Source: Kribbella pratensis
GTDB lineage: Bacteria; Actinomycetota; Actinomycetes; Propionibacteriales; Kribbellaceae
Reading direction: 5' to 3'
DNA: 64,000 bases
Assembly (NCBI RefSeq): GCF_004366075.1
Contig: NZ_SODU01000002.1
Span: 1,612,758 to 1,676,757, forward strand
The translations under genes were made by a program, and so were the position numbers. The notes beneath the pieces were generated by a model that was not told the origin of the DNA, ran no database searches, and saw only the letters and a list, made by a program, of their open reading frames with translations. Shown in pieces: positions 1 through 64,000 of the stretch (the first letter of the stretch is position 1; every line of letters begins with the position of its first letter).

Positions 1-5
1 CCCGA

Positions 6-23
6 CATAACCGCCGGGTTATG
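6..23. other. Perfect 7-bp inverted repeat after the hydrolase gene
   Basis: CATAACC and GGTTATG pair exactly around a 5-base centre region, just beyond the stop of the minus-strand hydrolase gene. It could be a weak terminator stem, or an operator for a gene outside the window. No U-tract follows on the minus strand, so its role is open. Confidence 0.3.
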
Positions 24-26
24 AGC

Positions 27-917
27 TCAGCGGTCGTGCGCCGCGAGGAACGTCCGCAGATCATCCGCGATCCGGTCGGGGTACTCGCCGTTGACCGCAT
101 GTGACGCGTCCGGATACAGCACGACGGTCTTGGTCCGGAGCGCGCGTTCCGCCGTACTCCGGGCCTTCGGCGGGTCGTGCATCACCGAGCGGCCGGCGAT
201 GATCGCCAGGACCGGCATAGGTAGTGCGCCCAGCTGAGCCTCGGTGATGCGGTGCGGTGACGGCTGCTTGATCGTGTAGTTCTTCATGCCGGCCTCGATC
301 ATGTCGGCGATCGGGACGTGCTCCACGGGCGCCCCGCCGGCGGTGTACGAGTTGAAGCTGTCCCGCCAGGATCGCGGCAGCCACTTGACCGTGGCCGCGA
401 CGGAACGAATCACGGTCTTCAGCGGCAGGCCGTCGTACACGAAGGGCGCGTCCAGGGTGGTGACGGTGGCGATCCGGTCGGGCCGGCGTACGGCGAGATT
501 CATCGCGGTCCAGCCGCCGATCGACAGCCCGAGCAGGTTGAACCGCTGCTCCTGCAGGGCCACGAGGGTCTGGTCGAGCCAGACCGCCTTGTCCTCGTCG
601 GAGGTGATCGGTTTGCTCTGGACGCTCATCCCGGGCTCGCCGAGCAGGTCGATCGCATACACGTCGGTGATCGCGAGCAACGACTTCAGGTTGTCGGCCC
701 AGACCGGCGTTCCGGACGACGTACCGGGCAACAGAACGAGCGGGTGCAGGCTGCTCTTGGCGCCGGCGTACTGGTAGACGCGGACGACGCCGTAGTCCGT
801 GCCGACGTCGCGGACCGCGGTCGGGGTGGGCAGGTCCTGCATCGCTGCGTCGTACTTCGAACGGTAGTCCTCGTAGCCGGCGGCGCTGTTCCAGCGGCCG
901 ACTGGATTCCTTGGCAT
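27..917 (-). CDS. Alpha/beta-fold hydrolase
   Basis: This 296-residue protein has the alpha/beta-hydrolase layout. The nucleophile elbow GLSIGG puts the catalytic serine at residue 132, an aspartate follows in SVMHDPP (about 248), and the catalytic histidine is in DASHAVNGE (273). An LLPGTSSG segment (63-70) resembles the oxyanion loop. There is no signal peptide, so it should act in the cytoplasm. It is divergent from a TetR-family gene with only 53 bases between the two starts, and two operator-like repeats fill that gap. The TetR protein therefore probably represses this gene and itself, and releases on a small-molecule ligand that may be the hydrolase substrate. Substrate unknown. Confidence 0.85.
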   Translation of the reverse strand: MPRNPVGRWNSAAGYEDYRSKYDAAMQDLPTPTAVRDVGTDYGVVRVYQYAGAKSSLHPLVLLPGTSSGTPVWADNLKSLLAITDVYAIDLLGEPGMSVQSKPITSDEDKAVWLDQTLVALQEQRFNLLGLSIGGWTAMNLAVRRPDRIATVTTLDAPFVYDGLPLKTVIRSVAATVKWLPRSWRDSFNSYTAGGAPVEHVPIADMIEAGMKNYTIKQPSPHRITEAQLGALPMPVLAIIAGRSVMHDPPKARSTAERALRTKTVVLYPDASHAVNGEYPDRIADDLRTFLAAHDR

Positions 918-928
918 GGGACTCTCCT

Positions 929-964
929 AACCGAGTGGTAGGTGATCTAACCATACGGTAGGTT
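929..964. promoter_or_regulatory. Two tandem TetR-type operators in the divergent promoter
   Basis: Two related 16-bp sites lie 20 bp apart: AACCGAGTGGTAGGTG (929-944) and AACCATACGGTAGGTT (949-964). The second is an imperfect palindrome with AACC/GGTT ends around a TACGGTA core. Both sit between the divergent hydrolase and TetR starts, where binding would block both promoters. Assignment to this TetR protein is by position. Confidence 0.6.
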
Positions 965-970
965 GAGGGC

Positions 971-1555
971 ATGCCTTCAGCGCGCGGCCGGAACCTGACG
1001 TTCACCGAGGAGGCCCGCCGGGCGCAGCTGGTCGACGTCACGATCGAGTTGGTCGCTGAACGTGGGTACGCCGCGGCCTCGCTCGGGCGGATCGCGGAGA
1101 GTGCGGGAATCACGAAGGCGGGAGTGCTGTATCACTTCCCGTCGAAGCAAGCGCTGGTCGAGGCTGCGCACGAGCACGTCGTGTCCGCGTTGGTGGCAAC
1201 GGTCGGGGCGGCCGTTGAAGCGGCGGGGCCGGCGGAGGGCCCGGCGGCGTACATCCGGTCGATGGTCGGGCACCTTCGGGAGCGGCCGCGGCACGTGCGG
1301 ATGCTGATCGAGGCGATCACCTCCGGTGCGTCGCTGACAGACTCGAAGGAGCGCTGGTCGGCGGTCGCGGAGCTGGTCTCCGCGGCGCGCGCTGCCCGTG
1401 GGGTGACGGGGGAGGTGGATGTGCGGTCCGCTGCATTGCTGATCGGCGGCGGTATCGACGCGATCGTGGCGGAGTCGCTCAGGGACTCGGAGTACGACGC
1501 TGTGGCAGCCGCCGAACTGCTCGTCGAAGTGGTGGAGCGCGGCCTGCTGTCCTAG
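971..1555 (+). CDS. TetR-family transcriptional regulator
   Basis: This 194-residue protein has a typical TetR N-terminal helix-turn-helix (about residues 37-57), with SLGRIAESAGITKAGVLYHF matching the family signature including the closing YHF. The C-terminal half is a variable ligand-binding and dimerisation domain of normal length. It starts at the ATG right after the tandem palindromes at 929-964, which probably mediate autoregulation and repression of the divergent hydrolase. The ligand cannot be read from sequence. Confidence 0.9.
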   Translation: MPSARGRNLTFTEEARRAQLVDVTIELVAERGYAAASLGRIAESAGITKAGVLYHFPSKQALVEAAHEHVVSALVATVGAAVEAAGPAEGPAAYIRSMVGHLRERPRHVRMLIEAITSGASLTDSKERWSAVAELVSAARAARGVTGEVDVRSAALLIGGGIDAIVAESLRDSEYDAVAAAELLVEVVERGLLS

Positions 1556-1567
1556 TAGTTCGGGTGG

Positions 1568-2044
1568 TCAGGCCTCGCCGGGGATGCCGACGTTGAGGAG
1601 GCGGGCGCCGGGGCCTCGGGTGGAGAGGCGGTCTTCCTTGTTGTAGAGGTTGCAGCGCTGGAGGCTGAGGCAGCCGCAGCCGATGCAGGAATCGAGGTCG
1701 TCGCGGAGGCGTTCGAGCTCCTCGATGCGTTCGTCGAGCCGGCTGCGCCAGGTCTTCGAGAGCTTGCTCCAGTCGGCGCGCGTCGGCGTACGGTCCTCAG
1801 GAAGCGAGTCCAGTGCCTGCTTGATCTCCGCGAGCGCGAGACCGACCCGCTGCGCCGCTTGCACGAACGCGATCCGCCGCAGCGTGCTGCGCTGGTACTG
1901 CCGCTGATTACCGGCCGTACGCCGGGACGCGATCAGGCCCTGGTCCTCGTAGAAGCGCAACGCCGACGCCGCCACCCCGGACCGATGCGCGATCTCCCCG
2001 ATCGAGAGCCAATGCTCCTTGCTGGGGACGTTCTCCTCACCCAT
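1568..2044 (-). CDS. soxR: Redox-sensitive transcriptional activator SoxR
   Basis: This 158-residue MerR-family protein has an N-terminal winged helix (LSIGEIAHRSGVAASALRFY), a dimerisation coiled coil (about 100-118), and the [2Fe-2S] ligand set CxxCxCxxxxxC at Cys120, 123, 125 and 131. That set separates SoxR from other MerR proteins. In actinomycetes SoxR senses redox-active compounds directly. The start at 2044 (MGEENV) was chosen because the longer open frame only adds low-complexity residues ahead of the wing. No superoxide-response gene adjoins; the upstream neighbour is a helicase on the other strand. A candidate SoxR box lies about 30 bases upstream. Confidence 0.93.
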   Translation of the reverse strand: MGEENVPSKEHWLSIGEIAHRSGVAASALRFYEDQGLIASRRTAGNQRQYQRSTLRRIAFVQAAQRVGLALAEIKQALDSLPEDRTPTRADWSKLSKTWRSRLDERIEELERLRDDLDSCIGCGCLSLQRCNLYNKEDRLSTRGPGARLLNVGIPGEA

Positions 2045-2073
2045 ACCCGCCACCCTAGAACCCCGCCCCAAAA

Positions 2074-2091
2074 ACTCAACTACGCTTGAAG
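2074..2091. promoter_or_regulatory. Candidate SoxR box
   Basis: The core TCAA-N6-TTGA (2076-2089) has the half-site spacing of the known SoxR operator (TCAA GTTAAC TTGA in the E. coli soxS promoter). It lies 30 bases upstream of the soxR start, in the gap shared with the divergent helicase gene. It may serve autoregulation. Function is inferred from the motif only. Confidence 0.5.
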
Positions 2092-2394
2092 TACGGGGAA
2101 AGACCAGTCGTGTGGGTGGTCTGGCGGTCGGGTGCGTGGTCGGGGGAACGGTCACGATCGGTTATACTTTTGGGGTGTCGGTGCGCGCGTCGCGTCACCA
2201 GAGATGTTCCAGGCGCTCCGACCCGTCGGTTTCGGCATCCGCTGAAAGTCCGGCGACATGGGTGCAACGCGATAGCACCCGCAGGTCGATGCCCGTCTCC
2301 TGCTGAGCACGTTGTTGTCCGGTCATGTTCGTGACCGGCGCTCTCGTGCGGCTGCGATCCGGCAATTCGTCCGTGAATCCGAGAGAGAGTTTGC
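2092..2394 (+). other. Long untranslated leader upstream of the DEAD-box helicase
   Basis: About 300 bases between the SoxR box and the helicase start contain no supportable gene. A TATACT hexamer at 2163-2168 could be a -10 element, but no good -35 is visible, so transcription may start there and leave about 225 bases of leader. Long leaders are common for cold-shock and RNA-helicase mRNAs. A purine-rich GAGAGAGAG just before the GTG start is the likely ribosome binding site. Confidence 0.35.
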
Positions 2395-4689
2395 GTGACC
2401 CAGCACCACCCCCACGACCCCGAGTCCGCCGACGGGCGGATCAAGAAGCCACGGCACAAGAAACACCAGAACCAGTCGTACGGCGAACGCCTCGCGGCGG
2501 ACCCGACCTATGTCGCACCACGCACGGACAGCGCGCCGGTGAAGGGGTACCGCTCCGAGCAGCCCCGCAACGACCGCGGCCAGCGCTCGACCGACCGTAA
2601 CCGCGACGAGCGGAACGACCGGTCGTACAACCGCGACGACCGCCCCGCCGCGCGCACCAACCGCGACGACCGCCCGGCGTTCCGCCGCGACGAGCGTCCG
2701 CAGTACAACCGCGACGACCGTTCGTCGTCGAACCGGGGCGACCGCCCGTCGTACAACCGCGACGAGCGTCCGTCGTACAACCGGGACGACCGGTCGCGTT
2801 TCAACCGGGATGACCGTCCGCAGGGCAATCGCGACGAGCGTCCGTCGTACAACCGGGACGACCGGTCGCGTTTCAACCGGGATGACCGTTCGCAGGGAAG
2901 CCGCGACGAGCGTCCGCGGTTCAACCGTGACGAGCGCCCGTCGTTCAACCGCGACGACCGTTCCTCCTACAACCGTGACGACCGGTCGCGTTTCAACCGG
3001 GATGACCGTTCGCAGGGAAACCGCGACGAGCGTCCGCGGTTCAACCGCGACGACCGCTCGCAGGGCGGCCGCGGCGAGCGTCCGGCGTACAAGCGCGACG
3101 AGCGTCCGGCGTACAACCGTGACGACCGTTCGCAGGGCGAGCGGACCGACCGGTCGCGCTTCAACCGCGACGACCGGCCGCAGTACAACCGGGACGAGCG
3201 GCCGCGGTTCAACCGTGACGAGCGGCCGCAGTACACCAATGACCGTCCGCGGTTCGACCGGGACGACAAGAGCTATCGGAGGGACCAGCGAGTGGAGAAC
3301 CGGGACGACCGGCGGAGTGAGCAGGCGGAACAGCCGGTGGATCTCGGTACTGTTGCTGAAGACAACCAGTTCGCCGCGCTCGGCCTCGCGCCGCGGCTCG
3401 TGCAGCGGCTGGCCCGGGACGGGATCACCGCGCCGTTCCCGATCCAGGCCGCGACCATCCCGGACGCGCTGGCCGGCAAGGACGTGCTCGGCCGCGGTCA
3501 GACCGGCTCCGGCAAGACGCTCGGCTTCGGTCTTCCGACGTTGATGCGGCTGTCCGGCGGCCACACCGAGTCGCGCCGCCCGCGCGGCATGATCCTGGTG
3601 CCGACCCGTGAGCTCGCGATGCAGGTGCACGACGCACTCGAGCCGCTCGCGCACGTGATGAACGTGTCGCTGAAGCTGATCGCCGGCGGTCTGCCGTACC
3701 CGAAGCAGATCGACGCGCTCCGTCGCGGCGTCGACCTGCTGATCGCCACCCCGGGCCGCCTGATCGACCTGTGCGAGCAGGGCGCGGCCGACCTCGGCGC
3801 CGTGGAGGTCGCGGTGCTGGACGAGGCCGACCACATGTGCGACATGGGCTTCATGCCGGCCGTCACCACGCTGCTCGACATGACGCCGCCGGAAGGCCAG
3901 CGCCTGCTGTTCTCGGCGACGCTGGACAACGACGTCGACAAGATCGTCCGTACCTACCTGAAGGACCCGGTGCAGCACTCGACCGAGTCCGGTCAGGCGT
4001 CGGTCAGCACGATGGAGCACCACCTGCTGGTGATCGAGCCGGCGCACAAGCAGTCGCTGACGGCCGAGCTGGCCAGCCGGGACGGCCGGACCATCGTGTT
4101 CGTCCGGACCAAGCTGGGCGCCGACCGCATCGCGACGCAGCTGCGGGACCGCGGCGTGATGGCCGCGGCACTGCACGGCGGCCTCACCCAGGGCATGCGG
4201 AACCGGACGCTGGACCAGTTCAAGGACGGTTCGGTTCCGGTCCTCGTGGCAACGGATGTCGCGGCCCGTGGCATCCACGTCGACGACGTCGGCCTGGTCG
4301 TCCAGGCAGACCCGCCGGCCGAGCACAAGGACTACCTGCACCGCGCCGGTCGTACGGCGCGTGCCGGTGGCAAGGGCGCCGTCGTCACCCTGCTGCTGCC
4401 GCACCAGCGCCGCGGCATGATCCGGATGGCCGAGTCCGCCGGCGTCAAGGCCGAGCCGGTCCGGGCCCGTCCGGGCGACGAGCTGGTCACCGAGCTGACC
4501 GGCGGCACCAAGCCGTCCGGCTACCCGGTGAAGCTTCCGGCCCCGAAGCCGCAGCGCTTCAACAAGGGCGGTGGCAAGCGCTTCGGCAGCACCCGTCCGG
4601 GTCGCGGCCACGACAGCCGGGGCGGCAACGGCCCGCGTCGCGGTGGCAACAGCGGCCGTCGTACCGACGGAAAGTCCTACCAGCACTGA
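2395..4689 (+). CDS. DEAD-box ATP-dependent RNA helicase with octapeptide-repeat N-terminus
   Basis: This 764-residue protein unwinds RNA with ATP. The core starts near residue 325 with the Q-motif region (FAALGLAPRLVQRL then FPIQAATIP). Walker A is GQTGSGKT (368-375), the DEAD box is VLDEADHM (about 475), SAT is in LLFSATLD, and motif VI is HRAGRTARAG (about 649). Residues about 79-290 are some 26 copies of an eight-residue unit of the form NRD(D/E)R(S/P)xx with Y, F or G before the next N. This is a charged, arginine-rich disordered tract encoded by 24-bp DNA repeats. The C-tail (about 720-764) is glycine/arginine-rich. The ends suggest RNA binding and possible condensate formation, in translation, ribosome assembly or cold response. 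Start is GTG. Confidence 0.93.
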   Translation: MTQHHPHDPESADGRIKKPRHKKHQNQSYGERLAADPTYVAPRTDSAPVKGYRSEQPRNDRGQRSTDRNRDERNDRSYNRDDRPAARTNRDDRPAFRRDERPQYNRDDRSSSNRGDRPSYNRDERPSYNRDDRSRFNRDDRPQGNRDERPSYNRDDRSRFNRDDRSQGSRDERPRFNRDERPSFNRDDRSSYNRDDRSRFNRDDRSQGNRDERPRFNRDDRSQGGRGERPAYKRDERPAYNRDDRSQGERTDRSRFNRDDRPQYNRDERPRFNRDERPQYTNDRPRFDRDDKSYRRDQRVENRDDRRSEQAEQPVDLGTVAEDNQFAALGLAPRLVQRLARDGITAPFPIQAATIPDALAGKDVLGRGQTGSGKTLGFGLPTLMRLSGGHTESRRPRGMILVPTRELAMQVHDALEPLAHVMNVSLKLIAGGLPYPKQIDALRRGVDLLIATPGRLIDLCEQGAADLGAVEVAVLDEADHMCDMGFMPAVTTLLDMTPPEGQRLLFSATLDNDVDKIVRTYLKDPVQHSTESGQASVSTMEHHLLVIEPAHKQSLTAELASRDGRTIVFVRTKLGADRIATQLRDRGVMAAALHGGLTQGMRNRTLDQFKDGSVPVLVATDVAARGIHVDDVGLVVQADPPAEHKDYLHRAGRTARAGGKGAVVTLLLPHQRRGMIRMAESAGVKAEPVRARPGDELVTELTGGTKPSGYPVKLPAPKPQRFNKGGGKRFGSTRPGRGHDSRGGNGPRRGGNSGRRTDGKSYQH
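2626..3270 (+). repeat. Array of imperfect 24-bp repeats inside the helicase gene
   Basis: The DNA coding for the NRDDR octapeptides repeats units such as AACCGCGACGACCGTTCG with variable third bases. Some neighbouring units are nearly identical over two or three periods (for example around 2790-2890 and 2970-3020), which indicates recent slippage or unequal exchange. Copy number is expected to vary among strains. Confidence 0.85.
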
Positions 4690-4696
4690 GTAAACA

Positions 4697-4734
4697 GGCC
4701 CTGATTCCCCTGTAAAACAAGGGGGATCAGGGCC
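4697..4734. terminator. Bidirectional hairpin terminator
   Basis: A long stem forms between GGCCCTGATTCCCC and GGGGGATCAGGGCC, with a short TGTAAAACAA centre. It lies just 8 bases after the helicase stop and just before the convergent PLP-enzyme stop. The TTCTC that follows on the plus strand is a weak U-tract. It probably ends transcripts from both sides. Confidence 0.75.
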
Positions 4735-4737
4735 TTC

Positions 4738-5826
4738 TCATGTCAGGACTGCCCAGAGCCGGGCGAGAATGGTCGAGATCTCGTCGGCGTCGAGCGGGAT
4801 GAGCTCCAGCATCAGCTCGTTGTCGGCCATCCGGTCGGTCATCACGTAGATGGGTGGCGTGCCGGCCTCGAGCTCGGTGGCGACGCGTTTGGCGTCGGAG
4901 ACCTTCAGCAGAACCCGCGACACCTGCAGGCCGGTCGGGTCCGGGACCACCTCGGCCGTGACGCCGGGGATCCGCGCGACCGCGGCGACGAACGCATCCA
5001 CCTTGGCGAGCTCGTCGGCCTCCCACTTCATCCGGTCGAAGGCCTGCCACTCCTCGAGTGCCGCGAGGACGCCGACGATCGCTTCCTTCGTCGGCTTCAT
5101 GACCCGCCCGATGCCCTTCTCCTGCGCCCGCAGCGCCTGCACCAGCGACCAGCTTCCGGCCGCCATTCCAGCGGTCGGCGAGCCGAGGTACTTCTGCCCG
5201 CTCACCAGCACCAGATCCGCGCCGGTCGCGAGCAGGTCCGCGATCCGCGGGAACTGCGCCGCGCCGTCGATGATCGCCGGTACGCCGCGACGGTGCGCGG
5301 CCCGGATCGCGGCCACGAGATCGATCGGCGCACCCGTCGTCAACCGCGACGACACCAGCATCAGGCAGGCGATGTCGGGCCCGTCGAGTTCGGCCTCCAG
5401 GTCGGCGATCGGGCAGCCGTCCTCGTCGCCGGCCAGGTCCACGTGCGCGCCGGCCAGCCGGATGGCCTGCAGGTTGGAATGCCCGTAGTCGATCACGTGG
5501 CAGGCCGGCAGGACGACGCGGTTGTGCATGTCCGTTGTGTCCGGCAACGCCGCCGTCCGCCGGGGGTCGCCGCCGGTCATCGTGGCCGCGACCGCGAGCG
5601 TGATACCGGCCGCGGTGCAGTGCACGACGGCGCCCGCCTGGGCGCCGGTCACCTGCGCGATGGCTTCGCTGGCGCGGTCGCCGAGCTCGTCCATCACGAA
5701 GAACTCAGGCAGTGCCTGTGCGACGGCCGCCGCCACCCCGTCGGAGCTCCTCGACACCCCCAGCGGGGTGTACGTCCCCTTGGCGTTGATCACCACACTC
5801 AACCGATAACGATCGTGAATGCTCAT
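4738..5826 (-). CDS. SelA-like PLP-dependent enzyme (D-glucosaminate-6-phosphate ammonia-lyase type)
   Basis: This 362-residue fold-type I PLP enzyme resembles the SelA/DgaE group, annotated in many genomes as an aminotransferase class V-fold protein. The Schiff-base lysine lies in SGQKYLGSP (Lys212 from this start) and the ring-contacting aspartate in IIDGAAQFP (Asp187). The N-terminal NAKGTYTPLGVSRSS matches the family opening. The gene is about the usual 360-380 residues and lacks the selenocysteine context needed for true SelA. The likely reaction is ammonia elimination from an amino-sugar acid, but the substrate is not certain. An in-frame TTG at 5859 would add 11 residues; the ATG at 5826 fits the family better. 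Confidence 0.75.
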   Translation of the reverse strand: MSIHDRYRLSVVINAKGTYTPLGVSRSSDGVAAAVAQALPEFFVMDELGDRASEAIAQVTGAQAGAVVHCTAAGITLAVAATMTGGDPRRTAALPDTTDMHNRVVLPACHVIDYGHSNLQAIRLAGAHVDLAGDEDGCPIADLEAELDGPDIACLMLVSSRLTTGAPIDLVAAIRAAHRRGVPAIIDGAAQFPRIADLLATGADLVLVSGQKYLGSPTAGMAAGSWSLVQALRAQEKGIGRVMKPTKEAIVGVLAALEEWQAFDRMKWEADELAKVDAFVAAVARIPGVTAEVVPDPTGLQVSRVLLKVSDAKRVATELEAGTPPIYVMTDRMADNELMLELIPLDADEISTILARLWAVLT

Positions 5827-5944
5827 GGTGTTGCTGAGCGTAGTGGTGACGGACTGCAATTGGCGAGAGCCTGAGAGCAGTCGAGATCTTGACCGAAAGC
5901 TACTCGTGAGTCATTCTCACTTTCACCGACCTGAGGAGGGAACC

Positions 5945-8900
5945 GTGCCCCGCCCCGCACTCCGAACCCGCCTTCGTACGACGCTCGCCGTGGCAGCCGT
6001 CACCGCCGTCCTCGCGGCCCTGCCCGCGCCGACCCAAGCGGCACCGCGAGTGGTGTCGCAAGCCGTTGCCGCGAGCCCCGGTGACTATTGCCTCGAGCAA
6101 TGTCGCGACATCCTGCCGCCGGGTCAGAACGGTAACGCCACGTTCACGGATCTCCTTGCTTTCAAGGCGTTAGGGGTCCGGCCGGCGCACTTCAGCGACA
6201 CGGTGAAGCCGTATCAGGACCTGGTCTGGAACGCACAGGGCATCACCGACGCCGGCCTCGCGCCGTACTACGACGACTCGTCGTTCGGGGTGAAACCGGA
6301 TGACGTGGCAAGCACGGTGAAGCCGCGCAGTGATGTCACGATCGTCCGGGACAAATCGCGCGGAATCCCGCACATCACCGGCACTACCCGGCTGGGCACG
6401 ATGTTCGGTGCCGGGTACGTCGGCGCACAGGACCGGCTGTTCGTCATGGACGTGTTCCGGCATCTCGGGCGCGGCCAGTTGACTCCGTTCGCGGGTGGGG
6501 CGGCGGCGAACCGCGAGTTCGAGCAGGAGTTCTGGCGGACCGCGCCGTACACCGAGGCCGACCTGCAGCGGCAGTTCGACGACGCGGACGAGTTGTACGG
6601 CGCCGACGGCGTGAAGATGCAACAGGACATCCAGGCCTGGGTCGACGGCGTGAACCACTACATCGACACGGTCGGCATCGCATACCCCGGTGAGTACATC
6701 GCCCTCGGTCTCGATTGGCCGACGCCGCACTGGAAGGTGACCGACGTGGTCGCCACCGCGGCCGTGGTAGCGGGCATCTTCGGCACCGGCGGCGGCGCGG
6801 AGGTCACGTCCGCGCTCGCGCTCCTCGAAGCACAGGCGAAGTACGGCGTTGCCCAGGGCACCAAGGTGTGGGAGTCGTTCCGTTCCCAGAACGACCCGGA
6901 GGCCAGTACGACGGTGCACAACGGCGCGACCTTCCCGGACGGCACCACCGGCCCGAACCCGTCCGGCCGCGCGCTGCCGGACCGCGGCTCGGTCACCCCG
7001 GAGCCTGAGGTGGTCGACCAGACGGTCGGCAAGACGGCAACCGTCGCGCCGGCGCCGAAGGGCGCGGAAAGTCTGCGCGGAATGTTCGATGGCGGACTCT
7101 TTCCGGAAGGTTTCGGAAAGAAGGGCATGTCGAATGCCTTGCTGGTTTCCGGCGCGCACACGCGGTCCGGCAACCCGATCGCGGTCTACGGCCCGCAGAC
7201 CGGGTACTTCGCCCCACAGTTGCTGCTCCGCCAGGAACTGCAGGGTCCTGGAGTCAGCTCGCGCGGGATCGCGTTCGCCGGCCTGAACTTCTACACGCTG
7301 ATCGGTCGCGGCCCCGACTACTCGTGGAGCGCCACGTCCGCGGGGCAGGACATCACCGACACGTTCGCCGTACCGCTGTGTGAGCCGAACGGCGGGACGC
7401 CGACCAAGACCTCGCAGTACTACGTTTTCCGTGGTCAGTGCGTGCCGATCGAGCGGCTCGAGCGACACAACGCGTGGTACTCCAGCCTGGGTTCGTCGGA
7501 GCCCGCCGGGTCGTACACGTTGGTTGCCCTGCGCACCAAGTACGGAATCGTCACGCACCGCGGAACGGTCGGCGGAAAGCCGGTGCTGTTCACGAAGAAC
7601 CGGTCGACGTACGGCAACGAGGCGGGGTCGGCGCTCGGGTTCATGCAGTTCAACGACCCCGACAAGATCCACTCGGCCGCCGACTTCCAGAAGGCCGCGG
7701 CGAACATCGGCTACACGTTCAACTGGTTCTACACCGACAAGAACTCGATCGCGTACTTCAACTCCGGCGACAACCCGGTCCGCGCGGACGGCGCCGACCC
7801 GAACCTGCCGAGCTGGAGCGCGTACGAGTGGCAGGGCTGGAACCCGGCCACGAACCGCGCGACCTATACACCGTCGGCCCAGCATCCGCAGGTGGTGAAC
7901 CAGGACTACCTGACCAGCTGGAACAACAAGCAGGCGCCCGGGTTCTCCGCTTCGGACGGGCAGTGGGGCTACAACGCGGTCTACCGGAGTCAGCCGCTCG
8001 ACGACCGGATCAAGGCGGTCATCGGCAACGGCCAGAAGTTCACCCGCGGGAAGCTGGTCGAGGCGATGGAGGACGCGGCCACGGTCGACCTCCGCGGCGA
8101 CCAGGTCCTGCCCTATCTCCTGAGAGTCCTCAAGTCCGCGCCGATCACCGATCCGGCCGTCGCCGACGCGGTCACGAAGCTGACCGCCTGGGGACAGGCC
8201 GGCGCGCAGCGGAAGACCCCGAATGCGTCCTCGAAGACGTACGTCGACGCCGACGCGATCCGGATCCTCGACGCCTGGTGGCCGCTGCTCGTCCCGGCCG
8301 AGTTCAAGGATCTCGGCCCGGACCTGTACGGCGCCCTGGTCGCGAACCTGAAGATCGACGAGCGGCCGGGCGCGCAGGGATCCGCGTTCCAGAGCGGCTG
8401 GTGGGGCTTCGTCCAGCGGGATCTGCGGAAGGTGCTCGGCGACCCGGTGCAGGCGTCCCAGCCGGTGACGTTCTGCGGTGGCGGGGCGCTGGCCGCGTGC
8501 CGGTCGGTCCTCACCGAGACCTTGCTGGCGGCAACCAGGGTGCCGGCGTCGACGACGTACCCGGCGACCGCGGACTGCGCGGCGGGTGATCAGTTCTGCG
8601 CCGACCAGATCGCGCACAACCCGATGGGCGGCATCACCCAGGACCGGATCGCGTGGGTGAACCGGCCGACGTACCAGCAGGTGGTGGAGTTCCCGGCGAA
8701 GCGGGGTGACGACGTCAGCAACCTGGCGGTCGGGAAGACGGCAACCGCGAGCAGCTACGAGAAGGGCTGGTACAACTCCCCGCCGGCCCAGGCGGTCGAC
8801 GGGAAACTGGACACCCGGTGGGCGAGTGTCTGGTCCGATCCACAGTGGCTGAAGGTTGACCTCGGCAACGAGCAGACCGTCAGCCGGGTGGTGCTGCGGT

Positions 8901-9109
8901 GGGAGGCGGCGTACGCGAAGGGCTACCGCGTGGAGGTGTCGCGGGACGGGTCGACCTGGCAGCAGGTGTACGCGACGACGGCAGGTGACGGTGGGGTGGA
9001 TGTGGTGCGGTTCGGCGCTGTACCGGCCCGGTATGTGCGGGTGACGGGGACCCAGCGCGCGACGTCGTACGGGTATTCACTGTACGAGCTGCAAGTCTTC
9101 AGATGGTGA
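5945..9109 (+). CDS. Secreted penicillin-acylase-family hydrolase with C-terminal discoidin domain
   Basis: This 1,054-residue secreted amidase belongs to the penicillin acylase (Ntn-hydrolase) family. The GTG start at 5945 follows a strong GAGGAGGG and gives a clean signal peptide (LRTTLAVAAVTAVLAAL, cleavage near PTQA-AP). The alpha-chain opening VTIVRDKSRGIPHITG is typical. The beta-chain nucleophile is Ser396 in GMSNALLVSG, exposed by self-cleavage after the spacer. Residues about 925-1054 form an F5/8 type C (discoidin/CBM32) domain that probably anchors the enzyme to a glycan. Family members cleave N-acyl groups from beta-lactams, acyl-homoserine lactones or lipopeptides; the substrate here is unknown. 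No operon partner is evident. Confidence 0.88.
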   Translation: MPRPALRTRLRTTLAVAAVTAVLAALPAPTQAAPRVVSQAVAASPGDYCLEQCRDILPPGQNGNATFTDLLAFKALGVRPAHFSDTVKPYQDLVWNAQGITDAGLAPYYDDSSFGVKPDDVASTVKPRSDVTIVRDKSRGIPHITGTTRLGTMFGAGYVGAQDRLFVMDVFRHLGRGQLTPFAGGAAANREFEQEFWRTAPYTEADLQRQFDDADELYGADGVKMQQDIQAWVDGVNHYIDTVGIAYPGEYIALGLDWPTPHWKVTDVVATAAVVAGIFGTGGGAEVTSALALLEAQAKYGVAQGTKVWESFRSQNDPEASTTVHNGATFPDGTTGPNPSGRALPDRGSVTPEPEVVDQTVGKTATVAPAPKGAESLRGMFDGGLFPEGFGKKGMSNALLVSGAHTRSGNPIAVYGPQTGYFAPQLLLRQELQGPGVSSRGIAFAGLNFYTLIGRGPDYSWSATSAGQDITDTFAVPLCEPNGGTPTKTSQYYVFRGQCVPIERLERHNAWYSSLGSSEPAGSYTLVALRTKYGIVTHRGTVGGKPVLFTKNRSTYGNEAGSALGFMQFNDPDKIHSAADFQKAAANIGYTFNWFYTDKNSIAYFNSGDNPVRADGADPNLPSWSAYEWQGWNPATNRATYTPSAQHPQVVNQDYLTSWNNKQAPGFSASDGQWGYNAVYRSQPLDDRIKAVIGNGQKFTRGKLVEAMEDAATVDLRGDQVLPYLLRVLKSAPITDPAVADAVTKLTAWGQAGAQRKTPNASSKTYVDADAIRILDAWWPLLVPAEFKDLGPDLYGALVANLKIDERPGAQGSAFQSGWWGFVQRDLRKVLGDPVQASQPVTFCGGGALAACRSVLTETLLAATRVPASTTYPATADCAAGDQFCADQIAHNPMGGITQDRIAWVNRPTYQQVVEFPAKRGDDVSNLAVGKTATASSYEKGWYNSPPAQAVDGKLDTRWASVWSDPQWLKVDLGNEQTVSRVVLRWEAAYAKGYRVEVSRDGSTWQQVYATTAGDGGVDVVRFGAVPARYVRVTGTQRATSYGYSLYELQVFRW

Positions 9110-9136
9110 TACCCCGGGGCCTGTCAGGATTAGGCC

Positions 9137-9739
9137 ATGAACCAGAACTTTCCCCCGAACCCGCCGTATCCGCCGCAGCAGCCCGGTTACCAGCAGGGGC
9201 CGCCGCCCGGGTATCAGCCGGGGCCCTCGCAGGGGTATCAGCAGGGGTACCAGCAGGGTCCTCCGCAGCAGGGTCAGCCGCAGCAGGGCTACGGCCAGCA
9301 GGGCGGCTATCCGCAGGCTCCGTCGAACGTGCCGCACGTCGCTCCGCAGGGATCGCCGTACCCGGTGCTGGTCTCGACCATGAACGACCTGCCCGGGTAC
9401 ACCGCGGAAAACGTGTTCGGCGAGGTCTTCGGGCTGACCGTGCGGAGCCGCAACATCGGGTCGAACTTCACCGCGAGCTTCCGGTCGCTGGGCGGTGGCG
9501 AGGTGCCGGAGTACACCCAGATGCTGGCCGAGTCGCGGCACGTCGCCGTGATGCGGATGTGCCAGATGGCGCAGCAGATGGGCGCCAACGCGATCCTCGC
9601 GATGCGGTTCGACTGCAACGAGATCGCGCAGACCATGAGCGAGGTGGCCGCCTACGGTACGGCGGTGGTCGTCCGGAAGACCGAGCCGCCGCGGCCGACC
9701 GACACGACTCCCGACGAGGACGATGCCAATGACAGCTGA
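9137..9739 (+). CDS. YbjQ/UPF0145 domain protein with Q/P/G/Y-rich N-terminus
   Basis: This 200-residue protein has two parts. Residues 1-78 are low-complexity Pro-Gln-Gly-Tyr repeats, while about 79-180 form a YbjQ (UPF0145, DUF74) domain recognised by VLVSTMNDLPGY, the GLTVRSRNIG segment and the C-terminal AYGTAVVV strand. YbjQ domains form pentameric rings and have been called heavy-metal-binding by structural analogy; their function is not settled. The disordered head resembles those of actinobacterial membrane-associated or condensate proteins. It overlaps the following GH1 gene by 17 bases, so the two are probably cotranscribed. Confidence 0.82.
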   Translation: MNQNFPPNPPYPPQQPGYQQGPPPGYQPGPSQGYQQGYQQGPPQQGQPQQGYGQQGGYPQAPSNVPHVAPQGSPYPVLVSTMNDLPGYTAENVFGEVFGLTVRSRNIGSNFTASFRSLGGGEVPEYTQMLAESRHVAVMRMCQMAQQMGANAILAMRFDCNEIAQTMSEVAAYGTAVVVRKTEPPRPTDTTPDEDDANDS

Positions 9740-11108
9740 CCTCAAGTTTCCGCCCGGTTTCCGGTGGGGGGTCTCGACGTCGGCGTACCAGATCGAGGGT
9801 GCCGTGGCCGAGGACGGCCGCGGTCCCTCCACCTGGGACACGTTCTGCGCCGAGCCCGGCCGGATCCGGGGCGGCGACACCGGCGCGGTCGCGTGCGACC
9901 ACTATCACCGGTACGCCGAGGACGTCGCGCTGATGCGTGAGCTGGGGGTGGACACCTACCGGTTCTCGTTCTCCTGGCCGCGGATCCAGCCGTCGGGACG
10001 CGGGCCGGGAAACGCGGCCGGCCTGGACTTCTACGACCGGCTGATCGACACGCTGCTCGGCGCCGGGATCCAGCCGGCGCCGACGCTGTACCACTGGGAC
10101 ACACCGCAGCCGCTCGAGGACGCGGGCGGCTGGCTGTCCCGCGACATCACCGACCGGTTCGCGGAATACGCCGGAATTCTGGCCGCGCACTTCGCGGACC
10201 GGGTGCCGATGTGGATCACCATCAACGAGCCGATGGTGCTGACGCTGATGGGCTACTCGCTCGGCGCGCATGCCCCCGGCAAGGAGTTGCTGTTCGACGC
10301 GCTCCCGGTCGCGCACCATCAGCTGCTCGCCCACGGCCGCGCGGTGCAGGCGCTGCGAGCGGCCGGCGCCCCGAGCATCGGCATCGCGTCCAACCACGCG
10401 CCGACCTGGCCCGCGAGCGACAGTGCGGAGGACAAGGAAGCGGCCGCGCTGTACGACAACCTGATCAACTGGTTGTTCGCCGACCCGATCCTGCTCGGGG
10501 AGTACCCGTCCGGCATGGGCGACGCGATGCCCGGCCCGGTAGCCGACGACCTCGCGGTGATCTCGACGCCGCTCGATTTCTTCGGCATCAACCACTACGC
10601 GCCGGTCTCCGTCGGCGCCGCCACCGGGCAGGCCGACACCGCGGCCACCGACGGCGTGCTGCTGCCGCCGGGCCTGCCGTTCGAGCCGCGGACCTTGCCC
10701 GGGTACCCGACCACGGACTTCGGCTGGCCCATCGTGCCGGATGCTTTCGGCGAGATCCTGCGGATCTTCAAGCAGCGGTACGGCGACAAGCTGCCGCCGA
10801 TCTACATCACGGAGAACGGGTGCGCGATCAACGACGAGCCCGTCGACGGGGTGGTGTCGGACCAGCGGCGGATCGACTACCTGGACGGGTATCTGCGGTC
10901 GTTGAAGGTCGCGATGGACGACGGGATCGACGTCCGCGGGTACTTCCAGTGGTCATTGATGGACAACTTCGAATGGGCGGCCGGATACTCGCAGCGGTTC
11001 GGGCTCGTGCACGTCGACTTCGAGACGTTGGAGCGGACGCCGAAAGCGTCGTACCACTGGTTCCGTGACCTGATAGCCCAGAGTCGATCGGTTCCGGGTC
11101 GGCCATGA
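9723..11108 (+). CDS. Glycoside hydrolase family 1 beta-glucosidase
   Basis: This 461-residue protein is a normal-length GH1 enzyme hydrolysing beta-glucosides with retention. The family N-terminus FRWGVSTSAYQIEGA is present. The acid/base glutamate is in TINEP (Glu169), and the nucleophile is Glu364 in ITENG. There is no signal peptide, so it acts on imported disaccharides or glycosides. It lies between a YbjQ-domain gene (17-base overlap) and an MFS gene (4-base ATGA overlap), which suggests a small uptake-and-cleavage operon. Start may be the ATG at 9723 or 9729. Confidence 0.95.
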   Translation: MPMTADLKFPPGFRWGVSTSAYQIEGAVAEDGRGPSTWDTFCAEPGRIRGGDTGAVACDHYHRYAEDVALMRELGVDTYRFSFSWPRIQPSGRGPGNAAGLDFYDRLIDTLLGAGIQPAPTLYHWDTPQPLEDAGGWLSRDITDRFAEYAGILAAHFADRVPMWITINEPMVLTLMGYSLGAHAPGKELLFDALPVAHHQLLAHGRAVQALRAAGAPSIGIASNHAPTWPASDSAEDKEAAALYDNLINWLFADPILLGEYPSGMGDAMPGPVADDLAVISTPLDFFGINHYAPVSVGAATGQADTAATDGVLLPPGLPFEPRTLPGYPTTDFGWPIVPDAFGEILRIFKQRYGDKLPPIYITENGCAINDEPVDGVVSDQRRIDYLDGYLRSLKVAMDDGIDVRGYFQWSLMDNFEWAAGYSQRFGLVHVDFETLERTPKASYHWFRDLIAQSRSVPGRP

Positions 11109-12349
11109 TTCCCGAGCCGGGCGTGGTGCCGTCCGCGCTGGCGGAACCGACTGTCCGGGTGCGGGGCGGCTGGACCGCGGCCGTCGTACTGGCGAACGTC
11201 GGGGTGTTCGCGGCCTGGCTCGGCCCGATTCAGGTACTGCTCGCGAAGCAGTCCGAGACTGTTGCTCCAGGCAACAAGGAATACGTTTTCGGGTTGGTGA
11301 CCGGCGTCGGCGCGGCGGTTTCGGTGGTTGCGAACCCTGCTTTCGGTGCGATGTCCGACCGGACCACGTCCCGTTACGGACGCCGGGTCCCGTGGGTGGT
11401 CGCCGGTGCGGTCGGTGGCGCGATCGGGCTCGGCATCTTGTCGGGCGCGCACGTGATCGCGTTGATGCTGATCGGCTGGTGCCTGATGCAGCTGTTCGGC
11501 AACGCGTTGCTCGCCGCGGCGACCGCCGTCGTCCCCGACCGTGTCCCGGTCACGCAGCGCGGCGCCGTCGGCGGATGGGTCGCTATCTCTCAAGTCCTCG
11601 GCGCATTGGTCGGGACAGCGTTGGCCGCCGCGTTCAACAGCTTCACCCTCGGGTACATCGCCTGCGCCGTCTTCCTGCTGTTGTCCGTCGTGCCGTACCT
11701 GCTTCGGAGCGGCGATGCGACGTTGACGGAGCGACCGGCGTTCGTGTTCGGCGAGTTCGTGAAGAGCTTCTGGATCAGCCCGCGGCGCTACCCGGACTTC
11801 GGGTGGGCGTGGCTGACGCGGTTCCTGTTCAACGTCGGTAATGCGTTGGGGACGTTGTACCTCTTCTACTACCTGCAGGACGAGGTCGGTGTCGCTGAAC
11901 CGGACACCGGCGTACTGATCCTGACGGCGATCTACAGCGTGTGCGTGCTGGTGACCGCGATCAGCTTCGGCCGTTGGTCGGACCGGTCGGCGCGGCGCAA
12001 GGTGTTCGTCACCGCGTCCGGGTGGGTGATGGCGGCGGCCGGCGTCGTACTCGCGATCTGGCCGACCTGGCCGGGCGCGATCCTCGGAGCGACCGTCCTC
12101 GGCGCCGGCTTCGGCGTCTACCTGTCCGTCGACTTCGCGCTGCTCACCCAGGTCCTCCCCAGCGCCCGCAACCGCGGCAAGGACCTCGGCGTCATCAACA
12201 TCGCCAACTCCCTCCCCCAGGTCCTGGCCCCAGCCATCGCCGCCCCCATCGTCAAACACCTGGGCGGCTACCCGGTCCTCTACCTCCTGGCCTCCGCGGT
12301 AACCCTCCTCGCCGGCGTACTGGTCACCCGAATCCGTTCGGTCAGCTAG
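11105..12349 (+). CDS. MFS transporter, probably for sugars or glycosides
   Basis: This 414-residue polytopic protein has the MFS loop 2-3 signature (MSDRTTSRYGRRVPW) and about 12 hydrophobic segments. The closing part of the family pattern, a second conserved loop with RSARRK, is near residue 295. Its start overlaps the GH1 stop as ATGA, so translation is coupled. A cytoplasmic beta-glucosidase coupled to a transporter points to import of a beta-linked disaccharide or glucoside, though MFS export cannot be excluded. The 3' end of the gene is unusually C-rich. Confidence 0.85.
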   Translation: MIPEPGVVPSALAEPTVRVRGGWTAAVVLANVGVFAAWLGPIQVLLAKQSETVAPGNKEYVFGLVTGVGAAVSVVANPAFGAMSDRTTSRYGRRVPWVVAGAVGGAIGLGILSGAHVIALMLIGWCLMQLFGNALLAAATAVVPDRVPVTQRGAVGGWVAISQVLGALVGTALAAAFNSFTLGYIACAVFLLLSVVPYLLRSGDATLTERPAFVFGEFVKSFWISPRRYPDFGWAWLTRFLFNVGNALGTLYLFYYLQDEVGVAEPDTGVLILTAIYSVCVLVTAISFGRWSDRSARRKVFVTASGWVMAAAGVVLAIWPTWPGAILGATVLGAGFGVYLSVDFALLTQVLPSARNRGKDLGVINIANSLPQVLAPAIAAPIVKHLGGYPVLYLLASAVTLLAGVLVTRIRSVS

Positions 12350-12406
12350 GCGGCCGCCTCTGGCTTGCAGCCGCTCGCTCCTGTCACGATGAGGCGTGAG
12401 CGGACC

Positions 12407-13618
12407 ATGACGAACCGCCGGGAGCGATCGCTGCTGATCCAGCGCCTTGCAGCGCTCGGCGCCGTCGACGGCGATGCGGAGGACGAGCGCCTCCGACGGT
12501 CGACGCTCGTGCTGTCGACCTCGCTGATCTGCGTCCTCACGCCACTCTGGGTCGTCACCTACCTCGCCCTCGGCCTGCCGATCCCGATGTCGATCCCGTT
12601 GGGCTACCTGGTCGTCACGATCCCCTCGCTGGTCTGGTTCGCCCGGACGCGGCGATACGTCCCGTTCCGGACGTTCCAGCTGACGCTGATGCTCCTGCTC
12701 CCCTTCGCCCTCCAGTGGTCGCTCGGCGGGTTCGTCGCGTCGAGCGCCGTGTCGCTCTGGGGTCTCTGGCCGGCACTCGGCGCGGTCTTGTTCGTGGGGG
12801 CGCGCGGGGCAGTGGTCTGGTTCGCCGGATACCTGGCCCTCTTGGCCATCTCTGCCGTAATCGAGCCCATCCTCGAACCGGCTGCGATTCCGGATGCCGT
12901 GCAGACCGCGTTCTTCGTCGGGAACCTGACGGGCCCGTCGCTGGTGGCCTACCTGCTCCTGCAGTACTTCGTTCGCGAGCGCGATCGGGAGCATCAACGG
13001 TCGGAACGTCTGCTCCTGAACGTCCTGCCGGCCGCGGTCGCGGCCCGACTCAAGCAGCGTGAGGGGGTCATCGCCGACCGCTTCCCCGAGGCAACCGTGC
13101 TCTTCGCCGACATTGTGGACTTCACGCCGCTTGCGGTCGGGTTGCCGCCGGAGGACGTGGTCAGGTTGCTCGACGAGGTCTTCACCGCTTTCGATCGGCT
13201 CGCCGATGACTACCGCCTGGAGAAGATCAAGACCATCGGCGACGCCTACATGGTGGCGGGCGGCGTTCCGACGCCGCGAGACGATCACTGCGAGGCTGTC
13301 GCCGAGATGGCGCTTGCGATGCTGCAGGTGTGCCAGGGGCTGACAGACCTCCACACCGTGAGGATGCGGATCGGCATGGACACCGGTCCGGTCGTGGCCG
13401 GCGTCATCGGGCAGCGCAAGTTCAGCTACGACCTGTGGGGCGATACGGTCAACACGGCGAGCCGGCTGGAGAGTCATGGTGTGCCCGGCTCGATCCAGGT
13501 CTCGTCACGGGTCTACGACCGCCTGTCGGATCGGTACAGCTTCGAACAGCGCGGCCTGATCGAGCTGAAGGGCAAGGGTCCGACACCCGCCTGGCTCCTA
13601 CTGGGACCGCGGGCGTGA
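12407..13618 (+). CDS. Membrane class III adenylate cyclase
   Basis: This 403-residue protein has an N-terminal membrane domain (about six hydrophobic segments, residues 35-200), the linker LLLNVLPAAVAARLK that marks the cyclase-transducing element, then a class III cyclase domain. All key residues are present: metal aspartates Asp235 (FADIVDF) and Asp279 (IGDAYM), adenine-selecting Lys275 and Asp342 (YDLWGD), and transition-state Asn349 and Arg353 (NTASR). The Lys/Asp pair predicts cAMP rather than cGMP. The start was put at the ATG preceded by a weak GAGCGGA; ATG 12389 and TTG 12365 are alternatives. It ends convergently with the next gene, overlapping by 21 bases. Confidence 0.9.
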   Translation: MTNRRERSLLIQRLAALGAVDGDAEDERLRRSTLVLSTSLICVLTPLWVVTYLALGLPIPMSIPLGYLVVTIPSLVWFARTRRYVPFRTFQLTLMLLLPFALQWSLGGFVASSAVSLWGLWPALGAVLFVGARGAVVWFAGYLALLAISAVIEPILEPAAIPDAVQTAFFVGNLTGPSLVAYLLLQYFVRERDREHQRSERLLLNVLPAAVAARLKQREGVIADRFPEATVLFADIVDFTPLAVGLPPEDVVRLLDEVFTAFDRLADDYRLEKIKTIGDAYMVAGGVPTPRDDHCEAVAEMALAMLQVCQGLTDLHTVRMRIGMDTGPVVAGVIGQRKFSYDLWGDTVNTASRLESHGVPGSIQVSSRVYDRLSDRYSFEQRGLIELKGKGPTPAWLLLGPRA

Positions 13619-14905
13619 TCGGCCGAGGGCCTCAGTCAAAGCGCGGGCGGTAGCACCATTGGCGGGTACGGCGATGTGCTCGAGGTCCAGCCAGTCCGCC
13701 ATCAGGTGGAGCTCCGCGGCCAACTGCTCGGCAAAGTCGGGGGCGTTCGGCTCGGGGGTGAGGGTGGGGACGACGAGCGTGGAGGTTTGACGGTCGGCTT
13801 TGAGGTCTACTCGGGCCACCAGTTGGTCGCCCAGGAGGAACGGCAGGACGTAGTAGCCGTGGATGCGTTGTGGGGCAGGGGTGTAGATGCTGATCCGGTA
13901 GAAGAAGTCGAACAGGCGATGGGTGCGGTCGCGGTTCCAGATCAGCGGGTCGAACGGCGAGAGCAGAGCCTGCGCGTCGATCGGGCGGTCCTTCGCCTCG
14001 TGCCAGCGGTACGCCTGTTGCTTCACGCCCTCGACACGAACCGGGATCAGCTCACCGGCCTCGACCAGCTCGCCGACCACCTCGCGACCAGTTGCTGCGG
14101 GCAACGGAAAGTGCCCCCGGCCGCTGACACCGCACAGCTCCTTCAGCGTCGCGATCCCCAGACCACGGGCCGCGATCCGGACCAGCTCACGACGAGCCTC
14201 GTCGGCGGTCGGCTCCGGAGCGTCGAGTACGTCGGCAGGCAGCACGCGCTCGGTGAGGTCGTAGATCCGCTCGAAGTGCCGCCGGCCCGCGATCGTCACC
14301 AGGCCCGCGCAGAACAGGTACTCGATCGCGATCTTCGCGTCCTGCCAGTTCCACATCGTGCCGGTCGTCGGATCCGGATGCGGCTCGGAGCGCTTCCGCC
14401 GTACGCCGTCCGGGTTCGCCTCGCCCGCCGTCAGCGGCCCCTGCTCCGTCACCATCCGCAGGACCTGGTCGACGTACCCGGGCCGCTCCGCCGTCAGCCG
14501 GCGCATTCCCTCGACGACCGACCACGGCGCGGTCATGTCCGGGCTCAGCTCCTCGTCCCACACCTGCCGCTCGGCCGCCCGCATCCGCCACCGCATCAAG
14601 GGGTACGTCGTCAACGGGAGCAGTGCAGCCTTGTGGCCCCAGAAGTACTCGAACAACTCCCGGTCCGCGCCCCAACTCAGCTTGTCCAGACCCGCTCGCG
14701 AGTACCTCCCAACCCGCGAGAACACCGGCAGATAATGCGACCGGCACAACACGTTCACCGAGTCCAACTGCAGCACGCCTGCGCGCTGGACAGCCTTCCG
14801 CACACGCCGTACATCCCCGCGTCCTCGCGGCTCTCCGAACCCCTGCGCCCCCAACGCAATCCGCCGCGCCTCACCCCCCGAAACCTCATCTCCAACGGCA
14901 GCCAT
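13598..14905 (-). CDS. YcaQ/AlkX-like DNA glycosylase (winged-helix DNA-binding family)
   Basis: This 435-residue protein belongs to the HTH_42/YcaQ family (formerly DUF1006). Members such as Streptomyces AlkZ and E. coli YcaQ unhook DNA interstrand crosslinks by cleaving N-glycosidic bonds. The catalytic motif QLD (residues 46-48, followed by SVN) is the Q-x-D form of the YcaQ/AlkX branch rather than the QxQ of AlkZ. Other family landmarks are YFWGHKAALLP, MWNWQDAK and LLSPFDPLIWNRDR. It probably protects against alkylating agents or natural-product crosslinkers. No biosynthetic cluster is adjacent. Confidence 0.85.
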   Translation of the reverse strand: MAAVGDEVSGGEARRIALGAQGFGEPRGRGDVRRVRKAVQRAGVLQLDSVNVLCRSHYLPVFSRVGRYSRAGLDKLSWGADRELFEYFWGHKAALLPLTTYPLMRWRMRAAERQVWDEELSPDMTAPWSVVEGMRRLTAERPGYVDQVLRMVTEQGPLTAGEANPDGVRRKRSEPHPDPTTGTMWNWQDAKIAIEYLFCAGLVTIAGRRHFERIYDLTERVLPADVLDAPEPTADEARRELVRIAARGLGIATLKELCGVSGRGHFPLPAATGREVVGELVEAGELIPVRVEGVKQQAYRWHEAKDRPIDAQALLSPFDPLIWNRDRTHRLFDFFYRISIYTPAPQRIHGYYVLPFLLGDQLVARVDLKADRQTSTLVVPTLTPEPNAPDFAEQLAAELHLMADWLDLEHIAVPANGATARALTEALGRSRPRSQ

Positions 14906-14930
14906 GCTTCGAACATATAGCGAACCAGTG

Positions 14931-16232
14931 TTACGCAGGCACCAGTTGGGAGTCGTAGGAGAGGGTCAGGCGGCGGTAGGCGGCGCTCAGGAAGGCCAGG
15001 AGTACGACGATCAGCATCAGGAGGCTGGCCGCGACGAAGGCCAGGGCGATGCCGCGGGCCTGGCCGTCTCCGAGGAGCCAGCCGAAGGTGGTGCGGCCCG
15101 CTGCCGAGTCCATGTAGGGGATCAGCAGGAACTGTGCCGCCGGGCCGATGGCGAAGGCGGCGATCGGGGTGGACGCGGTCTCGATGCTCTGTGCGAACCC
15201 GAACACCCGGCCCTGCTTCTCGAACGGGACCATCCGCTGCAGGATCGTCTGCTCGGCCGCCTCGGCGACCGGGACCAGCAGCATGAAACCGAACATACCG
15301 AGCACCAGCAGCGACTGCCACTCGCGCGCCGCCGTACTCAGGCCGACGACCGCGATCCCGACGTTCGCCAGCATCAGCAGCCGCAGCGGCGAACGGCCGA
15401 GGCCGAAGCGGGCGACGACGGCGCCGCCGGCGATGAAGCCGATGCTGGTGATGCCGAGGACGATGCCCCAGGACTGTACCGAGAACAGGTTCAGTCCGTA
15501 CGGGTCCATCAGCGCCATGAAGACGCCCATGATCAGGTTGTTGAACGTGCTGAACAGGACGAGCGGCAGCAGCCCGGGTACGTCGCGCATCGTCTGCCAG
15601 GCGCTCCGGATGTCGATCCGGGTCCGCTCGTGGTGCTCCGGCCGCGGCTCGTCGAGGTGGATCGCGAGCAGCAGGTGGACGAGTACGGCGGCCGTGAACA
15701 CGACCGCGATCGCGACCGTGCCGCCCATGCCGACGAAGCCGACCGACAGGCCGCTGAGGACGCTCGTGATCAGGTGCGCGACGCCGTTCACCGTGCCGAC
15801 GAGACCGTTCGCCTTGTCGCGGCGGTCGGCCGGGACGAGCAACGTCACCGCGGTCGAGAGCGCGATGCTGCGGAGCTGGCCGGCGGTGCTACCGACCAGG
15901 ACCAGGAGCGCGAACGCCCAGAACCACGGCCCGTGCCAGTTGGTGAGCTGCCGGCCGACAACGACGTACAGGATGCCCGCGAGCGCGAAGGCCACGCCGG
16001 TGATCGAGGTGGACAGCGCCATCGCAGTCTTCTTGCGGTGCGAGTCCACGACCGCGCCGAAGATCGTCCCGGAGGCGGCGCCGATCAGCATCGAGACACC
16101 GGAGACGAGCGATGCTGCGAGCACCGAGTGCGTCACCAGGTACACCCAGAAGGCGAAGCCGAAGCTCAGGAACGTGGTCGTCACGTTCGCCACCAACGTG
16201 TTGATCAGCAACCGCCTGAATGTCGTCGTCAT
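14931..16232 (-). CDS. MFS transporter
   Basis: This 433-residue integral membrane protein has about 12 hydrophobic segments. The opening TFRRLLINTLVANVTTTFLS and the loop FGAVVDSHRKKTAM are the pattern of the MFS_3 drug/siderophore exporter branch. An extra loop around 285-300 (MDPYGLNLFSVQSW) sits between the halves. It lies 26 bases downstream of the crosslink-glycosylase start on the same strand, so it would be transcribed first; cotranscription is possible. Substrate unknown. Confidence 0.85.
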   Translation of the reverse strand: MTTTFRRLLINTLVANVTTTFLSFGFAFWVYLVTHSVLAASLVSGVSMLIGAASGTIFGAVVDSHRKKTAMALSTSITGVAFALAGILYVVVGRQLTNWHGPWFWAFALLVLVGSTAGQLRSIALSTAVTLLVPADRRDKANGLVGTVNGVAHLITSVLSGLSVGFVGMGGTVAIAVVFTAAVLVHLLLAIHLDEPRPEHHERTRIDIRSAWQTMRDVPGLLPLVLFSTFNNLIMGVFMALMDPYGLNLFSVQSWGIVLGITSIGFIAGGAVVARFGLGRSPLRLLMLANVGIAVVGLSTAAREWQSLLVLGMFGFMLLVPVAEAAEQTILQRMVPFEKQGRVFGFAQSIETASTPIAAFAIGPAAQFLLIPYMDSAAGRTTFGWLLGDGQARGIALAFVAASLLMLIVVLLAFLSAAYRRLTLSYDSQLVPA

Positions 16233-16253
16233 ACCCCTACGTCGGACGCGACC

Positions 16254-16688
16254 TCAAGAAATTGACATGACCTCGCGAAGCGTCTCGAAATCGTCCGGTT
16301 CGAGCGGGACCAGACCGCGGCGGAGCTGGTAGCCCCAGTTCGGCGCCTGGGTCAGCTTCAGGTCGACCTCGCGGAGCGCCGCGCGGTGGACGGGCAGGAA
16401 CTGGATCCGCCGCCGCCACGGCTGGATCGTGCCGCGGGCACCCATCGACATCGGTTCTGCCTGGTACGGCGCGGTGTCGGCGACCACCCCGAGCGCGGTG
16501 AACGCCCGGAGCGGTTCCTTGGACCCGTACCGCTCGGTGGGGGAGTAGATCACGAACCCGTCACCCTCGCGCAGCCGCGCGACGCCGTACCGCTTGCCGT
16601 GATTGAGCTGGATGAAACCGCCCTCGACGGCCCGCCGGGTGTGGTCCGCGGAGACCACACCCAGCCAGGCCCTGTTCAGATCGTTCAT
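16254..16688 (-). CDS. EVE domain protein (UPF0310, PUA-like)
   Basis: This 144-residue single-domain protein matches the UPF0310/EVE family over its full length: WLGVVSADHTRRAVEGGFIQ, LNHGKRYG, a GDGFVIYSPTERYG segment, and the closing NWGYQLRRGL with DFETLREVM. EVE domains are PUA-like and bind modified bases in DNA or RNA. Stand-alone forms are widespread and largely uncharacterised, and some are linked to restriction or antiviral systems. Start 16688 (MNDLNRAW) fits the family better than a longer frame from 16718. Its 3' end is 21 bases from the MFS start. Confidence 0.88.
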   Translation of the reverse strand: MNDLNRAWLGVVSADHTRRAVEGGFIQLNHGKRYGVARLREGDGFVIYSPTERYGSKEPLRAFTALGVVADTAPYQAEPMSMGARGTIQPWRRRIQFLPVHRAALREVDLKLTQAPNWGYQLRRGLVPLEPDDFETLREVMSIS

Positions 16689-16698
16689 GCACCTAGTG

Positions 16699-18207
16699 TC
16701 AGGCGGTATATACGACATCTTTCGTCATAATTTTCCGGCGGAGTTTGGCGAGCAGCGGCCAGGCGATCATCAGCAGGATCACGGCGTAGATCACGTACGC
16801 GACCGGCCCGCCGATCAGGCCCGAGACGTCGCCGTTGGACAGCTGCAGCGCCATCCGGGCCTGCCGTTCGGCGATCGGTCCGAGGATCACGCCGATGATC
16901 AGCGGGAGTACGGGCAGCCCGAAGCGGCGCATCGCGAACCCGAGCAGGCCGAGCACGAGGAGCAGCAGCAGGTCGAGCGGCTGCGCGTTGACGGCGTACG
17001 CGCCCATCGAGGCGAAGAAGATGATCCCGGCGTACAGGTACGGGCGGGGGATCTGCAGCAGCTTCGCCCAGGCCGGCGCGAGCGGCAGGTTGAGCAGCAA
17101 CAGGAACAGGTTGCCAATGAACAGGCTCGCGATCAGCGCCCACACCAGCTTCGGTTCGCGCTGGAACAGCAGCGGTCCGGGCTGGATGCCGTACGACGTG
17201 AACGCGGCGAGCATCACCGCTGCAGTCGCGTTCGTGGGCAGACCGAGCGCGAGCATCGGGACCAGCGTGCCGGCGGCCGACGCATTGTTCGCTGCCTCCG
17301 GTCCCGCCACGCCCTCGATCGCACCGTGCCCGAACTCCTCCGGGTGCTTGGACAGCTTCTTCTCGGTCGCATACGAGAGGAAAGTCGGGATTTCCGCGCC
17401 GCCGGCCGGCAGCGCTCCGATCGGGAAGCCGTACGCCGTACCTCGTAGCCACGGCTTCCACGAGCGACGCCAGTCCGACTTGCCCATCCACGGCCGCCCG
17501 ACCGGGATCACCGTGCCGGGGTTCCGCCGCAGATGCGCAGCGACCCAGAGCGCCTCGCCGACTGCGAAGATGCCGACGGCAACCACCACGACATCGATGC
17601 CGTCGGCCAGCTGCGGGATCCCGAGCGTGAGCCGCTGCTGGCCGGTCACCTTGTCGATCCCGACCAGCCCGATCACCAGCCCGAGCAGCAGCGCCGCGAA
17701 GCCGCGGATCCGCGACGACCCGAGGACCGACGTGGCACCGGCGAACGCGAGCAGCATGATCGCCAGGTAGTCCGGCGCGCCCAGGCTGATGGCGAACTTC
17801 ACCACCTGCGGCGCGACCAGCACCAGCAACAGCGTCCCGATCGTCCCGGCCACGAACGATCCGATCGCGGCCGTCGCCAGCGCCTGCGCGGCCCGTCCGG
17901 CTCGTGCCATCTTGTTGCCCTCGATCGCCGTCACCACCGATGACGACTCCCCGGGCGTGTTGAGCAGGATCGAGGTGGTCGAGCCGCCGTACATGCCGCC
18001 GTAGAAGATGCCGGCGAACATGATGAACGCCTGCACCGGCTCCATCCCGTAGGTGATCGGCAGCAGCAGCGCCACCGTCATCGCCGGCCCGATCCCGGGC
18101 AGTACGCCGACCGCCGTACCGACCGTGACTCCTAGCAGTGCCAGCAACAGGTTGATCGGCGTCAGCACGTCGCCGAACCCGTTCAGCAGGTTCGTCAGGT
18201 TGTCCAT
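16699..18207 (-). CDS. tctA: Tripartite tricarboxylate transporter large permease TctA
   Basis: This 502-residue, roughly 12-segment membrane subunit is the large permease of a TTT system. Family hallmarks are [13 protein letters not shown] near the N-terminus, the [18 protein letters not shown] motif, and [14 protein letters not shown] in the middle. Together with TctB and the binding protein TctC it imports organic acids such as citrate or another carboxylate, driven by ion gradients. The gene starts inside the tctB stop (TGATG, one shared base), so translation is coupled. The order tctC-tctB-tctA and the adjacent divergent CitA/CitB-like pair are typical. Confidence 0.93.
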
Positions 18208-18719
18208 CACAGAATCCCTTGCAGTACGCCGGCCGGCAGGTTGACCCCGAGCCCGATCGCGAACGCGTAGAACGTGATCAGCGACAGTGCGACCGCGATG
18301 AACACGTTCCGGATGTGGTGCCGGCTGCCGAGCGCGAACGCCGACCCCCAGAACAGCAGGGTCCCGCTGATCACCCAGCCCAGCGGCTCGATCAGCACCA
18401 GGTTCACCACGAACGCGGCGATCAGCAGCAGTACCGTGCGCCAGTCGACGGACGACGTGACGTCGACGTCCTCGCCTTCCTCGGCCGCACCGGTGCCGCC
18501 GCGGGCGACGTCGACGGCGTACAGCACGGCGACCACGAGCAGCAGTACGCCGAGCACGATCGGGACCGGCTTCGGGCCGATCGGATCGTTGCTGTTGGCA
18601 ATGTGCTGGATCCGGGCGGCGTCGACGATCACCAGGGCGCCGACCACCGCCAGGAAACCACACACTCCGTACTGCGCTGTGTCCCGCCGAGCCTCGCGTG
18701 GAGTCTCGGCGGTGCTCAT
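18207..18719 (-). CDS. tctB: Tripartite tricarboxylate transporter small permease TctB
   Basis: This 170-residue protein has four hydrophobic segments (about 19-35, 53-70, 93-120, 132-160), the layout of the TctB small membrane subunit. A charged loop [11 protein letters not shown] separates the pairs. It lies between tctC (4-base overlap at 18716-18719) and tctA (TGATG). TctB sequences are poorly conserved, so the assignment leans on topology and gene order. Confidence 0.88.
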
Positions 18720-19723
18720 GCCGCCAGGCCCAGTTTCGTCAGGATGTCCGCCACGGCCTTGTCCTGTTCGGTGAGGAACTTCCCGAACTCGTCACCGGTC
18801 ACGAACGCGTCCGTCCAGCCGTGCTTCTGCAGCTCGGCCTTCCACTGCGGCGAGTCGTGCATCTTGGTCAGCGCGTCGATCCAGACCTTCTTGTCCCCGT
18901 CGCTGATCTCCGGCGGCGCCACGATGCCGCGCCAGTTCGTGAACACCAGGTCGATCCCGGAGCCCTTCAGCGTCGGCACGTCCTTGAGCGCGTCGATCGG
19001 CTTCTCGCTGGTCACCGCGAGTACGCGGACCTGACCGCTCTCCACCTGGTCCAGGAACTCGCCGAATCCGCTGGCCCCGAACGCGATCTTGCTACCGAGC
19101 AGCGCGGGCAGCAACTCGCCGCCACCGTCGTACGAGACGAAGTTGACGTCCTTCGGGTTGATGCCGACGGCCTGTGCGAGCTGCATCGGCAGCAGGTGGT
19201 CCGGTCCGCCCGGCGACGAGCCGCCGCCGACGGCCAGTCCCTTGGGGTTCGCCTTCCAGGCGGTGACAAGGTCCTGGATCGTCTTGTACGGCGAGTTCTT
19301 CGGCACCACGATCGCGCCGGCCTCCTCGATCATCTTGGCGATCGGGGTGGTCTGGGTGAGCGTCGCCTTCGACTTCGACGTGTACGTCGCGCCGACCACG
19401 CCGAGCCCCATCTGCATCGCGAGCTTGCCGTTGCCCTTCTCGTTCACGATCCGCTGCAGGCCGACCGTGCCGCCGGCGCCGGGCAGGTTGAACACCTGGA
19501 CGCCGGTCGCGATCTTGGCGTCGTCCATCACCTTCGCGGCGGTCCGGGCGGTGGTGTCGTACCCGCCGCCCGCGGTGTTCGGCACCATCAGCCGCAGGCC
19601 GGTGGCCGGCTTTCCGCTGTCGGCGTTCGATGTGTCGGATTTTTCCGCGGTCGCGCCACACGCGGTCGCGGTCACCAGCGCGACCAGCGCCGTGGTGACC
19701 CAGAGCATCGGCCTAGACCTCAT
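18716..19723 (-). CDS. tctC: TctC/Bug-family solute-binding lipoprotein
   Basis: This 335-residue extracytoplasmic receptor has a lipoprotein signal peptide whose hydrophobic stretch ([17 protein letters not shown]) ends at Cys22, the probable lipidation site. The mature part shows Bug/TctC features: [15 protein letters not shown] near the start, [12 protein letters not shown], and [13 protein letters not shown]. It would capture a carboxylate and deliver it to TctAB. It is the first gene of tctCBA. A divergent two-component system is 182 bases away and probably controls it. Confidence 0.93.
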
Positions 19724-19905
19724 CGGCGGAGTCCTTTCGGGAATGGTTCAGGTGCCGACGATCGTGGACCTCCTGTGGTACGGGCGTCTGCGTTGTGGCC
19801 GCAGCGGTGGTTGAGTTCATTGTGGTCACAGGCGGAACCTGGTTGAAGTGTGGCACTTGGCCGCTGGAGCGGTGATCATGCGGCAGGACGTGCGAGGAGG
19901 TGAAC
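19724..19905. promoter_or_regulatory. Divergent promoter region between tctCBA and its two-component system
   Basis: This 182-base gap contains the promoters of both units. A short inverted repeat TGTGGTCACA lies near 19821-19830, and GAGGAGG at 19894-19900 is the ribosome binding site of the kinase gene. The response regulator probably binds here; no long operator is obvious by eye. Confidence 0.45.
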
Positions 19906-21558
19906 ATGGCGGTGCGACTGGGACGAAGGCCGACCCTGGCCGGCCAGCTGCTGGTGCTGCAGCTGGCGATCGTGGTGATCGTGCTCGTGGCCGTCGCCGC
20001 GGTCTCGCTCGCCCAGTCGGCCGCCACGTTCAACCGGGTCGAAGGCCGCCGGGTCACCTTGCTGGCCGAGCAGTTGTCGTCGAACCCCGCGCTGCGGTTC
20101 AACATTCGCAACCCGGCGCCTGCGGAGATGCTTGCACCCACGCTGCAGACCAGCCTCGCGCAGTCCGGCGTCACCTCGATCACGGTCGCGAACGCCGACG
20201 GAAAGGTGATCGCGGCAACCAATCCGACCCTGATCGGGACGAAGCTCACGCTCGGTGTCCCAGAGGTTGCGGACGGTCGAGGCTGGTCGGGGCAGCTGCG
20301 CGGCGACGGCGGGATGGAGCTGGTGGCCCAGGTTCCGGTGCTGAGCGAAGGCAGGGACAAGAACGGCAAGCTGGACGGGACGCTCGGCGACCACATCGGG
20401 ACCGTGATGGTCGGTGAGCGGGCTCCGTCCGTACTGCAGCGGTTGCGCGGCGCGTCGTCGTACCTCGCGATCTATCTCGGAATCGCCTGTGTGCTGGGGC
20501 TGCTCGGGTCGTGGCTGCTCGCCCGGCGCATCAAACGGCAGACGCTCGGGCTCGAACCACGGGAGATCGCGGGACTGGCGGAGCATCGGGAAGCCATGCT
20601 GTACGGGCTTGCCGAGGGAGTCGTTGCCTTGGACCCGCATCTGCGCGTGACGCTGGTGAACGACGTCGGCCGGCGACTCCTCGATCTCCCTTCCGATGCG
20701 GTGGGAAAGTCCTTGCGGGAGCTGGGTGTCGAAGGACGGCTGCGAGAAGTGCTGGCCGGCGAGGACGAGGCGCGCGACGCGGTCGTCGTACGGCGTGGTC
20801 GGGTGCTCGTGATGAACCGGATGAGTGTCACCAAGGACGGGCGGTCGCTCGGATCCGTCACCACGCTGCGGGACCGGACCGAGCTGGCGCAGCTGGAGCG
20901 CGAATTGGGGTCGTTCCGTTCGTCCGCGGAGCTGCTGCGGGCGCAGACGCACGAGTTCGCGAACCAGCTGCACACGATCTCGGGGCTGATCCAGATCGGT
21001 GAGTACGACGAAGTGGTCACGTACGTCGGCGCGCTCAACCGCTATCGTGAATCGCTCGACCTGACCGTGACCAGGCGGGTCCACGACACCACGGTCGCCG
21101 CCCTCCTGATGGCGAAGTCGTCGCTCGCGGCCGAACGCCGCGTCGAGCTCCGGGTGTCCGAGCGGACCACGCTGCTGCGCCTCGATCCGGCGCTTTCCGC
21201 CGACATCGCGACCGTCCTCGGCAACTTGGTCGACAACGCCGTCGACGCGGCCGCGCTGTCCGGTACGCCGCTGTCGCCCGCATGGGTCGAGGTCGAGCTT
21301 CGGCAGGACGCGACGAGTGTGGAGATCGTGGTCCGCGACTCCGGGCCGGGAGTCGCACCCGAGCTGGCGCAGGAGGTGTTCGCGCACGGATTCACCACCA
21401 AGGCCGCGGCCGAGGGCGAACGCGGGATCGGCCTCGCGATGACCCGCCTGATCTGCCGGCGCCGCGGCGGCGAGGTGGCGGTCACCAACCTCGCCGAGGG
21501 TGGTGCGGCGTTCGTCGCGCGGATGTCCACCCAGCGCACGCCGGAGGGAGCCCGATGA
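19906..21558 (+). CDS. Sensor histidine kinase, CitA/DcuS family
   Basis: This 550-residue membrane kinase has TM1 (about 14-38), an extracytoplasmic PAS-like sensor (about 39-180), TM2 (about 184-206), a cytoplasmic PAS (about 220-325), and a SpoOB-type dimerisation helix with the phospho-acceptor His349 in RAQTHEFANQLHT. The ATPase domain has NLVDNAVDAA, DSGPGVAP and GERGIGLAMTR. CitA/DcuS kinases sense carboxylates outside the cell. The ATG at 19906 follows GAGGAGG at good spacing. It is coupled by ATGA to its response regulator and is divergent from tctCBA. Confidence 0.93.
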   Translation: MAVRLGRRPTLAGQLLVLQLAIVVIVLVAVAAVSLAQSAATFNRVEGRRVTLLAEQLSSNPALRFNIRNPAPAEMLAPTLQTSLAQSGVTSITVANADGKVIAATNPTLIGTKLTLGVPEVADGRGWSGQLRGDGGMELVAQVPVLSEGRDKNGKLDGTLGDHIGTVMVGERAPSVLQRLRGASSYLAIYLGIACVLGLLGSWLLARRIKRQTLGLEPREIAGLAEHREAMLYGLAEGVVALDPHLRVTLVNDVGRRLLDLPSDAVGKSLRELGVEGRLREVLAGEDEARDAVVVRRGRVLVMNRMSVTKDGRSLGSVTTLRDRTELAQLERELGSFRSSAELLRAQTHEFANQLHTISGLIQIGEYDEVVTYVGALNRYRESLDLTVTRRVHDTTVAALLMAKSSLAAERRVELRVSERTTLLRLDPALSADIATVLGNLVDNAVDAAALSGTPLSPAWVEVELRQDATSVEIVVRDSGPGVAPELAQEVFAHGFTTKAAAEGERGIGLAMTRLICRRRGGEVAVTNLAEGGAAFVARMSTQRTPEGAR

Positions 21559-22220
21559 TCAAGGTGCTGGTCGTCGACGACGACTTCATGGTCGCCCGCA
21601 TCCACCGCGGGTTCGTCGACCGCGTGGACGGCTTCGAGGTCGTCGGTACGGCGAACACCGGCGACCAGGCCGTGGCGGCGCTCGGTGAGCTTTCTCCTGA
21701 CCTGGTTCTTCTGGACCTCTACCTCCCCGACATCTTCGGCCTCGATCTGATCGCCCGCCTGCGTGCCGTCCAGCCCGACGTCGACATCCTCGTGATCACC
21801 GCCGCCCGCGAGGCGGACGCGGTCCGCGGGGCTGTGCGGCAGGGTGTCGTGAACTACCTCCTGAAACCCTTCGGTTTCGAGGACCTCCGGGCGCGGCTCC
21901 GCGAGTACGCCCGCCGCCGCGCCAGCGTCCCCGACCAGGTCACCTCCCAAGCCGACGTCGACCGGGTCCTGGCGCCCGCCCGCCAGCTGGTCAACCGGCT
22001 CCCCAAAGGACTCAGCCAGGAAACCGCCGACCTCGTCACCGCCGCCCTCCGCGCCGCCCCCGACAACCTCTCCGCCGCCGAGTGCGCCGAGAAGGTCGGC
22101 ATCTCCCGCGTCAGCGCCCGCCGCTACCTCGAGTTCTTCGCCGCCCAAGGCCAGGCCGAAGTATCCCTCCGCTACGGCACCACCGGCCGCCCCGAACGCC
22201 GCTACACCTGGCGAACCTGA
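21555..22220 (+). CDS. Response regulator, CitB/DcuR family
   Basis: This 221-residue protein has a receiver domain with acidic pocket VVDDD (7-10), phospho-acceptor Asp54 (LLDLYLPD) and Lys104 (LLKPF). A C-terminal helix-turn-helix domain follows (about 170-215; LSAAECAEKVGISRVSARRY). This matches DcuR/CitB-type regulators. Its start overlaps the kinase stop by four bases. It should activate the divergent tctCBA operon when the kinase senses its ligand. Confidence 0.93.
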   Translation: MIKVLVVDDDFMVARIHRGFVDRVDGFEVVGTANTGDQAVAALGELSPDLVLLDLYLPDIFGLDLIARLRAVQPDVDILVITAAREADAVRGAVRQGVVNYLLKPFGFEDLRARLREYARRRASVPDQVTSQADVDRVLAPARQLVNRLPKGLSQETADLVTAALRAAPDNLSAAECAEKVGISRVSARRYLEFFAAQGQAEVSLRYGTTGRPERRYTWRT

Positions 22221-22318
22221 CCCCCACCCCACCCGCCCGCGCCCCGTACACCCACCCCACCCACCCCACCCGCCCCGTACACCCACCCCGTACACCACCC
22301 CGTACACCCACCCCCGGC
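22221..22318. repeat. C-rich tract with CCCGTACACCCA units; G-quadruplex-prone on the minus strand
   Basis: Just after the response-regulator stop, about 100 bases are almost entirely C and A on the plus strand. CCCCACCCACCCC and CCCCGTACACCCA units repeat. The minus strand therefore carries many runs of three or four G separated by one to three bases, the pattern that folds into G-quadruplexes. No gene is supported here. Confidence 0.7.
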
Positions 22319-22391
22319 CGCCCACGCCGCCCGGGCCGCGCCCCGCTCGGTCCCGCTCTTGGCCGACCCGCATTTGCTGGGTCAGCCACCG

Positions 22392-22480
22392 CATTTGATG
22401 GGTTGACCAGTCAAATGGGGGGTTCCACACCCTTAACCAGGGTGGTTAACCCCCCACTTGGCTGGTCAACCCATCAAATG
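22392..22480. repeat. 89-bp inverted repeat with 33-bp arms
   Basis: The arms 22392-22424 and 22448-22480 are complementary at 31 of 33 positions. They read CATTTGATGGGTTGACCAG then (C/T)CAA(G/A)TGGGGGGTT. The 23-base loop holds CCACACCCT and AGGGTGG, which extend pairing, and TTAACC/GGTTAA overlap the junction. A partial third copy (CATTTGCTGGGTCAGCCA) precedes it. It lies between two convergent genes and could be a bidirectional terminator or an intergenic mobile repeat. Confidence 0.85.
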
Positions 22481-22585
22481 CTGATGGGCTGGTCGTCGAG
22501 TCGTTGGCTCGATGGGTGCGGGAGCGGGCGGGGTGCGGTCAGCGGGAGGCGGCGGCGTACGGGCGGTCGAAGATCTCGCCGAGGG

Positions 22586-23110
22586 TCAGTCCTCGACCAG
22601 TTCGACGGATGCGGCGTGGCGTTCGGCCAGGGCGTGGTAGACGGCGGCGTTGTGGTCGACGAAGAGTTTTGCGGTGCCGTCGAGCGGGATGATCTTCTTC
22701 GCGGGGCTGCCCATCGCGACCGACTCCGGTGGGATGACCGCGCCGGGCGTGACCGTGGACCCAGCGGCGACCAGTGACCGTTTGCCGACCACCGCGCCGT
22801 CCAGCACGATCGCGCCGTTTCCGACCAGCGCCTGCTCGCCGATCGTGCAGTCGTGGACCAGGCACTGGTGACCGACCGTGGCGTTCGGCCCGATCTCGCA
22901 GCCATTGTGGCCGACGTGGATGACCGTGTTGTCCTGGATGTTCGCGCCGGCGCGGATCGTGATCGTGCCCAGATCGGCCCGGATCACCGCGCCGTACCAG
23001 ATCGACACCCCGGCCTCGACCACCACGTCACCGACCAGCGTGGCGGTCGGCGCGATCCACGCGTCGGGATGGACGGTCGGACGCTTACCTTCGAACGAGT
23101 ACAGCGGCAT
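22586..23110 (-). CDS. Gamma-carbonic anhydrase family protein
   Basis: This 174-residue left-handed beta-helix trimer protein matches YrdA/PaaY-like gamma-carbonic anhydrases. Metal-binding histidines are at His65 (NTVIHVGH), His81 and His86 (VGHQCLVHDC). The hexapeptide-repeat core spans about 12-140 and a C-terminal helix follows (DHNAAVYHALAERHA). It would hydrate CO2 or act as a related metal-dependent acyl enzyme. The ATG at 23110 was preferred over a GTG nine bases upstream. It is 17 bases downstream of the DUF1851 gene and probably cotranscribed. Confidence 0.88.
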   Translation of the reverse strand: MPLYSFEGKRPTVHPDAWIAPTATLVGDVVVEAGVSIWYGAVIRADLGTITIRAGANIQDNTVIHVGHNGCEIGPNATVGHQCLVHDCTIGEQALVGNGAIVLDGAVVGKRSLVAAGSTVTPGAVIPPESVAMGSPAKKIIPLDGTAKLFVDHNAAVYHALAERHAASVELVED

Positions 23111-23127
23111 GCGCCACACCCTAATGC

Positions 23128-23586
23128 TCAGCTGATCGTGATCCCGCTGATCGGCGTACCGGGAGGCAGGTCGCGGATCTGGGTGTGGATCTGCCCGAGG
23201 ATGTTGAGCGACACCACGAAGTCCAGGACCTCGACGTTGTCGAGCGTGAGTTCGCCGCCGAGCTGCGGCGGATGGGTGAACGAGTAGACCTGATCAGGAC
23301 CCGGTACGACGCCCTGGTTCGCGGCGCCGAACACCAGGCCGGCCAGCAGGTACTGGTCCTGGCCGTCCTCCGTGTTCAGCGCGTCCCGCAGCTCGTCCGC
23401 GCTCGCCCAGGTGAGCTCAAGCGTCCCCTCGAGCGTGTCGAGCCACCAGAACCCGTCAGCCGCTTGGAAGAACACGTCCCCGAACGGCGACGTGAACACC
23501 GGCACCAACCCGTCGAGTTCGAGGAAGGTCCAGGATTCGAGCGCACGCGCGTACTGCTCGTCGGAGAACGACCGGGTCAGCTCCAT
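23128..23586 (-). CDS. DUF1851 (Tdi1-type immunity domain) protein
   Basis: This 152-residue protein resembles the DUF1851/T6SS immunity Tdi1 C-terminal family. It has a hydrophobic SPFGDVFF and DGFWWLDTLEGTLE beta section, then the pattern QVYSFTHPPQLGGE with a final VVSLNILGQIHTQI. Some members neutralise ADP-ribosylating toxins; many actinobacterial copies are orphans. No toxin gene lies next to it. It is the first gene of a likely two-gene unit with the gamma-carbonic anhydrase. Function unproven. Confidence 0.65.
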   Translation of the reverse strand: MELTRSFSDEQYARALESWTFLELDGLVPVFTSPFGDVFFQAADGFWWLDTLEGTLELTWASADELRDALNTEDGQDQYLLAGLVFGAANQGVVPGPDQVYSFTHPPQLGGELTLDNVEVLDFVVSLNILGQIHTQIRDLPPGTPISGITIS

Positions 23587-23637
23587 GCCGTGAGCCTAGG
23601 CGCGAGCGGGGGCCACGTGTCCAACTAGGGTGAGCGG

Positions 23638-24786
23638 ATGCTCAAACCAGTCGCCGGGTTCGCAGCGTTCGGACTGTTCTGGGGTGCGTGGGGAGCGATC
23701 CTGCCCGCGATCCGGGCCGGCGCCGGTGTGAACGACGGAGAGCTCGGTGTGGCGTTGCTGATGATCGGGCTCGGAGCGCTGGTGTCGATGCGGTTCACCG
23801 GCTACCTGATCGACCGGTACGGCGGCGTCGTGCTTCCCGTGGTGACCGTGTTGTTCGCGCTCTGCGGCGTACTGCCTGCCCTGGCCGGTTCGGTCGTCAC
23901 GCTGAGCGCGGCGCTGTTGTTGCTCGGAGCAACTTCTGGTGCGACGGACGTGGCGATCAACACGACCGGATCCCACACCGAACACGAGACCGGACGGCCG
24001 GTGATGAACCTCGCCCACGGCATGTTCTCGGTCGCGGTCGTGGTGGCGAGTCTCGGTACGGCGGGACTTCGGGCGGCCGGTGTGAGGGCACTGCCGGTGC
24101 TGGCCGGTGTGGCGACTCTGATCGTGATCACGGCGGCTGCCGTCCTTGCGCCGGGAGCAACCAAGGTCACCGGGACCGCCAGGACGCACACCGGAAAGTC
24201 GAGAGCCAGGCTCGAACCGGTGCTCCTCGTGTTCGGCGTGCTGTGTGCACTGGCCTACCTGGTCGAGAACGCGTGGCAGAGCTGGAGCGCCGTACATCTC
24301 GACACCTCACTGAACGCCTCGGCCGGCCTCGCGTCCACTGCTCCCGCGGTCTTCGCTGCTGCGGCCGCCACCGGCCGCTTCGCAGGTAACGCTCTGCTCG
24401 CCCGGGTCCGCCCGGTGCGGCTCTTGGTCGTCGGCGGTGCCGTCGCAGCCGTCGGCTCACTCGTCGCGGCCACCGCGAACAATCCCTGGACGGCACTCAT
24501 CGGGATCGGCGTCGCCGGCCTCGGTACGTCGGTCTGCGCGCCGACCGTCATCGGGATGGCGGGCGCCTGGGCGGGACCCGGGCGGCGCGCCGGAGCGATC
24601 TCCACGGTGACCACGATCGCCTACGTCGGGTTCCTGATCGGCCCGGCAGCGGTCGGCGCGGTCTCGTCCGCCTGGTCGCTGCCGGTCGCCCTGGGCGCGG
24701 TCGCCGTCATCGCGGTCGTCGTCGCCGGCCTCGCACCGGTCGCCGACCGTGTCGCCAGTCCCCGAGCGAGCCGCCAACTGGACTGA
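23638..24786 (+). CDS. MFS transporter
   Basis: This 382-residue membrane protein has about 12 hydrophobic segments. It opens with FAAFGLFWGAWGAILPAIRA and has a conserved ATSGATDVAINTTGSHTE stretch near 101-118, a pattern of FucP/YbjJ-type MFS proteins. It stands alone, divergent from DUF1851 with 51 bases between the starts. Substrate unknown. Confidence 0.83.
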   Translation: MLKPVAGFAAFGLFWGAWGAILPAIRAGAGVNDGELGVALLMIGLGALVSMRFTGYLIDRYGGVVLPVVTVLFALCGVLPALAGSVVTLSAALLLLGATSGATDVAINTTGSHTEHETGRPVMNLAHGMFSVAVVVASLGTAGLRAAGVRALPVLAGVATLIVITAAAVLAPGATKVTGTARTHTGKSRARLEPVLLVFGVLCALAYLVENAWQSWSAVHLDTSLNASAGLASTAPAVFAAAAATGRFAGNALLARVRPVRLLVVGGAVAAVGSLVAATANNPWTALIGIGVAGLGTSVCAPTVIGMAGAWAGPGRRAGAISTVTTIAYVGFLIGPAAVGAVSSAWSLPVALGAVAVIAVVVAGLAPVADRVASPRASRQLD

Positions 24787-24872
24787 GTGCGGCCCCGTCG
24801 ACGTACGTCGAAAGGGATGTGAAAGGCCCTACTGCAACGGTTACGGTGGCTGAACCGATCGAGGAGGGTGGC

Positions 24873-25235
24873 ATGACGGAGATCGCGAAATCCGGGGCTG
24901 CGGTGATCAGCCGGGCGGACCGGCGGGACGACGGCGAGGAATGGACCGAGAACTACACCGAGCTGCCGGGTGGTGCCGGTGTCTCGCTGATTCTCGAGTC
25001 GACCACGCAGGAGGGCGTCGGTCCGCGGCTGCACCTGCATCCGTACGCCGAGACGTTCATCATCCGGCGGGGTTCGGCGACGTTCACGGTGGACACCGAG
25101 GAGATCGTCGGCAAGGCCGGCCAGATCCTGGTCGTCCCGGCCGAGACCCCGCACAAGTTCCGCACCGGCCCGGGCGGCTACGAAGCGGTGCACATCCACG
25201 CCAACCCAACCTTCGAAACCACCTGGCTGGAGTAG
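24873..25235 (+). CDS. Cupin-domain protein
   Basis: This 120-residue single-domain cupin has metal-site motifs in two parts: GPRLHLHPYAETFIIRRG with His-His-Glu (about 51-68), and PAETPHKF followed by HIHANP. The ATG at 24873 follows GAGGAGGG; an upstream in-frame GTG was rejected. Small cupins serve as dioxygenases, isomerases or ligand sensors. It converges with a TetR gene seven bases away, and the two stop codons lie inside one short hairpin. Confidence 0.82.
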   Translation: MTEIAKSGAAVISRADRRDDGEEWTENYTELPGGAGVSLILESTTQEGVGPRLHLHPYAETFIIRRGSATFTVDTEEIVGKAGQILVVPAETPHKFRTGPGGYEAVHIHANPTFETTWLE

Positions 25236-25248
25236 TTAGGCCCTACTC
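25230..25248. terminator. Short hairpin containing both convergent stop codons
   Basis: GAGTAG and CTACTC pair around TTAGGCC. The TAG stops of the cupin gene and of the convergent TetR gene both lie within the stem. It is too short to be a strong terminator, so read-through antisense between the two genes is possible. Confidence 0.4.
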
Positions 25249-25821
25249 GGCCTTCGGGGGAGCGAACGCGGCCAGCAGGGTCGCGGTGATGTACGGCGCT
25301 GCCTGGTCGGACGTGATGCGCCCGGCCTGGATCTCGCTCGCGGCGCCGTGCATCACGTTGTGCATGACGCTGACCAGCCACGACGTCGGCAGGTCGGTAC
25401 GGAAAACGTTTTCGGCACGGCCGCGTTCGAGCAGCCGTTCCACGCGCGCCATCGGATCGGCGTGCAGTTCTCGCACCCGTCCGGGCGGCAGCGCGTCCTG
25501 AGCCGCGAGCAGCAGCGCCCGGTACTGGTCGACCAGGTGCCAGCTCGACTCGATCAACCGGGTCAGCGCGTCGCGCGGATCACCGGTCAGATCGACCTGC
25601 CCGAGGGTCTCCTCGCCGGTCGCGATCGCCTGGACGAAGACGGCGTCGACCAGCTCGGCCCGGGAGGGGAAGTGGCCGTACAGGGTCACTCGCCCGACCC
25701 CGGCCGCCTTCGCGATCTCCGACGTACTCGCCGCCGGATCCCGGCCCAGACACTCGGCGGCGGCGGTCAGGATCGCCGCGATGCTCCGTTGCGCGTCCGC
25801 GCGCCGGGTGGTGACAGTCAT
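25243..25821 (-). CDS. TetR-family transcriptional regulator of the adjacent efflux operon
   Basis: This 192-residue protein has the TetR helix-turn-helix at about 36-58, with TSEIAKAAGVGRVTLYGHFP closing in YGHF. The C-terminal domain includes HNVMHGAASEI. The start at 25821 (MTVTTRRADAQ) follows a GGAGG-type site on the minus strand. It is divergent from a DHA2 MFS exporter with 114 bases between, a gap holding three near-palindromic operators. The classic model is repression of itself and the pump until a toxic ligand binds. Confidence 0.9.
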   Translation of the reverse strand: MTVTTRRADAQRSIAAILTAAAECLGRDPAASTSEIAKAAGVGRVTLYGHFPSRAELVDAVFVQAIATGEETLGQVDLTGDPRDALTRLIESSWHLVDQYRALLLAAQDALPPGRVRELHADPMARVERLLERGRAENVFRTDLPTSWLVSVMHNVMHGAASEIQAGRITSDQAAPYITATLLAAFAPPKAE

Positions 25822-25836
25822 CGGACCTCCATGATC

Positions 25837-25921
25837 TCGAACACCACTGTACGAATTCCTCTTGTCGAACACCAGTGTACGAGTTACGGTACCGACTGTA
25901 ATCCGTACACACCTGTTCAAG
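25837..25921. promoter_or_regulatory. Three copies of an 18-bp TetR-type operator
   Basis: Sites at 25837-25854 and 25865-25882 read TCGAACACCA(C/G)TGTACGA. A third, inverted and more diverged copy is at 25904-25921 (CGTACACACCTGTTCAAG). Each is close to a palindrome of the type TCGtACAC-GTGTtCGA. The first two are 28 bp apart. All lie between the divergent TetR and MFS starts. Confidence 0.75.
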
Positions 25922-25935
25922 TTAAGGACGAGATC

Positions 25936-27315
25936 ATGACTCAACCCGACCCCCGGCGGTGGCGGCTGCTGGGGCTGCTTGCCGTCGCGCAGTTCATGCT
26001 GATCCTCGACGTCACCGTGGTGGCGATCGCGCTGCCGAACATCGAGACCGACCTGCACCTGCAGCGCGAGACGCTGACCTGGGTGGTGAGTGCGTACACG
26101 CTGATGTTCGGCGGCCTGATGCTGCTCGGCGGTCGCGCCGCCGACCTGTTCGGCTCGCGCCGCGTCCTACTGACCGGCCTGTTCGTGTTCACGCTGGCCT
26201 CGCTCGTCACCGGTCTCGCCAATGGGCCTGAGGTCCTGCTGGGCGGCCGCGTCGCGCAAGGCATCGGGGCCGCGATGCTCTCGCCGGCGGCGCTGTCCGT
26301 CGTCACCAAGACGTTCGACGGGGACGAGCGCAACAAGGCGCTCGGGATCTGGTCCGCGATGGGCGGTGGCGGCTCCGCGATCGGCGTACTGCTCGGTGGT
26401 CTGCTCACCGCGGGTCCCGGCTGGCAGTGGGTGTTCTACATCAACCTGCCGATCGGCCTGGTCGTGTTCGCGCTGCTGATCCGGATGCTTCCCGCCGACA
26501 CGCCGAGCGAGCAGCCGGGGCGTCTCGACGTACCGGGTGCGCTGCTGGTGACCGCCGGCACGGGTACGGCGATCTACGCGCTGATCAACGCCGGCGATCG
26601 CGGCTGGCTCTCGCTCGCGACCCTCGGCACGCTGGCCGGGGCCCTCGTTCTGTACGGCGTCTTCGCCTGGGTCCAGCGCACCGTACGGTCGCCGCTGATG
26701 GACCTGCGGATCTTCACCCGCCGGCCCGTCACCGCCGGTATCTTCATGATCCTGGTCGCGACCGCCCTGATGATCTCGATGTTCTTCCTGGGCTCGTTCT
26801 ACCTGCAGCATTTCAAGCAGTACGGCGCTCTGCGCACCGGACTGTTGTTCCTGCCGGTGGCGATCGCGGCGATCGTCGGCGCGCAGATTGCCGGGCATGT
26901 CGTCGGCCGGGTCGGCGCACGGCCGATCGCGATGGCCGGGTTCCTGATCACCGCGGCCGGCGTGGCTGTCCCCGCGATCTGGGAGGGTGCTGCCGTGGTC
27001 GTGATCGGGATGACCGTCGGGACGGTCGGGCTGGGCGCCGCGTTCGTGGCGTCGTCGACCACGACGTTCGCGCAGATCGACTACCGCGAAGCTGGTCTGG
27101 CGTCCGGGCTCCTCAGCACGTTCCACGAGTTCGGCGCCTCCCTCGGCGTCGCTGTGGTGTCGAGCATCGCGGCCGCGAGTCTTGCGGGGACCGTGTCGAC
27201 AGGATTCACTCGTGGGTTCACCTTCGCCGCGGTCACCGCCGCGGTGGCGGCCGCCCTCGCGCTGGTCGTCGTACCGGCGTTCAAGCCTTCGACTGGAGAA
27301 GTACATGCCCACTGA
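25936..27315 (+). CDS. DHA2-family (EmrB/QacA-type) MFS efflux pump
   Basis: This 459-residue, roughly 14-segment drug:H+ antiporter has the family signature LDVTVVAIALPNIETDL in TM1, GGRAADLFGSRRVLL in loop 2-3, and RVAQGIGAAMLSPAAL. The ATG at 25936 follows AAGGACGAG. It is divergent from its presumed TetR repressor, and overlaps a GNAT acetyltransferase gene by 11 bases. It probably exports a toxic compound to which the TetR protein responds. Confidence 0.92.
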   Translation: MTQPDPRRWRLLGLLAVAQFMLILDVTVVAIALPNIETDLHLQRETLTWVVSAYTLMFGGLMLLGGRAADLFGSRRVLLTGLFVFTLASLVTGLANGPEVLLGGRVAQGIGAAMLSPAALSVVTKTFDGDERNKALGIWSAMGGGGSAIGVLLGGLLTAGPGWQWVFYINLPIGLVVFALLIRMLPADTPSEQPGRLDVPGALLVTAGTGTAIYALINAGDRGWLSLATLGTLAGALVLYGVFAWVQRTVRSPLMDLRIFTRRPVTAGIFMILVATALMISMFFLGSFYLQHFKQYGALRTGLLFLPVAIAAIVGAQIAGHVVGRVGARPIAMAGFLITAAGVAVPAIWEGAAVVVIGMTVGTVGLGAAFVASSTTTFAQIDYREAGLASGLLSTFHEFGASLGVAVVSSIAAASLAGTVSTGFTRGFTFAAVTAAVAAALALVVVPAFKPSTGEVHAH

Positions 27316-27772
27316 GATTCGCCGCGCGGTGGTCGCGGACGCGGAGATCGTGCTGACGATGATGCGTGAGCTGGCCGACTACCAGGATCAGGGCGCCTAC
27401 CTGACGGCGAGCGTCGAGGACTGGCAAGGGTTCCTCGGCCGCGAGGACGTGATCGTGCTGATCGCGGAGGTCGGCGGCGACGCGGCCGGGTACGTTTCCG
27501 CGCTGCGGCGACCGTATCTGTGGGTCGGCGGGGACCAACTGGCGTTGGACGACCTCTATGTTCGGGAGCATTTCCGCGACGCCGGCGTCGGACGGAAACT
27601 CATGCTGGAGCTGGCCCGGCACGCGTTGCCGGACCGGCTACCGATCGGCTGGGGTCTGCGTCTGGAGAACACGGCCGGATACCGCTTCTACGAACGCCTC
27701 GGCGCCAAGATGGTCACCAAGACCGCAGCCGGCTGGTCTCCCGAGGCGTACGAGCGTCAGCTGAGCGAGTAG
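27305..27772 (+). CDS. GNAT-family N-acetyltransferase
   Basis: This 155-residue protein has the GNAT fold. LALDDLYVREHFRDAGVGRKLM contains the acetyl-CoA pyrophosphate loop (R-x-x-G-x-G form), and NTAGYRFYERLGAKM is the C-terminal beta-bulge pattern of amino-group acetyltransferases. The ATG at 27305 lies inside the last codons of the efflux gene, so the genes are coupled. Modifying and exporting the same toxic amine is a plausible joint role. It ends convergently with the next gene, overlapping by 16 bases. Confidence 0.85.
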   Translation: MPTEIRRAVVADAEIVLTMMRELADYQDQGAYLTASVEDWQGFLGREDVIVLIAEVGGDAAGYVSALRRPYLWVGGDQLALDDLYVREHFRDAGVGRKLMLELARHALPDRLPIGWGLRLENTAGYRFYERLGAKMVTKTAAGWSPEAYERQLSE

Positions 27773-28491
27773 GTGGCCGCGACCGGGAAGTGGTCGGACG
27801 CGAAGCTCACCGGAACCGACGCGGCGGTCGGCACCAGTTGCGCACTGTGCAGGTGGTAGTCGATCCGCTTCGTCGGCAACGGCACGGGGCTGGTGAGCCC
27901 GAGTCCGAGGCCCTTCTGCGGCCAGGTGTCCGTCCAGTTCGTCGTCAGAGTCTTCATTTCGGTCGACGTCGGTACGGCGTTCAGGTCGCCGACCAGGAGC
28001 GTCGCCTCGGGAGCGTCCTTCAGCAACGCGACGATCGCATTCACCTGATCGATGCGCTCGTCGTCATTGGTCGTCGTGAGGTGCGTGTCGGCGAAACGCA
28101 ACGGCGTACCGTTCACGTCGATCAACGTCTCGAGCAGACCGCGCTGCTCACTGCCCGCATGCAGCGGCAGCAAGGTGTTGCGGGAGTCGACGATCGGGTA
28201 CTTCGAGAGCACGAGCGTCCCGTACTGACGACGGGGCTTGCCGGGCTCGGCAGGATCCCAGTCCAGGTTGGCGGCGAAGACGTAGTTCATCTGCAACCGC
28301 GCCGCCAACCAGGCCGGCTGGTCCACCCAGTTGCTGCGGGCATCGAAGTACTTGTCGACCTCCTGCAGACCGACGACCGCGGCCCCGGCCGCCTCGATCG
28401 TCTTCGCGACCCGCTCGAGATCGAGCTTGCCGTCGACGCCCGCGCCGTGATGCATGTTGAACGTCAGGGCAGCAAACATTCCCGATCGCAT
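27757..28491 (-). CDS. Endonuclease/exonuclease/phosphatase family protein
   Basis: This 244-residue EEP-fold metal-dependent hydrolase has TFNMHHGAG (Asn, first motif), VVGLQEVDKY (metal-binding Glu), DTHLTTTNDDER, LVGDLNAVPTS (catalytic Asp/Asn) and the closing FASDHFPVAATY (Asp-His). The TFNMHHG form is typical of actinobacterial phosphodiesterases acting on lipids or inositol phosphates, but the substrate is not known. No signal peptide is evident. The next ATG, at 28479, would shorten it by four residues. Confidence 0.85.
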   Translation of the reverse strand: MRSGMFAALTFNMHHGAGVDGKLDLERVAKTIEAAGAAVVGLQEVDKYFDARSNWVDQPAWLAARLQMNYVFAANLDWDPAEPGKPRRQYGTLVLSKYPIVDSRNTLLPLHAGSEQRGLLETLIDVNGTPLRFADTHLTTTNDDERIDQVNAIVALLKDAPEATLLVGDLNAVPTSTEMKTLTTNWTDTWPQKGLGLGLTSPVPLPTKRIDYHLHSAQLVPTAASVPVSFASDHFPVAATYSLS

Positions 28492-28520
28492 ACCCCAGTA
28501 TCTCGGGGCGCCGGGATTAT

Positions 28521-29089
28521 TTACATCGCTTCGGTTGCCAGGTCCTGCCAGGCTTCCCAGGTCTTCAGGCGGTCGGCGTACACCTGCTGGAGCATCGGGT
28601 AGCCCTGGGTTCCGAAGAAGATGCGGAGTGGTGGTGTGGGGGTGTCGGCGAGCTCGAGGATCGCGCGGCCGGCCGCGGCGGGGTCGCCGAAGTCGGCCGA
28701 GGCCACGTACGCGGACAGTGCGTCGCGCAGGTCGTCGTACAGCGGGTTCGGATCCGAGCGGACTCCGCCGGTGACGCCATCGGTCGCGTAACCGCCAGGC
28801 GCGACCACCGTGACCTTGATGCCGAAGCCCGCGACCTCTTGGGCGAGCGTGTGCTTGTTCGACGGCCGCGAACACAGCTGCCTTGTCGGTGACGTCGAGG
28901 GTGAGTGGGAGTACCGCGTCGCCGTACGTCGCGGTCAACTCGGTGACATTGCTCCGCGGTCCGTCGCGGCCACCCGGTCCCCACGGGACAGGGCGGCCTC
29001 GACACAGTGCTTGATGGTGCCCTCGCTTCGCTCGGTCACGTCCGGCCGAGGCCGCGAGAGGAGCCGGTGACGAACCAGACCTTGCTCAT
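28521..29089 (-). pseudogene. Short-chain dehydrogenase pseudogene, deleted and frameshifted
   Basis: Three frames carry pieces of one SDR. A start MSKVWFVTGSSRGLGRT (29089 down) ends at an early TGA. A second part reads LTLDVTDKAAVFAAVEQAH near 28850-28930, and an intact tail VAPGGYATDGVTGG to LATEAM lies at 28521-28808. The middle, including the catalytic Tyr-x3-Lys region, is missing. The early stop follows an insertion-like ACCGAGCGAAGCGAGGGC segment. The ATG overlaps the upstream oxidoreductase stop (ATGA), so it was once translationally coupled. Confidence 0.8.
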
Positions 29090-30411
29090 GGCTTGACGTT
29101 GTGGTTGCCAGCGAAAACGTTTTCTGGATCGTATTCGCGCTTCACCGCCGCGAGCCGCTCGTAGGTCTCGGCGGGGTAGACCGCGGCGACATCAGCGTCT
29201 TCGGCCTCGGACAGGAAGTTCGCGTACGCGCCGCTGACCTGCGGGCTCAGGCGATCCCACAGTTGCTGCCGCGCCGGACGCGTCGCCTCGATCACCGGCG
29301 GCGGACCGACGGTCATGGTGACGAACATCAGCTCCGCCTGGCGGTGCGCGTACGCCGTCGCGTCGTCGGCGACCTGCGCCACGGCCCCGCCGACGCTGCG
29401 GACTGCGATGACCGGAGAGCCCTGCGAGGTGCCGGCCTCGGCGAGGATCCGCAGTACCTCGGGCACGGAATCCTTGTCGACAAAGGCACTCCGGGTGGCG
29501 AACTGGATGCCGGGCGGCGGTACGACGCCGTCCACGAGCACCTCGGCGTACGGCGTCAGCGTGACATCGTCGGCGATCACGGTGCCGAGTGCGCGGATCG
29601 GATCGATCGCCTGCGCGGCGAGTTCGGCATCGTCGCCGTCGTACGCGACCTGGATCTCCAGCGGCGCCTCGGGACCGCCGAGGAACGGGTTCGCGAACGA
29701 CGCGATCGAGGTCAGCTCCACGGGCGCGGTGCGCAGGTACTCCGCCCAGCGGGGCAGCACCTCGGCGATCTCGTTCGGGGGAAAGACGATCTTGCCGAAG
29801 TGGATGTCGGTCGTCGGGTGCGCCGCGAACTCGAACGCGGTCACGATCCCGAAGTTCCCGCCGCCACCGCGGATCGCCCAGAACAGCTCCTGGTTCTCGT
29901 CGGCCGACGCCCGTACGACGTCACCCGCGGCGGTCACGAGCTCCGCGGCGACCAGGCTGTCCAGCGCGAGACCGTACTTGCGGACCTTCCACCCGATGCC
30001 GCCGGTCAGCGTCAACCCGCCGACCCCGACGCTCTTGGTGTCACCCGACGAGATCGCCAGCCCGTGCGGCGCCAGCGCGGCCGCGACCTGCCCCCAGGTG
30101 GCGCCGCCACCGATCCGGACGACGTACTTGTCCTTGTCCACGACCTCGATGCCCGCCAGGTTGACGAGATCGATCACCACCCCGCCGTCGTTCGTCCCGA
30201 ATCCTGGGAACGCGTGTCCACCGCCGCGCACCGCGAGCGGCAGCCCGCTGCCCGCGGCGTACCGGACGGCCTTCTGGACGTCCTCGACGGTCGTCGGCCT
30301 GAGGACGTACGCCGGACTGCCCCCGACCAGCACGGTCTTGCTCGCGGCGTCGTACCCGGGGTCCTCCGGCCCGACGATCTCTCCAGCGAATCCTTCGACT
30401 ATTGCGCTCAT
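29086..30411 (-). CDS. FAD-binding oxidoreductase, berberine-bridge (BBE) type
   Basis: This 441-residue flavoprotein has an FAD-binding PCMH domain (about 36-205) with the His66 flavin-attachment site in RGGGHAFPGF, then a substrate domain and a C-terminal BBE segment (YERLAAVKREYDPENVFAGN). The usual second, cysteinyl attachment site is replaced by VGGLTLTGGIGW, so flavin is probably bound through one bond only. Family members oxidise sugars, aromatic alcohols or antibiotic precursors. Its stop overlaps the start of the broken SDR, its former operon partner. It is divergent from a DUF998 gene. Confidence 0.9.
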   Translation of the reverse strand: MSAIVEGFAGEIVGPEDPGYDAASKTVLVGGSPAYVLRPTTVEDVQKAVRYAAGSGLPLAVRGGGHAFPGFGTNDGGVVIDLVNLAGIEVVDKDKYVVRIGGGATWGQVAAALAPHGLAISSGDTKSVGVGGLTLTGGIGWKVRKYGLALDSLVAAELVTAAGDVVRASADENQELFWAIRGGGGNFGIVTAFEFAAHPTTDIHFGKIVFPPNEIAEVLPRWAEYLRTAPVELTSIASFANPFLGGPEAPLEIQVAYDGDDAELAAQAIDPIRALGTVIADDVTLTPYAEVLVDGVVPPPGIQFATRSAFVDKDSVPEVLRILAEAGTSQGSPVIAVRSVGGAVAQVADDATAYAHRQAELMFVTMTVGPPPVIEATRPARQQLWDRLSPQVSGAYANFLSEAEDADVAAVYPAETYERLAAVKREYDPENVFAGNHNVKP

Positions 30412-30596
30412 GACGTTCCTTTGCGTTTGCCCTCATCGAACAAACACCTGACGCCCGCCGAGCGCCCGATGTGACGTGAGCAAGCCCACATCACAAAACG
30501 CGGGGCTACTTCGTCTGTTCTCGGCTGTGGTGTCGATTCCGCGGTGGTCCGGTCGACGCAGTGGTGACGGTTCACCTCTGTGAAAGGACTTTCGAC

Positions 30597-31253
30597 ATGA
30601 GTACTGTGACGCTCCCGGCCGCCCGTATCTCCCCTCGCGCCATGCTGACCGGCGGAGTTGTCGCCGGGCCGCTGTACGTCGCGGTGTGGCTGACCCAGGC
30701 GTTCACCCGCGACGGTTTCGACATCACCCGCCACCCCGCCAGCCTGCTCGCGAACGGTGGGCCGGGGTGGATCCAGACGGCGAACTTCATCGTCAGCGGC
30801 CTCCTGACAATCGCCGGCGCTGTCGGCCTCCGCCAGACGCTGCGGGCCGGTGGTTCGTCCGTGCGCGGGCGGGTGTGGGGTCCCCGGCTCGTCGGCGCCT
30901 ACGGTTTCGGTCTGCTACTCGCGGCCGCGTTCCCCGCAGATCCTGCGGCCGGGTTCCCGGTCGGCACGCCGGCCGACTACGCCGAGATCAGCACCCGGGG
31001 CATGGGTCACTTCGTGGCCGGCACCATCGGGTTCTCCGGCCTGATCGCCGCGTGCCTGGTGTTCGGCGCGCACTACCGCGCGATCGGCCGCCGTACCCTC
31101 GCCCGCTTCTCGGTGGTGACCGGCATCCTGTTCTTCGCCGCGTTCGCAGGTCTCAGCGCCGGCGCCGGCAGCCGCCCTACCATCATCGCCTTCGACCTCG
31201 CGGTGATCCTCGGCTGGACCTGGATCACCACCGTCTGCCGCGACAAGCGCTAG
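30597..31253 (+). CDS. DUF998 integral membrane protein
   Basis: This 218-residue protein has six hydrophobic segments and the DUF998 pattern GVVAGPLYVAVWLTQAFTR, DITRHPASLLANGGPGWIQ and FPADPAAGFP. DUF998 proteins are uncharacterised; a membrane-bound enzyme role has been suggested from conserved His and Asp residues near the first loops. The ATG follows GAAAGGA. It is divergent from the BBE oxidoreductase, 185 bases away. Confidence 0.85.
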   Translation: MSTVTLPAARISPRAMLTGGVVAGPLYVAVWLTQAFTRDGFDITRHPASLLANGGPGWIQTANFIVSGLLTIAGAVGLRQTLRAGGSSVRGRVWGPRLVGAYGFGLLLAAAFPADPAAGFPVGTPADYAEISTRGMGHFVAGTIGFSGLIAACLVFGAHYRAIGRRTLARFSVVTGILFFAAFAGLSAGAGSRPTIIAFDLAVILGWTWITTVCRDKR

Positions 31254-31362
31254 AGCATGTCTCCCAACCCCACGCCTGACGCATGCGGATCGTCACCAGC
31301 CCGCGCCGCCACCCACCCGGGGTTGGCGGTGGACAGATGACGGGTGGTGGGAGGGTGGGGTG

Positions 31363-32229
31363 ATGATCTATCGGTTCTCGGTGGGGCGGTTGGAGTGTGT
31401 GGTGGTGAGCGACGGCCAGCCGGGGCCGCCGTTCGAGCCGCGGCTGGAGGATTTCTTCACACCTGAGTCGGGTGTGCCGGACGACGTACTGCGGGACTCG
31501 TGCCAGGGGCGTTCGACGCTGACCTGCGGGTACAACTGCCTGTTCGTGAGCACCCCGGACGGGACAGCGGTGATCGACACGGGGCTGGGGGCGAGCTTCC
31601 TCGGGTACGGCGAGTACATCGAGCCGCTCGTCGGACAGTTGGACAGCGGAATGAGCAGCGCCGGACTGTCGCAGTCGGAGTTGGCTGCGGTCGTGTTCAC
31701 GCATCTCCACCAGGATCATGCGCGCGGAGCCATCTGGTCGGGCGAGCTGACCTTCCCCGCGGCGACCGCGTTCGCGCATGCGTCGGAGGTCGCGTTCTGG
31801 TCAGGCTCCGTCGACCTTCCGTCGGCGCAGCCGCACCTCGAGGCTGCTCGAGAAACCATCCGCATGTTCGGCGAGAAGCTGCGGCCGTTCGAGTACGACG
31901 CCGAGATCCTGCCAGGCGTACACACGCTCTCCGCCCCCGGCCACACACCCGGCCACTCCGCCATCCTCCTGCAGTCCCAAGGCGAACGCCTGCTCTGCGT
32001 GGGCGACACCTTCTACGACCCGCTCCAACTCATCAACCCGGCCTGGGCCACCCCGTGGGACCTGGACGCACCGGCGTCCATCACTACCCGCCGCCAACTC
32101 CTGTCCCGCGCCGCCGACGAACACCTCCTGATCCACGCCTACCACCTCCCGTTCCCAGGCCTCGGCCACGTCCAACGCAACGGCCCCACCTACAGCTGGC
32201 ACCCCCTCGACGTACCGAACAACGGGTAG
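31363..32229 (+). CDS. Metallo-beta-lactamase-fold hydrolase
   Basis: This 288-residue MBL-fold protein has the zinc motif THLHQDH (His114, His116, Asp118, His119), a third-ligand histidine in APGHTPGHSA and the bridging aspartate in LLCVGDTFYD. The layout matches the lactonase-like AttM/AhlB and AHL-lactonase side of the family, but these motifs cannot separate quorum-quenching lactonases from other hydrolases. No signal peptide. An ATG and an overlapping upstream GTG both follow GGGAGGG. Its stop codon lies in one arm of a long inverted repeat. Confidence 0.88.
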   Translation: MIYRFSVGRLECVVVSDGQPGPPFEPRLEDFFTPESGVPDDVLRDSCQGRSTLTCGYNCLFVSTPDGTAVIDTGLGASFLGYGEYIEPLVGQLDSGMSSAGLSQSELAAVVFTHLHQDHARGAIWSGELTFPAATAFAHASEVAFWSGSVDLPSAQPHLEAARETIRMFGEKLRPFEYDAEILPGVHTLSAPGHTPGHSAILLQSQGERLLCVGDTFYDPLQLINPAWATPWDLDAPASITTRRQLLSRAADEHLLIHAYHLPFPGLGHVQRNGPTYSWHPLDVPNNG

Positions 32230-32311
32230 TGCTCCAGCGCGGCCCCCCACGCCCGCCGTCCTGACGACTGGCCAGCGTTCCAGAGGTGGACCACTACCCG
32301 TCCTTCGGTAC
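32212..32311. repeat. Inverted repeat spanning the metallo-hydrolase stop codon
   Basis: The arms 32212-32231 (GTACCGAACAACGGGTAGTG) and 32292-32311 are complementary at 18 of 20 positions, 60 bases apart. The left arm contains the TAG stop. It could fold in the transcript as a large stem and serve as terminator between convergent genes, or be a relic of an inverted duplication. Confidence 0.6.
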
Positions 32312-32396
32312 GCCCCTCGCCCACCTTCCGCGGCTACCGCACCGCGTCCTCAGCACACCGCCCCGCCCGCACGCTGTGTGGTGTCGCGGTGGTGGG

Positions 32397-33524
32397 TTAG
32401 GGGAGGCAGGTGCGGAGGGCGGTGATCAGGTGGGCGGCTCGGGGGTCGCCGTGGCCGAGCATGCGGTTGGCGGTGTAGGCGAATGCGACGCCGTACTCGT
32501 CGTCGCCGAAGGCGAACTGACCGCCGGCGCCGTCGTTGCCGAAGCTGCGTGGGCCCAGCGTCGGCCGGAAGGGGGAGTCCAGCAGGAACCCGGACCCCCA
32601 GCGAGCGCCGGCATCAAACCCCAGGAACCCCGCACCGGAAGAGACCTCACGCACCGCATCGCCGACCGTGTCAGGAGTCAGCAACCGCGGCGAGTCGTCG
32701 ATCCCGGTGACTGCGGCGGCGTACACCCCAGCCAGCCCACTAGCGGACGCAACCGCGCCCGCCCCGGGCAACTCCATCGCGTGCAAATCGGGGTCGTTCC
32801 AGCCATGAGGTACGTCGAGGCCGGGGAACTCGAGCGCCCCGTTCATCGTCACGATGCGCATCAACAGATGCTCGGGATCCAACCCCGGCGGCCGCCCCTC
32901 GGCCTCCTCCAACCGTGCGACCGTCGACACCTCCGCTGCAGCCAGCCCGATCCACGCCCGGAGCCCGAGTGGATCGCCGATGACAGTGCGGAAGTACGCC
33001 CCGGGCAGTTGCCCCGTGATCCGCCGTACCACTTCACCGAGGACGAAGCCGAACACATGCCCGTGATACTCGTACGCCGTCCCCGGTTCCCACAAAGGCT
33101 TCTGCTCTTCAACAGCCGCGATTACCGGTGTCCACGCCGCGATCTCGTCGAACGTCAACGTCTTGTCCAGCACCGGAATCCCCGCACGGTGCCCGAGCAT
33201 CATCCGGCACGTGATCGCGTCCTTGCCCGCAGCAACGAACTCCGGCCAGTACGCACCGATCGGTGCGTCCAGGTCGAGCCGCCCTTCCTGTGCCAGCAGA
33301 TGTACGACGACACTCACCAGCCCCTTGGCACAGGAGAACACCGGTACGACGGTCTCCCGCTTCCACGGCCGCCCCGGCGCTGCATCGCCGTCCCAGAGCT
33401 CGACCACCTGTCGCCCGCCGGCGTACACGCTGACCGCCGCACCCAACTCCGGAAACAACGAGAAGTTCTCCGCGAAGGCATCCGCAACCGCCCCGAACCC
33501 CTCGTCCACCCAACCTGAACTCAT
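32397..33524 (-). CDS. Serine hydrolase of the beta-lactamase/EstB family
   Basis: This 375-residue protein has class C-like catalytic residues: Ser64 and Lys67 in FSCAKGLVS and a tyrosine near 153 (YEYHGHVFG). The third motif is in FGNDGAGGQFAFGDD, where EstB-type esterases diverge from true beta-lactamases. It most likely hydrolyses esters. No signal peptide. It is 42 bases downstream of the large secreted protein gene on the same strand and may share its transcript. Confidence 0.87.
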   Translation of the reverse strand: MSSGWVDEGFGAVADAFAENFSLFPELGAAVSVYAGGRQVVELWDGDAAPGRPWKRETVVPVFSCAKGLVSVVVHLLAQEGRLDLDAPIGAYWPEFVAAGKDAITCRMMLGHRAGIPVLDKTLTFDEIAAWTPVIAAVEEQKPLWEPGTAYEYHGHVFGFVLGEVVRRITGQLPGAYFRTVIGDPLGLRAWIGLAAAEVSTVARLEEAEGRPPGLDPEHLLMRIVTMNGALEFPGLDVPHGWNDPDLHAMELPGAGAVASASGLAGVYAAAVTGIDDSPRLLTPDTVGDAVREVSSGAGFLGFDAGARWGSGFLLDSPFRPTLGPRSFGNDGAGGQFAFGDDEYGVAFAYTANRMLGHGDPRAAHLITALRTCLP

Positions 33525-33566
33525 GGGCAGGACGATAGGTCCGAGGCGACTCTGCGGGCGATCGAA

Positions 33567-36500
33567 TTACGGAAAGGTCCACTTCTGGTTGAGGCCGTTG
33601 TTGCAGGTGTAGAGGATGAGTTTGGTGCCGTTCGCTGAGGAGGCGCCGGCGGCGTCGAGACAGAGGGGTACGGCGGCGTTGACGAGGGCCCCGTTCGGTT
33701 GGGGGATCCAACGTTGACCGGGGGAGTTGTCACAGGTCCACAGCACGGCAGGGGTCTTGAGGGCGGTGCCGCGCGCGGAGAGGCACTTGCCCATCGTGCG
33801 CACGGTTCCGTCCTCTGTGGACGGCGTCCACTGCTGGTTGATTGCGCCCTTGCACGTGTAGAGCGTGGTCGGCGTACCGTCCACGGTCGAGGCCTGGTAG
33901 ACGTCGATGCACTGGCCCGCGATCCCGGTGGCCGGCCCGGTGTCCTGGTACACCCCGAACTCCCAGAACGAGTAGTAGCTTCCGGCCACGGCTCGCTGCG
34001 TCGCGACCATCCGGACGTACCGCGCGTAGTTCGGTGTGAACGTGACGACGTCCGTCCCGCCGTCCCCGCTCACCGTCGACGCCACAGTCCTCCAGGTGCG
34101 CCCGCTCGCCAACACCTGGATCTGGTAGGACTTCGCGTACGCCGTCGACAACCAGTTCATCATCACCCGGTTGACCACCTGGACGGACCCGAGATCGACC
34201 TGGAACCACTGCGGATCCGTGCGCGCACTCGACCATGCGGTGCTCATCGAACCGTCCACGGCCTTCGACGCCTCGCGCCCGGCAAGGTAGGTGCTAGAGG
34301 CAACCGCAGGACGACCGCGGGCAAGGTTCCGCTTCGTAGCAAAGGCGGCTGTGTACGTCGTCGGTGTCGCCGGTGCAACCAGATTGTGGTCACGCGCCCC
34401 ACCGTCCGACCACAACCCGAACCGGTAGAGCTGGTTGGCCACGTTCTGCACCGGATCCGTCGCCACCGAAACACTCGATCCGACGATCGTCGTGACCGGG
34501 AGCGGACTCTTCCCGCTCTTGGCGAGGACCGTCACCGGCAACCCGGTCGGTGTGGTCGCGAACGTCGTACCGACCGTCTTCGGATCGAGCCGCACGCTCT
34601 TCACGTCTGTCAGCCCTTGAGCGTCCCGCGCCGTCAGCTTCAGCTCGAGGTAGGACGGATACTCGTGATCCGGCGCCGTGAACGAGCTGGTCGCCCCGGT
34701 CACTGTTGTGATCGTATGCGTGTGGCAGTCACTCGGGCAGTGATGCATGATCAGCGACCACGTCAACGCGGACCCGGGCAACGTCCCCTGCTCTGGGTCG
34801 GTCGCCGAACCCGAGAAGTTGATGGTGTCGCCAACCTTCCACGTGGTTGCCGGACCGGGAGAGGTGATCGTCGCGGTGGGTGCGGTGTTCGCGACGTTGA
34901 TCTGGGTGCTCGTCGTACTGCTCGCTGTCCCGTCGGACACCCGCAGTCGCACAGACACCGTGTCGCTGACCGTGTACGTGTGCTGCACAACGGCGGCCGT
35001 CGAGTCGTCGTACGCCCCGTCGCCGTCGAGGTCCCACGCGTACGTGAGCGGATCGCCGTCGGCGTCGTCGGACGCGGTCCCGTCGAACGTCACCGTCAAC
35101 GGCGTCGGCCCGCTCGACGGGTCGGCGTGGATCACGGCGGTCGGCGGATTGTTCGTGCCGTTGTAGACGTAGCGGAGGATCCGGCCGTTGTCGTAGTCGA
35201 CCGTGAAGAGGTCGCCGCCGGGGCCCGTCTGCAGGCGAGTGGCGCCGTACCCGGAGGCGAAGAGCTGGATCTTCGCCGGATCCGGAAGGCCGTTGCTCCC
35301 CGGCATCATCGCCCACACGCACCTGCGGCTGTAGTCGGTGAAGAACAGCGAGCCGTCGTATGCCGCCGGGTAGTTCCCGCCCTTGTAGAACGAGAGCCCG
35401 GAGATGGACGAACTGCCGGTGGAGCACGTCCCGGCGACCTGCTCCGTGTGCTTGTAGGTGTAGTACGGCGACGCGACCGCGGACGAGCCTGCCGCGTACA
35501 GGTTCTCGCAGATGTTGACGTTCGCGCCGTCGTACCCGGGCTGGCGGCCGGTGCCTTCGTAGCACGGCCAGCCGAAGTTCGTGACGCCCGCCGTCGGGGC
35601 GACGACGCGGTCGATCTCTTCCCAGCTCTGGTACCCGACGTCACCGATCCACAGCTCGCTCGTCCCCGGCCGGAACGTGAACCGCATCGGGTTGCGCAGA
35701 CCTTCCGCGACGATCCGGCGGGCGTTCAGATCGGGGCTGCTGATCAACGGGTTGTTCGGCGCGGCCTGGCCGGTGTCGGGGTCGATGCGGATGATCGAGC
35801 CGTCCAGACCGGTCGGATCGCCTGTGGTCCGTAGGTCCTGCGCACGCAGCGCGCCGCCTTCGGCAGTCGGCGGAGTGAGCGTCGCACCGACCGGAGCCGG
35901 CCCGTCGCCACACGGGTTGTCGGGCGTCAGGTCGGAAGCGGGGAAGCTGTCCTGCCCGTAGTCGATGTAGTTGAAGCTCCCGCCGTCACCACCGCCGGCG
36001 TACAGGAAGCCGTCCGGGCCGAACTCGATCGAGCCGATCGAGTGGCTCGGGTAGACCTGGCACCAGTCCTCGACGAGCACCTGCTCGGCGCCGTTCGCGT
36101 TGAGTACCGAAAGTCGCGCGCTGGCCTGGCAGCCGTCACCGGTCGGACCGGGCGGCGACGGACACGGGTCGGCGTCGGTGCCCGGCGTACCCCACTTCGG
36201 CGTCGGCCCGCCGATCAGCCCGTCGTGCGTGTACAGCACGTAGATCCGTGGATCTGCAGGGAAATCGGGATGCAGCGCCAGTCCGAGAAGGCCGCGGTCC
36301 CAGTAGTTGTAGACCTCGGTCCGCAAGTCGGCGTACACGCTGGGCGTCGGATCGTCGAGCGAGTCGAAGACCTTGATCAGGCCGCTCTTCTCGGCGACGA
36401 ACACCCGGCCGTCCGGCGAGAACGCGACGTTCGTCGGACTGGTCAGTCCGCTGAACGCCACTTGCTCACTGAAACCGGTGGGCGTGACAGCAGCCTGTGC

Positions 36501-36584
36501 CGGACCGATCGTGACGAACGGCAACAGCAGTACGACGCACAGTGCGGGCAGCGCAGAGCGCAGCCAACGGGCAGAAATCCTCAC
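33567..36584 (-). CDS. Secreted PQQ-dependent sugar dehydrogenase-like protein with PKD, discoidin and ricin-lectin domains
   Basis: This 1,005-residue protein has a signal peptide (SALPALCVVLLLPF, cleavage near GPAQA-AV). A soluble glucose-dehydrogenase-like beta-propeller (about 35-475; TSPTNVAFSPDGRVFVAEK, ALHPDFPADPRIYV, EGLRNPMRF) comes first. It is followed by a PKD domain (DPSSGPTPLTVTFDGTASDD), a beta-rich linker, an F5/8 type C domain (NLARGRPAVASS) and a C-terminal ricin-type beta-trefoil (GQCIDV, QxW repeats such as NQQWTPS and GQRWIPQ). It should oxidise a sugar or aldose end on a polysaccharide surface. The GTG at 36584 gives the best signal peptide; an ATG at 36656 is possible. 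Confidence 0.87.
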   Translation of the reverse strand: MRISARWLRSALPALCVVLLLPFVTIGPAQAAVTPTGFSEQVAFSGLTSPTNVAFSPDGRVFVAEKSGLIKVFDSLDDPTPSVYADLRTEVYNYWDRGLLGLALHPDFPADPRIYVLYTHDGLIGGPTPKWGTPGTDADPCPSPPGPTGDGCQASARLSVLNANGAEQVLVEDWCQVYPSHSIGSIEFGPDGFLYAGGGDGGSFNYIDYGQDSFPASDLTPDNPCGDGPAPVGATLTPPTAEGGALRAQDLRTTGDPTGLDGSIIRIDPDTGQAAPNNPLISSPDLNARRIVAEGLRNPMRFTFRPGTSELWIGDVGYQSWEEIDRVVAPTAGVTNFGWPCYEGTGRQPGYDGANVNICENLYAAGSSAVASPYYTYKHTEQVAGTCSTGSSSISGLSFYKGGNYPAAYDGSLFFTDYSRRCVWAMMPGSNGLPDPAKIQLFASGYGATRLQTGPGGDLFTVDYDNGRILRYVYNGTNNPPTAVIHADPSSGPTPLTVTFDGTASDDADGDPLTYAWDLDGDGAYDDSTAAVVQHTYTVSDTVSVRLRVSDGTASSTTSTQINVANTAPTATITSPGPATTWKVGDTINFSGSATDPEQGTLPGSALTWSLIMHHCPSDCHTHTITTVTGATSSFTAPDHEYPSYLELKLTARDAQGLTDVKSVRLDPKTVGTTFATTPTGLPVTVLAKSGKSPLPVTTIVGSSVSVATDPVQNVANQLYRFGLWSDGGARDHNLVAPATPTTYTAAFATKRNLARGRPAVASSTYLAGREASKAVDGSMSTAWSSARTDPQWFQVDLGSVQVVNRVMMNWLSTAYAKSYQIQVLASGRTWRTVASTVSGDGGTDVVTFTPNYARYVRMVATQRAVAGSYYSFWEFGVYQDTGPATGIAGQCIDVYQASTVDGTPTTLYTCKGAINQQWTPSTEDGTVRTMGKCLSARGTALKTPAVLWTCDNSPGQRWIPQPNGALVNAAVPLCLDAAGASSANGTKLILYTCNNGLNQKWTFP

Positions 36585-36753
36585 GAAGCCCCCAGGACCA
36601 AGGTCCGGTGCCCGACCCCTCACAACCCCCTGCGGGCACTCGGATCGCGCCAGCATGACCGCCGCTCCTGGCACGCGCAAGCCCCGGCCTGTATTCGTTT
36701 CAAACAATCCACCGGACGGTCACTCGGCCGGTCTGATCGGGCACACTGGGCTG

Positions 36754-37653
36754 ATGATCCGTAGCATCCGGGAGTTGCCGGCCGGGCCGGGTGTCTATCG
36801 GTTCCGCGATGACACCGGGAAGATTCTGTACATCGGCCGCGCCCGAAATCTGCGGCGGCGCGTGCAGTCGTACTGGGTGAATCTCGGCGACCGGCCGCAT
36901 CTGCAGGCGATGGTACGGCGGATCGCCCGGGTGGAAGGTGTTTGGTGCGATTCCGAACACGAAGCGGCGTGGCTCGAACGCAATCTGCTCGAACACTCCA
37001 AGCCGCGCTGGAACCGTACCGAGGGCGGCGCGGAGGTCGTCGGCTACATCCGGCTCGCCGACGGATCCAAGCCAGGCTTGCGTTTCGAGCACATGGTCAG
37101 CGGTAGCGGGCCGCATTTCGGGCCGTACCTCGGTGGGTTGCGGATCCGGCAGGCGATCTCGGGGCTGCATCGGGTGCTGCCGTTGCAGTACACCGTGGCG
37201 GGTGACGGTTCGGCGGAGGAGTTCGGTCGGTTGTTCGGCATCGGGCCCGCGGATCGGGAAGCGTTGGCGCGTACGGCGATCGCCGTACTTCTGAAGGAAC
37301 CAACCGCGGTCGAGGCGTTACGGAGCGAGCTGGTACGACGACGTGACCGGGCTGCGGGTGAATTGCGGTACGAGTTCGCGGCGAAGGTGCAGGGGGAACT
37401 CGAGGCGCTCGAGTGGATCTGTTCCGAGCAGAAGGTTGCCTGGATGGAGCCGCGGGACGCGGACGTGTACGGGTGGGCGGACGGCGTACTCGTGCGGTTC
37501 GAGCTGAGGAGCGGGCGGATGTGCACCTGGACGCAGCGCGCGGTGGGCGAGGCGACAGCGCGAGAGCGAGTGGCGGCGACGCCTGCGTTGTGGCAGCCGT
37601 TCGCCCGGCGCAACGCCGAGCTCGCCGCACGACTGCTCAAGGTGACTTCCTGA
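36754..37653 (+). CDS. GIY-YIG nuclease, UvrC N-terminal/Cho-like
   Basis: This 299-residue protein matches the N-terminal half of UvrC. It has a GIY-YIG nuclease (GVY 13-15, YIG 26-28, Arg near 34, and Glu in ERNLLEHSKPRWN), a cysteine-free middle, then a UvrB-interacting UVR motif near 225-255 (LRYEFAAKVQGELEALEW). It lacks the RNase-H-like second nuclease and HhH domain of full UvrC (about 600 or more residues). The size and layout resemble Cho, which makes the 3' incision for bulky adducts. It is divergent from the secreted dehydrogenase gene. Confidence 0.85.
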   Translation: MIRSIRELPAGPGVYRFRDDTGKILYIGRARNLRRRVQSYWVNLGDRPHLQAMVRRIARVEGVWCDSEHEAAWLERNLLEHSKPRWNRTEGGAEVVGYIRLADGSKPGLRFEHMVSGSGPHFGPYLGGLRIRQAISGLHRVLPLQYTVAGDGSAEEFGRLFGIGPADREALARTAIAVLLKEPTAVEALRSELVRRRDRAAGELRYEFAAKVQGELEALEWICSEQKVAWMEPRDADVYGWADGVLVRFELRSGRMCTWTQRAVGEATARERVAATPALWQPFARRNAELAARLLKVTS

Positions 37654-37672
37654 TTACCTAGCATGGTGTCCC

Positions 37673-38305
37673 ATGACGCAGCCGCCTGGTCCGCAAGGTC
37701 AGCCTTATCCGCCGGGGCCACCGCCGTACGCGCCGATTCCCCCCAAGCGATCGAAGGGGCCGCTGCTCATCGTCGGCGGTCTTGTCCTGTTTCTCGTCGT
37801 ACTGATCGTCACCGGCCTCGTCCTGTTCGTGAACCGCGGCGAAGACAAACCGGTCAGCCACGAGTCCACTCCGCCGGCCCGGACCAAACCGTCCGATCCG
37901 AAGGCGGTCGAGTTCCGCCGTGTGCTCAGCTCGAAGCCCGGCCACTGCGCGACCCCGTCGCCGGCCGGTACGGCGTGTGACGACCAGGGCAACGTCTACA
38001 CGCTGGGCAAGGTCGAGCTCGACGGCAGCAACGTGTCCGAGGTGAAGGCCGGATTCGACCCGGCGCAGGGCACCTCCTGGTACGTGAACCTCACCCTCGA
38101 TCCGGAAGGCACCAAGCTCTTCGGTGAACTGACCGCCAGCATCGCCAAGCAGGAGCCTCCGGCCAATCTGCTGGCGATCGTCGTCCACGGCGAGGTGGCC
38201 GCGGCGCCGGCCGTGCAGTCCGCGATCACCGGCGGCGAGGTCCAGATCTCCGGCGGCTACACCCGCGACACCGCCGAAGCCCTTGCCAAGAAGATCACTG
38301 GCTAG
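37673..38305 (+). CDS. Stand-alone SecD P1-head-like membrane protein
   Basis: This 210-residue protein has a Pro-rich cytoplasmic head (1-27), one transmembrane helix (about 29-54) and an extracytoplasmic domain like the P1 head of SecDF: YTLGKVELDGSNVSEVKAGF, LTLDPEGTKLFGELT, and LLAIVVHGEVAAAPAVQSAI with ITGGEVQISGGYT. True SecD has six helices and pairs with SecF, both absent here. Such isolated P1-head proteins are known in actinomycetes but uncharacterised. It starts 20 bases after the nuclease gene and may be cotranscribed. Confidence 0.8.
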   Translation: MTQPPGPQGQPYPPGPPPYAPIPPKRSKGPLLIVGGLVLFLVVLIVTGLVLFVNRGEDKPVSHESTPPARTKPSDPKAVEFRRVLSSKPGHCATPSPAGTACDDQGNVYTLGKVELDGSNVSEVKAGFDPAQGTSWYVNLTLDPEGTKLFGELTASIAKQEPPANLLAIVVHGEVAAAPAVQSAITGGEVQISGGYTRDTAEALAKKITG

Positions 38306-38307
38306 CC

Positions 38308-39048
38308 TCAGCGGTTGGTGACTTCGAAGGCGACCACTGCCGCGGCGACGGCGACGTTCAGCGACTCGACGCCGGAGTGCAGCGGGATCTGCAGGTCGGA
38401 GTCGGTCGCGACCGTGATCCCGTTGGTCTCGCCGCCGAGCACGTACACCGCGCGCGGTGCGAGCTCGGTCTTGAACAGCGAGTCCTGCGAGCGCGCCGCC
38501 AACCCGTACACGTGGTACCCGGCGGTCCGCAGTACGTCGACCGCTGCCTTCGCCGTCGACGTGTTCACGATCGGCGCCTGGAACGCGACGCCCGCCGACG
38601 CCTTGATCACGAGCGGCCCGACGTGCGGCGTACCGGCCCGGGGGAGGATCACACCGTCGAACCCGGCGCCGGTCGCGGTCCGCAGAATCATTCCGACGTT
38701 TCCGGGATTGGTCACCCCGTCGAGCAGGAAAACGTTGGTCGGCCGTTTTCCGCGGGCCCGCACGAACTCCTCCAGCGGCGTCATCCGGGGCGCGTCCACG
38801 TCCGCGACCACGCCCTGGTCGTGCTTACCGTTCCCGGCCAGCCACTTCACCCGGCTGGCGGTCGCCCGCTCGACCGGCGTCCCGTACCGCTCCGCCGCGC
38901 GCAGGATCTCCTGCATCGAGTTGCCGGTCGCGTTGTCGGCGAGCACGACCTTCGCCACCGACAGGCTCGGATCGTGCAGCGCCTCCAGCACAGGCTTGCG
39001 CCCGTAGACCGTGATCCACTTGTCGCGGGGCGATTTCTTCGAATCCAC
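38308..39048 (-). CDS. TrmH/SpoU-family RNA 2'-O-methyltransferase
   Basis: This 246-residue SPOUT methyltransferase has an N-terminal substrate-binding domain (DKWITVYGRKPVLEAL) and the knot motifs NPGNVGMILRTA (motif 1), YVLGGETNGI (motif 2) and IPLHSGVESLNVAVAAA (motif 3). It probably methylates rRNA or tRNA ribose. It sits four bases downstream of the DUF4287 gene and almost abuts the convergent SecD-like gene (two bases between stops). Confidence 0.9.
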   Translation of the reverse strand: MDSKKSPRDKWITVYGRKPVLEALHDPSLSVAKVVLADNATGNSMQEILRAAERYGTPVERATASRVKWLAGNGKHDQGVVADVDAPRMTPLEEFVRARGKRPTNVFLLDGVTNPGNVGMILRTATGAGFDGVILPRAGTPHVGPLVIKASAGVAFQAPIVNTSTAKAAVDVLRTAGYHVYGLAARSQDSLFKTELAPRAVYVLGGETNGITVATDSDLQIPLHSGVESLNVAVAAAVVAFEVTNR

Positions 39049-39052
39049 CCGC

Positions 39053-39349
39053 CTACCGTAGCGCCGGGTTCGTCGCCTTACCGTCCAGCCAGAGCATGTT
39101 GCTCGGGTCCGAGTGCGTGCCCGTGGTGCCGACGTGCTTGTCGCCGATCTGCGCGCCGTTCTTGATCACGTGCACCAGCGCCATCCCGTGGCCGCGGCCG
39201 AGCTCGTAGTCCGCCTTCAGCCAGTCGAGGATCGTGCCGGCCTTCACGTCCGCGGCGCCGTACCCGCGCTGATGAGCCTCGTCGACCAGCTCCCGCGGGG
39301 TCTTTCCGGTCTTTTCCTCGATCTTGTCCAAGTACGCCTGGAACGACAT
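39053..39349 (-). CDS. DUF4287 domain protein
   Basis: This 98-residue protein matches DUF4287: MSFQAYLDKIEEKTGKTPRE, DWLKADYELGRGHGMALVHVI and a short conserved tail. These small proteins are common in actinobacteria and often have DUF5655 attached; the function is unknown. The ATG at 39349 follows GAGGAGG; the longer frame from 39379 lacks a site. It is cotranscribed with the TrmH gene, by spacing. Confidence 0.85.
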   Translation of the reverse strand: MSFQAYLDKIEEKTGKTPRELVDEAHQRGYGAADVKAGTILDWLKADYELGRGHGMALVHVIKNGAQIGDKHVGTTGTHSDPSNMLWLDGKATNPALR

Positions 39350-39419
39350 CGTTTTCCTCCTCGGGTGGTGGTCGTACACCCCTGCGTCGGGCGAACACCG
39401 CGGAAATCGACACCAACAA

Positions 39420-40796
39420 TCAGGAAACTTTCCGCAACACCGCGAGCACAGAGTCCGCCGAGAGGTCGATGTCGGCCGGCCCGGTGGTCCAGTTGGAGAC
39501 CGAGATGCGCATCGCGGCCCGGCCCTGCCAGGTGGTGCCCGACATCCAGCAGGTGCCCTCGTCCTGGACCTCGGAGACCACCCGCCGGGTGACCGCGTCG
39601 TCGTCCCCGAAGCGGACCAGGACCTGGTTGAGGACCACGTCGTTCAGCACCTGCACGTCGTTGGCCGCGAGGATGCCCGCGAACCGCTGCGCCATCGCGT
39701 GGCAGCGGTCGACGATCTCGGCAATCCCGGTGCGACCGAGCGCCCGAATCGCGGCGTACACCGGGATGCCCCGAGCTCGTCGCGAGAACTCCGGGTTGAA
39801 GTCGAGCGAGTCGCGTTCGCCGTCCTCGTCCTGGATCAGGTAGGCGGCGCGGATCGACATCGCCGCGCGATGGGCGTCGGGGTGCGCGCACAGGACGAGG
39901 CCGGAGTCGTACGGCACGTTGAGCCACTTGTGCGCGTCGCTCGCCCACGAGTCGGCCAGTTCGATCCCGTCGACGAGCACGCGCAGTTGCGAGCTGACCG
40001 CCGCCCAGAGGCCGAAGGCGCCATCGACGTGCACCCAGGCCTGGTGTGCGTGCGCCAGGTCGCAGACCTCGGTGATTGGGTCAGATGCCCCTGTGTTCAC
40101 GTTGCCGACCTGCGCACAGACAATCTGTGGGCCATCGTCGTTCAGCGCGTTGGCGAGGGCGTCTGGGCGCATCCGGCCTTGGCTGTCGACCGCGATCGGC
40201 ACGATGCAGCTCGTCCCCAGCCCCAGGAAGCGCAGCGCCCGGTCGATCGTGTCGTGCCGCTCCGCCCCGGCCAGCACGCGGATCGGGGGAGCGCCGATCA
40301 GGCCGTCGCGTTCGACGTCCCACCCGGCTCGCCGCAGTACCTCGTGCCGCGCGGCCGCCAACCCGGTGAAGTTCGCCATCTGCGCGCCGGTCACGAAACC
40401 CACCGACGTACCGCGCGGCAGCCCGAAGAGCTCGACCAGCCAGCCCGCGGTGATGTCCTCGACCACGGCGGCCGCCGGTGATGCGGCGTACAGACCGGCG
40501 TTCTGGTCCCACGTCGTCGTGAGCCAGTCCGCGGCGAGCGACGCCGGCGTGGCACCGCCGAACACGAATCCGAAGAACCGGCCGCTCCCGCTCGGCAGCA
40601 GCCCGTGCTCGACCCCCTCCGCGAGCCGCGCGACCACTTCCCGCGGATCCGTCGGCCCACTCGGCAGCGGTCCACCGAGCGTCTCGTGAAGCTCCTCGGC
40701 ACTCACCCGAGGACCGACCCGCCGCTCCGGAAGCCCCTCCAGGTACGCCGTCGCGCGGTCATATGCCTCTTTGAGCGGCCCCTCCCAATCAACCAT
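39420..40796 (-). CDS. Group II PLP-dependent amino acid decarboxylase
   Basis: This 458-residue aspartate-aminotransferase-fold enzyme of the aromatic amino acid/tyrosine/glutamate decarboxylase group has PLP Lys290 in SDAHKWLNVP, Asp258 in VHVDGAFG, the N-terminal RFFGFVFGGATPAS, and TGAQMANFTGLAAAR around the phosphate site. Length is normal for the family. The likely product is an aromatic amine, but actinobacterial members also act on other amino acids. It lies upstream of the DUF4287 gene by 70 bases and is divergent from an MFS gene 37 bases away. Confidence 0.88.
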   Translation of the reverse strand: MVDWEGPLKEAYDRATAYLEGLPERRVGPRVSAEELHETLGGPLPSGPTDPREVVARLAEGVEHGLLPSGSGRFFGFVFGGATPASLAADWLTTTWDQNAGLYAASPAAAVVEDITAGWLVELFGLPRGTSVGFVTGAQMANFTGLAAARHEVLRRAGWDVERDGLIGAPPIRVLAGAERHDTIDRALRFLGLGTSCIVPIAVDSQGRMRPDALANALNDDGPQIVCAQVGNVNTGASDPITEVCDLAHAHQAWVHVDGAFGLWAAVSSQLRVLVDGIELADSWASDAHKWLNVPYDSGLVLCAHPDAHRAAMSIRAAYLIQDEDGERDSLDFNPEFSRRARGIPVYAAIRALGRTGIAEIVDRCHAMAQRFAGILAANDVQVLNDVVLNQVLVRFGDDDAVTRRVVSEVQDEGTCWMSGTTWQGRAAMRISVSNWTTGPADIDLSADSVLAVLRKVS

Positions 40797-40833
40797 GCCT
40801 CTTTTCTACGCCTAGGGGCCGTAAAGTGCGCCC

Positions 40834-42015
40834 ATGCAAATCCGGAGCCGATGGTCGGCGATCGTCGGCTACTCCCTGGTCGGCGCGGCGACCCAGCTGG
40901 TCTGGCTGAACTTCGCGGGCGTCACCACCGTCGCCGCCTCCCGGTACGGCGTGTCCGAGAGCGCGATCGGTTGGCTCGCCCAGGTCTTCCCGCTGCTGTA
41001 CGTCGTACTCGCGATCCCATGCGGTCTCGCCCTGGACCGCTGGTTCCGGGGCGGGCTGCTCGCAGGCGCCGTACTGACTGCTGTCGGCGCCGTGGCGCGG
41101 CTGATCGGTGCTGACTTCGGCTGGCTGCTCGCGGGTCAGATCCTCGCGTCGATCGCGCAGCCGCTGGTCCTGAACGCCGTCACCGGCATCACCGGCCGGT
41201 ACCTGGAGGAGAAGGACCGGCCCACCGGTATCGCGATCGGCACCGCCAGCATCTTCGCCGGCATGGTGATCGCCTTCCTGCTCTCCGCTGTCTTCACGAC
41301 GTCCTCGTCCATCCCCGCCATGCTGACCGTCAGCGCCATCTTCTGCGTCCTGGCGGCGATCGTCCTGGCGGCTGCCCTCCGCGGCCCCGTCGAATCCCAC
41401 ACCACCGCAGCTCGACGCCCCGACCGTGGTGCGTTGGCGGCCGCCTGGGGCGACCCATTGATCCGCCGCCTGTGCGTGCTCGCGATCTTCCCGTTCGGCG
41501 TTTTCGTTGCCATGAGCACCTTCGCGCAGGCGCTCCTCGAACCAGCCGGTGTCAGCGGCGGCACCGCAAGCACGATCCTCCTGCTGCAGGTCATCGCCGG
41601 CGTCGTCGGCAGCGCCACCATCCCGATCCTCGTCGTACGCCGCCGCGCAGAATCCGGCCTCCTCGTCGTCAGCCTCGCCGTCACCGCCGCAGCCTGCGTA
41701 CTACTCGCCCTCGCCCCAGGGGCAGTCACTGGCTTCGTGGCGATCACCGTGATCGGCCTGCTCCTTCTCCCGGCGTTGCCGATCGTGCTCGAGCTCGTCG
41801 AGCGCCGTACCGGAGAAGCCGAAGGGACCGCCGCCGGACTGATCTGGATGGCCGGCAATCTCGGCGGCCTGGTCGTCGCGGTCGTTGTCGGCCTGCTGGT
41901 CGATCACCCGTTGGCGGCGTTCCTGGTGATGGCTGTGATCGCGCTCATCGCCGTACCGGGCGCTCGCGCTCTTCGTCGCCCGATCGCCGAACTCCGATCG
42001 CAGTCGCAACCGTAG
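40834..42015 (+). CDS. MFS transporter
   Basis: This 393-residue membrane protein has about 12 hydrophobic segments. Loop 2-3 is unusual (GLALDRWFRGGLLAG), and ASIAQPLVLNAVTGITGRYLEE resembles the FLVCR/DUF-MFS import group. It is divergent from the decarboxylase, which suggests transport of the amine or amino acid, though that is only context. Its 3' end overlaps the convergent MFS gene by 71 bases. Confidence 0.83.
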   Translation: MQIRSRWSAIVGYSLVGAATQLVWLNFAGVTTVAASRYGVSESAIGWLAQVFPLLYVVLAIPCGLALDRWFRGGLLAGAVLTAVGAVARLIGADFGWLLAGQILASIAQPLVLNAVTGITGRYLEEKDRPTGIAIGTASIFAGMVIAFLLSAVFTTSSSIPAMLTVSAIFCVLAAIVLAAALRGPVESHTTAARRPDRGALAAAWGDPLIRRLCVLAIFPFGVFVAMSTFAQALLEPAGVSGGTASTILLLQVIAGVVGSATIPILVVRRRAESGLLVVSLAVTAAACVLLALAPGAVTGFVAITVIGLLLLPALPIVLELVERRTGEAEGTAAGLIWMAGNLGGLVVAVVVGLLVDHPLAAFLVMAVIALIAVPGARALRRPIAELRSQSQP

Positions 42016-43153
42016 CGATCAACCCGCCGGCGCCGGCGACGACAAACGTCGTACGGGCGTCTGTGTGCTGGAGGAGCAGCCCGCCGCACACGTACGAGAT
42101 TCCGGCCGCGAGACCGATCGCGCCGTACAGATTGCCGAAGACACGGCTGCGCAGGTGCGGCGGTACGATGCGTTGCAGGTGGGTGTTGACGCCGACGTCG
42201 ACGCCCGCGATCCCGAGGCCGCGAATCACCTGCAGCGCGAGCGCCGCCCAGATCGCCCAGGCCAGCCCGGTGACCAGGTTGCCGAGGCTGCTGACGGCGA
42301 ACCCGAGGAGTATGAGGGCCGGCATCTTCAGGCGGCCCGCGTACCGCGCCAGGATCGCGAATCCGACGATCAGCCCGATGCCCACCCCGGCGTACAACGT
42401 CGCCGACGCCGAATCGCTCCCGTGCAACTCGTCCTTCGCGAGGAACACCATCGCTACGTCGTCCACCCCGTTGAACGCGACCGTGGCGAAGAACCCGATC
42501 CCGATGACGCGGATCTGAGCTGTTGTGAGGATGTAGCCCAGCCCGTCACGCGCGTCCTTGAACACACTGTTCAGAGTCGGCTCGGACGGTGGGATCTTCG
42601 GCAGCCTGGCGAGCAGGCCCGCCGAAATGAAGAATGTCGCCGCGTCGATCAGCAGGATGCCGCGTACGTCGGTGAGCAGGAACAACCCCGCCGCGATGAT
42701 CGGACCGACCGCCTCCAGCCCGTTCGTCCCTGCGCCGAGCGCCGAGTTGGCCGCCTCGAGCTGCTCGTCCCGCACCAACGCCGGCATCGCACTCCGCGAA
42801 GCCGCCTGAAACACCTGCGCCGTGACGCTCCTGACCGCCACCATCACCAGCAGCACCGTGAGCGGCGGCAGGACGAGGGCCATTGCGACCGTCAGCACGC
42901 CCTGGACGACGTCGCAAGCCACCATCACCCGCTTTAGATCGAACCGATCGCCCACCACCCCCGCGAACGCCCCGAACAACCCCGGCACAAAGTCCCCCGC
43001 CAACAGGAGAAGCGCCACCGCGATCGCGGCCCCCGTCGACGCCTGCACATACAACAGCAACGCGACAAGCCCCAGCGAGTCCCCCAAGAAGGACACCGCG
43101 CGAGCCCGCCACAACGCCCGAAACGCCCCCGACCCCCGCAGCACTCCCCACAC
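41945..43153 (-). CDS. MFS_3-type (EntS-like) transporter
   Basis: This 402-residue protein has about 12 hydrophobic segments. MFS_3 features are visible: FRALWRARAVSFLGDSLG, GAFAGVVGDRFDLKRVMV and ASRSAMPALVRDEQLEAANS, as in the enterobactin exporter EntS. No siderophore genes are near, so substrate is unknown. Its 3' end overlaps the plus-strand MFS gene by 71 bases. It starts 28 bases before the tRNA-Thr gene. Confidence 0.85.
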   Translation of the reverse strand: MWGVLRGSGAFRALWRARAVSFLGDSLGLVALLLYVQASTGAAIAVALLLLAGDFVPGLFGAFAGVVGDRFDLKRVMVACDVVQGVLTVAMALVLPPLTVLLVMVAVRSVTAQVFQAASRSAMPALVRDEQLEAANSALGAGTNGLEAVGPIIAAGLFLLTDVRGILLIDAATFFISAGLLARLPKIPPSEPTLNSVFKDARDGLGYILTTAQIRVIGIGFFATVAFNGVDDVAMVFLAKDELHGSDSASATLYAGVGIGLIVGFAILARYAGRLKMPALILLGFAVSSLGNLVTGLAWAIWAALALQVIRGLGIAGVDVGVNTHLQRIVPPHLRSRVFGNLYGAIGLAAGISYVCGGLLLQHTDARTTFVVAGAGGLIATVATAIGVRRSGDEERERPVRR

Positions 43154-43180
43154 AATCCTCTAGTATGTATCCGCACACCG

Positions 43181-43253
43181 GCCGGTGTGGCGCAACTGGC
43201 AGCGCACCGCTCTTGTAAAGCGGGGGTTAGGGGTTCGAGTCCCCTCACCGGCT
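43181..43253 (+). tRNA. tRNA-Thr (anticodon UGU)
   Basis: This 73-base cloverleaf is complete. The acceptor stem GCCGGTG/CACCGGC is perfect, the D-stem is GCGC/GCGC, the anticodon stem CCGCT/AGCGG holds loop CTTGTAA with anticodon TGT at 43214-43216, and the T-arm AGGGG/CCCCT has loop TTCGAGT. The discriminator base is T and CCA is not encoded. Its 3' half is duplicated at 58450, which marks it as the attachment site of the island that follows. Confidence 0.95.
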
Positions 43254-43283
43254 CTCTGACTGGGAAGATAAGTGGTCGCTTAT
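43212..43283 (+). repeat. Left attachment-like direct repeat, anticodon loop to beyond the tRNA 3' end
   Basis: This 72-base segment runs from CTTGTAAAGCGGGGGTT in the tRNA through GGGAAGATAAGT to GTCGCTTAT. It matches 58450-58522 with six mismatches and one single-base gap. The match includes about 30 bases past the tRNA, so it is more than shared tRNA sequence. Confidence 0.85.
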
Positions 43284-43289
43284 TTCTCT

Positions 43290-43772
43290 GGCTGACCACC
43301 GACCCCACGCTGCACCGCTCGATCGGCTCCTTCATCCGCTGGATGGTCACTCGGCGGCTGACCGGCCAGCTCACCATCCTCACCAGACGGCCCGGTTTAC
43401 CGTCCCCGTTCCTCGGTGACTAGGAGCACTACGACCAGCTGAAACGATGCCTCAACGATCAAGAACTTCCACTCGAAGTACCGATCACCGGCGCACTGAT
43501 CGGGCTCTACGCCATTCCCATCTCCCGCCTCGTCGAGCTGACCACCGACCGCTTCCACCGTGACGGAGGAAGCTCCTACCTCACCATCGAACGCAATCCC
43601 GTCCTGCTGCCGCCTAAGCTCGCACACCGCCATGCTCGACGCAGCGACCGAGCTCCCGCCCGTCGTGATCAGCGACCTGTTCGGAATCTCACCCAGGACC
43701 GCCTACGACTGGGCCCGCTACGCACAAGACAGCTGGGCCGACGACCTTGTCGCCTGCCAGGACACTGAATAG
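43290..43772 (+). pseudogene. Decayed site-specific integrase relic
   Basis: Two frames carry parts of one actinobacterial integrase-type protein. One frame runs from DPTLHRSIGSFIRWMVTRRL through an in-frame TAG (43421) to DQLKRCLNDQELPLEV, RLVELTTDRFHRDGG and NPVLLPPKLA. The tail LPPVVISDLFGISPRTAYDW to DDLVACQDTE is in another frame. The central catalytic part is missing, and no intact recombinase remains. Its place directly beside the tRNA is where tRNA-integrating elements keep their integrase. The family assignment is by memory of similar proteins. Confidence 0.6.
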
Positions 43773-43963
43773 CCAGCATTCACCAGAGGTTTGGCCGGCT
43801 GTGGACTGGCCGAGCTCGGCTCCCGACTTCCCCGAAATTGGCATGAACGGATGACGGGGAAGCACGCGATTGCTTAGTCCTAATTGGCTGGCGCCGCTCG
43901 CATCTTGGTTTGTAGGGTGTTCGTTCCGCTGCGCGGTCCACAGACCTTGCGAAAGGCGTCGAC

Positions 43964-44869
43964 GTGAACGACGGCAGGCTTGGCAACATCGAGGCCATCG
44001 TCCCGGCGTCCCTGGCGGACCGGATCCGCTCGTATCACTCCGCCGGCTCAGCATGGCTGCAGGATCTGCCGGACCTGATCGCAAGCTGTGTGACCCAGTG
44101 GGATCTCACGTTGCTGCCAGCGTTCGAGCCGGGTGGCGATTCGAGCTGGACGGCGCCGGTGAAGCGGAGTGGCGGAGACCTGGCGGTACTCCAAATTACG
44201 GTTCCGCTGCCGGTCCACCACGATCACATCCTTGCCCTGCAGGCATGGTCAGGGCGAGGCGCGGTGCGGCTTTTCGCCCACAACCCAGCGATCCGGGCCA
44301 CCTTGATGGAGTGCTGCGTCCCGGGTATCGACGCAGCGGATCTGTCGCCGGACGAGGCCGATGACGTCGCCGTCAAGGTCCTATCGCAACTGTGGGCGGT
44401 CACTCCTCCGGCTTCGGGGCTTGAACCCCTCACCGCGGCCGCCGTGCAGCGTGCGCGAGTCATGGAAGCTCGTGCCGACCAGTTTGGTGACGTTGTTGAT
44501 CCAGGGCCGTTCCGCGAAGCAGCCCAGATGTTCACCTCGCTGCCTGCATCATCGGCTCGTACTGTCCTGCTCCACGGCGACTTCCATCGCCGCAATGTCC
44601 TTCTGTCGGGACGAGGCTGGCTGGCCATCGACCCCTCGTCGATGGCCGGCGACCCGTCGTTCGACGTCGCGATGTTCCTCCAGCACGACATGCACAACCC
44701 CGCCATGACCACACGCGTCGACGCACTGGCCGACCGGCTCGGGCTCGAACGCCAACGCACGAGGGCATGGCTGTTCGCTCTAGCAACCCAAGCGGCATCC
44801 TGGCACCTGTCCATCGGAGACAGGCCGACGCACGACGCATACAGCCGCGCTGCGTCCACGCTGCTGTGA
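43964..44869 (+). CDS. Aminoglycoside/streptomycin 6-phosphotransferase-like kinase
   Basis: This 301-residue protein has the APH(6)/streptomycin 6-kinase layout. The catalytic loop is LLHGDFHRRNVLLS (Asp206), the metal aspartate is in AIDPSSMAGD (Asp223), and LQAWSGRGAVRLFAHN is the family pattern before the hinge. The position where relatives usually have the ATP-binding lysine (VLKI) reads VLQIT, so activity is uncertain. The GTG start at 43964 has no strong upstream site. It is island cargo just inside the integrase relic. Confidence 0.8.
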   Translation: MNDGRLGNIEAIVPASLADRIRSYHSAGSAWLQDLPDLIASCVTQWDLTLLPAFEPGGDSSWTAPVKRSGGDLAVLQITVPLPVHHDHILALQAWSGRGAVRLFAHNPAIRATLMECCVPGIDAADLSPDEADDVAVKVLSQLWAVTPPASGLEPLTAAAVQRARVMEARADQFGDVVDPGPFREAAQMFTSLPASSARTVLLHGDFHRRNVLLSGRGWLAIDPSSMAGDPSFDVAMFLQHDMHNPAMTTRVDALADRLGLERQRTRAWLFALATQAASWHLSIGDRPTHDAYSRAASTLL

Positions 44870-45000
44870 TACCGACTCGCTGGAGTTGCCGTCAGGCCGC
44901 ACTCACCGCGGACGACTCGTAATGAGCAGTCGCCCGTGGATGTAGACCGCGATGACCAAATCAGTGGCTCGGACTGCCTTCGGCTGCCAGGGTTGGTCGG

Positions 45001-45639
45001 ATGCTGCTGATACTGACTGGTTCGAGTTGCTCGGGTAAGACGACGCTGGCGCGCGCGTTGGGCGACCGGGTGCCGGGCGTGGTTATCCATGATCACGACG
45101 AGATCGGCGTACCAGAGGATGCGGACACGCAGTGGCGAAATCGGACGACAGAACAGTGGATCCGCCAAGCCTTGGAGCATCAAGACCGTGGGCTGGATGT
45201 TGTCTTGACCGGGCAGTCCCCGCTCGGTGAGGTCTTGGCCTCGCCCTCAGCGCCTCAGCTCGATGGCATCGCGGTGTGCCTCGTGCACGTCGCCGACGAG
45301 GAGCGACGGCGGCGCCTCGACCGACGAGACGACGGTCGCTGGCCACCCGCAGTCCTCGACTCTTTCGTCGGTTGGGGTGCCTGGCACCGTGGGCACGCTG
45401 AAGACCCCCGCTACCGGCCTGACGTGATCATTGACGGTAGCTGGGCGGAGATGGCCTGGGATCGATGGTCGACGTGGACCAAGGAAGATCGCCGTTGGGA
45501 CACCTACTTACTCGACACCACGGGACGATCCATCGCTGAATCTGTCGACGACCTTGAGCACTGGGTCATGGGTCAGCGCGCAGCCCATCGATCCGGACAG
45601 CTCGCGCTCTCCAAAGGCTGGGTTGACGTCGAACCCTGA
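45001..45639 (+). CDS. P-loop kinase/AAA-type small-molecule kinase
   Basis: This 212-residue protein has a Walker A GSSCSGKTTLARAL (7-20), a DHDEIG acidic site near 31-36, and GLDVVLTGQSP in the place of Walker B. A lid-like arginine cluster (EERRRRLDRRD) follows. The pattern resembles gluconate/chloramphenicol-phosphotransferase-like and adenylate-kinase-like enzymes. The next gene upstream is an antibiotic-kinase homologue 131 bases away, so a resistance or tailoring role is possible. No substrate can be assigned. Confidence 0.75.
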   Translation: MLLILTGSSCSGKTTLARALGDRVPGVVIHDHDEIGVPEDADTQWRNRTTEQWIRQALEHQDRGLDVVLTGQSPLGEVLASPSAPQLDGIAVCLVHVADEERRRRLDRRDDGRWPPAVLDSFVGWGAWHRGHAEDPRYRPDVIIDGSWAEMAWDRWSTWTKEDRRWDTYLLDTTGRSIAESVDDLEHWVMGQRAAHRSGQLALSKGWVDVEP

Positions 45640-45851
45640 TCCGAGCGGGTGCTGTCGTTGCCAACAGGCTCGCCCAACTGCGCCACGGATCGGCCGGACA
45701 CGGATCACACCCCTAGGAATAGCGCAGACTTCAAGTATGGACACTCCACCAGTCCATCGGTTCTGCCCGCTCCGCGCCGCGCCGCTGCCGGTGGCAAGCC
45801 CGCGGATTGTTGTGTGGCCGCGTTGGACGGGCTGGCGCAGCTGGAGCAGCG

Positions 45852-46019
45852 ATGAGTCCCGCGCGTCGTCGGACTGAGATCAAGCAGGTGCGGATCCCGG
45901 CCGACCTGGCCGGGCCGGTCGAGGTTGCGCTGGCGAGATCGGTCGACCAGATCCCCGGCCCGCGGGCGATGCCGGGCGGATCACGGTATGAGGTGAAGTT
46001 GGACGGCTACCTTCACTGA
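45852..46019 (+). pseudogene. N-terminal stub of an ATP-dependent DNA ligase
   Basis: This 55-codon frame ends abruptly at GYLH. Its sequence RIPADLAGPVEVALARSV, IPGPRAMPGG and RYEVKLDGY matches the start of actinobacterial ligase C/D-type DNA ligases. There the K-x-D-G-Y motif holds the AMP-binding lysine. Everything after the motif is missing. Confidence 0.6.
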
Positions 46020-46229
46020 GCTCGTCAAGCATGCAGGTTGCGAGAGTGGCCTTATGCGCTTTTGTGGAGTGGAGTCGTTAGATCGGCGGCTTTCGCAGAG
46101 AGTGTTCCGGGGGATTCTTAGGTGCGCCGGACTGTCTTGATTGGGGAGCGGGAAGGGAACGGGCCGCTGCCGTAGATGTTGATTTCCTCGATGGTGCCGT
46201 CGGTATTGCGGATGATGTGGCGGGCTTGG

Positions 46230-46437
46230 GCCCAGCTCGGGCCGCGGCGAGCTCATCGCCGCGTTCCTCGAGCTGCCGGCGCAGCGCGAGGAGTTGTTGC
46301 GCGCGGTCGGCGAGTGCCTGCTGGAGGCTGCGGATGTCGTCGGGTGCGCCCAGCCCACTGTGGAGAAAGAGGTCCTCGCCAAGGCTCTCTGACAGCCGGT
46401 TTTCCAGGGTCCGGACGTGCTGCTGCAGGGCGAGTCG
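46230..46437 (-). pseudogene. Fragment of a coiled-coil integrase-accessory protein (DUF6262-like)
   Basis: A stretch reading LALQQHVRTLENRLSESLGE, GLGAPDDIRSLQQ and RRQLEERGDELAAARAELG has a strong heptad coiled-coil pattern. From memory it resembles the C-terminal part of DUF6262-type proteins that accompany integrases in actinobacterial elements. A stop lies just upstream of it and the frame breaks downstream. In a shifted frame a further tail (SWAQARHIIRNTDGTIEEIN ending KTVRRT at 46121) may be part of the same or another relic. Confidence 0.35.
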
Positions 46438-46782
46438 TCACGAGCGGATGAGGATCGACCACGAGCTCGCCGGCTACTAGGAGATGTCGATCTGCCGTGG
46501 TACCGCGGCCCGTTCCCCGTTCACGTCCTCGGGCACTGAGGAAGCTGACTTGGACCAGCGGCAATGAGCACAGGTCCGGGGGAATAGCGCAGGTTTCGAT
46601 ATGGCCTACTCCCAGCGCACCGGCCGGACCTACGACCGGACGACCTCCCGACCCTGCCGGACAGCCTCAGCTGACCACCTCGTCGATGTCTCGTGTGATG
46701 TCTCACGACATCGGTGACAGTTCTGCATCAGGACATCGGTGGCCCTCGATGTGTCATCGTCGGTGACGATTCGCTTGGTCGG

Positions 46783-47625
46783 TCAGCTGGTGGCACCGGC
46801 GGCGTCGATGATCACGCCGGTGACCGCGTCCGGGTCGGAGATCATCGACAGGTGCGGCGCGTCGACCATGGTGATGTGCGCGCCGGCGCGCTGCGCCATG
46901 ATTTGCTGCCCCGCCGGTGGCAACACCTTGTCCGCCGTACCGATGAGGTCCCAGGACGGGATGGTCTTCCACGCCGGAACACCAGCGAGGGTCTCACTGA
47001 GCGTGCTGGCGGTCAGTGGCCGCTGGGTGGCGGCTAGGACGGCGGCCTGCTTGGTAGGGATACCACCGGCGAAGAGGCCTGCGAACTGATTCGGCTTGAT
47101 GTAGACGTCGGCGTTGACGACGTTTCCGCCAGCGTCGTGGATCGGCACCGTGACGATCGAGCTGTTCGGGTCCAGTTCGGAGCCGGGCACTGCGGCGGCC
47201 AGCGAGCCTACGCTGTCGCCTTGGTCGGGGATGAAGGCATCCACGTAGACGAGGGCCTTGACGTTCGGGTTGCCTGTGGCAGCGCTGGTAGTCACCATGC
47301 CGCCGTAGGAGTGCCCGACGAGCACGACCGGGCCAGGGATTGTGGCCAGCAGATCACGCACGTACTGCGCGTCGCTTGCGAGGCCGCGCAACGGATTTGC
47401 CACGACATCGGCGGTGTACCCGGCGCTCTGCAGCTTTGAGGTGACGGCAGACCAGCTCGAGCCGTCGGCCCACGCGCCGTGCACGAGCACGATCGTCGGT
47501 TTGACCTTCGCGTCGTCCTGCGTGGTTTGCGCGCTACTGACCGTGGCGCTACCGACGCCCAGCGCGAGCACGCCGGCGGTGAGAGCCGCGACGGCCAGGG
47601 GCAGTGACTTCTTCGATGTACGCAT
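46783..47625 (-). CDS. Secreted alpha/beta hydrolase
   Basis: This 280-residue protein has a signal peptide (LPLAVAALTAGVLALGVG, cleavage near SSAQ) and an alpha/beta-hydrolase domain with LVHGAWADGSSW, nucleophile Ser106 in VGHSYGGM, Asp232 in GTADKVLPP and His258 in DAPHLSM. This is the secreted form of the salicylate/hydroxynitrile-lyase-like esterase group common in actinomycetes. It lies 414 bases from a divergent AraC regulator that may control it. Confidence 0.9.
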   Translation of the reverse strand: MRTSKKSLPLAVAALTAGVLALGVGSATVSSAQTTQDDAKVKPTIVLVHGAWADGSSWSAVTSKLQSAGYTADVVANPLRGLASDAQYVRDLLATIPGPVVLVGHSYGGMVTTSAATGNPNVKALVYVDAFIPDQGDSVGSLAAAVPGSELDPNSSIVTVPIHDAGGNVVNADVYIKPNQFAGLFAGGIPTKQAAVLAATQRPLTASTLSETLAGVPAWKTIPSWDLIGTADKVLPPAGQQIMAQRAGAHITMVDAPHLSMISDPDAVTGVIIDAAGATS

Positions 47626-48039
47626 TGCAGGTCCTTTGCAGGGGTTCGTTGTCCGCTCAGCGGGCTCGCCGGGCGGGGGTTTCAGCGGCGGCGCCGAGCT
47701 TGGACTGGAGCTTCGGCAGCGCGCGCCGTGAACAGCTCGGCGTGCGTCCAGAAGGGGCGTGTGGGCCGCCCGTCGAGGACACCGTCGGTGGTGTCGGAAT
47801 CGACGCTAGGGTCAGACGGAGTGGCCGGCCCCGTTGCGCGCGTTATCCTGCACACCGTGCAGAGACCTGTGCACGAATGGTCGACCTACGGTCAGACCCC
47901 TGCGCGGTAGGCACTCCAGTGATCGATCTCTGCGAGCGCGCAGGGCCCGCGAGTATCATTCTCAGCGAGCCGGCGCCGCCTGTCGCGCCCGGTCCGCACG
48001 CCCCTGAGCCCGCGGCCCGCGAGTACGGAGGACTACGCC
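47626..48039. promoter_or_regulatory. Divergent intergenic region between hydrolase and AraC genes
   Basis: This 414-base gap holds no supportable gene. A perfect small hairpin CTGCACACCGTGCAG lies at about 47847-47865, with a second GTGCAC nearby, and CGGAGGAC precedes the AraC GTG start. AraC-type operators are hard to see by eye; the G/C-rich half nearest the hydrolase shows nothing clear. Confidence 0.35.
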
Positions 48040-49032
48040 GTGATCCAGATTGTCGACTCGCGCACGATTGCGGCCGGCATGCGGGCCGAGTCCATGCATG
48101 CAGTGGCCGCCAGGATCATTCCGGTGGAGCTGGATTTCCCGGAGCCGGGCCCTGTCGTACGAGGGAGGCTAGCCGACCTTGGTGGGCTGCGGATCTCCTC
48201 GATCCGATCCAATGTCACCAAGGTTGAGCGCACCCCGATCCTGGCGCGCGACGATCTGGCACCCAGCCTGATGCTCGGTCTGCAAGTCAGCGGATCCAGC
48301 CTCGTCGTTCAAGATGGCCGCGAAGCCGTTGTGCGCCCCGGGGACCTTGTGGTGTACAGCTCGACATCTCCATACACACTGGTCGACTCCGAGGGTTACC
48401 GACAACACCAGTTCCGCATGCCGTTGGAGAGGCTGGCCCCGCCGAGGGATGTCGTGCGGCAGGTGACGGCGACGCGGCTCAGTCCTGGGCATCCGGTTGC
48501 AGACCTGGCCGCAGGCTACTTCCGGCACCTCGCCGATCGGCCGGGAGCGTTCGCCGACGCCGGGGCCGACGCGGTCAGCCAGTCGTCCATGGAACTCATC
48601 CGGGCAGTGATCAGCACGCATCTCGACGTCACCTCGGCGGCGACCAAGGCATCATTGGAGGCCACGTTGCAGCTGCGGATCTTGGAGTACGTGCGTGCGC
48701 ACCTGGGTGATCCGAGCCTCAACGCCGCTCGAATCGCTGCCGAACACCACATCTCCCGCCGCCAGTTATACAACGTCCTCGCCGCGGGCGGCATCTCGCT
48801 CGGTGACTGGATCCGCAATCAGCGGCTGGAGGGATGCCGAGACGACCTCGGCAGTGGCCTGTCACAGCGCGTCACCATCGCCTCCGTGGCCCAACGCTGG
48901 GGATTTCGCGACCCATCGAGCTTCGGGCGCCTCTTCCGCGCCGAGTACGGGCTCTCACCACGGCAGTGGCGTCAGACCGCGACCAAGGCGCAACCTGCCC
49001 TGGCGAGCGACCCCACTCCAGCACGTCTGTGA
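48040..49032 (+). CDS. AraC-family transcriptional regulator
   Basis: This 330-residue protein has an N-terminal AraC-binding-like-2 domain (about 20-205; LAPSLMLGLQVSGSSLV, VRPGDLVVYSSTSPYTL), then two AraC helix-turn-helices (about 222-320; LNAARIAAEHHISRRQLYNV and VAQRWGFRDPSSFGRLFRAE). It ends in the family closing GLSPRQWR. The start is GTG after CGGAGGAC. It is divergent from the secreted hydrolase within the island and is probably its regulator. The effector is unknown. Confidence 0.9.
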   Translation: MIQIVDSRTIAAGMRAESMHAVAARIIPVELDFPEPGPVVRGRLADLGGLRISSIRSNVTKVERTPILARDDLAPSLMLGLQVSGSSLVVQDGREAVVRPGDLVVYSSTSPYTLVDSEGYRQHQFRMPLERLAPPRDVVRQVTATRLSPGHPVADLAAGYFRHLADRPGAFADAGADAVSQSSMELIRAVISTHLDVTSAATKASLEATLQLRILEYVRAHLGDPSLNAARIAAEHHISRRQLYNVLAAGGISLGDWIRNQRLEGCRDDLGSGLSQRVTIASVAQRWGFRDPSSFGRLFRAEYGLSPRQWRQTATKAQPALASDPTPARL

Positions 49033-49109
49033 GGATCGTCAACTGAGGCAGCCCCAACGCTGCAACCCAGTTGTAGAACATAAGTTCGATTAATGTCATG
49101 ATGAGTTAA

Positions 49110-50000
49110 TGGTGGGACGCTTCAATGTCCGGCCCGGTGAAAGCGGGGACGGCGACTGGCTGGTTTGGGACAACGCAGGTCCACGGTGCCGAGCGCCCCG
49201 GCGTCCACCAGACCGCTGAATGCAGCCGCGGCTTCGGAGCCGATCTCGGCCTGGATATGGAGGGCCTCACTGGCCGTCGACGAATGGGCGAAGCACATGG
49301 CGACTCCTCGAGCGATGTCTGGGTCCTTGACCTCCACGGTGGCCCTGGCCGGGTCCGGTTCGCGCCCGTGGTTGTCCCGGGCAGACCCTGGCCCGTGGGT
49401 TGCTCGCCGCCTGTGTCCTCGAAGGGATGCGCGCGGGCGCCGAGCATGCAGCCGGCGAAGAAGGCGAATAGCAGCGGCCACAGCGCGAGCCACGCGGCTC
49501 GGTCGGCAGCCCGATCAGCCTGCCGCAACCCGTCCCACCGTGAGACCGACCGTTGACGCCACGATGTTGTCGGCCATCACCGGTGTGGACGGCGTGCTCA
49601 GGTGGAGCGACGCGTTCTGACAGGCCATCGCGGCCCCAGCCAGTACGGCGATCAGGACCTCGCCGCCCGAGCCAGGCCAAGATGTGCTGCGGAGCGTCGC
49701 AGCGGCGGTCGCGGTGAGAAAGGCGAACTGCAGCCAAGGAACATGCCGGCCCAGTCTTACGGCGCCCGACGTGAGCCATCGACCGCGACCGTGAGTGCCG
49801 CCGTCACCCCGATGAACACCACCTGCAAGCACCGTGGACGAGCGGACCGGTCGATGCACGCAATGTCTGCTGCGAGCACGACGACGTTGCCGGTGACATG
49901 CGCAGTGAAGAGGCCCTTCAACAGAACGAACGACGCTCCCGGAGTACCAGAACGAGACACCCTGGGACGCCGTACAGGTCGCGCGACCGGGCCGCTGGCC
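49110..50000 (-). pseudogene. Decayed DUF1275 (YoaK-like) membrane protein
   Basis: Pieces of one membrane protein appear in several minus-strand frames: FVLLKGLFTAHVTGNVVVLA (about 49860-49930), VPWLQFAFLTATAAATLR to AMACQNASLHL and TPVMADNIVASTVGLTV (about 49520-49750), and PLLFAFFAGCMLGA (about 49440-49480). These are the hallmarks of DUF1275 in the right order, separated by frameshifts. The 3' part (49122-49330), with ASEALHIQAEIGSEAAAAF, is unassigned and may belong to another relic. The 1.3-kb stretch 49033-50342 has no intact gene. Confidence 0.6.
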
Positions 50001-50342
50001 CTGGCGCCAGTCCTCGGTACGGCGATGACGCGGCCGTCGTCGTTGCGTCGGGACCTGGACCGGAAGGTTGCCGCGGGCTACGCCTGGGAAGACGCGGCAC
50101 CCGCCCATCTGGATTCCACTCGTCTCTCAGCTGACCTGTCCGGCGAGGATCGGACCCAGTACCTGGACCGGAGGTATGCCGCCGGGCCAGGCCCGTAGGG
50201 CGCGTACGCTGCGTAGCCGCACCAGGTAAGTCGGACGCCTGCCAATTTGAGCTCTAATGGATCAGGGCCTTGGCAGCGGGTCGGCGCTCGGGCGACGGCC
50301 TCGTCGCAGCCCGAGAGCACGGATCGCGTTACGTTGCTGTTA

Positions 50343-50690
50343 TCAGGCCGGATGGGCTGTCGAGTGGTCGCGGCGGCGCTGGATGCCGAGGGTGATCCCT
50401 AGGCCTACGCCACCCAGCGCGATGGCGCCCAGTGCACCGAGCGCGGCTGAACTCACGTCGACGGCGGGTTCGGGCTGCGCGGCCTCGGGTGTGGGCATGA
50501 GCGGGTGATCCAGTCCGACGTGCACGTCACCTGGCTCGGGTGAGACGTACACGTCACCTGGCTCGGGTGAATATTGCGCCATCGCCGGCGCGGCGGTTGT
50601 CATGAGGGCGAGGCTGATTGCGGCGCCTGCCGCCAACTGGGCGAGCCGGGTGGTCATGGACTGCTTCGTGGTGCGTGCGGCGTTGGTCAT
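50343..50690 (-). CDS. Small secreted or membrane protein with SPEPGDV repeats
   Basis: This 115-residue protein has a signal peptide (LAAGAAISLALMTTAAPAMA, cleavage near residue 38), then two adjacent copies of SPEPGDV(Y/H)V, a Pro/Glu-rich stretch, and a C-terminal hydrophobic segment (SAALGALGAIALGGVGLGIT) followed by RRR. That layout is a short surface-anchored peptide. I do not recognise a family. Its start is 165 bases from the divergent SARP-nSTAND gene, suggesting shared control. The repeat is a 21-base DNA duplication. Confidence 0.7.
   Translation of the reverse strand: MTNAARTTKQSMTTRLAQLAAGAAISLALMTTAAPAMAQYSPEPGDVYVSPEPGDVHVGLDHPLMPTPEAAQPEPAVDVSSAALGALGAIALGGVGLGITLGIQRRRDHSTAHPA
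50530..50576. repeat. Tandem direct repeat within the small secreted protein gene
   Basis: The sequence CACCTGGCTCGGGTGA occurs twice in register (beginning at about 50527 and 50554), along with flanking ACGTACACGT, and codes the duplicated SPEPGDV unit. A recent slippage duplication is likely. Confidence 0.65.
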
Positions 50691-50855
50691 GGCTTCCTCT
50701 CCTCTGTCGGCGGGATCTTCGTGATCGACGATCCAGATGCGCCTCGAGGTGTTGGCACTGTTGTCGCGCGCGCCGGTATCGGATCGGCGCAGAGCGGTAT
50801 CAGCGTGGTATCAGTCGCCTTGACGGGTGCCTGAGAGTGGTGGACTGTCGAAAAC

Positions 50856-53800
50856 GTGGTGATCGCCGTACTCGGCCCACTAACCATCGAGGGGGAGTGG
50901 AGGAACCTCGCACGACGCGATCGCGTCGTCCTGGCCGCACTCGCGGTGCATCCGGGAGAGGTTGTCAGCGCTGGGGTGCTCGCTGACGCGCTGTGGGGAG
51001 AACGACCGCCCGCCTCGGCGGTCAAGGTGATCCAGGGTTGTGTGGTCCGGCTTCGGAAGTTGCTCGGCAGCCATTCGATCGAGACGTCACCGGACGGTTA
51101 CCGGTTGACCATCCCGCACGACCAGATCGACAGTCAGCGCTTCGAGCGTGCGGTCGGACGGGCTGGTGCGCTGCTGGCGGTCGGCGAGGCAGAACGTGCG
51201 GCGGTCGTGCTGGCCGACGTACTGACGCTCTGGCGCGGTAGGCCGTTCGAGGAGATCGCGGAGTGGGACAGCGCCCGGATCGAGCTGGCCCGGCTGACTG
51301 AACTGCGGCAGTTCGCGCAGGAGTTGTACATCGAGTCCGCGCTGCGGTCCGGCGGCCATGACGGGGTCTTGAGCCAGGCCAAGGCGTTGACCGCGGAGGC
51401 GCCGCTGCGCGAGCGGAGATGGGCCCTGCTCGCGACGGCGCAGTACCAGGCCGGCCGGCAGGGAGAGGCGCTGGAGACTCTGCGACGGCTGCGTGTGGTC
51501 CTCGACGACGAACTCGGGCTCGACCCGAGTCCGGCGATCGACGCGCTCGAGCAGGCGATCCTGCGCCAGGATCGGGCGCTGTCGAGTCCGAGCGCCCTGC
51601 CGGAACCGAGCGCGGCCTGTCCCTACCAGGGGCTGAGTCCGTACGACGTGGACGACGCCGAACTGTTCTTCGGCCGCGACACCGAGGTCGCTGCCGGATT
51701 GCGGAAGTTGTCCGATCACTCGATCCTCGCTGTGGCCGGTCCGTCCGGCTGTGGCAAGTCCTCACTGATCAGAGCAGGTGTGGCCGCAGCGTTGCGTGCC
51801 GACGGCGGCCATATCGTTGCGATCACACCGGGGCTCCATCCGATGAAGGCGCTCACTGCCGCGCTGCCGGGCGTTGGGCCACGGCCGACTCTGGTCGTCG
51901 ATCAGTGCGAGGAGGTCTTCTCGCTGTGTCAGGACGAAGGGGAGCGGCGGGCGTTCTTGTCCCGGTTGACCGAGCAAGCCACGGATGCGGCCCTGATCCT
52001 GGCGTTCCGAGCCGACGGGCTGGCAGACATTTCTTCCTATCCGGGCTTTGCCCATGCCGTGGAAGAAGGGCTGCACCTGCTCACTGGTATGTCCGAAGCA
52101 GAGCTCCGAGCCGCGATCACCGAGCCCGCGCGACTCGCCTCCCTGATCGTCGAACCTGGACTGGTTGACCTGCTGGTGGCTGAGGCTGCGGGTCGGCCGG
52201 GTGCTTTGCCGCTGCTGTCGCACGCCCTGGCCGAGACCTGGCAACGCCGGGAAGGCCGGACCCTGACTGTCGCTGGCTATCGCGCTTCTGGTGGCATCCA
52301 GGGCGCAGTGGCACAGTCGGCGGAGCAGGTCTATGCACAGCTCACCCCCGGGCAACGGCCTATGCTCAAGGCATTGCTGTTGCGTCTTGTGGCGTCCGGG
52401 CCTGACAGACAGCCCGTGCGCAGCCGGTTGCCGCGGCGTTCGGTCGTCACCGGCCCGGAGTCGGATCAGCTCGTGAACCGGCTGATCAGCGCTCGCCTGG
52501 TGACCAGCGACGACGGCGTCGTCGAACTGGCGCACGAGGCGCTCGCGCGGGCCTGGCCCCGGCTGCGCGGCTGGCTCGACGACGACCTTGAAGGCCAGCA
52601 ACTCCTCCATCACCTCACCCAGGTAGCCGACTCCTGGGATTCCCTGGGGCGTCCGGACAGCGAGCTGTACCGCGGCGTCCGCCTCGCGAAGGTATGGCAG
52701 TGGCGCGACCAGGCGGCACCCGACCTGACCGCTACGGAACAAGATTTCCTCTCTGCGAGCAGACAGCTCGCTGATGCGGAGTTGCGTGCGGCCGAGAACC
52801 GGGCCAGGCACGAAGCGAGGATCAACCGGCGGCTGCGTGCCGCGCTCGCCCTGGCCGCCACCCTGCTGGTCGGTGCCTTGATCGCCGGTGTCCTGGCGGT
52901 CGGCCAGGCACAGCGAGCCGATCGCCAGGCGGCTGCCGCGGAACAGTCCGCGACGATCGCCGCGGCCGGCCGGGCCGGTGCGAAGGCCGTCGTACAAAGC
53001 GACATCGACACCTCACTCCTCCTCGCGGTGGCCGCGGTCCGGATGAACCCGTCGCCCGAGTCGCGAGCGAACCTGCTCGCAGCGCTCGCGAAACACCCGC
53101 AGCTGATCAGCTCCCTCGAGACCGAACGGGTGGATTCCTACGGTCTGGAGGTCAGCGCGGATGGACACCAGGCATTCATCTACACCGCGACGAACCATGT
53201 ACTCAGCTACGACCTGACCACCGGAAACGCCATCGCGTCGTACGAGCCGCCGAACCGCTCGGGTGGAGCACGTCACCTGGACCTCCTGGGCCCGATGGCA
53301 CGCAGCCCTGGTGGTCGGGAGCTCGCGGTCGGCACGCCGCCACCAACCACAGAACCAGTCCTGTTGCTCGATCCCACGACGCTCCAGCCGACCGGCCAGC
53401 GACTGCCGGGCTTCACCAAGACGCCTGCTCGTGCGACGCACGTCGGGTACAGCCACGACGGACGCTCACTCGTAGCGATGATCCAGTACTACGGCAACGG
53501 CGCGACCAGCGACTTCAGCGCCGGTGCAGTGTTCGTCTGGACCATCACTCCTGGCGCTTCGCCCGCTTTGCGAAAGGTCGTGCCACTACCCGCGGGAGCT
53601 GTTCAGGATGTCGTACTCAGTCCGGCCGGCGATCGGTTCTATCTGACGAAGCCGGTGGCCGCCTACGAAGTTGCCACCGGCAAGCAGCTCTGGTCGAGGG
53701 CCGATCTTGCCTTCGTCGACGCCGACGTCAGTCCCGACGGGAAGTCACTCGCGCTCGCGTGGGAGGCCAAGGACACCTCCAGCGCTGAGTACAGCGATGT

Positions 53801-55136
53801 GCTGGTGCTCGACGCGTCGACGGGAGCAACTGTGCATCGCTTGAGCAAACACACGAGCGAACTCCGTCATGTGCGGTTCTCCCACGCCGGCACGTGGTTG
53901 GTCTCGACCGGAGCCGACAATCGCGCCGTGGTGTGGGACACCGCGAGCGGAAGTCCGTTGGAGGAGATGCCGATCTTCGACGGTGACACTCTGACGGCGG
54001 CGTTCAGCCCGGATGACGACACGCTCTACACCTCGGGGGGCGATGGTGCCATCCGGAGCTGGGATCTGCCAGGGCGACATCGCTACCTCAGCTGGACGCG
54101 GAGGGCGCAGAACTTCCAGTCCGGATGTCGCGTCATAGCTCCCGGCGGGCGCCGCTACTTCCGGCTTCTCGACTACGATGCGGGCTACTTGGACCCAGGT
54201 GATCCCGTCGGAGGCTTTGTCGACAGCACCACCGGAAAGGTCGTCCCCTTCGATGCAAGCCAGATCGGCGTCTCGACACGATCCTGCGGCACCTGGCACC
54301 CGGATGGAGCCCGGTTCGCCATGGGCGATTCGAACGGGAAGGTCTTTGTCGAGGATGCCCGGACCGGTCGCTTGCTGGCCAACCGGAAGGTGACCGCCTC
54401 CAGTGTGCTGGATCTCGACTACAGCGGACTGGACGGCAGCCGCCTGGTCGTTGGTGACGAGTCCGGCCTCGCCAGGATGCTGGATGGAGCCACCCTCCGC
54501 GATCTCAGCAAGCCCGTTCAGGTTGGTGGTCCTGTCGCCTTCCTGTCGGCGAGCCCGGACAATCGGTCCGCCTTCGTGGTGATCGGAGGCCGCCACATCT
54601 CCGACCGGCTTGACGTTGACTCCAATCGTTGGGCGTTGGTCGACTTGACGGCCGGCCGGGTGGTCCGGCGTGGGAGCTTCTCGATGAGCGTCCCGAGCCT
54701 CGTCGCGTTCGCCCCGGACGGGACGCGGGTGGCCGTCGGCAGTGAGAAGGGAGAGGTGCTGGTCGTGGATCCAGCGACCGGCAAGGACATCGCGGCACCG
54801 CAGCTCGTCCATCAAGGCTTTGTCAACGGCATCGCCTTCTCGCCCGACAGTTCGCTGCTGGTCTCGGCCGGCTTCGATGCCGGGGTGAGTCTCTTCGACG
54901 GCAAGACCGCGGCGTTGCTGGGCTCAATCGCGACGCCCCACCAGCAAATGGTCACCGCCGATTTCCTGCCAGACGGCCACACTATCGCGATCGCCGCGTA
55001 CGACGAGGGTGTCTATCACTGGGACACCCGGCTGGAGCACGCCGTCGACACCGCCTGCCGGATGACTGGGCGCGATCTGACCGCAGCGGAGTGGCGGGAG
55101 AACTTCGGCGATCGGCCCTATAGGACGACCTGCTAA
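50856..55136 (+). CDS. SARP-nSTAND1-transmembrane-WD40 signalling protein
   Basis: This 1,426-residue protein has four parts. An OmpR-type winged helix plus bacterial transcriptional activation domain (about 1-245) follows the AfsR/SARP pattern. A nSTAND1 ATPase comes next, with the family opening CPYQGLSPYDVDDAELFFGR, Walker A GPSGCGKSS (about 295-303) and Walker B LVVDQCEEVF (about 346-355). One transmembrane helix lies at about 665-685 (LALAATLLVGALIAG). A C-terminal beta-propeller of about seven WD40-like blades (770-1400) has many SPDG/APDG turns. It should couple ligand binding at the propeller to ATP-driven assembly and gene control. It starts at GTG 50856 or 50859 and is divergent from a small secreted protein. 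Confidence 0.9.
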   Translation: MVIAVLGPLTIEGEWRNLARRDRVVLAALAVHPGEVVSAGVLADALWGERPPASAVKVIQGCVVRLRKLLGSHSIETSPDGYRLTIPHDQIDSQRFERAVGRAGALLAVGEAERAAVVLADVLTLWRGRPFEEIAEWDSARIELARLTELRQFAQELYIESALRSGGHDGVLSQAKALTAEAPLRERRWALLATAQYQAGRQGEALETLRRLRVVLDDELGLDPSPAIDALEQAILRQDRALSSPSALPEPSAACPYQGLSPYDVDDAELFFGRDTEVAAGLRKLSDHSILAVAGPSGCGKSSLIRAGVAAALRADGGHIVAITPGLHPMKALTAALPGVGPRPTLVVDQCEEVFSLCQDEGERRAFLSRLTEQATDAALILAFRADGLADISSYPGFAHAVEEGLHLLTGMSEAELRAAITEPARLASLIVEPGLVDLLVAEAAGRPGALPLLSHALAETWQRREGRTLTVAGYRASGGIQGAVAQSAEQVYAQLTPGQRPMLKALLLRLVASGPDRQPVRSRLPRRSVVTGPESDQLVNRLISARLVTSDDGVVELAHEALARAWPRLRGWLDDDLEGQQLLHHLTQVADSWDSLGRPDSELYRGVRLAKVWQWRDQAAPDLTATEQDFLSASRQLADAELRAAENRARHEARINRRLRAALALAATLLVGALIAGVLAVGQAQRADRQAAAAEQSATIAAAGRAGAKAVVQSDIDTSLLLAVAAVRMNPSPESRANLLAALAKHPQLISSLETERVDSYGLEVSADGHQAFIYTATNHVLSYDLTTGNAIASYEPPNRSGGARHLDLLGPMARSPGGRELAVGTPPPTTEPVLLLDPTTLQPTGQRLPGFTKTPARATHVGYSHDGRSLVAMIQYYGNGATSDFSAGAVFVWTITPGASPALRKVVPLPAGAVQDVVLSPAGDRFYLTKPVAAYEVATGKQLWSRADLAFVDADVSPDGKSLALAWEAKDTSSAEYSDVLVLDASTGATVHRLSKHTSELRHVRFSHAGTWLVSTGADNRAVVWDTASGSPLEEMPIFDGDTLTAAFSPDDDTLYTSGGDGAIRSWDLPGRHRYLSWTRRAQNFQSGCRVIAPGGRRYFRLLDYDAGYLDPGDPVGGFVDSTTGKVVPFDASQIGVSTRSCGTWHPDGARFAMGDSNGKVFVEDARTGRLLANRKVTASSVLDLDYSGLDGSRLVVGDESGLARMLDGATLRDLSKPVQVGGPVAFLSASPDNRSAFVVIGGRHISDRLDVDSNRWALVDLTAGRVVRRGSFSMSVPSLVAFAPDGTRVAVGSEKGEVLVVDPATGKDIAAPQLVHQGFVNGIAFSPDSSLLVSAGFDAGVSLFDGKTAALLGSIATPHQQMVTADFLPDGHTIAIAAYDEGVYHWDTRLEHAVDTACRMTGRDLTAAEWRENFGDRPYRTTC

Positions 55137-55219
55137 AAGGGCGCCGCCGCTTGGCCGTCCGCCAGCGGACCCGCCGCGCACGAAGGATTCGTCCCGGCTC
55201 GCTCATCGCTGGCTTTCCT

Positions 55220-55255
55220 CGCACGGTCGGTCGGGCGTGGAGCCCGGACCGTGCG
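55220..55255. terminator. Strong hairpin between convergent genes
   Basis: CGCACGGTC and GACCGTGCG pair perfectly over nine bases, with GGGC/GCCC extending the stem inside. It lies between the 3' end of the nSTAND gene and the convergent discoidin gene, 43 bases before the latter's stop. Bidirectional termination is the likely role, although U-tracts are weak. Confidence 0.65.
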
Positions 55256-55297
55256 CTTCGTCGATGGAACGAACCGAGACGGATCCCTGGTCGTGCG

Positions 55298-58030
55298 TCA
55301 GTTGGGCTGGGTGCCCGTCACCGTGACCTCGGCCAGACTGATCACACCGGCGCTGGTGGCCGGCGACTGCACCTTGACGTAGCGGGCCACGGTGTTGGTC
55401 GGCAGACTGGTGACCGCCCCCGGCGTCGCCCCGAGGTTCAGCTTGGTCACCGTGGAGTCGGCCATCAGCTGGGCGTAGGTCCGGCCCGACATGCTGGCGG
55501 TGGAGAGGAACACCACCGCGTTGTTCAGCTTGTCGGCCGAGGCGTCGGTCCGGTTGTGCACCGTGACGTTGCCGACCCGGGAATTGGTCAGCAGGTCGAC
55601 CTGCCACCACGGCTGCGAACTGGACGCCGTCCGGCTCACCGACCCGGCGGCGAAGACGCCGTTGGTGTTCCCATCCACGGCCCGGGCGGCGGTGCCGACG
55701 TCGGTCGACGACTGCGTGGCCGGCCGGTTGGTGGACAGGTTCACTGCGCCGGTGGTGCCGCCGACCTGCACCTCGGCCAGGTTCAGCGTGGTGAAGATGC
55801 TCGACAGCTGCACCCGCACGTACCGGCCGGTGGCGTTGCCCGCGTTCAGGGTCAGGCTGTTGGTGGTGGACGAGAACGCCGAGAACGACATCTCCTTCAC
55901 CGAGTCGTCGGCCTGCAGCGAGGACATCGACCGGCCGGTCATGTCGGTCGAGGAGATGAACACCGAGCCGCTGCCCATCCGGTTCGAGTCGGTCCGGCTC
56001 CACACCGTGACCGTGGAGACGGCCGCCGCGGAACCGAGGTCGACCTGCCACCACGGCTGGATGGAGGTGTTGGTCTGGGTCACCGAGCCGCTCGCGAACA
56101 CGCCGTTGGTGTTGCCGTCGACCGCCCGGGCCGCCACCGCGGTACCGCTGGTGCTCGACTGGGTGGCGGTCTTGCCCCGGGCCAGGTTCGGACTGGTGAC
56201 GGTCACCGTGGTGGTCGACACCGCGCTGTCCACCTTGCCGTCCCGCACGACCAGGCTGAAGGTCAGCGTGGCCGGTGTGGCCGGGGCGGTGAAGGTCGGC
56301 TTCGCCGCCGTCGTACTGGACAGCGTTACCGCCGGTCCACCGGTCTGGGTCCACGCGTAGGTGAGGTCGTCGCCGTCGGCGTCGCGGCTGCCGGAGCCGT
56401 CCAGCGTCACCGTGATACCCGTGTTGACCGACTGCGCCGTACCGGCGTTCGCGACCGGCACCTGGTTGACCGGGGTGGTGGTCACCGTGGTGGTCGCCGC
56501 CGCGCTGTTGGCCTGGCCGTCCCGCACCACCAGGCTGAAGGTCAGCGTGGATGCCGAGGACGGGGCGGTGAAGGTCGGCTTCGCCGCCGTCGTACTGGAC
56601 AGCGTCACCGCCGGTCCACCGGTCTGGGTCCACGCGTAGGTGAGGTCGTCGCCGTCGGCGTCGGTGCCGGACCCGTTCAGAGTCACGGTCGTACCAACCA
56701 CGACCGACTGCGGCGCACCGGCGTTCGCCACCGGGAGGCGGTTGCTCGACTCCGACAGCGGCCGTGGGGTGCAGTTGCTCATCGAGACCGTGAAGGGCTC
56801 GAGGTCGTTGTTCGTCTCGATCATGGCGCCGTCCTCGGAGCCGCTGAGCGAGATGGTGTGCGCCTGACCGGCGTACACGAGCGTCTCCCGCCACACGTCC
56901 GTACCGCGCTCCCACTCGATGATCAGGGCCCGGCCAGTGACCACGCGGACGGTGCACCCGTCGGCCCAGGCACCCATGTACGGGTAGAGCGGAACGCCCG
57001 ACTCCGAGTAGACGGTGCGCGCGTTGTAGCCGGCGCGGCCGTTGCCCTGGTAGGCCGTGCCGACCGGCCAGGTGATCACGCCGCCGTACCAGTCACCGGG
57101 ATCCTCGCCGGTTCCGGCGTAGCGCCAGCGGGCGTTGACCCAGGAGACCGGGTCGCAGGTGGTGGGGTCGGTACAAGCGGGCGGCGGCGGCGGGCCCGGC
57201 TCGCCGGGCACGAAGGCGTACTCGAACGGCGAACCGCTCTGCACGCTGACGATGCTGCTGCTGCTCAGGGTGCTCGACACGGTGTAGCTGTCGCCGGTCT
57301 GCAGCGCGGCCAGCGACGAGTGCGAGCCGTCGGCCGGGCCCGCGTAAACCGTGGCGCTGCCGGACGTGACGGTGATCTTCCAGCCCGCCACCTTGGACAC
57401 CGGGGCGTAGACGTCGTGGGAGACGGTGTAGCCGTAGCGGGCCCGGACCGGCTCGGCGGCGGCCGGCCAGACTGCCGTGTTGCTGGTGTCCGACGGGCCC
57501 CACGGGCACGGGCTGCTGGTGCAGTTCCAGGTGGCCAGCACGGAGCTGTCACCGGAGGCCGGCGGCGGGTCGGTCGGGGTGCCGGGGGTGATCGTGTACT
57601 CGAACGACCCACCGTCCTGCACGCTGACGATGCTGCTGCTGCTCAGGGTGCTCGACACGGTGTAGCTGTCGCCGGTCTGCAGCGCGGCCAGCGACGAGTG
57701 CGAGCCGTCGGCCGGGCCCGCGTAAACCGTGGCGCTGCCGGACGTGACGGTGATCTTCCAGCCCGCCACCTTGGACACCGGGGCGTAGACGTCGTGGGAG
57801 ACGGTGTAGCCGTAGCGGGCCCGGACCGGCTCGGCCGCGGCCGGCCAGACTGCCGTGTTGCTGGTGTCCGACGGGCCCCACGGGCACGGGCTGCTGGTGC
57901 AGGACCACGTCGCCACAACGGAGGACGCAGGATCACCCTCGGCTGCCTGCGCGGGCGAGGCGGTGAGGCCTAGCACCATCACGACCGCAGTAGTGAGAAC
58001 GAAAAATGCGGTCGCGAAGCGTTTCGACAT
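55298..58030 (-). CDS. Secreted PKD/discoidin adhesin-like protein with duplicated N-terminal module
   Basis: This 910-residue protein has a signal peptide (FATAFFVLTTAVVMVLG, cleavage near PAQA-AE). Two nearly identical modules of about 95 residues follow (43-138 and 169-264; ATW(S/N)CTSSPCPWGPSD to SSSSIVSVQ). A further domain comes next (about 280-425; WRYAGTGEDPGDWYGG), then two PKD/K319L-like domains (about 430-610) that share the segment DADGDDLTYAWTQTGGPAV. Two F5/8 type C domains (about 614-760 and 760-910) end it. No catalytic domain is recognised, so it looks like a surface or matrix adhesin binding glycans. ATG 58030 gives the clean signal peptide. Confidence 0.85.
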   Translation of the reverse strand: MSKRFATAFFVLTTAVVMVLGLTASPAQAAEGDPASSVVATWSCTSSPCPWGPSDTSNTAVWPAAAEPVRARYGYTVSHDVYAPVSKVAGWKITVTSGSATVYAGPADGSHSSLAALQTGDSYTVSSTLSSSSIVSVQDGGSFEYTITPGTPTDPPPASGDSSVLATWNCTSSPCPWGPSDTSNTAVWPAAAEPVRARYGYTVSHDVYAPVSKVAGWKITVTSGSATVYAGPADGSHSSLAALQTGDSYTVSSTLSSSSIVSVQSGSPFEYAFVPGEPGPPPPPACTDPTTCDPVSWVNARWRYAGTGEDPGDWYGGVITWPVGTAYQGNGRAGYNARTVYSESGVPLYPYMGAWADGCTVRVVTGRALIIEWERGTDVWRETLVYAGQAHTISLSGSEDGAMIETNNDLEPFTVSMSNCTPRPLSESSNRLPVANAGAPQSVVVGTTVTLNGSGTDADGDDLTYAWTQTGGPAVTLSSTTAAKPTFTAPSSASTLTFSLVVRDGQANSAAATTTVTTTPVNQVPVANAGTAQSVNTGITVTLDGSGSRDADGDDLTYAWTQTGGPAVTLSSTTAAKPTFTAPATPATLTFSLVVRDGKVDSAVSTTTVTVTSPNLARGKTATQSSTSGTAVAARAVDGNTNGVFASGSVTQTNTSIQPWWQVDLGSAAAVSTVTVWSRTDSNRMGSGSVFISSTDMTGRSMSSLQADDSVKEMSFSAFSSTTNSLTLNAGNATGRYVRVQLSSIFTTLNLAEVQVGGTTGAVNLSTNRPATQSSTDVGTAARAVDGNTNGVFAAGSVSRTASSSQPWWQVDLLTNSRVGNVTVHNRTDASADKLNNAVVFLSTASMSGRTYAQLMADSTVTKLNLGATPGAVTSLPTNTVARYVKVQSPATSAGVISLAEVTVTGTQPN
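56250..56667. repeat. Direct repeat coding the two PKD domains
   Basis: About 130 bases around GGTGAAGGTCGGCTTCGCCG and CCACCGGTCTGGGTCCACGC recur some 280 bases apart (near 56255-56380 and 56535-56662) with few differences. They encode equivalent parts of the two PKD domains and show recent duplication or gene conversion. Confidence 0.75.
57239..57524. repeat. 286-bp direct repeat, copy nearer the 3' end of the gene
   Basis: This segment is repeated 378 bases away at 57617-57902 with about one base difference (GGCTCGGCGGCGGCC against GGCTCGGCCGCGGCC). The 378-base offset equals 126 codons, so the reading frame is kept and one extra protein module is encoded. Confidence 0.9.
57617..57902. 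repeat. 286-bp direct repeat, copy nearer the 5' end of the gene
   Basis: This copy of the segment at 57239-57524 encodes the first CTSSPCPWGPSD module, close after the signal peptide. Near-complete identity at wobble positions means the duplication or a conversion event is very recent. Confidence 0.9.
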
Positions 58031-59105
58031 GCCGGCCCCCGGATTATGACTCTCCCCTTGCGGCAAACCGTAGCTCAAGTCGCTCTCTGTCAACCGAAAA
58101 AGAAGCGAAAAGACGCGACGGCGAGCCATTTGTTATGGACTTCATCACGCTATGGAAAACTCCCATTACTCATTGATGAGAAATGGGGGGATCGCGAGGC
58201 TCGGTGCCGGTTTCGCTGAACGGCGCCGGTGCGCGCTCGAGCATCCGCCTGCAGGTGAGCCGAACGCTGTCACGCCGGCCGCAACGCACACTGTCGCCGC
58301 CAAAGCGGCACCGGATGAGATTGAGCCGACCGGATCGGCCACCACGATCGATCCATCGAACCCGTGACCGACGACGACAACGAACGGGTTGTCGCGGCGA
58401 TCGATCGGATACCTCGATCGACTCCAAGACGGGCATTCATCCAGGCTGGCTTGTAAAGCGGGGGTTGGGGGTTCGAATCCCCTGACCGGCTCTCCGACCT
58501 GGGAAGATAAGTAGTCGCCTATGATCTTCGGAGCGGCTACTCAAGGTTTACTCGGCTGGCCTCCGCGGAGCACCCGTCGCCGCGCTGTTGCGTTGGGACC
58601 AGTCCTGAGGGAATCGCCGTCCCGGCGCTACTCGGTGGGCCGGGGCGCGCGAGACCCAGTTCTCGTGCTAGACCGCACTCGACGTGTCCCGGCTCGACCG
58701 AGCTGTACCCCGTGGCCGCTGACAGCGGCCCAATGGCTGCGCGGGTGATGTGACCGCTCCGATAGTGCAGACCGCCGCGAAGCGTGCGGGAGCGCCGCGA
58801 CGCGCGGACGGTCGTAGCCGTGGAATTCGGCCATCTGCTGTCCTTGCGGACTGGACGGCGGCCCCACGCTGTTGGAGGGCTATACCTCCATAGGACAACC
58901 GGAACCAGCCACCGTCAACCTGCCATCGTTGTCATCCGGAGCGCGAAGGCTGACGTGAGGTATTCCGGGTACCGCTCAATGATTTGTTGCCTGAACCGCC
59001 TTGATCTGACCGCGGACCGTTGAATCGTCAATGGCCGGAGCGCCGGAGCGCCGCTCTGACAAGGACTCTGGCAAGGAACGGGCGATGCTTGCCGTAGGCG
59101 CCGCA
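58031..59105. other. Gene-free stretch holding the right island boundary
   Basis: No gene is supported here. The first part (58,070-58,200) is notably A/T-rich for this genome, including AAAAAGAAGCGAAAAG and ATTACTCATTGATGAGAAAT, and is probably the promoter region of the discoidin gene. The right attachment-like repeat is at 58450-58522. A perfect hairpin GGCCGCT-GAC-AGCGGCC lies at 58714-58730. Confidence 0.5.
58450..58522 (+). repeat. Right attachment-like repeat containing a tRNA-Thr 3' fragment
   Basis: Sequence from CTTGTAAAGCGGGGGTT through a T-arm (GGGGG/CCCCT with TTCGAAT) and GACCGGCT to GGGAAGATAAGTAGTCGC matches the tRNA-Thr 3' half and its downstream flank at 43212-43283, about 90% identical. 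No 5' tRNA half precedes it, so it is not a functional tRNA. It is the expected displaced 3' end after integration. Confidence 0.85.
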
Positions 59106-59891
59106 CTACGGCTTGCGCCAGTCGTCCGTGGTGAGGTGGCTGCCGGCCATCGGTCCCATTTGGAGCATTCCGCCGTCGACGACGATGCTGGCGCCGGTGA
59201 GGTACGACGCTTTGGGCGAGGAGAGGAACGCGATTGTCGCAGCGATCTCCCTGGCATGGCCTGGTCTGCCGAGGGGAACGCCGGGCCGGTGTTTGCGTCG
59301 TGGGTCTTCGTCGGTCTGCCCGGTCATCGGCGTAGCGATTTCTCCCGGGGCGACGGAGTTCGCGGTGATTCCATGTTCACCGAGTTCGATGGCCAAAGTC
59401 TTGATCAGCAGGCCCAGCCCGCCTTTCGCGGCGTCGTACGGCGCGGCACCGACACGCGGCTGATGTTCGTGGACGCTGGTGACCGCGATCAACCGGCCGC
59501 CGCGCCCGGCCGCGATCATCCGGCGCGCGGCGCGTTGCAGGCAGAGGAACGCGCCGTCGAGGTCGACACTGATGACCTTGCGCCACTCCTCGTAGTCGAG
59601 GTCGACGGCCAGTTTGCTGGTTCCGGTTCCGCTGTTGGCAACCAGGACGTCGACGCCACCCAGTTCGTCGGCGAGTTCGTCGATCACGTTGGCTGCGTCC
59701 GGCAGGTCCTCCAGATCGAGGCGAGCCACCGATGCCTGTCTTCCGAGCTCGCGGATCTCCGCCGCGGTCTCTTCGGCACCGGGCTGATCGGCGTGCCAGG
59801 TGACGCCGACATCGAAGCCGTCCTTGGCCAGTTCCACGGCTGTGGCACGGCCGATACCACTGTCAGATCCTGTGACGATCGCGTAGGGCAT
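59106..59891 (-). CDS. Short-chain dehydrogenase/reductase
   Basis: This 261-residue classical SDR has the cofactor motif VTGSDSGIGRA (7-17), catalytic Ser139 (AVTSVHEHQ), Tyr152 and Lys156 (YDAAK), and the C-terminal SYLTGASIVVDGGM. The usual NNAG reads ANSGTG. The arrangement fits glucose/3-oxoacyl reductase-like NAD(P)H enzymes; the substrate is unknown. ATG 59891 (MPYAIVTG) is preferred over a TTG at 59954. It is divergent from the plus-strand run that follows. Confidence 0.88.
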   Translation of the reverse strand: MPYAIVTGSDSGIGRATAVELAKDGFDVGVTWHADQPGAEETAAEIRELGRQASVARLDLEDLPDAANVIDELADELGGVDVLVANSGTGTSKLAVDLDYEEWRKVISVDLDGAFLCLQRAARRMIAAGRGGRLIAVTSVHEHQPRVGAAPYDAAKGGLGLLIKTLAIELGEHGITANSVAPGEIATPMTGQTDEDPRRKHRPGVPLGRPGHAREIAATIAFLSSPKASYLTGASIVVDGGMLQMGPMAGSHLTTDDWRKP

Positions 59892-60080
59892 GCCCGGCCG
59901 GTTCCCTCGCGCGTCGGCGGGAAACAAGTCCGTGAACCGTGTTGTCAAAGGCAACTCTGATGCCGGTTGGTCAACGTCCTCGAGTGTCAGGGTGCGGTAT
60001 CGCTGCGGCCCGTTTCGGAGGAACGGGGTCGGGCACCGGATGCCTCAGTCCAGCGAACCGACCAGAGGATGTGGCCAACG

Positions 60081-60284
60081 ATGCAAAGCAGAGTCAGGAT
60101 GGCGAGCGATCGCGCTTCCCTGCCGGTGCCGGAGTTCGACCTCCTCCCGGCCCGATGCCTGCCGTCACGCATCCAGGCTCTGGACGTCCAGCAGGTGGAG
60201 CAACTGATCGGGTACGAACGCAACCACGCGCAGCGGCTCGAGGTCCTGAACGTGCTCGAGCACAGACGCGTTCAACTCCGATGA
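60081..60284 (+). CDS. Small DUF8129-like protein
   Basis: This 67-residue protein reads ASLPVPEFDLLPARCLPSRI then LDVQQVEQLIGYERNHAQRL and NVLEHRRVQL. It resembles a short helical domain in actinobacteria (DUF8129-like) with the pattern of a LPxxDFDxL start, a YExxHA helix and a VLxHR end. Function unknown. The start could be ATG 60081 or 60099. It heads a plus-strand run and ends 78 bases before the EEP gene. Confidence 0.55.
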   Translation: MQSRVRMASDRASLPVPEFDLLPARCLPSRIQALDVQQVEQLIGYERNHAQRLEVLNVLEHRRVQLR

Positions 60285-60362
60285 GGTCACACGACAGACG
60301 CGGGCGGCGGGTGCTGACCGCGATGGGTTTGCGGCCGGGTACTGCGGCGGGGAGGAGGTCGT

Positions 60363-61181
60363 GTGGACGGGAAGATCCGGGTGGCGACGCTCAACGTCTG
60401 GGGCCGGCACGGGGACTGGACGACGCGACGGCGAGCGCTGCGGGAGTGCTTTCGGTCGTTGCACCCGGATCTCGTGGCGCTGCAGGAGACGATTGTCGAC
60501 GGCACCGGTGATCAAGTGCGTGAGATCTTCGGCGAGGACTATCACGTTCTTCATCAGGGTCGTCGTACACCGGTCGGACTAGGGTGTTCGATCGTCAGCC
60601 GGTGGGCGCCGGACCGGGTCGAGGAGATCGACCTGGTGGTTACCGGACGAGTCGATGCGCACGACTTTCCCGGACGATCGACCGCAGCGGAGTTCGCCAC
60701 CGAACTGGGGCCGGTGCTGTTCGTCAACCACAAGCCGAACTGGCAGGTCGGGTACGAACGAGAGCGGGAACTGCAAGCGCTGGAGGTTGCCCGCTGGATC
60801 GAGCGACTCGTTGAGGACCGCGACGACGTGCACGTTGTTCTCGGCGGTGACTTCGATGCAAGGCCGGAGACCGCGAGCGTACGGTTCCTGACCGGGCGGC
60901 AGTCGCTGGGCGGCCTGAGCGTGAGCTACCAGGACGTCTGGGAGTTCGCCCGGCCAGGAGAGAGCGGCCACACATTCACCCTCGACAACCCGCTCATCGT
61001 GGCAGAGGCCGACTGGGCCCGCATCCCGCCGCGGCGCATCGACTACCTCATGGTTCGGTGCGACGATCGTGGGCCGACCCTACGGATCCACTCGGCCGAC
61101 CGGTTGGCTGATCAGTTGGTCGACGGCACCTTCGGCAGTGACCACTTCGGAGTCACAGCCGACCTTGGGCCGGTCGACTGA
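60363..61181 (+). CDS. Endonuclease/exonuclease/phosphatase family protein
   Basis: This 272-residue EEP-fold protein has ATLNVWGRHGDW (Asn), LVALQETIVDG (metal Glu), FVNHKPNWQ, VVLGGDFDARPET (Asp pair) and the C-terminal GSDHFGVTADL (Asp-His). RRIDYLMVR near 225 is typical of phosphodiesterases acting on nucleic acid or phosphoinositide-like substrates. The GTG start follows GGGAGGAGG. It is the first strong gene of a five-member run. Confidence 0.87.
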   Translation: MDGKIRVATLNVWGRHGDWTTRRRALRECFRSLHPDLVALQETIVDGTGDQVREIFGEDYHVLHQGRRTPVGLGCSIVSRWAPDRVEEIDLVVTGRVDAHDFPGRSTAAEFATELGPVLFVNHKPNWQVGYERERELQALEVARWIERLVEDRDDVHVVLGGDFDARPETASVRFLTGRQSLGGLSVSYQDVWEFARPGESGHTFTLDNPLIVAEADWARIPPRRIDYLMVRCDDRGPTLRIHSADRLADQLVDGTFGSDHFGVTADLGPVD

Positions 61182-61270
61182 CGACCGGTCCCGAGGAACC
61201 GCTGCAGTCCCCGTTTCGCGCTTGATGGCGCGGGAACCCGGCAGGGACGGGCGAGCCGAAGGAGAAGATG

Positions 61271-61492
61271 ATGAGCCAGGCAGGCGAGGACGACTACCGT
61301 CCGACCCTCGACGACGTGGACCCGAGTGCGCTGGCGGTCAACTCCGTGGACGACGACGTACGTGTCGCCGCGGACCCGTCGGAGACCGACATCGTCGACT
61401 CTGCCGGCGAGACGCACCGAGTCGACCAGGATTCCAACGGCGGCGAGGTCCTGCCACCGGACGGGACGGTCAGGTCAAGGGATGAGGAGTAG
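61271..61492 (+). CDS. Small acidic protein of unknown function
   Basis: This 73-residue, Asp/Glu-rich protein (YRPTLDDVDPSALAVNSVDD, SETDIVDSAGETHRVDQDSN) has no hydrophobic segment and is probably disordered. AAGGAGAAG precedes two tandem ATGs (61268 and 61271). It ends three bases before the flavodoxin pseudogene start, so it is part of the same transcript. I do not recognise a family. Confidence 0.65.
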   Translation: MSQAGEDDYRPTLDDVDPSALAVNSVDDDVRVAADPSETDIVDSAGETHRVDQDSNGGEVLPPDGTVRSRDEE

Positions 61493-61494
61493 GC

Positions 61495-61989
61495 ATGCGG
61501 GCGCTGGTTCTGAACTGCACGCTGAAAGCGTCGCCGGAGCCTTCGAACACCGATCAGTTGACCGACGTGGTGGTCGAGGCGTTGGAGAAGGCGGAGGTGG
61601 AGGTGAGCCGGATCCGGTTGGCCGATCGCAACGTCAAGCCTGGGGGGTGAGTAGCGATGAGGGTGCCGATGGACGCGATGCTGAGCGAGACCGACGACCA
61701 GGACCGGCCGGTCGCCTACGACCGGGTTGCCGGTGTTGTTGTCACCGGCAATGAAGCCGGTGCGCATCATGTGACCTCCGAGATCTGCGGTGGTTTGATG
61801 GACATCGGTTACACCATCCCGGGCCAGGCGTGGACGTACTGGAACAAGGGGCCCGGTCCTGGTCCGAGCTGTTCGGAGACCGACGAGGGCCACGAATGGT
61901 CGGCGAAGACAGGTCGCGCGATGGCGAGCAACCTGATCGCGGTCGCCGAGGCGTTGTCGGAGCACCCGGTCCCGTCCGTGCCGAGCTGA
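61495..61989 (+). pseudogene. Flavodoxin/NAD(P)H-dependent oxidoreductase pseudogene with internal deletion
   Basis: The start MRALVLNCTLKASPEPSNTD to NVKPGG is intact, then hits TGA. Reading resumes in another frame at MRVPMDAMLSETDDQ, with NRVAG-like YDRVAGVVVTGNEAGAHHVT and WTYWNKGPGPGPS to the end. Intact relatives have about 45 more residues between these parts, including the FMN-binding ATPTW loop. So it is a deletion with loss of frame. It is embedded in a tight plus-strand run. Confidence 0.8.
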
Positions 61990-62130
61990 GCACCCGCAGC
62001 GGATGGGACATGCACGGACCGGCCTGGCGTAGGCACCTCGCTGGGTAGGGGGCGGAGAACTGTCGGGTGTGGGTTCTGGTGGGGACGAGCTGGGCACCGG
62101 GTGGGGGCGGTGTGGAATCCGGAGGGGGCC

Positions 62131-63222
62131 ATGAAGGACACCTTGGCGAGGGCCGAGTATTTGCGGTCGGTGTTCGCCGGCACGGCTGCGGGGACGGTCG
62201 GGCTGGAAGAAGAACTGCTGCTGGTGGATCGCCGGAGCTGGCTGCCTGCGCGGGCGTCTGAGGTGCTGGCTCTCGTGGACGACGCCCGGATCAAGCAGGA
62301 GTTGCCTGCCTGCCAGGTGGAGATCGCGACCTCGGTGCACAAGGATCCGGACGTCGCTGTCGCGGAACTGCGCAGTTGCCGGTCGCTGCTGGCGGACGGC
62401 TGTGGCTCGGGCCTGGCTGTGGTCGCTGCGCCGGTTCACCCATTGGTCGACGGACCTGTGGAGTTGTCGGCAACGGCGCGAGCAGTCGGTCTCGACGACC
62501 GGTACCGTGAGGTGATCCGTCGGCAGCTGGTGTCGTCGTTGCAGGTGCACCTGGCGTTCGGTGACGCCGACTGCACGTTGGCGGTCTATCACGCGTTGCG
62601 AGATCTGCTGCCGGAGTTGGCCGCGCTCGCAGGCGCCGCACCATTCGTCGGCGGACGCGACAGCGGCCTCTGCTCAGTGCGTCCGGTGATCGCCGCGCAG
62701 TTGCCGCGCCAGGGTGTGCCGCCGATCATTGCTTCGTGGGAGCAGTTCGCCGCCGACCTGTGCTGGGCGGTTCGCGGGCGCGCCGTCGACGACCCGTCGG
62801 AGTGGTGGTGGGAGCTCCGGCCACATGTCCGCTTCGGCACGCTCGAGCTCCGGGTCCTCGACGTACAGGCGACGACGGATCTGACGAGCGCGATCGTTCG
62901 GTTCGTCTATGCACTGGCCGCCAGGCTGGCCGAGCTGCACTACCTCGGTGAACTGCCGGCGCCGGCGCCGTCCTGGCGGATCGCGGAGAACCGCTGGGCA
63001 GCGCTCCGGGACGGCGTCCGGGGTGAGCTTCTCGACCTTCGTACCGGCGTCGCCCGCCCGACCCGCCGACGCCTGCATGAACTCATCGATGCCGCCGAGG
63101 GGCATGCGCCGGGTGGATTGGCCGACGCACGGGAACTGGTCGAGAACCCTCCGGTGGATCACCTTCGAATGCTCGGTCCCGACCGGGTCGTGCCGTGGCT
63201 CGCGGAGGTGTTCACCGCATGA
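62131..63222 (+). CDS. YbdK-type carboxylate-amine ligase (GCS2 family)
   Basis: This 363-residue protein is homologous to the glutamate-cysteine ligase 2 family. It has the metal/ATP-site opening TVGLEEELLLVDRRSW, CQVEIATSVHKD, LQVHLAFGD, LRPHVRFGTLELRVLDVQAT and a C-terminal helical region. YbdK has weak gamma-glutamylcysteine ligase activity in E. coli; in actinomycetes, which use mycothiol, related enzymes ligate amino acids to other carboxylates. ATG 62131 follows GGAGGGGG; GTG 62101 is an alternative. Its stop overlaps the methyltransferase start (ATGA). Confidence 0.88.
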   Translation: MKDTLARAEYLRSVFAGTAAGTVGLEEELLLVDRRSWLPARASEVLALVDDARIKQELPACQVEIATSVHKDPDVAVAELRSCRSLLADGCGSGLAVVAAPVHPLVDGPVELSATARAVGLDDRYREVIRRQLVSSLQVHLAFGDADCTLAVYHALRDLLPELAALAGAAPFVGGRDSGLCSVRPVIAAQLPRQGVPPIIASWEQFAADLCWAVRGRAVDDPSEWWWELRPHVRFGTLELRVLDVQATTDLTSAIVRFVYALAARLAELHYLGELPAPAPSWRIAENRWAALRDGVRGELLDLRTGVARPTRRRLHELIDAAEGHAPGGLADARELVENPPVDHLRMLGPDRVVPWLAEVFTA

Positions 63223-63869
63223 AACTGGTGACGCTTCCCGGGGTCTTCGCGCCGATCTCCGACTCGTGGATGCTCGCCGACGCGATCCGCGAGGAGCGAC
63301 TGGACGCGCAGTCGCGCGTGCTCGACATCTGCACGGGTAGTGGCTTGCTGGCGCTGACCGCGGCGGACTGTGGTGCGGCCGCGACTGCCATCGACGTATC
63401 ACGGCGCGCGCTGCTCACCGTCCAGCTCAACGCGTTCCGGGCCGGCCTGCACGTGCGGACGCTTCGTGGCAGGACGTTCGGGCCGGTCGCGGGGGAGCGG
63501 TTCGATCTGATCGTCAGCAACCCGCCGTACGTGCCGTCCTTCCGTCCCGGTGTGCCGGCCTTCGGCGCCCGCCGGGCCTGGGAGGCGGGGTACGACGGGC
63601 GCATCGTGCTCGACGCGCTCTGCGATGGCGCGGCCGCTCATCTTCGCCCGGGGGGAGCGCTACTGGTGGTGCATTCGTCGCTGATCGGGATCGAGCGGAC
63701 GATCGAGCGGCTGCGGCGTACCGGCCTCGTGGACGTCGAAGTCACGGCCAGGGTCCGAGGTCCGCTAGGGCCGTTGATGCGCGCGCAGCAGAAAGCCGGG
63801 CTGATCGCCGCGGACATCGAGGAAGAGGACGTGGCGATCGTCCGCGCGTGTGCGCCGCCGGCCGGCTGA
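63219..63869 (+). CDS. HemK-like SAM-dependent methyltransferase
   Basis: This 216-residue class I methyltransferase has SAM motif I LDICTGSGLLAL, an acidic ribose-binding AIDVS, and motif IV VSNPPYVPS. NPPY indicates N-methylation of a glutamine, asparagine or base nitrogen, as in HemK/PrmC and its MTQ2-like relatives. It lacks the PrmC N-terminal domain. It is coupled to the YbdK-like gene, so both may tailor the same product. Substrate unknown. Confidence 0.87.
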   Translation: MKLVTLPGVFAPISDSWMLADAIREERLDAQSRVLDICTGSGLLALTAADCGAAATAIDVSRRALLTVQLNAFRAGLHVRTLRGRTFGPVAGERFDLIVSNPPYVPSFRPGVPAFGARRAWEAGYDGRIVLDALCDGAAAHLRPGGALLVVHSSLIGIERTIERLRRTGLVDVEVTARVRGPLGPLMRAQQKAGLIAADIEEEDVAIVRACAPPAG

Positions 63870-63877
63870 TCGACAGT

Positions 63878-63893
63878 GGACGGGGGGCCGTCC
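63878..63893. terminator. Short hairpin between convergent genes
   Basis: GGACGG and CCGTCC pair around GGGG, nine bases after the methyltransferase stop and before the convergent gene at the window edge. It is a plausible weak bidirectional terminator. Confidence 0.5.
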
Positions 63894-63906
63894 TGCTCGG
63901 GGTGGG

Positions 63907-64000
63907 TCAGTCGGCGACTTCGCGGTATCGGACACGTTCGTAGCGGAAGAAGCTGAACATGAGGACGACGAAGGCTGTCGCGCCGACCGGGTAGGCGATC
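63907..64000 (-). CDS. C-terminal end of a membrane protein (partial)
   Basis: Only the last 30 codons lie in the window: IAYPVGATAFVVLMFSFF then RYERVRYREVAD and stop. The hydrophobic helix followed by a basic-acidic tail is typical of the last transmembrane segment of a transporter permease or similar protein. Family cannot be told. Confidence 0.5.
   Translation of the reverse strand, partial: IAYPVGATAFVVLMFSFFRYERVRYREVAD

Follow-up and report, generated by a model that had tools for sequence, protein, structure and literature searches.

A conserved Kribbella module of a predicted transmembrane SARP-nSTAND1-WD40 receptor and a divergently encoded small protein predicted to be exported

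A receptor gene and a small gene transcribed divergently from it form a conserved module in Kribbella, and the recurrence of their layout points to an undescribed surface-sensing circuit. The pair was studied in a stretch of 64,000 nucleotides (the window) from the 8.39-Mb genome of a soil bacterium. Judging from sequence, a membrane-bound receptor of the SARP-STAND type very probably activates the divergent gene, which encodes a surface protein. That the two constitute a transmembrane sensory circuit, with the small protein serving as an accessory that influences the receptor in turn, is, in our estimate, an evenly balanced proposition. The evidence is computational and consists of the conserved pairing, coding selection on the small gene and predicted export of its product, the operator geometry and the predicted receptor topology.

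The receptor ORF (1426 aa; 50856..55136, + strand) starts with a GTG codon whose position agrees with the start of its relatives. Pfam identifies, all on the + strand, a winged-helix DNA-binding domain (Trans_reg_C, aa 17–83, 50904..51104, E=3e-7), a BTAD domain (aa 91–236, 51126..51563, E=7e-33) and an nSTAND1 NTPase (aa 256–601, 51621..52658, E=1e-107), as well as many WD40 models at about aa 980–1395. The Walker A motif GPSGCGKSS of nSTAND1 is invariant in all 21 receptors compared. Hydropathy and charge place one strong transmembrane helix with an LLVGALIAG core and mean hydropathy above 2 at about aa 663–681 (52845..52901, + strand). Pfam and hydropathy together bear out the domain architecture given in the preliminary description, namely SARP, nSTAND, membrane helix and WD40. 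The N-terminal profile of the 21 relatives matches the AfsR structures 8hvr (residues 4–242), 8k60 and 8jke (both 4–304), and also EmbR (2fez, 5–241).

The propellers are predicted to lie outside the membrane. In each of the 21 relatives the net charge is +3 to +6 ahead of the helix and between −2 and +2 behind it. The predicted extracytoplasmic part (52911..55133, + strand) was modeled by AlphaFold2 at moderate confidence (pLDDT 76.7, pTM 0.52) as a helical stalk followed by tandem WD40 propellers, and WD40 propeller proteins occupy the top Foldseek ranks for this model. Of 20 proteins, 19 have 4 or 6 cysteines beyond the helix and one has 5; the cysteines differ between subtypes as pairs, one pair being two adjacent residues. 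An even number would fit disulfide bonds formed outside the cytoplasm, which is an indirect argument. The predicted layout is that of a transmembrane regulator, with the DNA-binding domain inside, a single membrane helix and the sensor outside. Weaker hydrophobic windows (1.6–1.9) occur inside folded domains of some relatives. Pairwise identity among the receptors averages 0.75–0.77 in the winged-helix, BTAD and nSTAND1 domains and 0.75 in the membrane helix. The C-terminal tail (0.71) and the linker (0.68) come next, followed by the stalk (0.62) and the propeller part (0.43).

The partner gene (ATG start, 115 codons; 50343..50690, − strand) encodes a small exported, membrane-anchored protein, as indicated by sequence, alignment and coding selection. 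All its features lie on the − strand: a signal peptide (aa 1–38, ending in APAMA; 50577..50690), recognized by alignment and the export-signal scan; the SPEPGDVYV/SPEPGDVHV repeat (aa 41–56; 50523..50570); and a conserved part of DxxS, a transmembrane helix and RRRD (aa 78–108; 50367..50459; 69% mean pairwise identity), so that the protein ends with a C-terminal helix and an RRRDH tail. The signal peptide, the two heptamer copies and the membrane tail had all been noted in the preliminary description and were found again. Export signals are predicted in all 20 Kribbella small proteins, of which the one at locus L047 matches the lipobox pattern besides having the C-terminal helix. Substrates of sortases carry an LPXTG-like motif before such a helix; visual inspection of the 20 aligned sequences revealed none. 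Pairwise identity of the small proteins averages 0.43 in the signal peptide and 0.25 in the stem, the stem types recognizable by eye including PEPG-like, WPDEG(S/T)GYP and NYPxYDPxYEV. Named sources of close relatives are Kribbella steppae and K. kalugense.

The small size of this ORF, together with the absence of any family above the cut-off in Pfam and of any family in PADLOC or NCBIfam, would suit a chance ORF or a bystander. We consider this extremely improbable, given the purifying selection on the ORF (dN/dS 0.24–0.64 in 11 pairs), a purine-rich Shine-Dalgarno-like stretch seen by eye before the start in 20 relatives, and the linkage to 20 of 21 receptors. Lack of translation, which had been named as an outcome fatal to the original proposal, is made unlikely by the coding selection.

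A survey of whether the small gene recurs beside SARP-STAND genes, as had been suggested, was carried out in 38 Kribbella genomes, 12 of which contain 21 receptor relatives (E≤1e-200). In 20 of the 21 the small gene lies divergently upstream at a distance of 125–174 bases, which excludes absence of linkage; conversely, all 20 small-protein matches with E≤1e-8 adjoin a receptor. The genome of the window contributes two further full-length receptors (52% and 51% identical), each with a related small gene divergently upstream, so that its three copies are all paired. These additional pairs had escaped the first reading, as had the operator described below and the fact that the heptamer is peculiar to the window copy.

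The exception is locus L057, which has neither the small gene nor the operator. Its receptor ORF is 1358 aa long (1400–1433 aa in the others), aligns only with aa 3–1199 of the query, and occupies the same genomic site as the intact module of L117 and L119. Of the weaker small-protein matches (E from 4e-7 to 0.01) six were fetched. L121 and L123 come from genomes without a full-length receptor, and the small gene of L123 adjoins a SARP/receptor remnant. Either gene of the pair can be lost without the other; in the one case of small-gene loss seen (L057), the operator had gone as well. A receptor that may persist alone and a small gene beside a remnant are observations that count against the full circuit proposed here.

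Both ORFs are present where they had been placed, separated by a gap of 165 bases (50691–50855). The repeat search yielded a candidate SARP-type operator in it, with GGTATC at 50775, 50796 and 50807 (spacing 21 and 11; 50775..50812, + strand). The box pattern assigns to the receptor gene a putative promoter with TTGACG (50820–50825), 17 nt and GACTGT (50843–50848), spanning 50820..50848 on the + strand; because the start codon stands 7 nt beyond GACTGT, the transcript is probably leaderless. The small gene has a −10-like GACAAC (50760..50765, − strand) without a −35 box, 9 nt from the proximal operator box. In SARP promoters, according to PMC10936776, repeats stand 11 or 22 bp apart and the 3' repeat lies 8 bp from the −10 box. 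The gap layout appears close to this activation geometry, the spacing of 21 and the distance of 9 (counted from the GGTATC hexamer) each being one base off the rule.

The repeat is common to nearly all the loci. A search unconstrained as to sequence finds a best triple direct repeat with 16–18 agreements out of 18 in 30 of 31 loci, a score attained by 0–2 of 100 mononucleotide shuffles of each; only L057 fails (12/18, attained by 95 of 100). With L057 left out, the box pattern was read in 29 of 30 loci, L051 being degenerate. The distance from the box to TTGAC equals 7 nt in 21 loci and 18 nt, i.e. one more 11-bp turn, in 7; TTGAC is absent from L072. A hexamer nAnnnT follows 17 nt beyond TTGAC in 28 of 28 loci. 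On the strand of the small gene, a −10-like hexamer lies 9 nt from the box. Its position 2 is A in 28 of 29 loci, its position 6 is a pyrimidine (T or C) in 27 of 29, and the best −35 match averages 1.8 out of 6. These loci are mutually related, and the counts of geometry are not independent events. A stronger argument for an operator is provided by concerted changes of the boxes outside Kribbella, where the spacing is 22/11 instead of 21/11: the boxes read GGTATG in L071 and L098, GGTACT in all three positions of L073 and two of three in L099, and are mixed in L068, L070, L072 and L075.

In the window's own genome the 21/11 triple with 0–2 mismatches occurs only at the three modules; six matches have three mismatches, and the reversed-pattern control gives none. 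The repeat is absent from nine other SARP genes of this genome (12–14/18, attained by 23–97 of 100 shuffles), which represent 9 of 13 other SARP rows, some with uncertain start codons. The first control listing of divergent ORFs excluded frames of 300 codons or more; the second recovered four of the five known modules supplied to it. One of the nine control genes, L025, has a divergent gene for a 432-aa lipoprotein without the repeat. A divergent exported neighbor is therefore not unique to the module, and this too weighs against our explanation.

We propose the following mechanism. The receptor would be a one-component regulator whose SARP head and nSTAND1 switch face the cytoplasm, with the tandem WD40 propellers displayed outside beyond a single membrane helix. 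Once the outer part meets its signal, the nSTAND switch would free the SARP heads to bind together at the three GGTATC boxes and bring RNA polymerase to the small-gene promoter, which has a −10-like box and no −35 box; the receptor gene would retain a TTGAC-type promoter of its own across the operator. Following induction, the small protein would be exported and anchored with its variable stem on the propeller side, where it may act back on the receptor as an accessory subunit, in feedback or co-sensing. Our inferences concern binding and activation by the SARP, the nature of the signal and the step of feedback. In both proteins the outer part is variable (identity 0.25 in the stem, 0.43 in the propellers) while the membrane segment is conserved (0.69 and 0.75), a pattern that agrees with such a circuit. 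Whole-protein distances of receptor and small protein correlate with r=0.74, as expected of linked genes. Once nSTAND divergence is accounted for, the stem and the propeller diverge together only weakly (partial correlation 0.26; 0.18–0.21 for the other pairs tried), an observation unfavorable to the circuit.

The preliminary description envisaged a transcription factor tethered to the membrane, its sensor facing outward or inward, and a surface partner carrying a repeat peptide. The receptor, with an outward sensor, and the partner are upheld by prediction and by the 20/21 linkage, and the repeat peptide proved not to be conserved. SPEPGDV occurs twice in the window copy (the self-match is attained by 0 of 300 shuffles), once in the K. 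steppae-like locus L040 and in none of the other 18 relatives. The heptamer has expanded locally in the window copy and was rejected as a conserved ligand. Internal repeats are significant in 6 of 27 partners tested (20 from Kribbella and 7 of the 11 from outside), a low number for our explanation. That the small protein is a ligand for the propeller seems to us unlikely. Similarly speculative is a scheme of self-recognition in which the double propeller would read short acidic, proline and tyrosine motifs on its own induced surface protein, displayed on the same or a neighboring hypha, with contact-dependent positive feedback. If this were true, motifs such as WPDEG(S/T)GYP, present in receptor-linked and LAL-LuxR-linked small proteins alike, would amount to a shared surface code that several regulators both display and recognize.

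Outside Kribbella we searched 394 genomes of the class, 147 of the order and 150 of the family, which are overlapping sets, and the record MT836527.1; 2–4 candidates were scored per genome in the three surveys, so absence there is weak evidence. The divergent layout persists in the 11 readable loci (L068, L069, L070, L071, L072, L073, L075, L094, L098, L099 and L172). Nine of the 11 divergent ORFs start with a hydrophobic export segment (12-residue mean above 2). Six partners fit the lipobox pattern in its PROSITE form; that of L069 ends in LAAC, off the pattern, and is cut by the contig end, that of L070 looks secreted, and that of L075 has an N-terminal hydrophobic helix. L073 and L099 lack an export signal, which is at odds with the circuit. 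By eye the outside partners are unlike the Kribbella small proteins, and the profile of the latter did not find them in the class set: with 11 candidates scored per genome, the 394 genomes gave only its own copies and one match with E=5e-5 (G365). A match in Thermocatellispora (L011) was discarded as due to chance, since the matched stretch lies inside what by eye is an apparent prolipoprotein diacylglyceryl transferase. The L098 partner has three PYxDxAERLTPxDL repeats and the L072 partner three DPRGxHGxP motifs; L069 yields a PGA_cap match and L070 a weak cupin match below the cut-off. The partner in MT836527.1 is a 253-aa lipoprotein without a Pfam family. The boxes of this record, read by hand and only after the operator rule had been formed, are GCTGTC-22-GATGTC-11-GGTATC-7-TTGACG, a weaker repeat.

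Following up weak small-protein matches in Kribbella revealed another group of small anchored proteins, A5 (...LQAGASALGGAG...YRRRH), found in 16 of 38 genomes at E≤1e-4, with a few rows linked to receptors. LuxR or LAL P-loop motifs are present within 1.5 kb in 22 of 30 A5 loci fetched, compared to 4 of 138 control pieces; the 30 include the receptor-linked L151, which is a miss, and one gene counted twice (L133 and L148, both with the motifs). Pfam finds AAA_16 with GerE at two A5 neighbors and GerE at one, and no outer domain in the LAL-LuxR regulators near A5 genes. The motif WPDEG(S/T)GYP is common to receptor-linked and LAL-LuxR-linked small proteins. Its 16 sites fall in 7 of 38 genomes, all seven among the 12 with the receptor module, a co-occurrence counted without control for genome relatedness. 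The LAL-LuxR-linked proteins favor a partly output-like role, and their stems may serve something other than our circuit requires.

These data bear on a rival in which the same circuit operates and the small protein is only its output, i.e. a shield, an adhesin or an envelope function, while the receptor senses something unrelated. We regard it as possible though somewhat doubtful, and retain it at that level mainly because A5 proteins adjoin LAL-LuxR regulators. It would also account for different partners on the same operator layout, some of them larger or enzyme-like (L069, L070, MT836527.1), and for the decayed loci L057 and L123, which kept one member and lost the other. It is opposed by the dedication of the receptor to a single target next door, with no other 21/11 triple at 0–2 mismatches in its genome, and by the conservation of both membrane segments.

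Those segments are relevant to another alternative, namely anti-activation: through its transmembrane helix and RRRDH tail the small protein would keep the regulator switched off, in negative feedback. The helix with RRRD is indeed the best conserved part of the small protein, and LAL regulators beside related proteins could meet only a cytoplasmic tail. Most partners outside Kribbella, however, look like lipoproteins or secreted proteins and hence have no cytoplasmic part, and we deem the anti-activator improbable.

The pair had also been offered as a possible defence system residing on a mobile island. An anti-phage pair with the receptor as a STAND sensor would be consistent with the STAND architecture, the patchy distribution (12 of 38 genomes) and the occurrence at several genomic sites: among 20 fetched flanks seven share one neighborhood, two pairs share others, and the rest share little. 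However, the sole PADLOC match, to mad8, is marginal (E=9e-4) and does not place the receptor among Avs-like systems, none of the four neighboring ORFs scanned is a known defence gene, a transcription factor holds the position of the effector, and the sensor is predicted to be outside the cell. Defence is thus a very remote prospect. Nor is a mobile island in the strict sense supported: neither an integrase nor a transposase domain was found in the same four ORFs. Viral contigs, when scanned, gave no relative. Among the plasmid matches listed, coverage of the query does not exceed 56%, and no record reaches 80%. Two matches are labeled as phage, MT836527.1 (93% covered) and MT835531.1 (56% covered); the former, an unannotated 9.9-kb record with 75.8% GC, is probably bacterial DNA.

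To our knowledge, what bacterial STAND-WD40 proteins sense, and how, is largely open. For the present receptor the operator is defined, a direct target is likely and an exported partner is dedicated to it, so that the on-state of the receptor should be readable by a simple reporter with which signals or ligands could be screened. If the proposal is correct, this is a SARP working from the membrane, within a conserved regulatory layout that keeps exchanging its surface partner.

In the open-licence PMC literature we found no description of a receptor combining SARP, nSTAND1 (BTAD) and WD40, or of an equivalent in Kribbella or Streptomyces; the parts consulted of PMC7159879 contain neither SARP nor BTAD, and those of PMC8195603 no such receptor. 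ToxR/ToxS and TcpP/TcpH resemble the module in having a DNA-binding head inside, a transmembrane helix, a sensor outside and a membrane partner; the window receptor differs from ToxR and TcpP by its BTAD, nSTAND switch and WD40 sensor. The sections consulted of the survey PMC10269533 do not mention BTAD or WD40. Apaf-1 shares the STAND NTPase and two WD40 propellers, and its apoptosome structure 3j2t scores a query-normalized TM-score of 0.51 against the outer model, whose own pTM is 0.52. In contrast to Apaf-1, which carries a CARD at that end, the receptor has a DNA-binding head, and its propellers are predicted to be outside the membrane. CseA is comparable as an exported accessory lipoprotein beside a sensor; it belongs to a Streptomyces envelope-stress sensor, a two-component system with a sigma factor and no known STAND or SARP component.

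AfsR and other large SARPs (SARP-NOD-TPR) share the fusion of a SARP head to a STAND-type NTPase, and AfsR activates the small gene afsS through repeats 11/22 bp apart near the −10 box of the target, according to PMC10936776 and PMC10972967. The receptor has the N-terminal winged helix and BTAD of this class and lacks NB-ARC/NOD followed by TPR; it scores 135 bits with the NCBIfam AfsR model, the cut-off being 1430. Compared to AfsR, it has nSTAND1 instead of NB-ARC, a transmembrane helix, and predicted outer propellers instead of TPRs, and its likely target, unlike afsS, encodes an exported protein.

The receptor gene of the window module is convergent with a gene on the reverse strand (55298–58129), whose 943-aa product carries domains of the PKD, bacterial Ig and F5/8 type C families. 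Elsewhere in the window, tRNA-Thr (43181–43254) is followed downstream by a gene of the APH_6_hur aminoglycoside/hydroxyurea kinase family (43964–44869; Pfam, E=5e-28).

Receptor modules also occur in pairs. A tandem pair of modules that differ in subtype, matching the window copy at 77% and 53%, is found at locus L106 (G006:C31:270000–289999), and single module copies are located at this site in related genomes. Outside Kribbella, loci L068 and L094 (both G213:C24) are two adjacent modules whose lipoproteins have the RMDF(G/N)D motif in common.

In many Kribbella genomes (loci L126–L155), LAL-LuxR regulators are adjoined by small exported, C-terminally anchored proteins of the LQAGASALGGAG...YRRRH type, exemplified by L125:6207–6569 and L120:6504–6866; the one member of this group searched against Pfam and NCBIfam matched no family.

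A SARP-nSTAND receptor module is present in record MT836527.1 (L172) as well. Despite its label, Bacteriophage sp., this record, with a GC content of 75.8%, is probably bacterial DNA.
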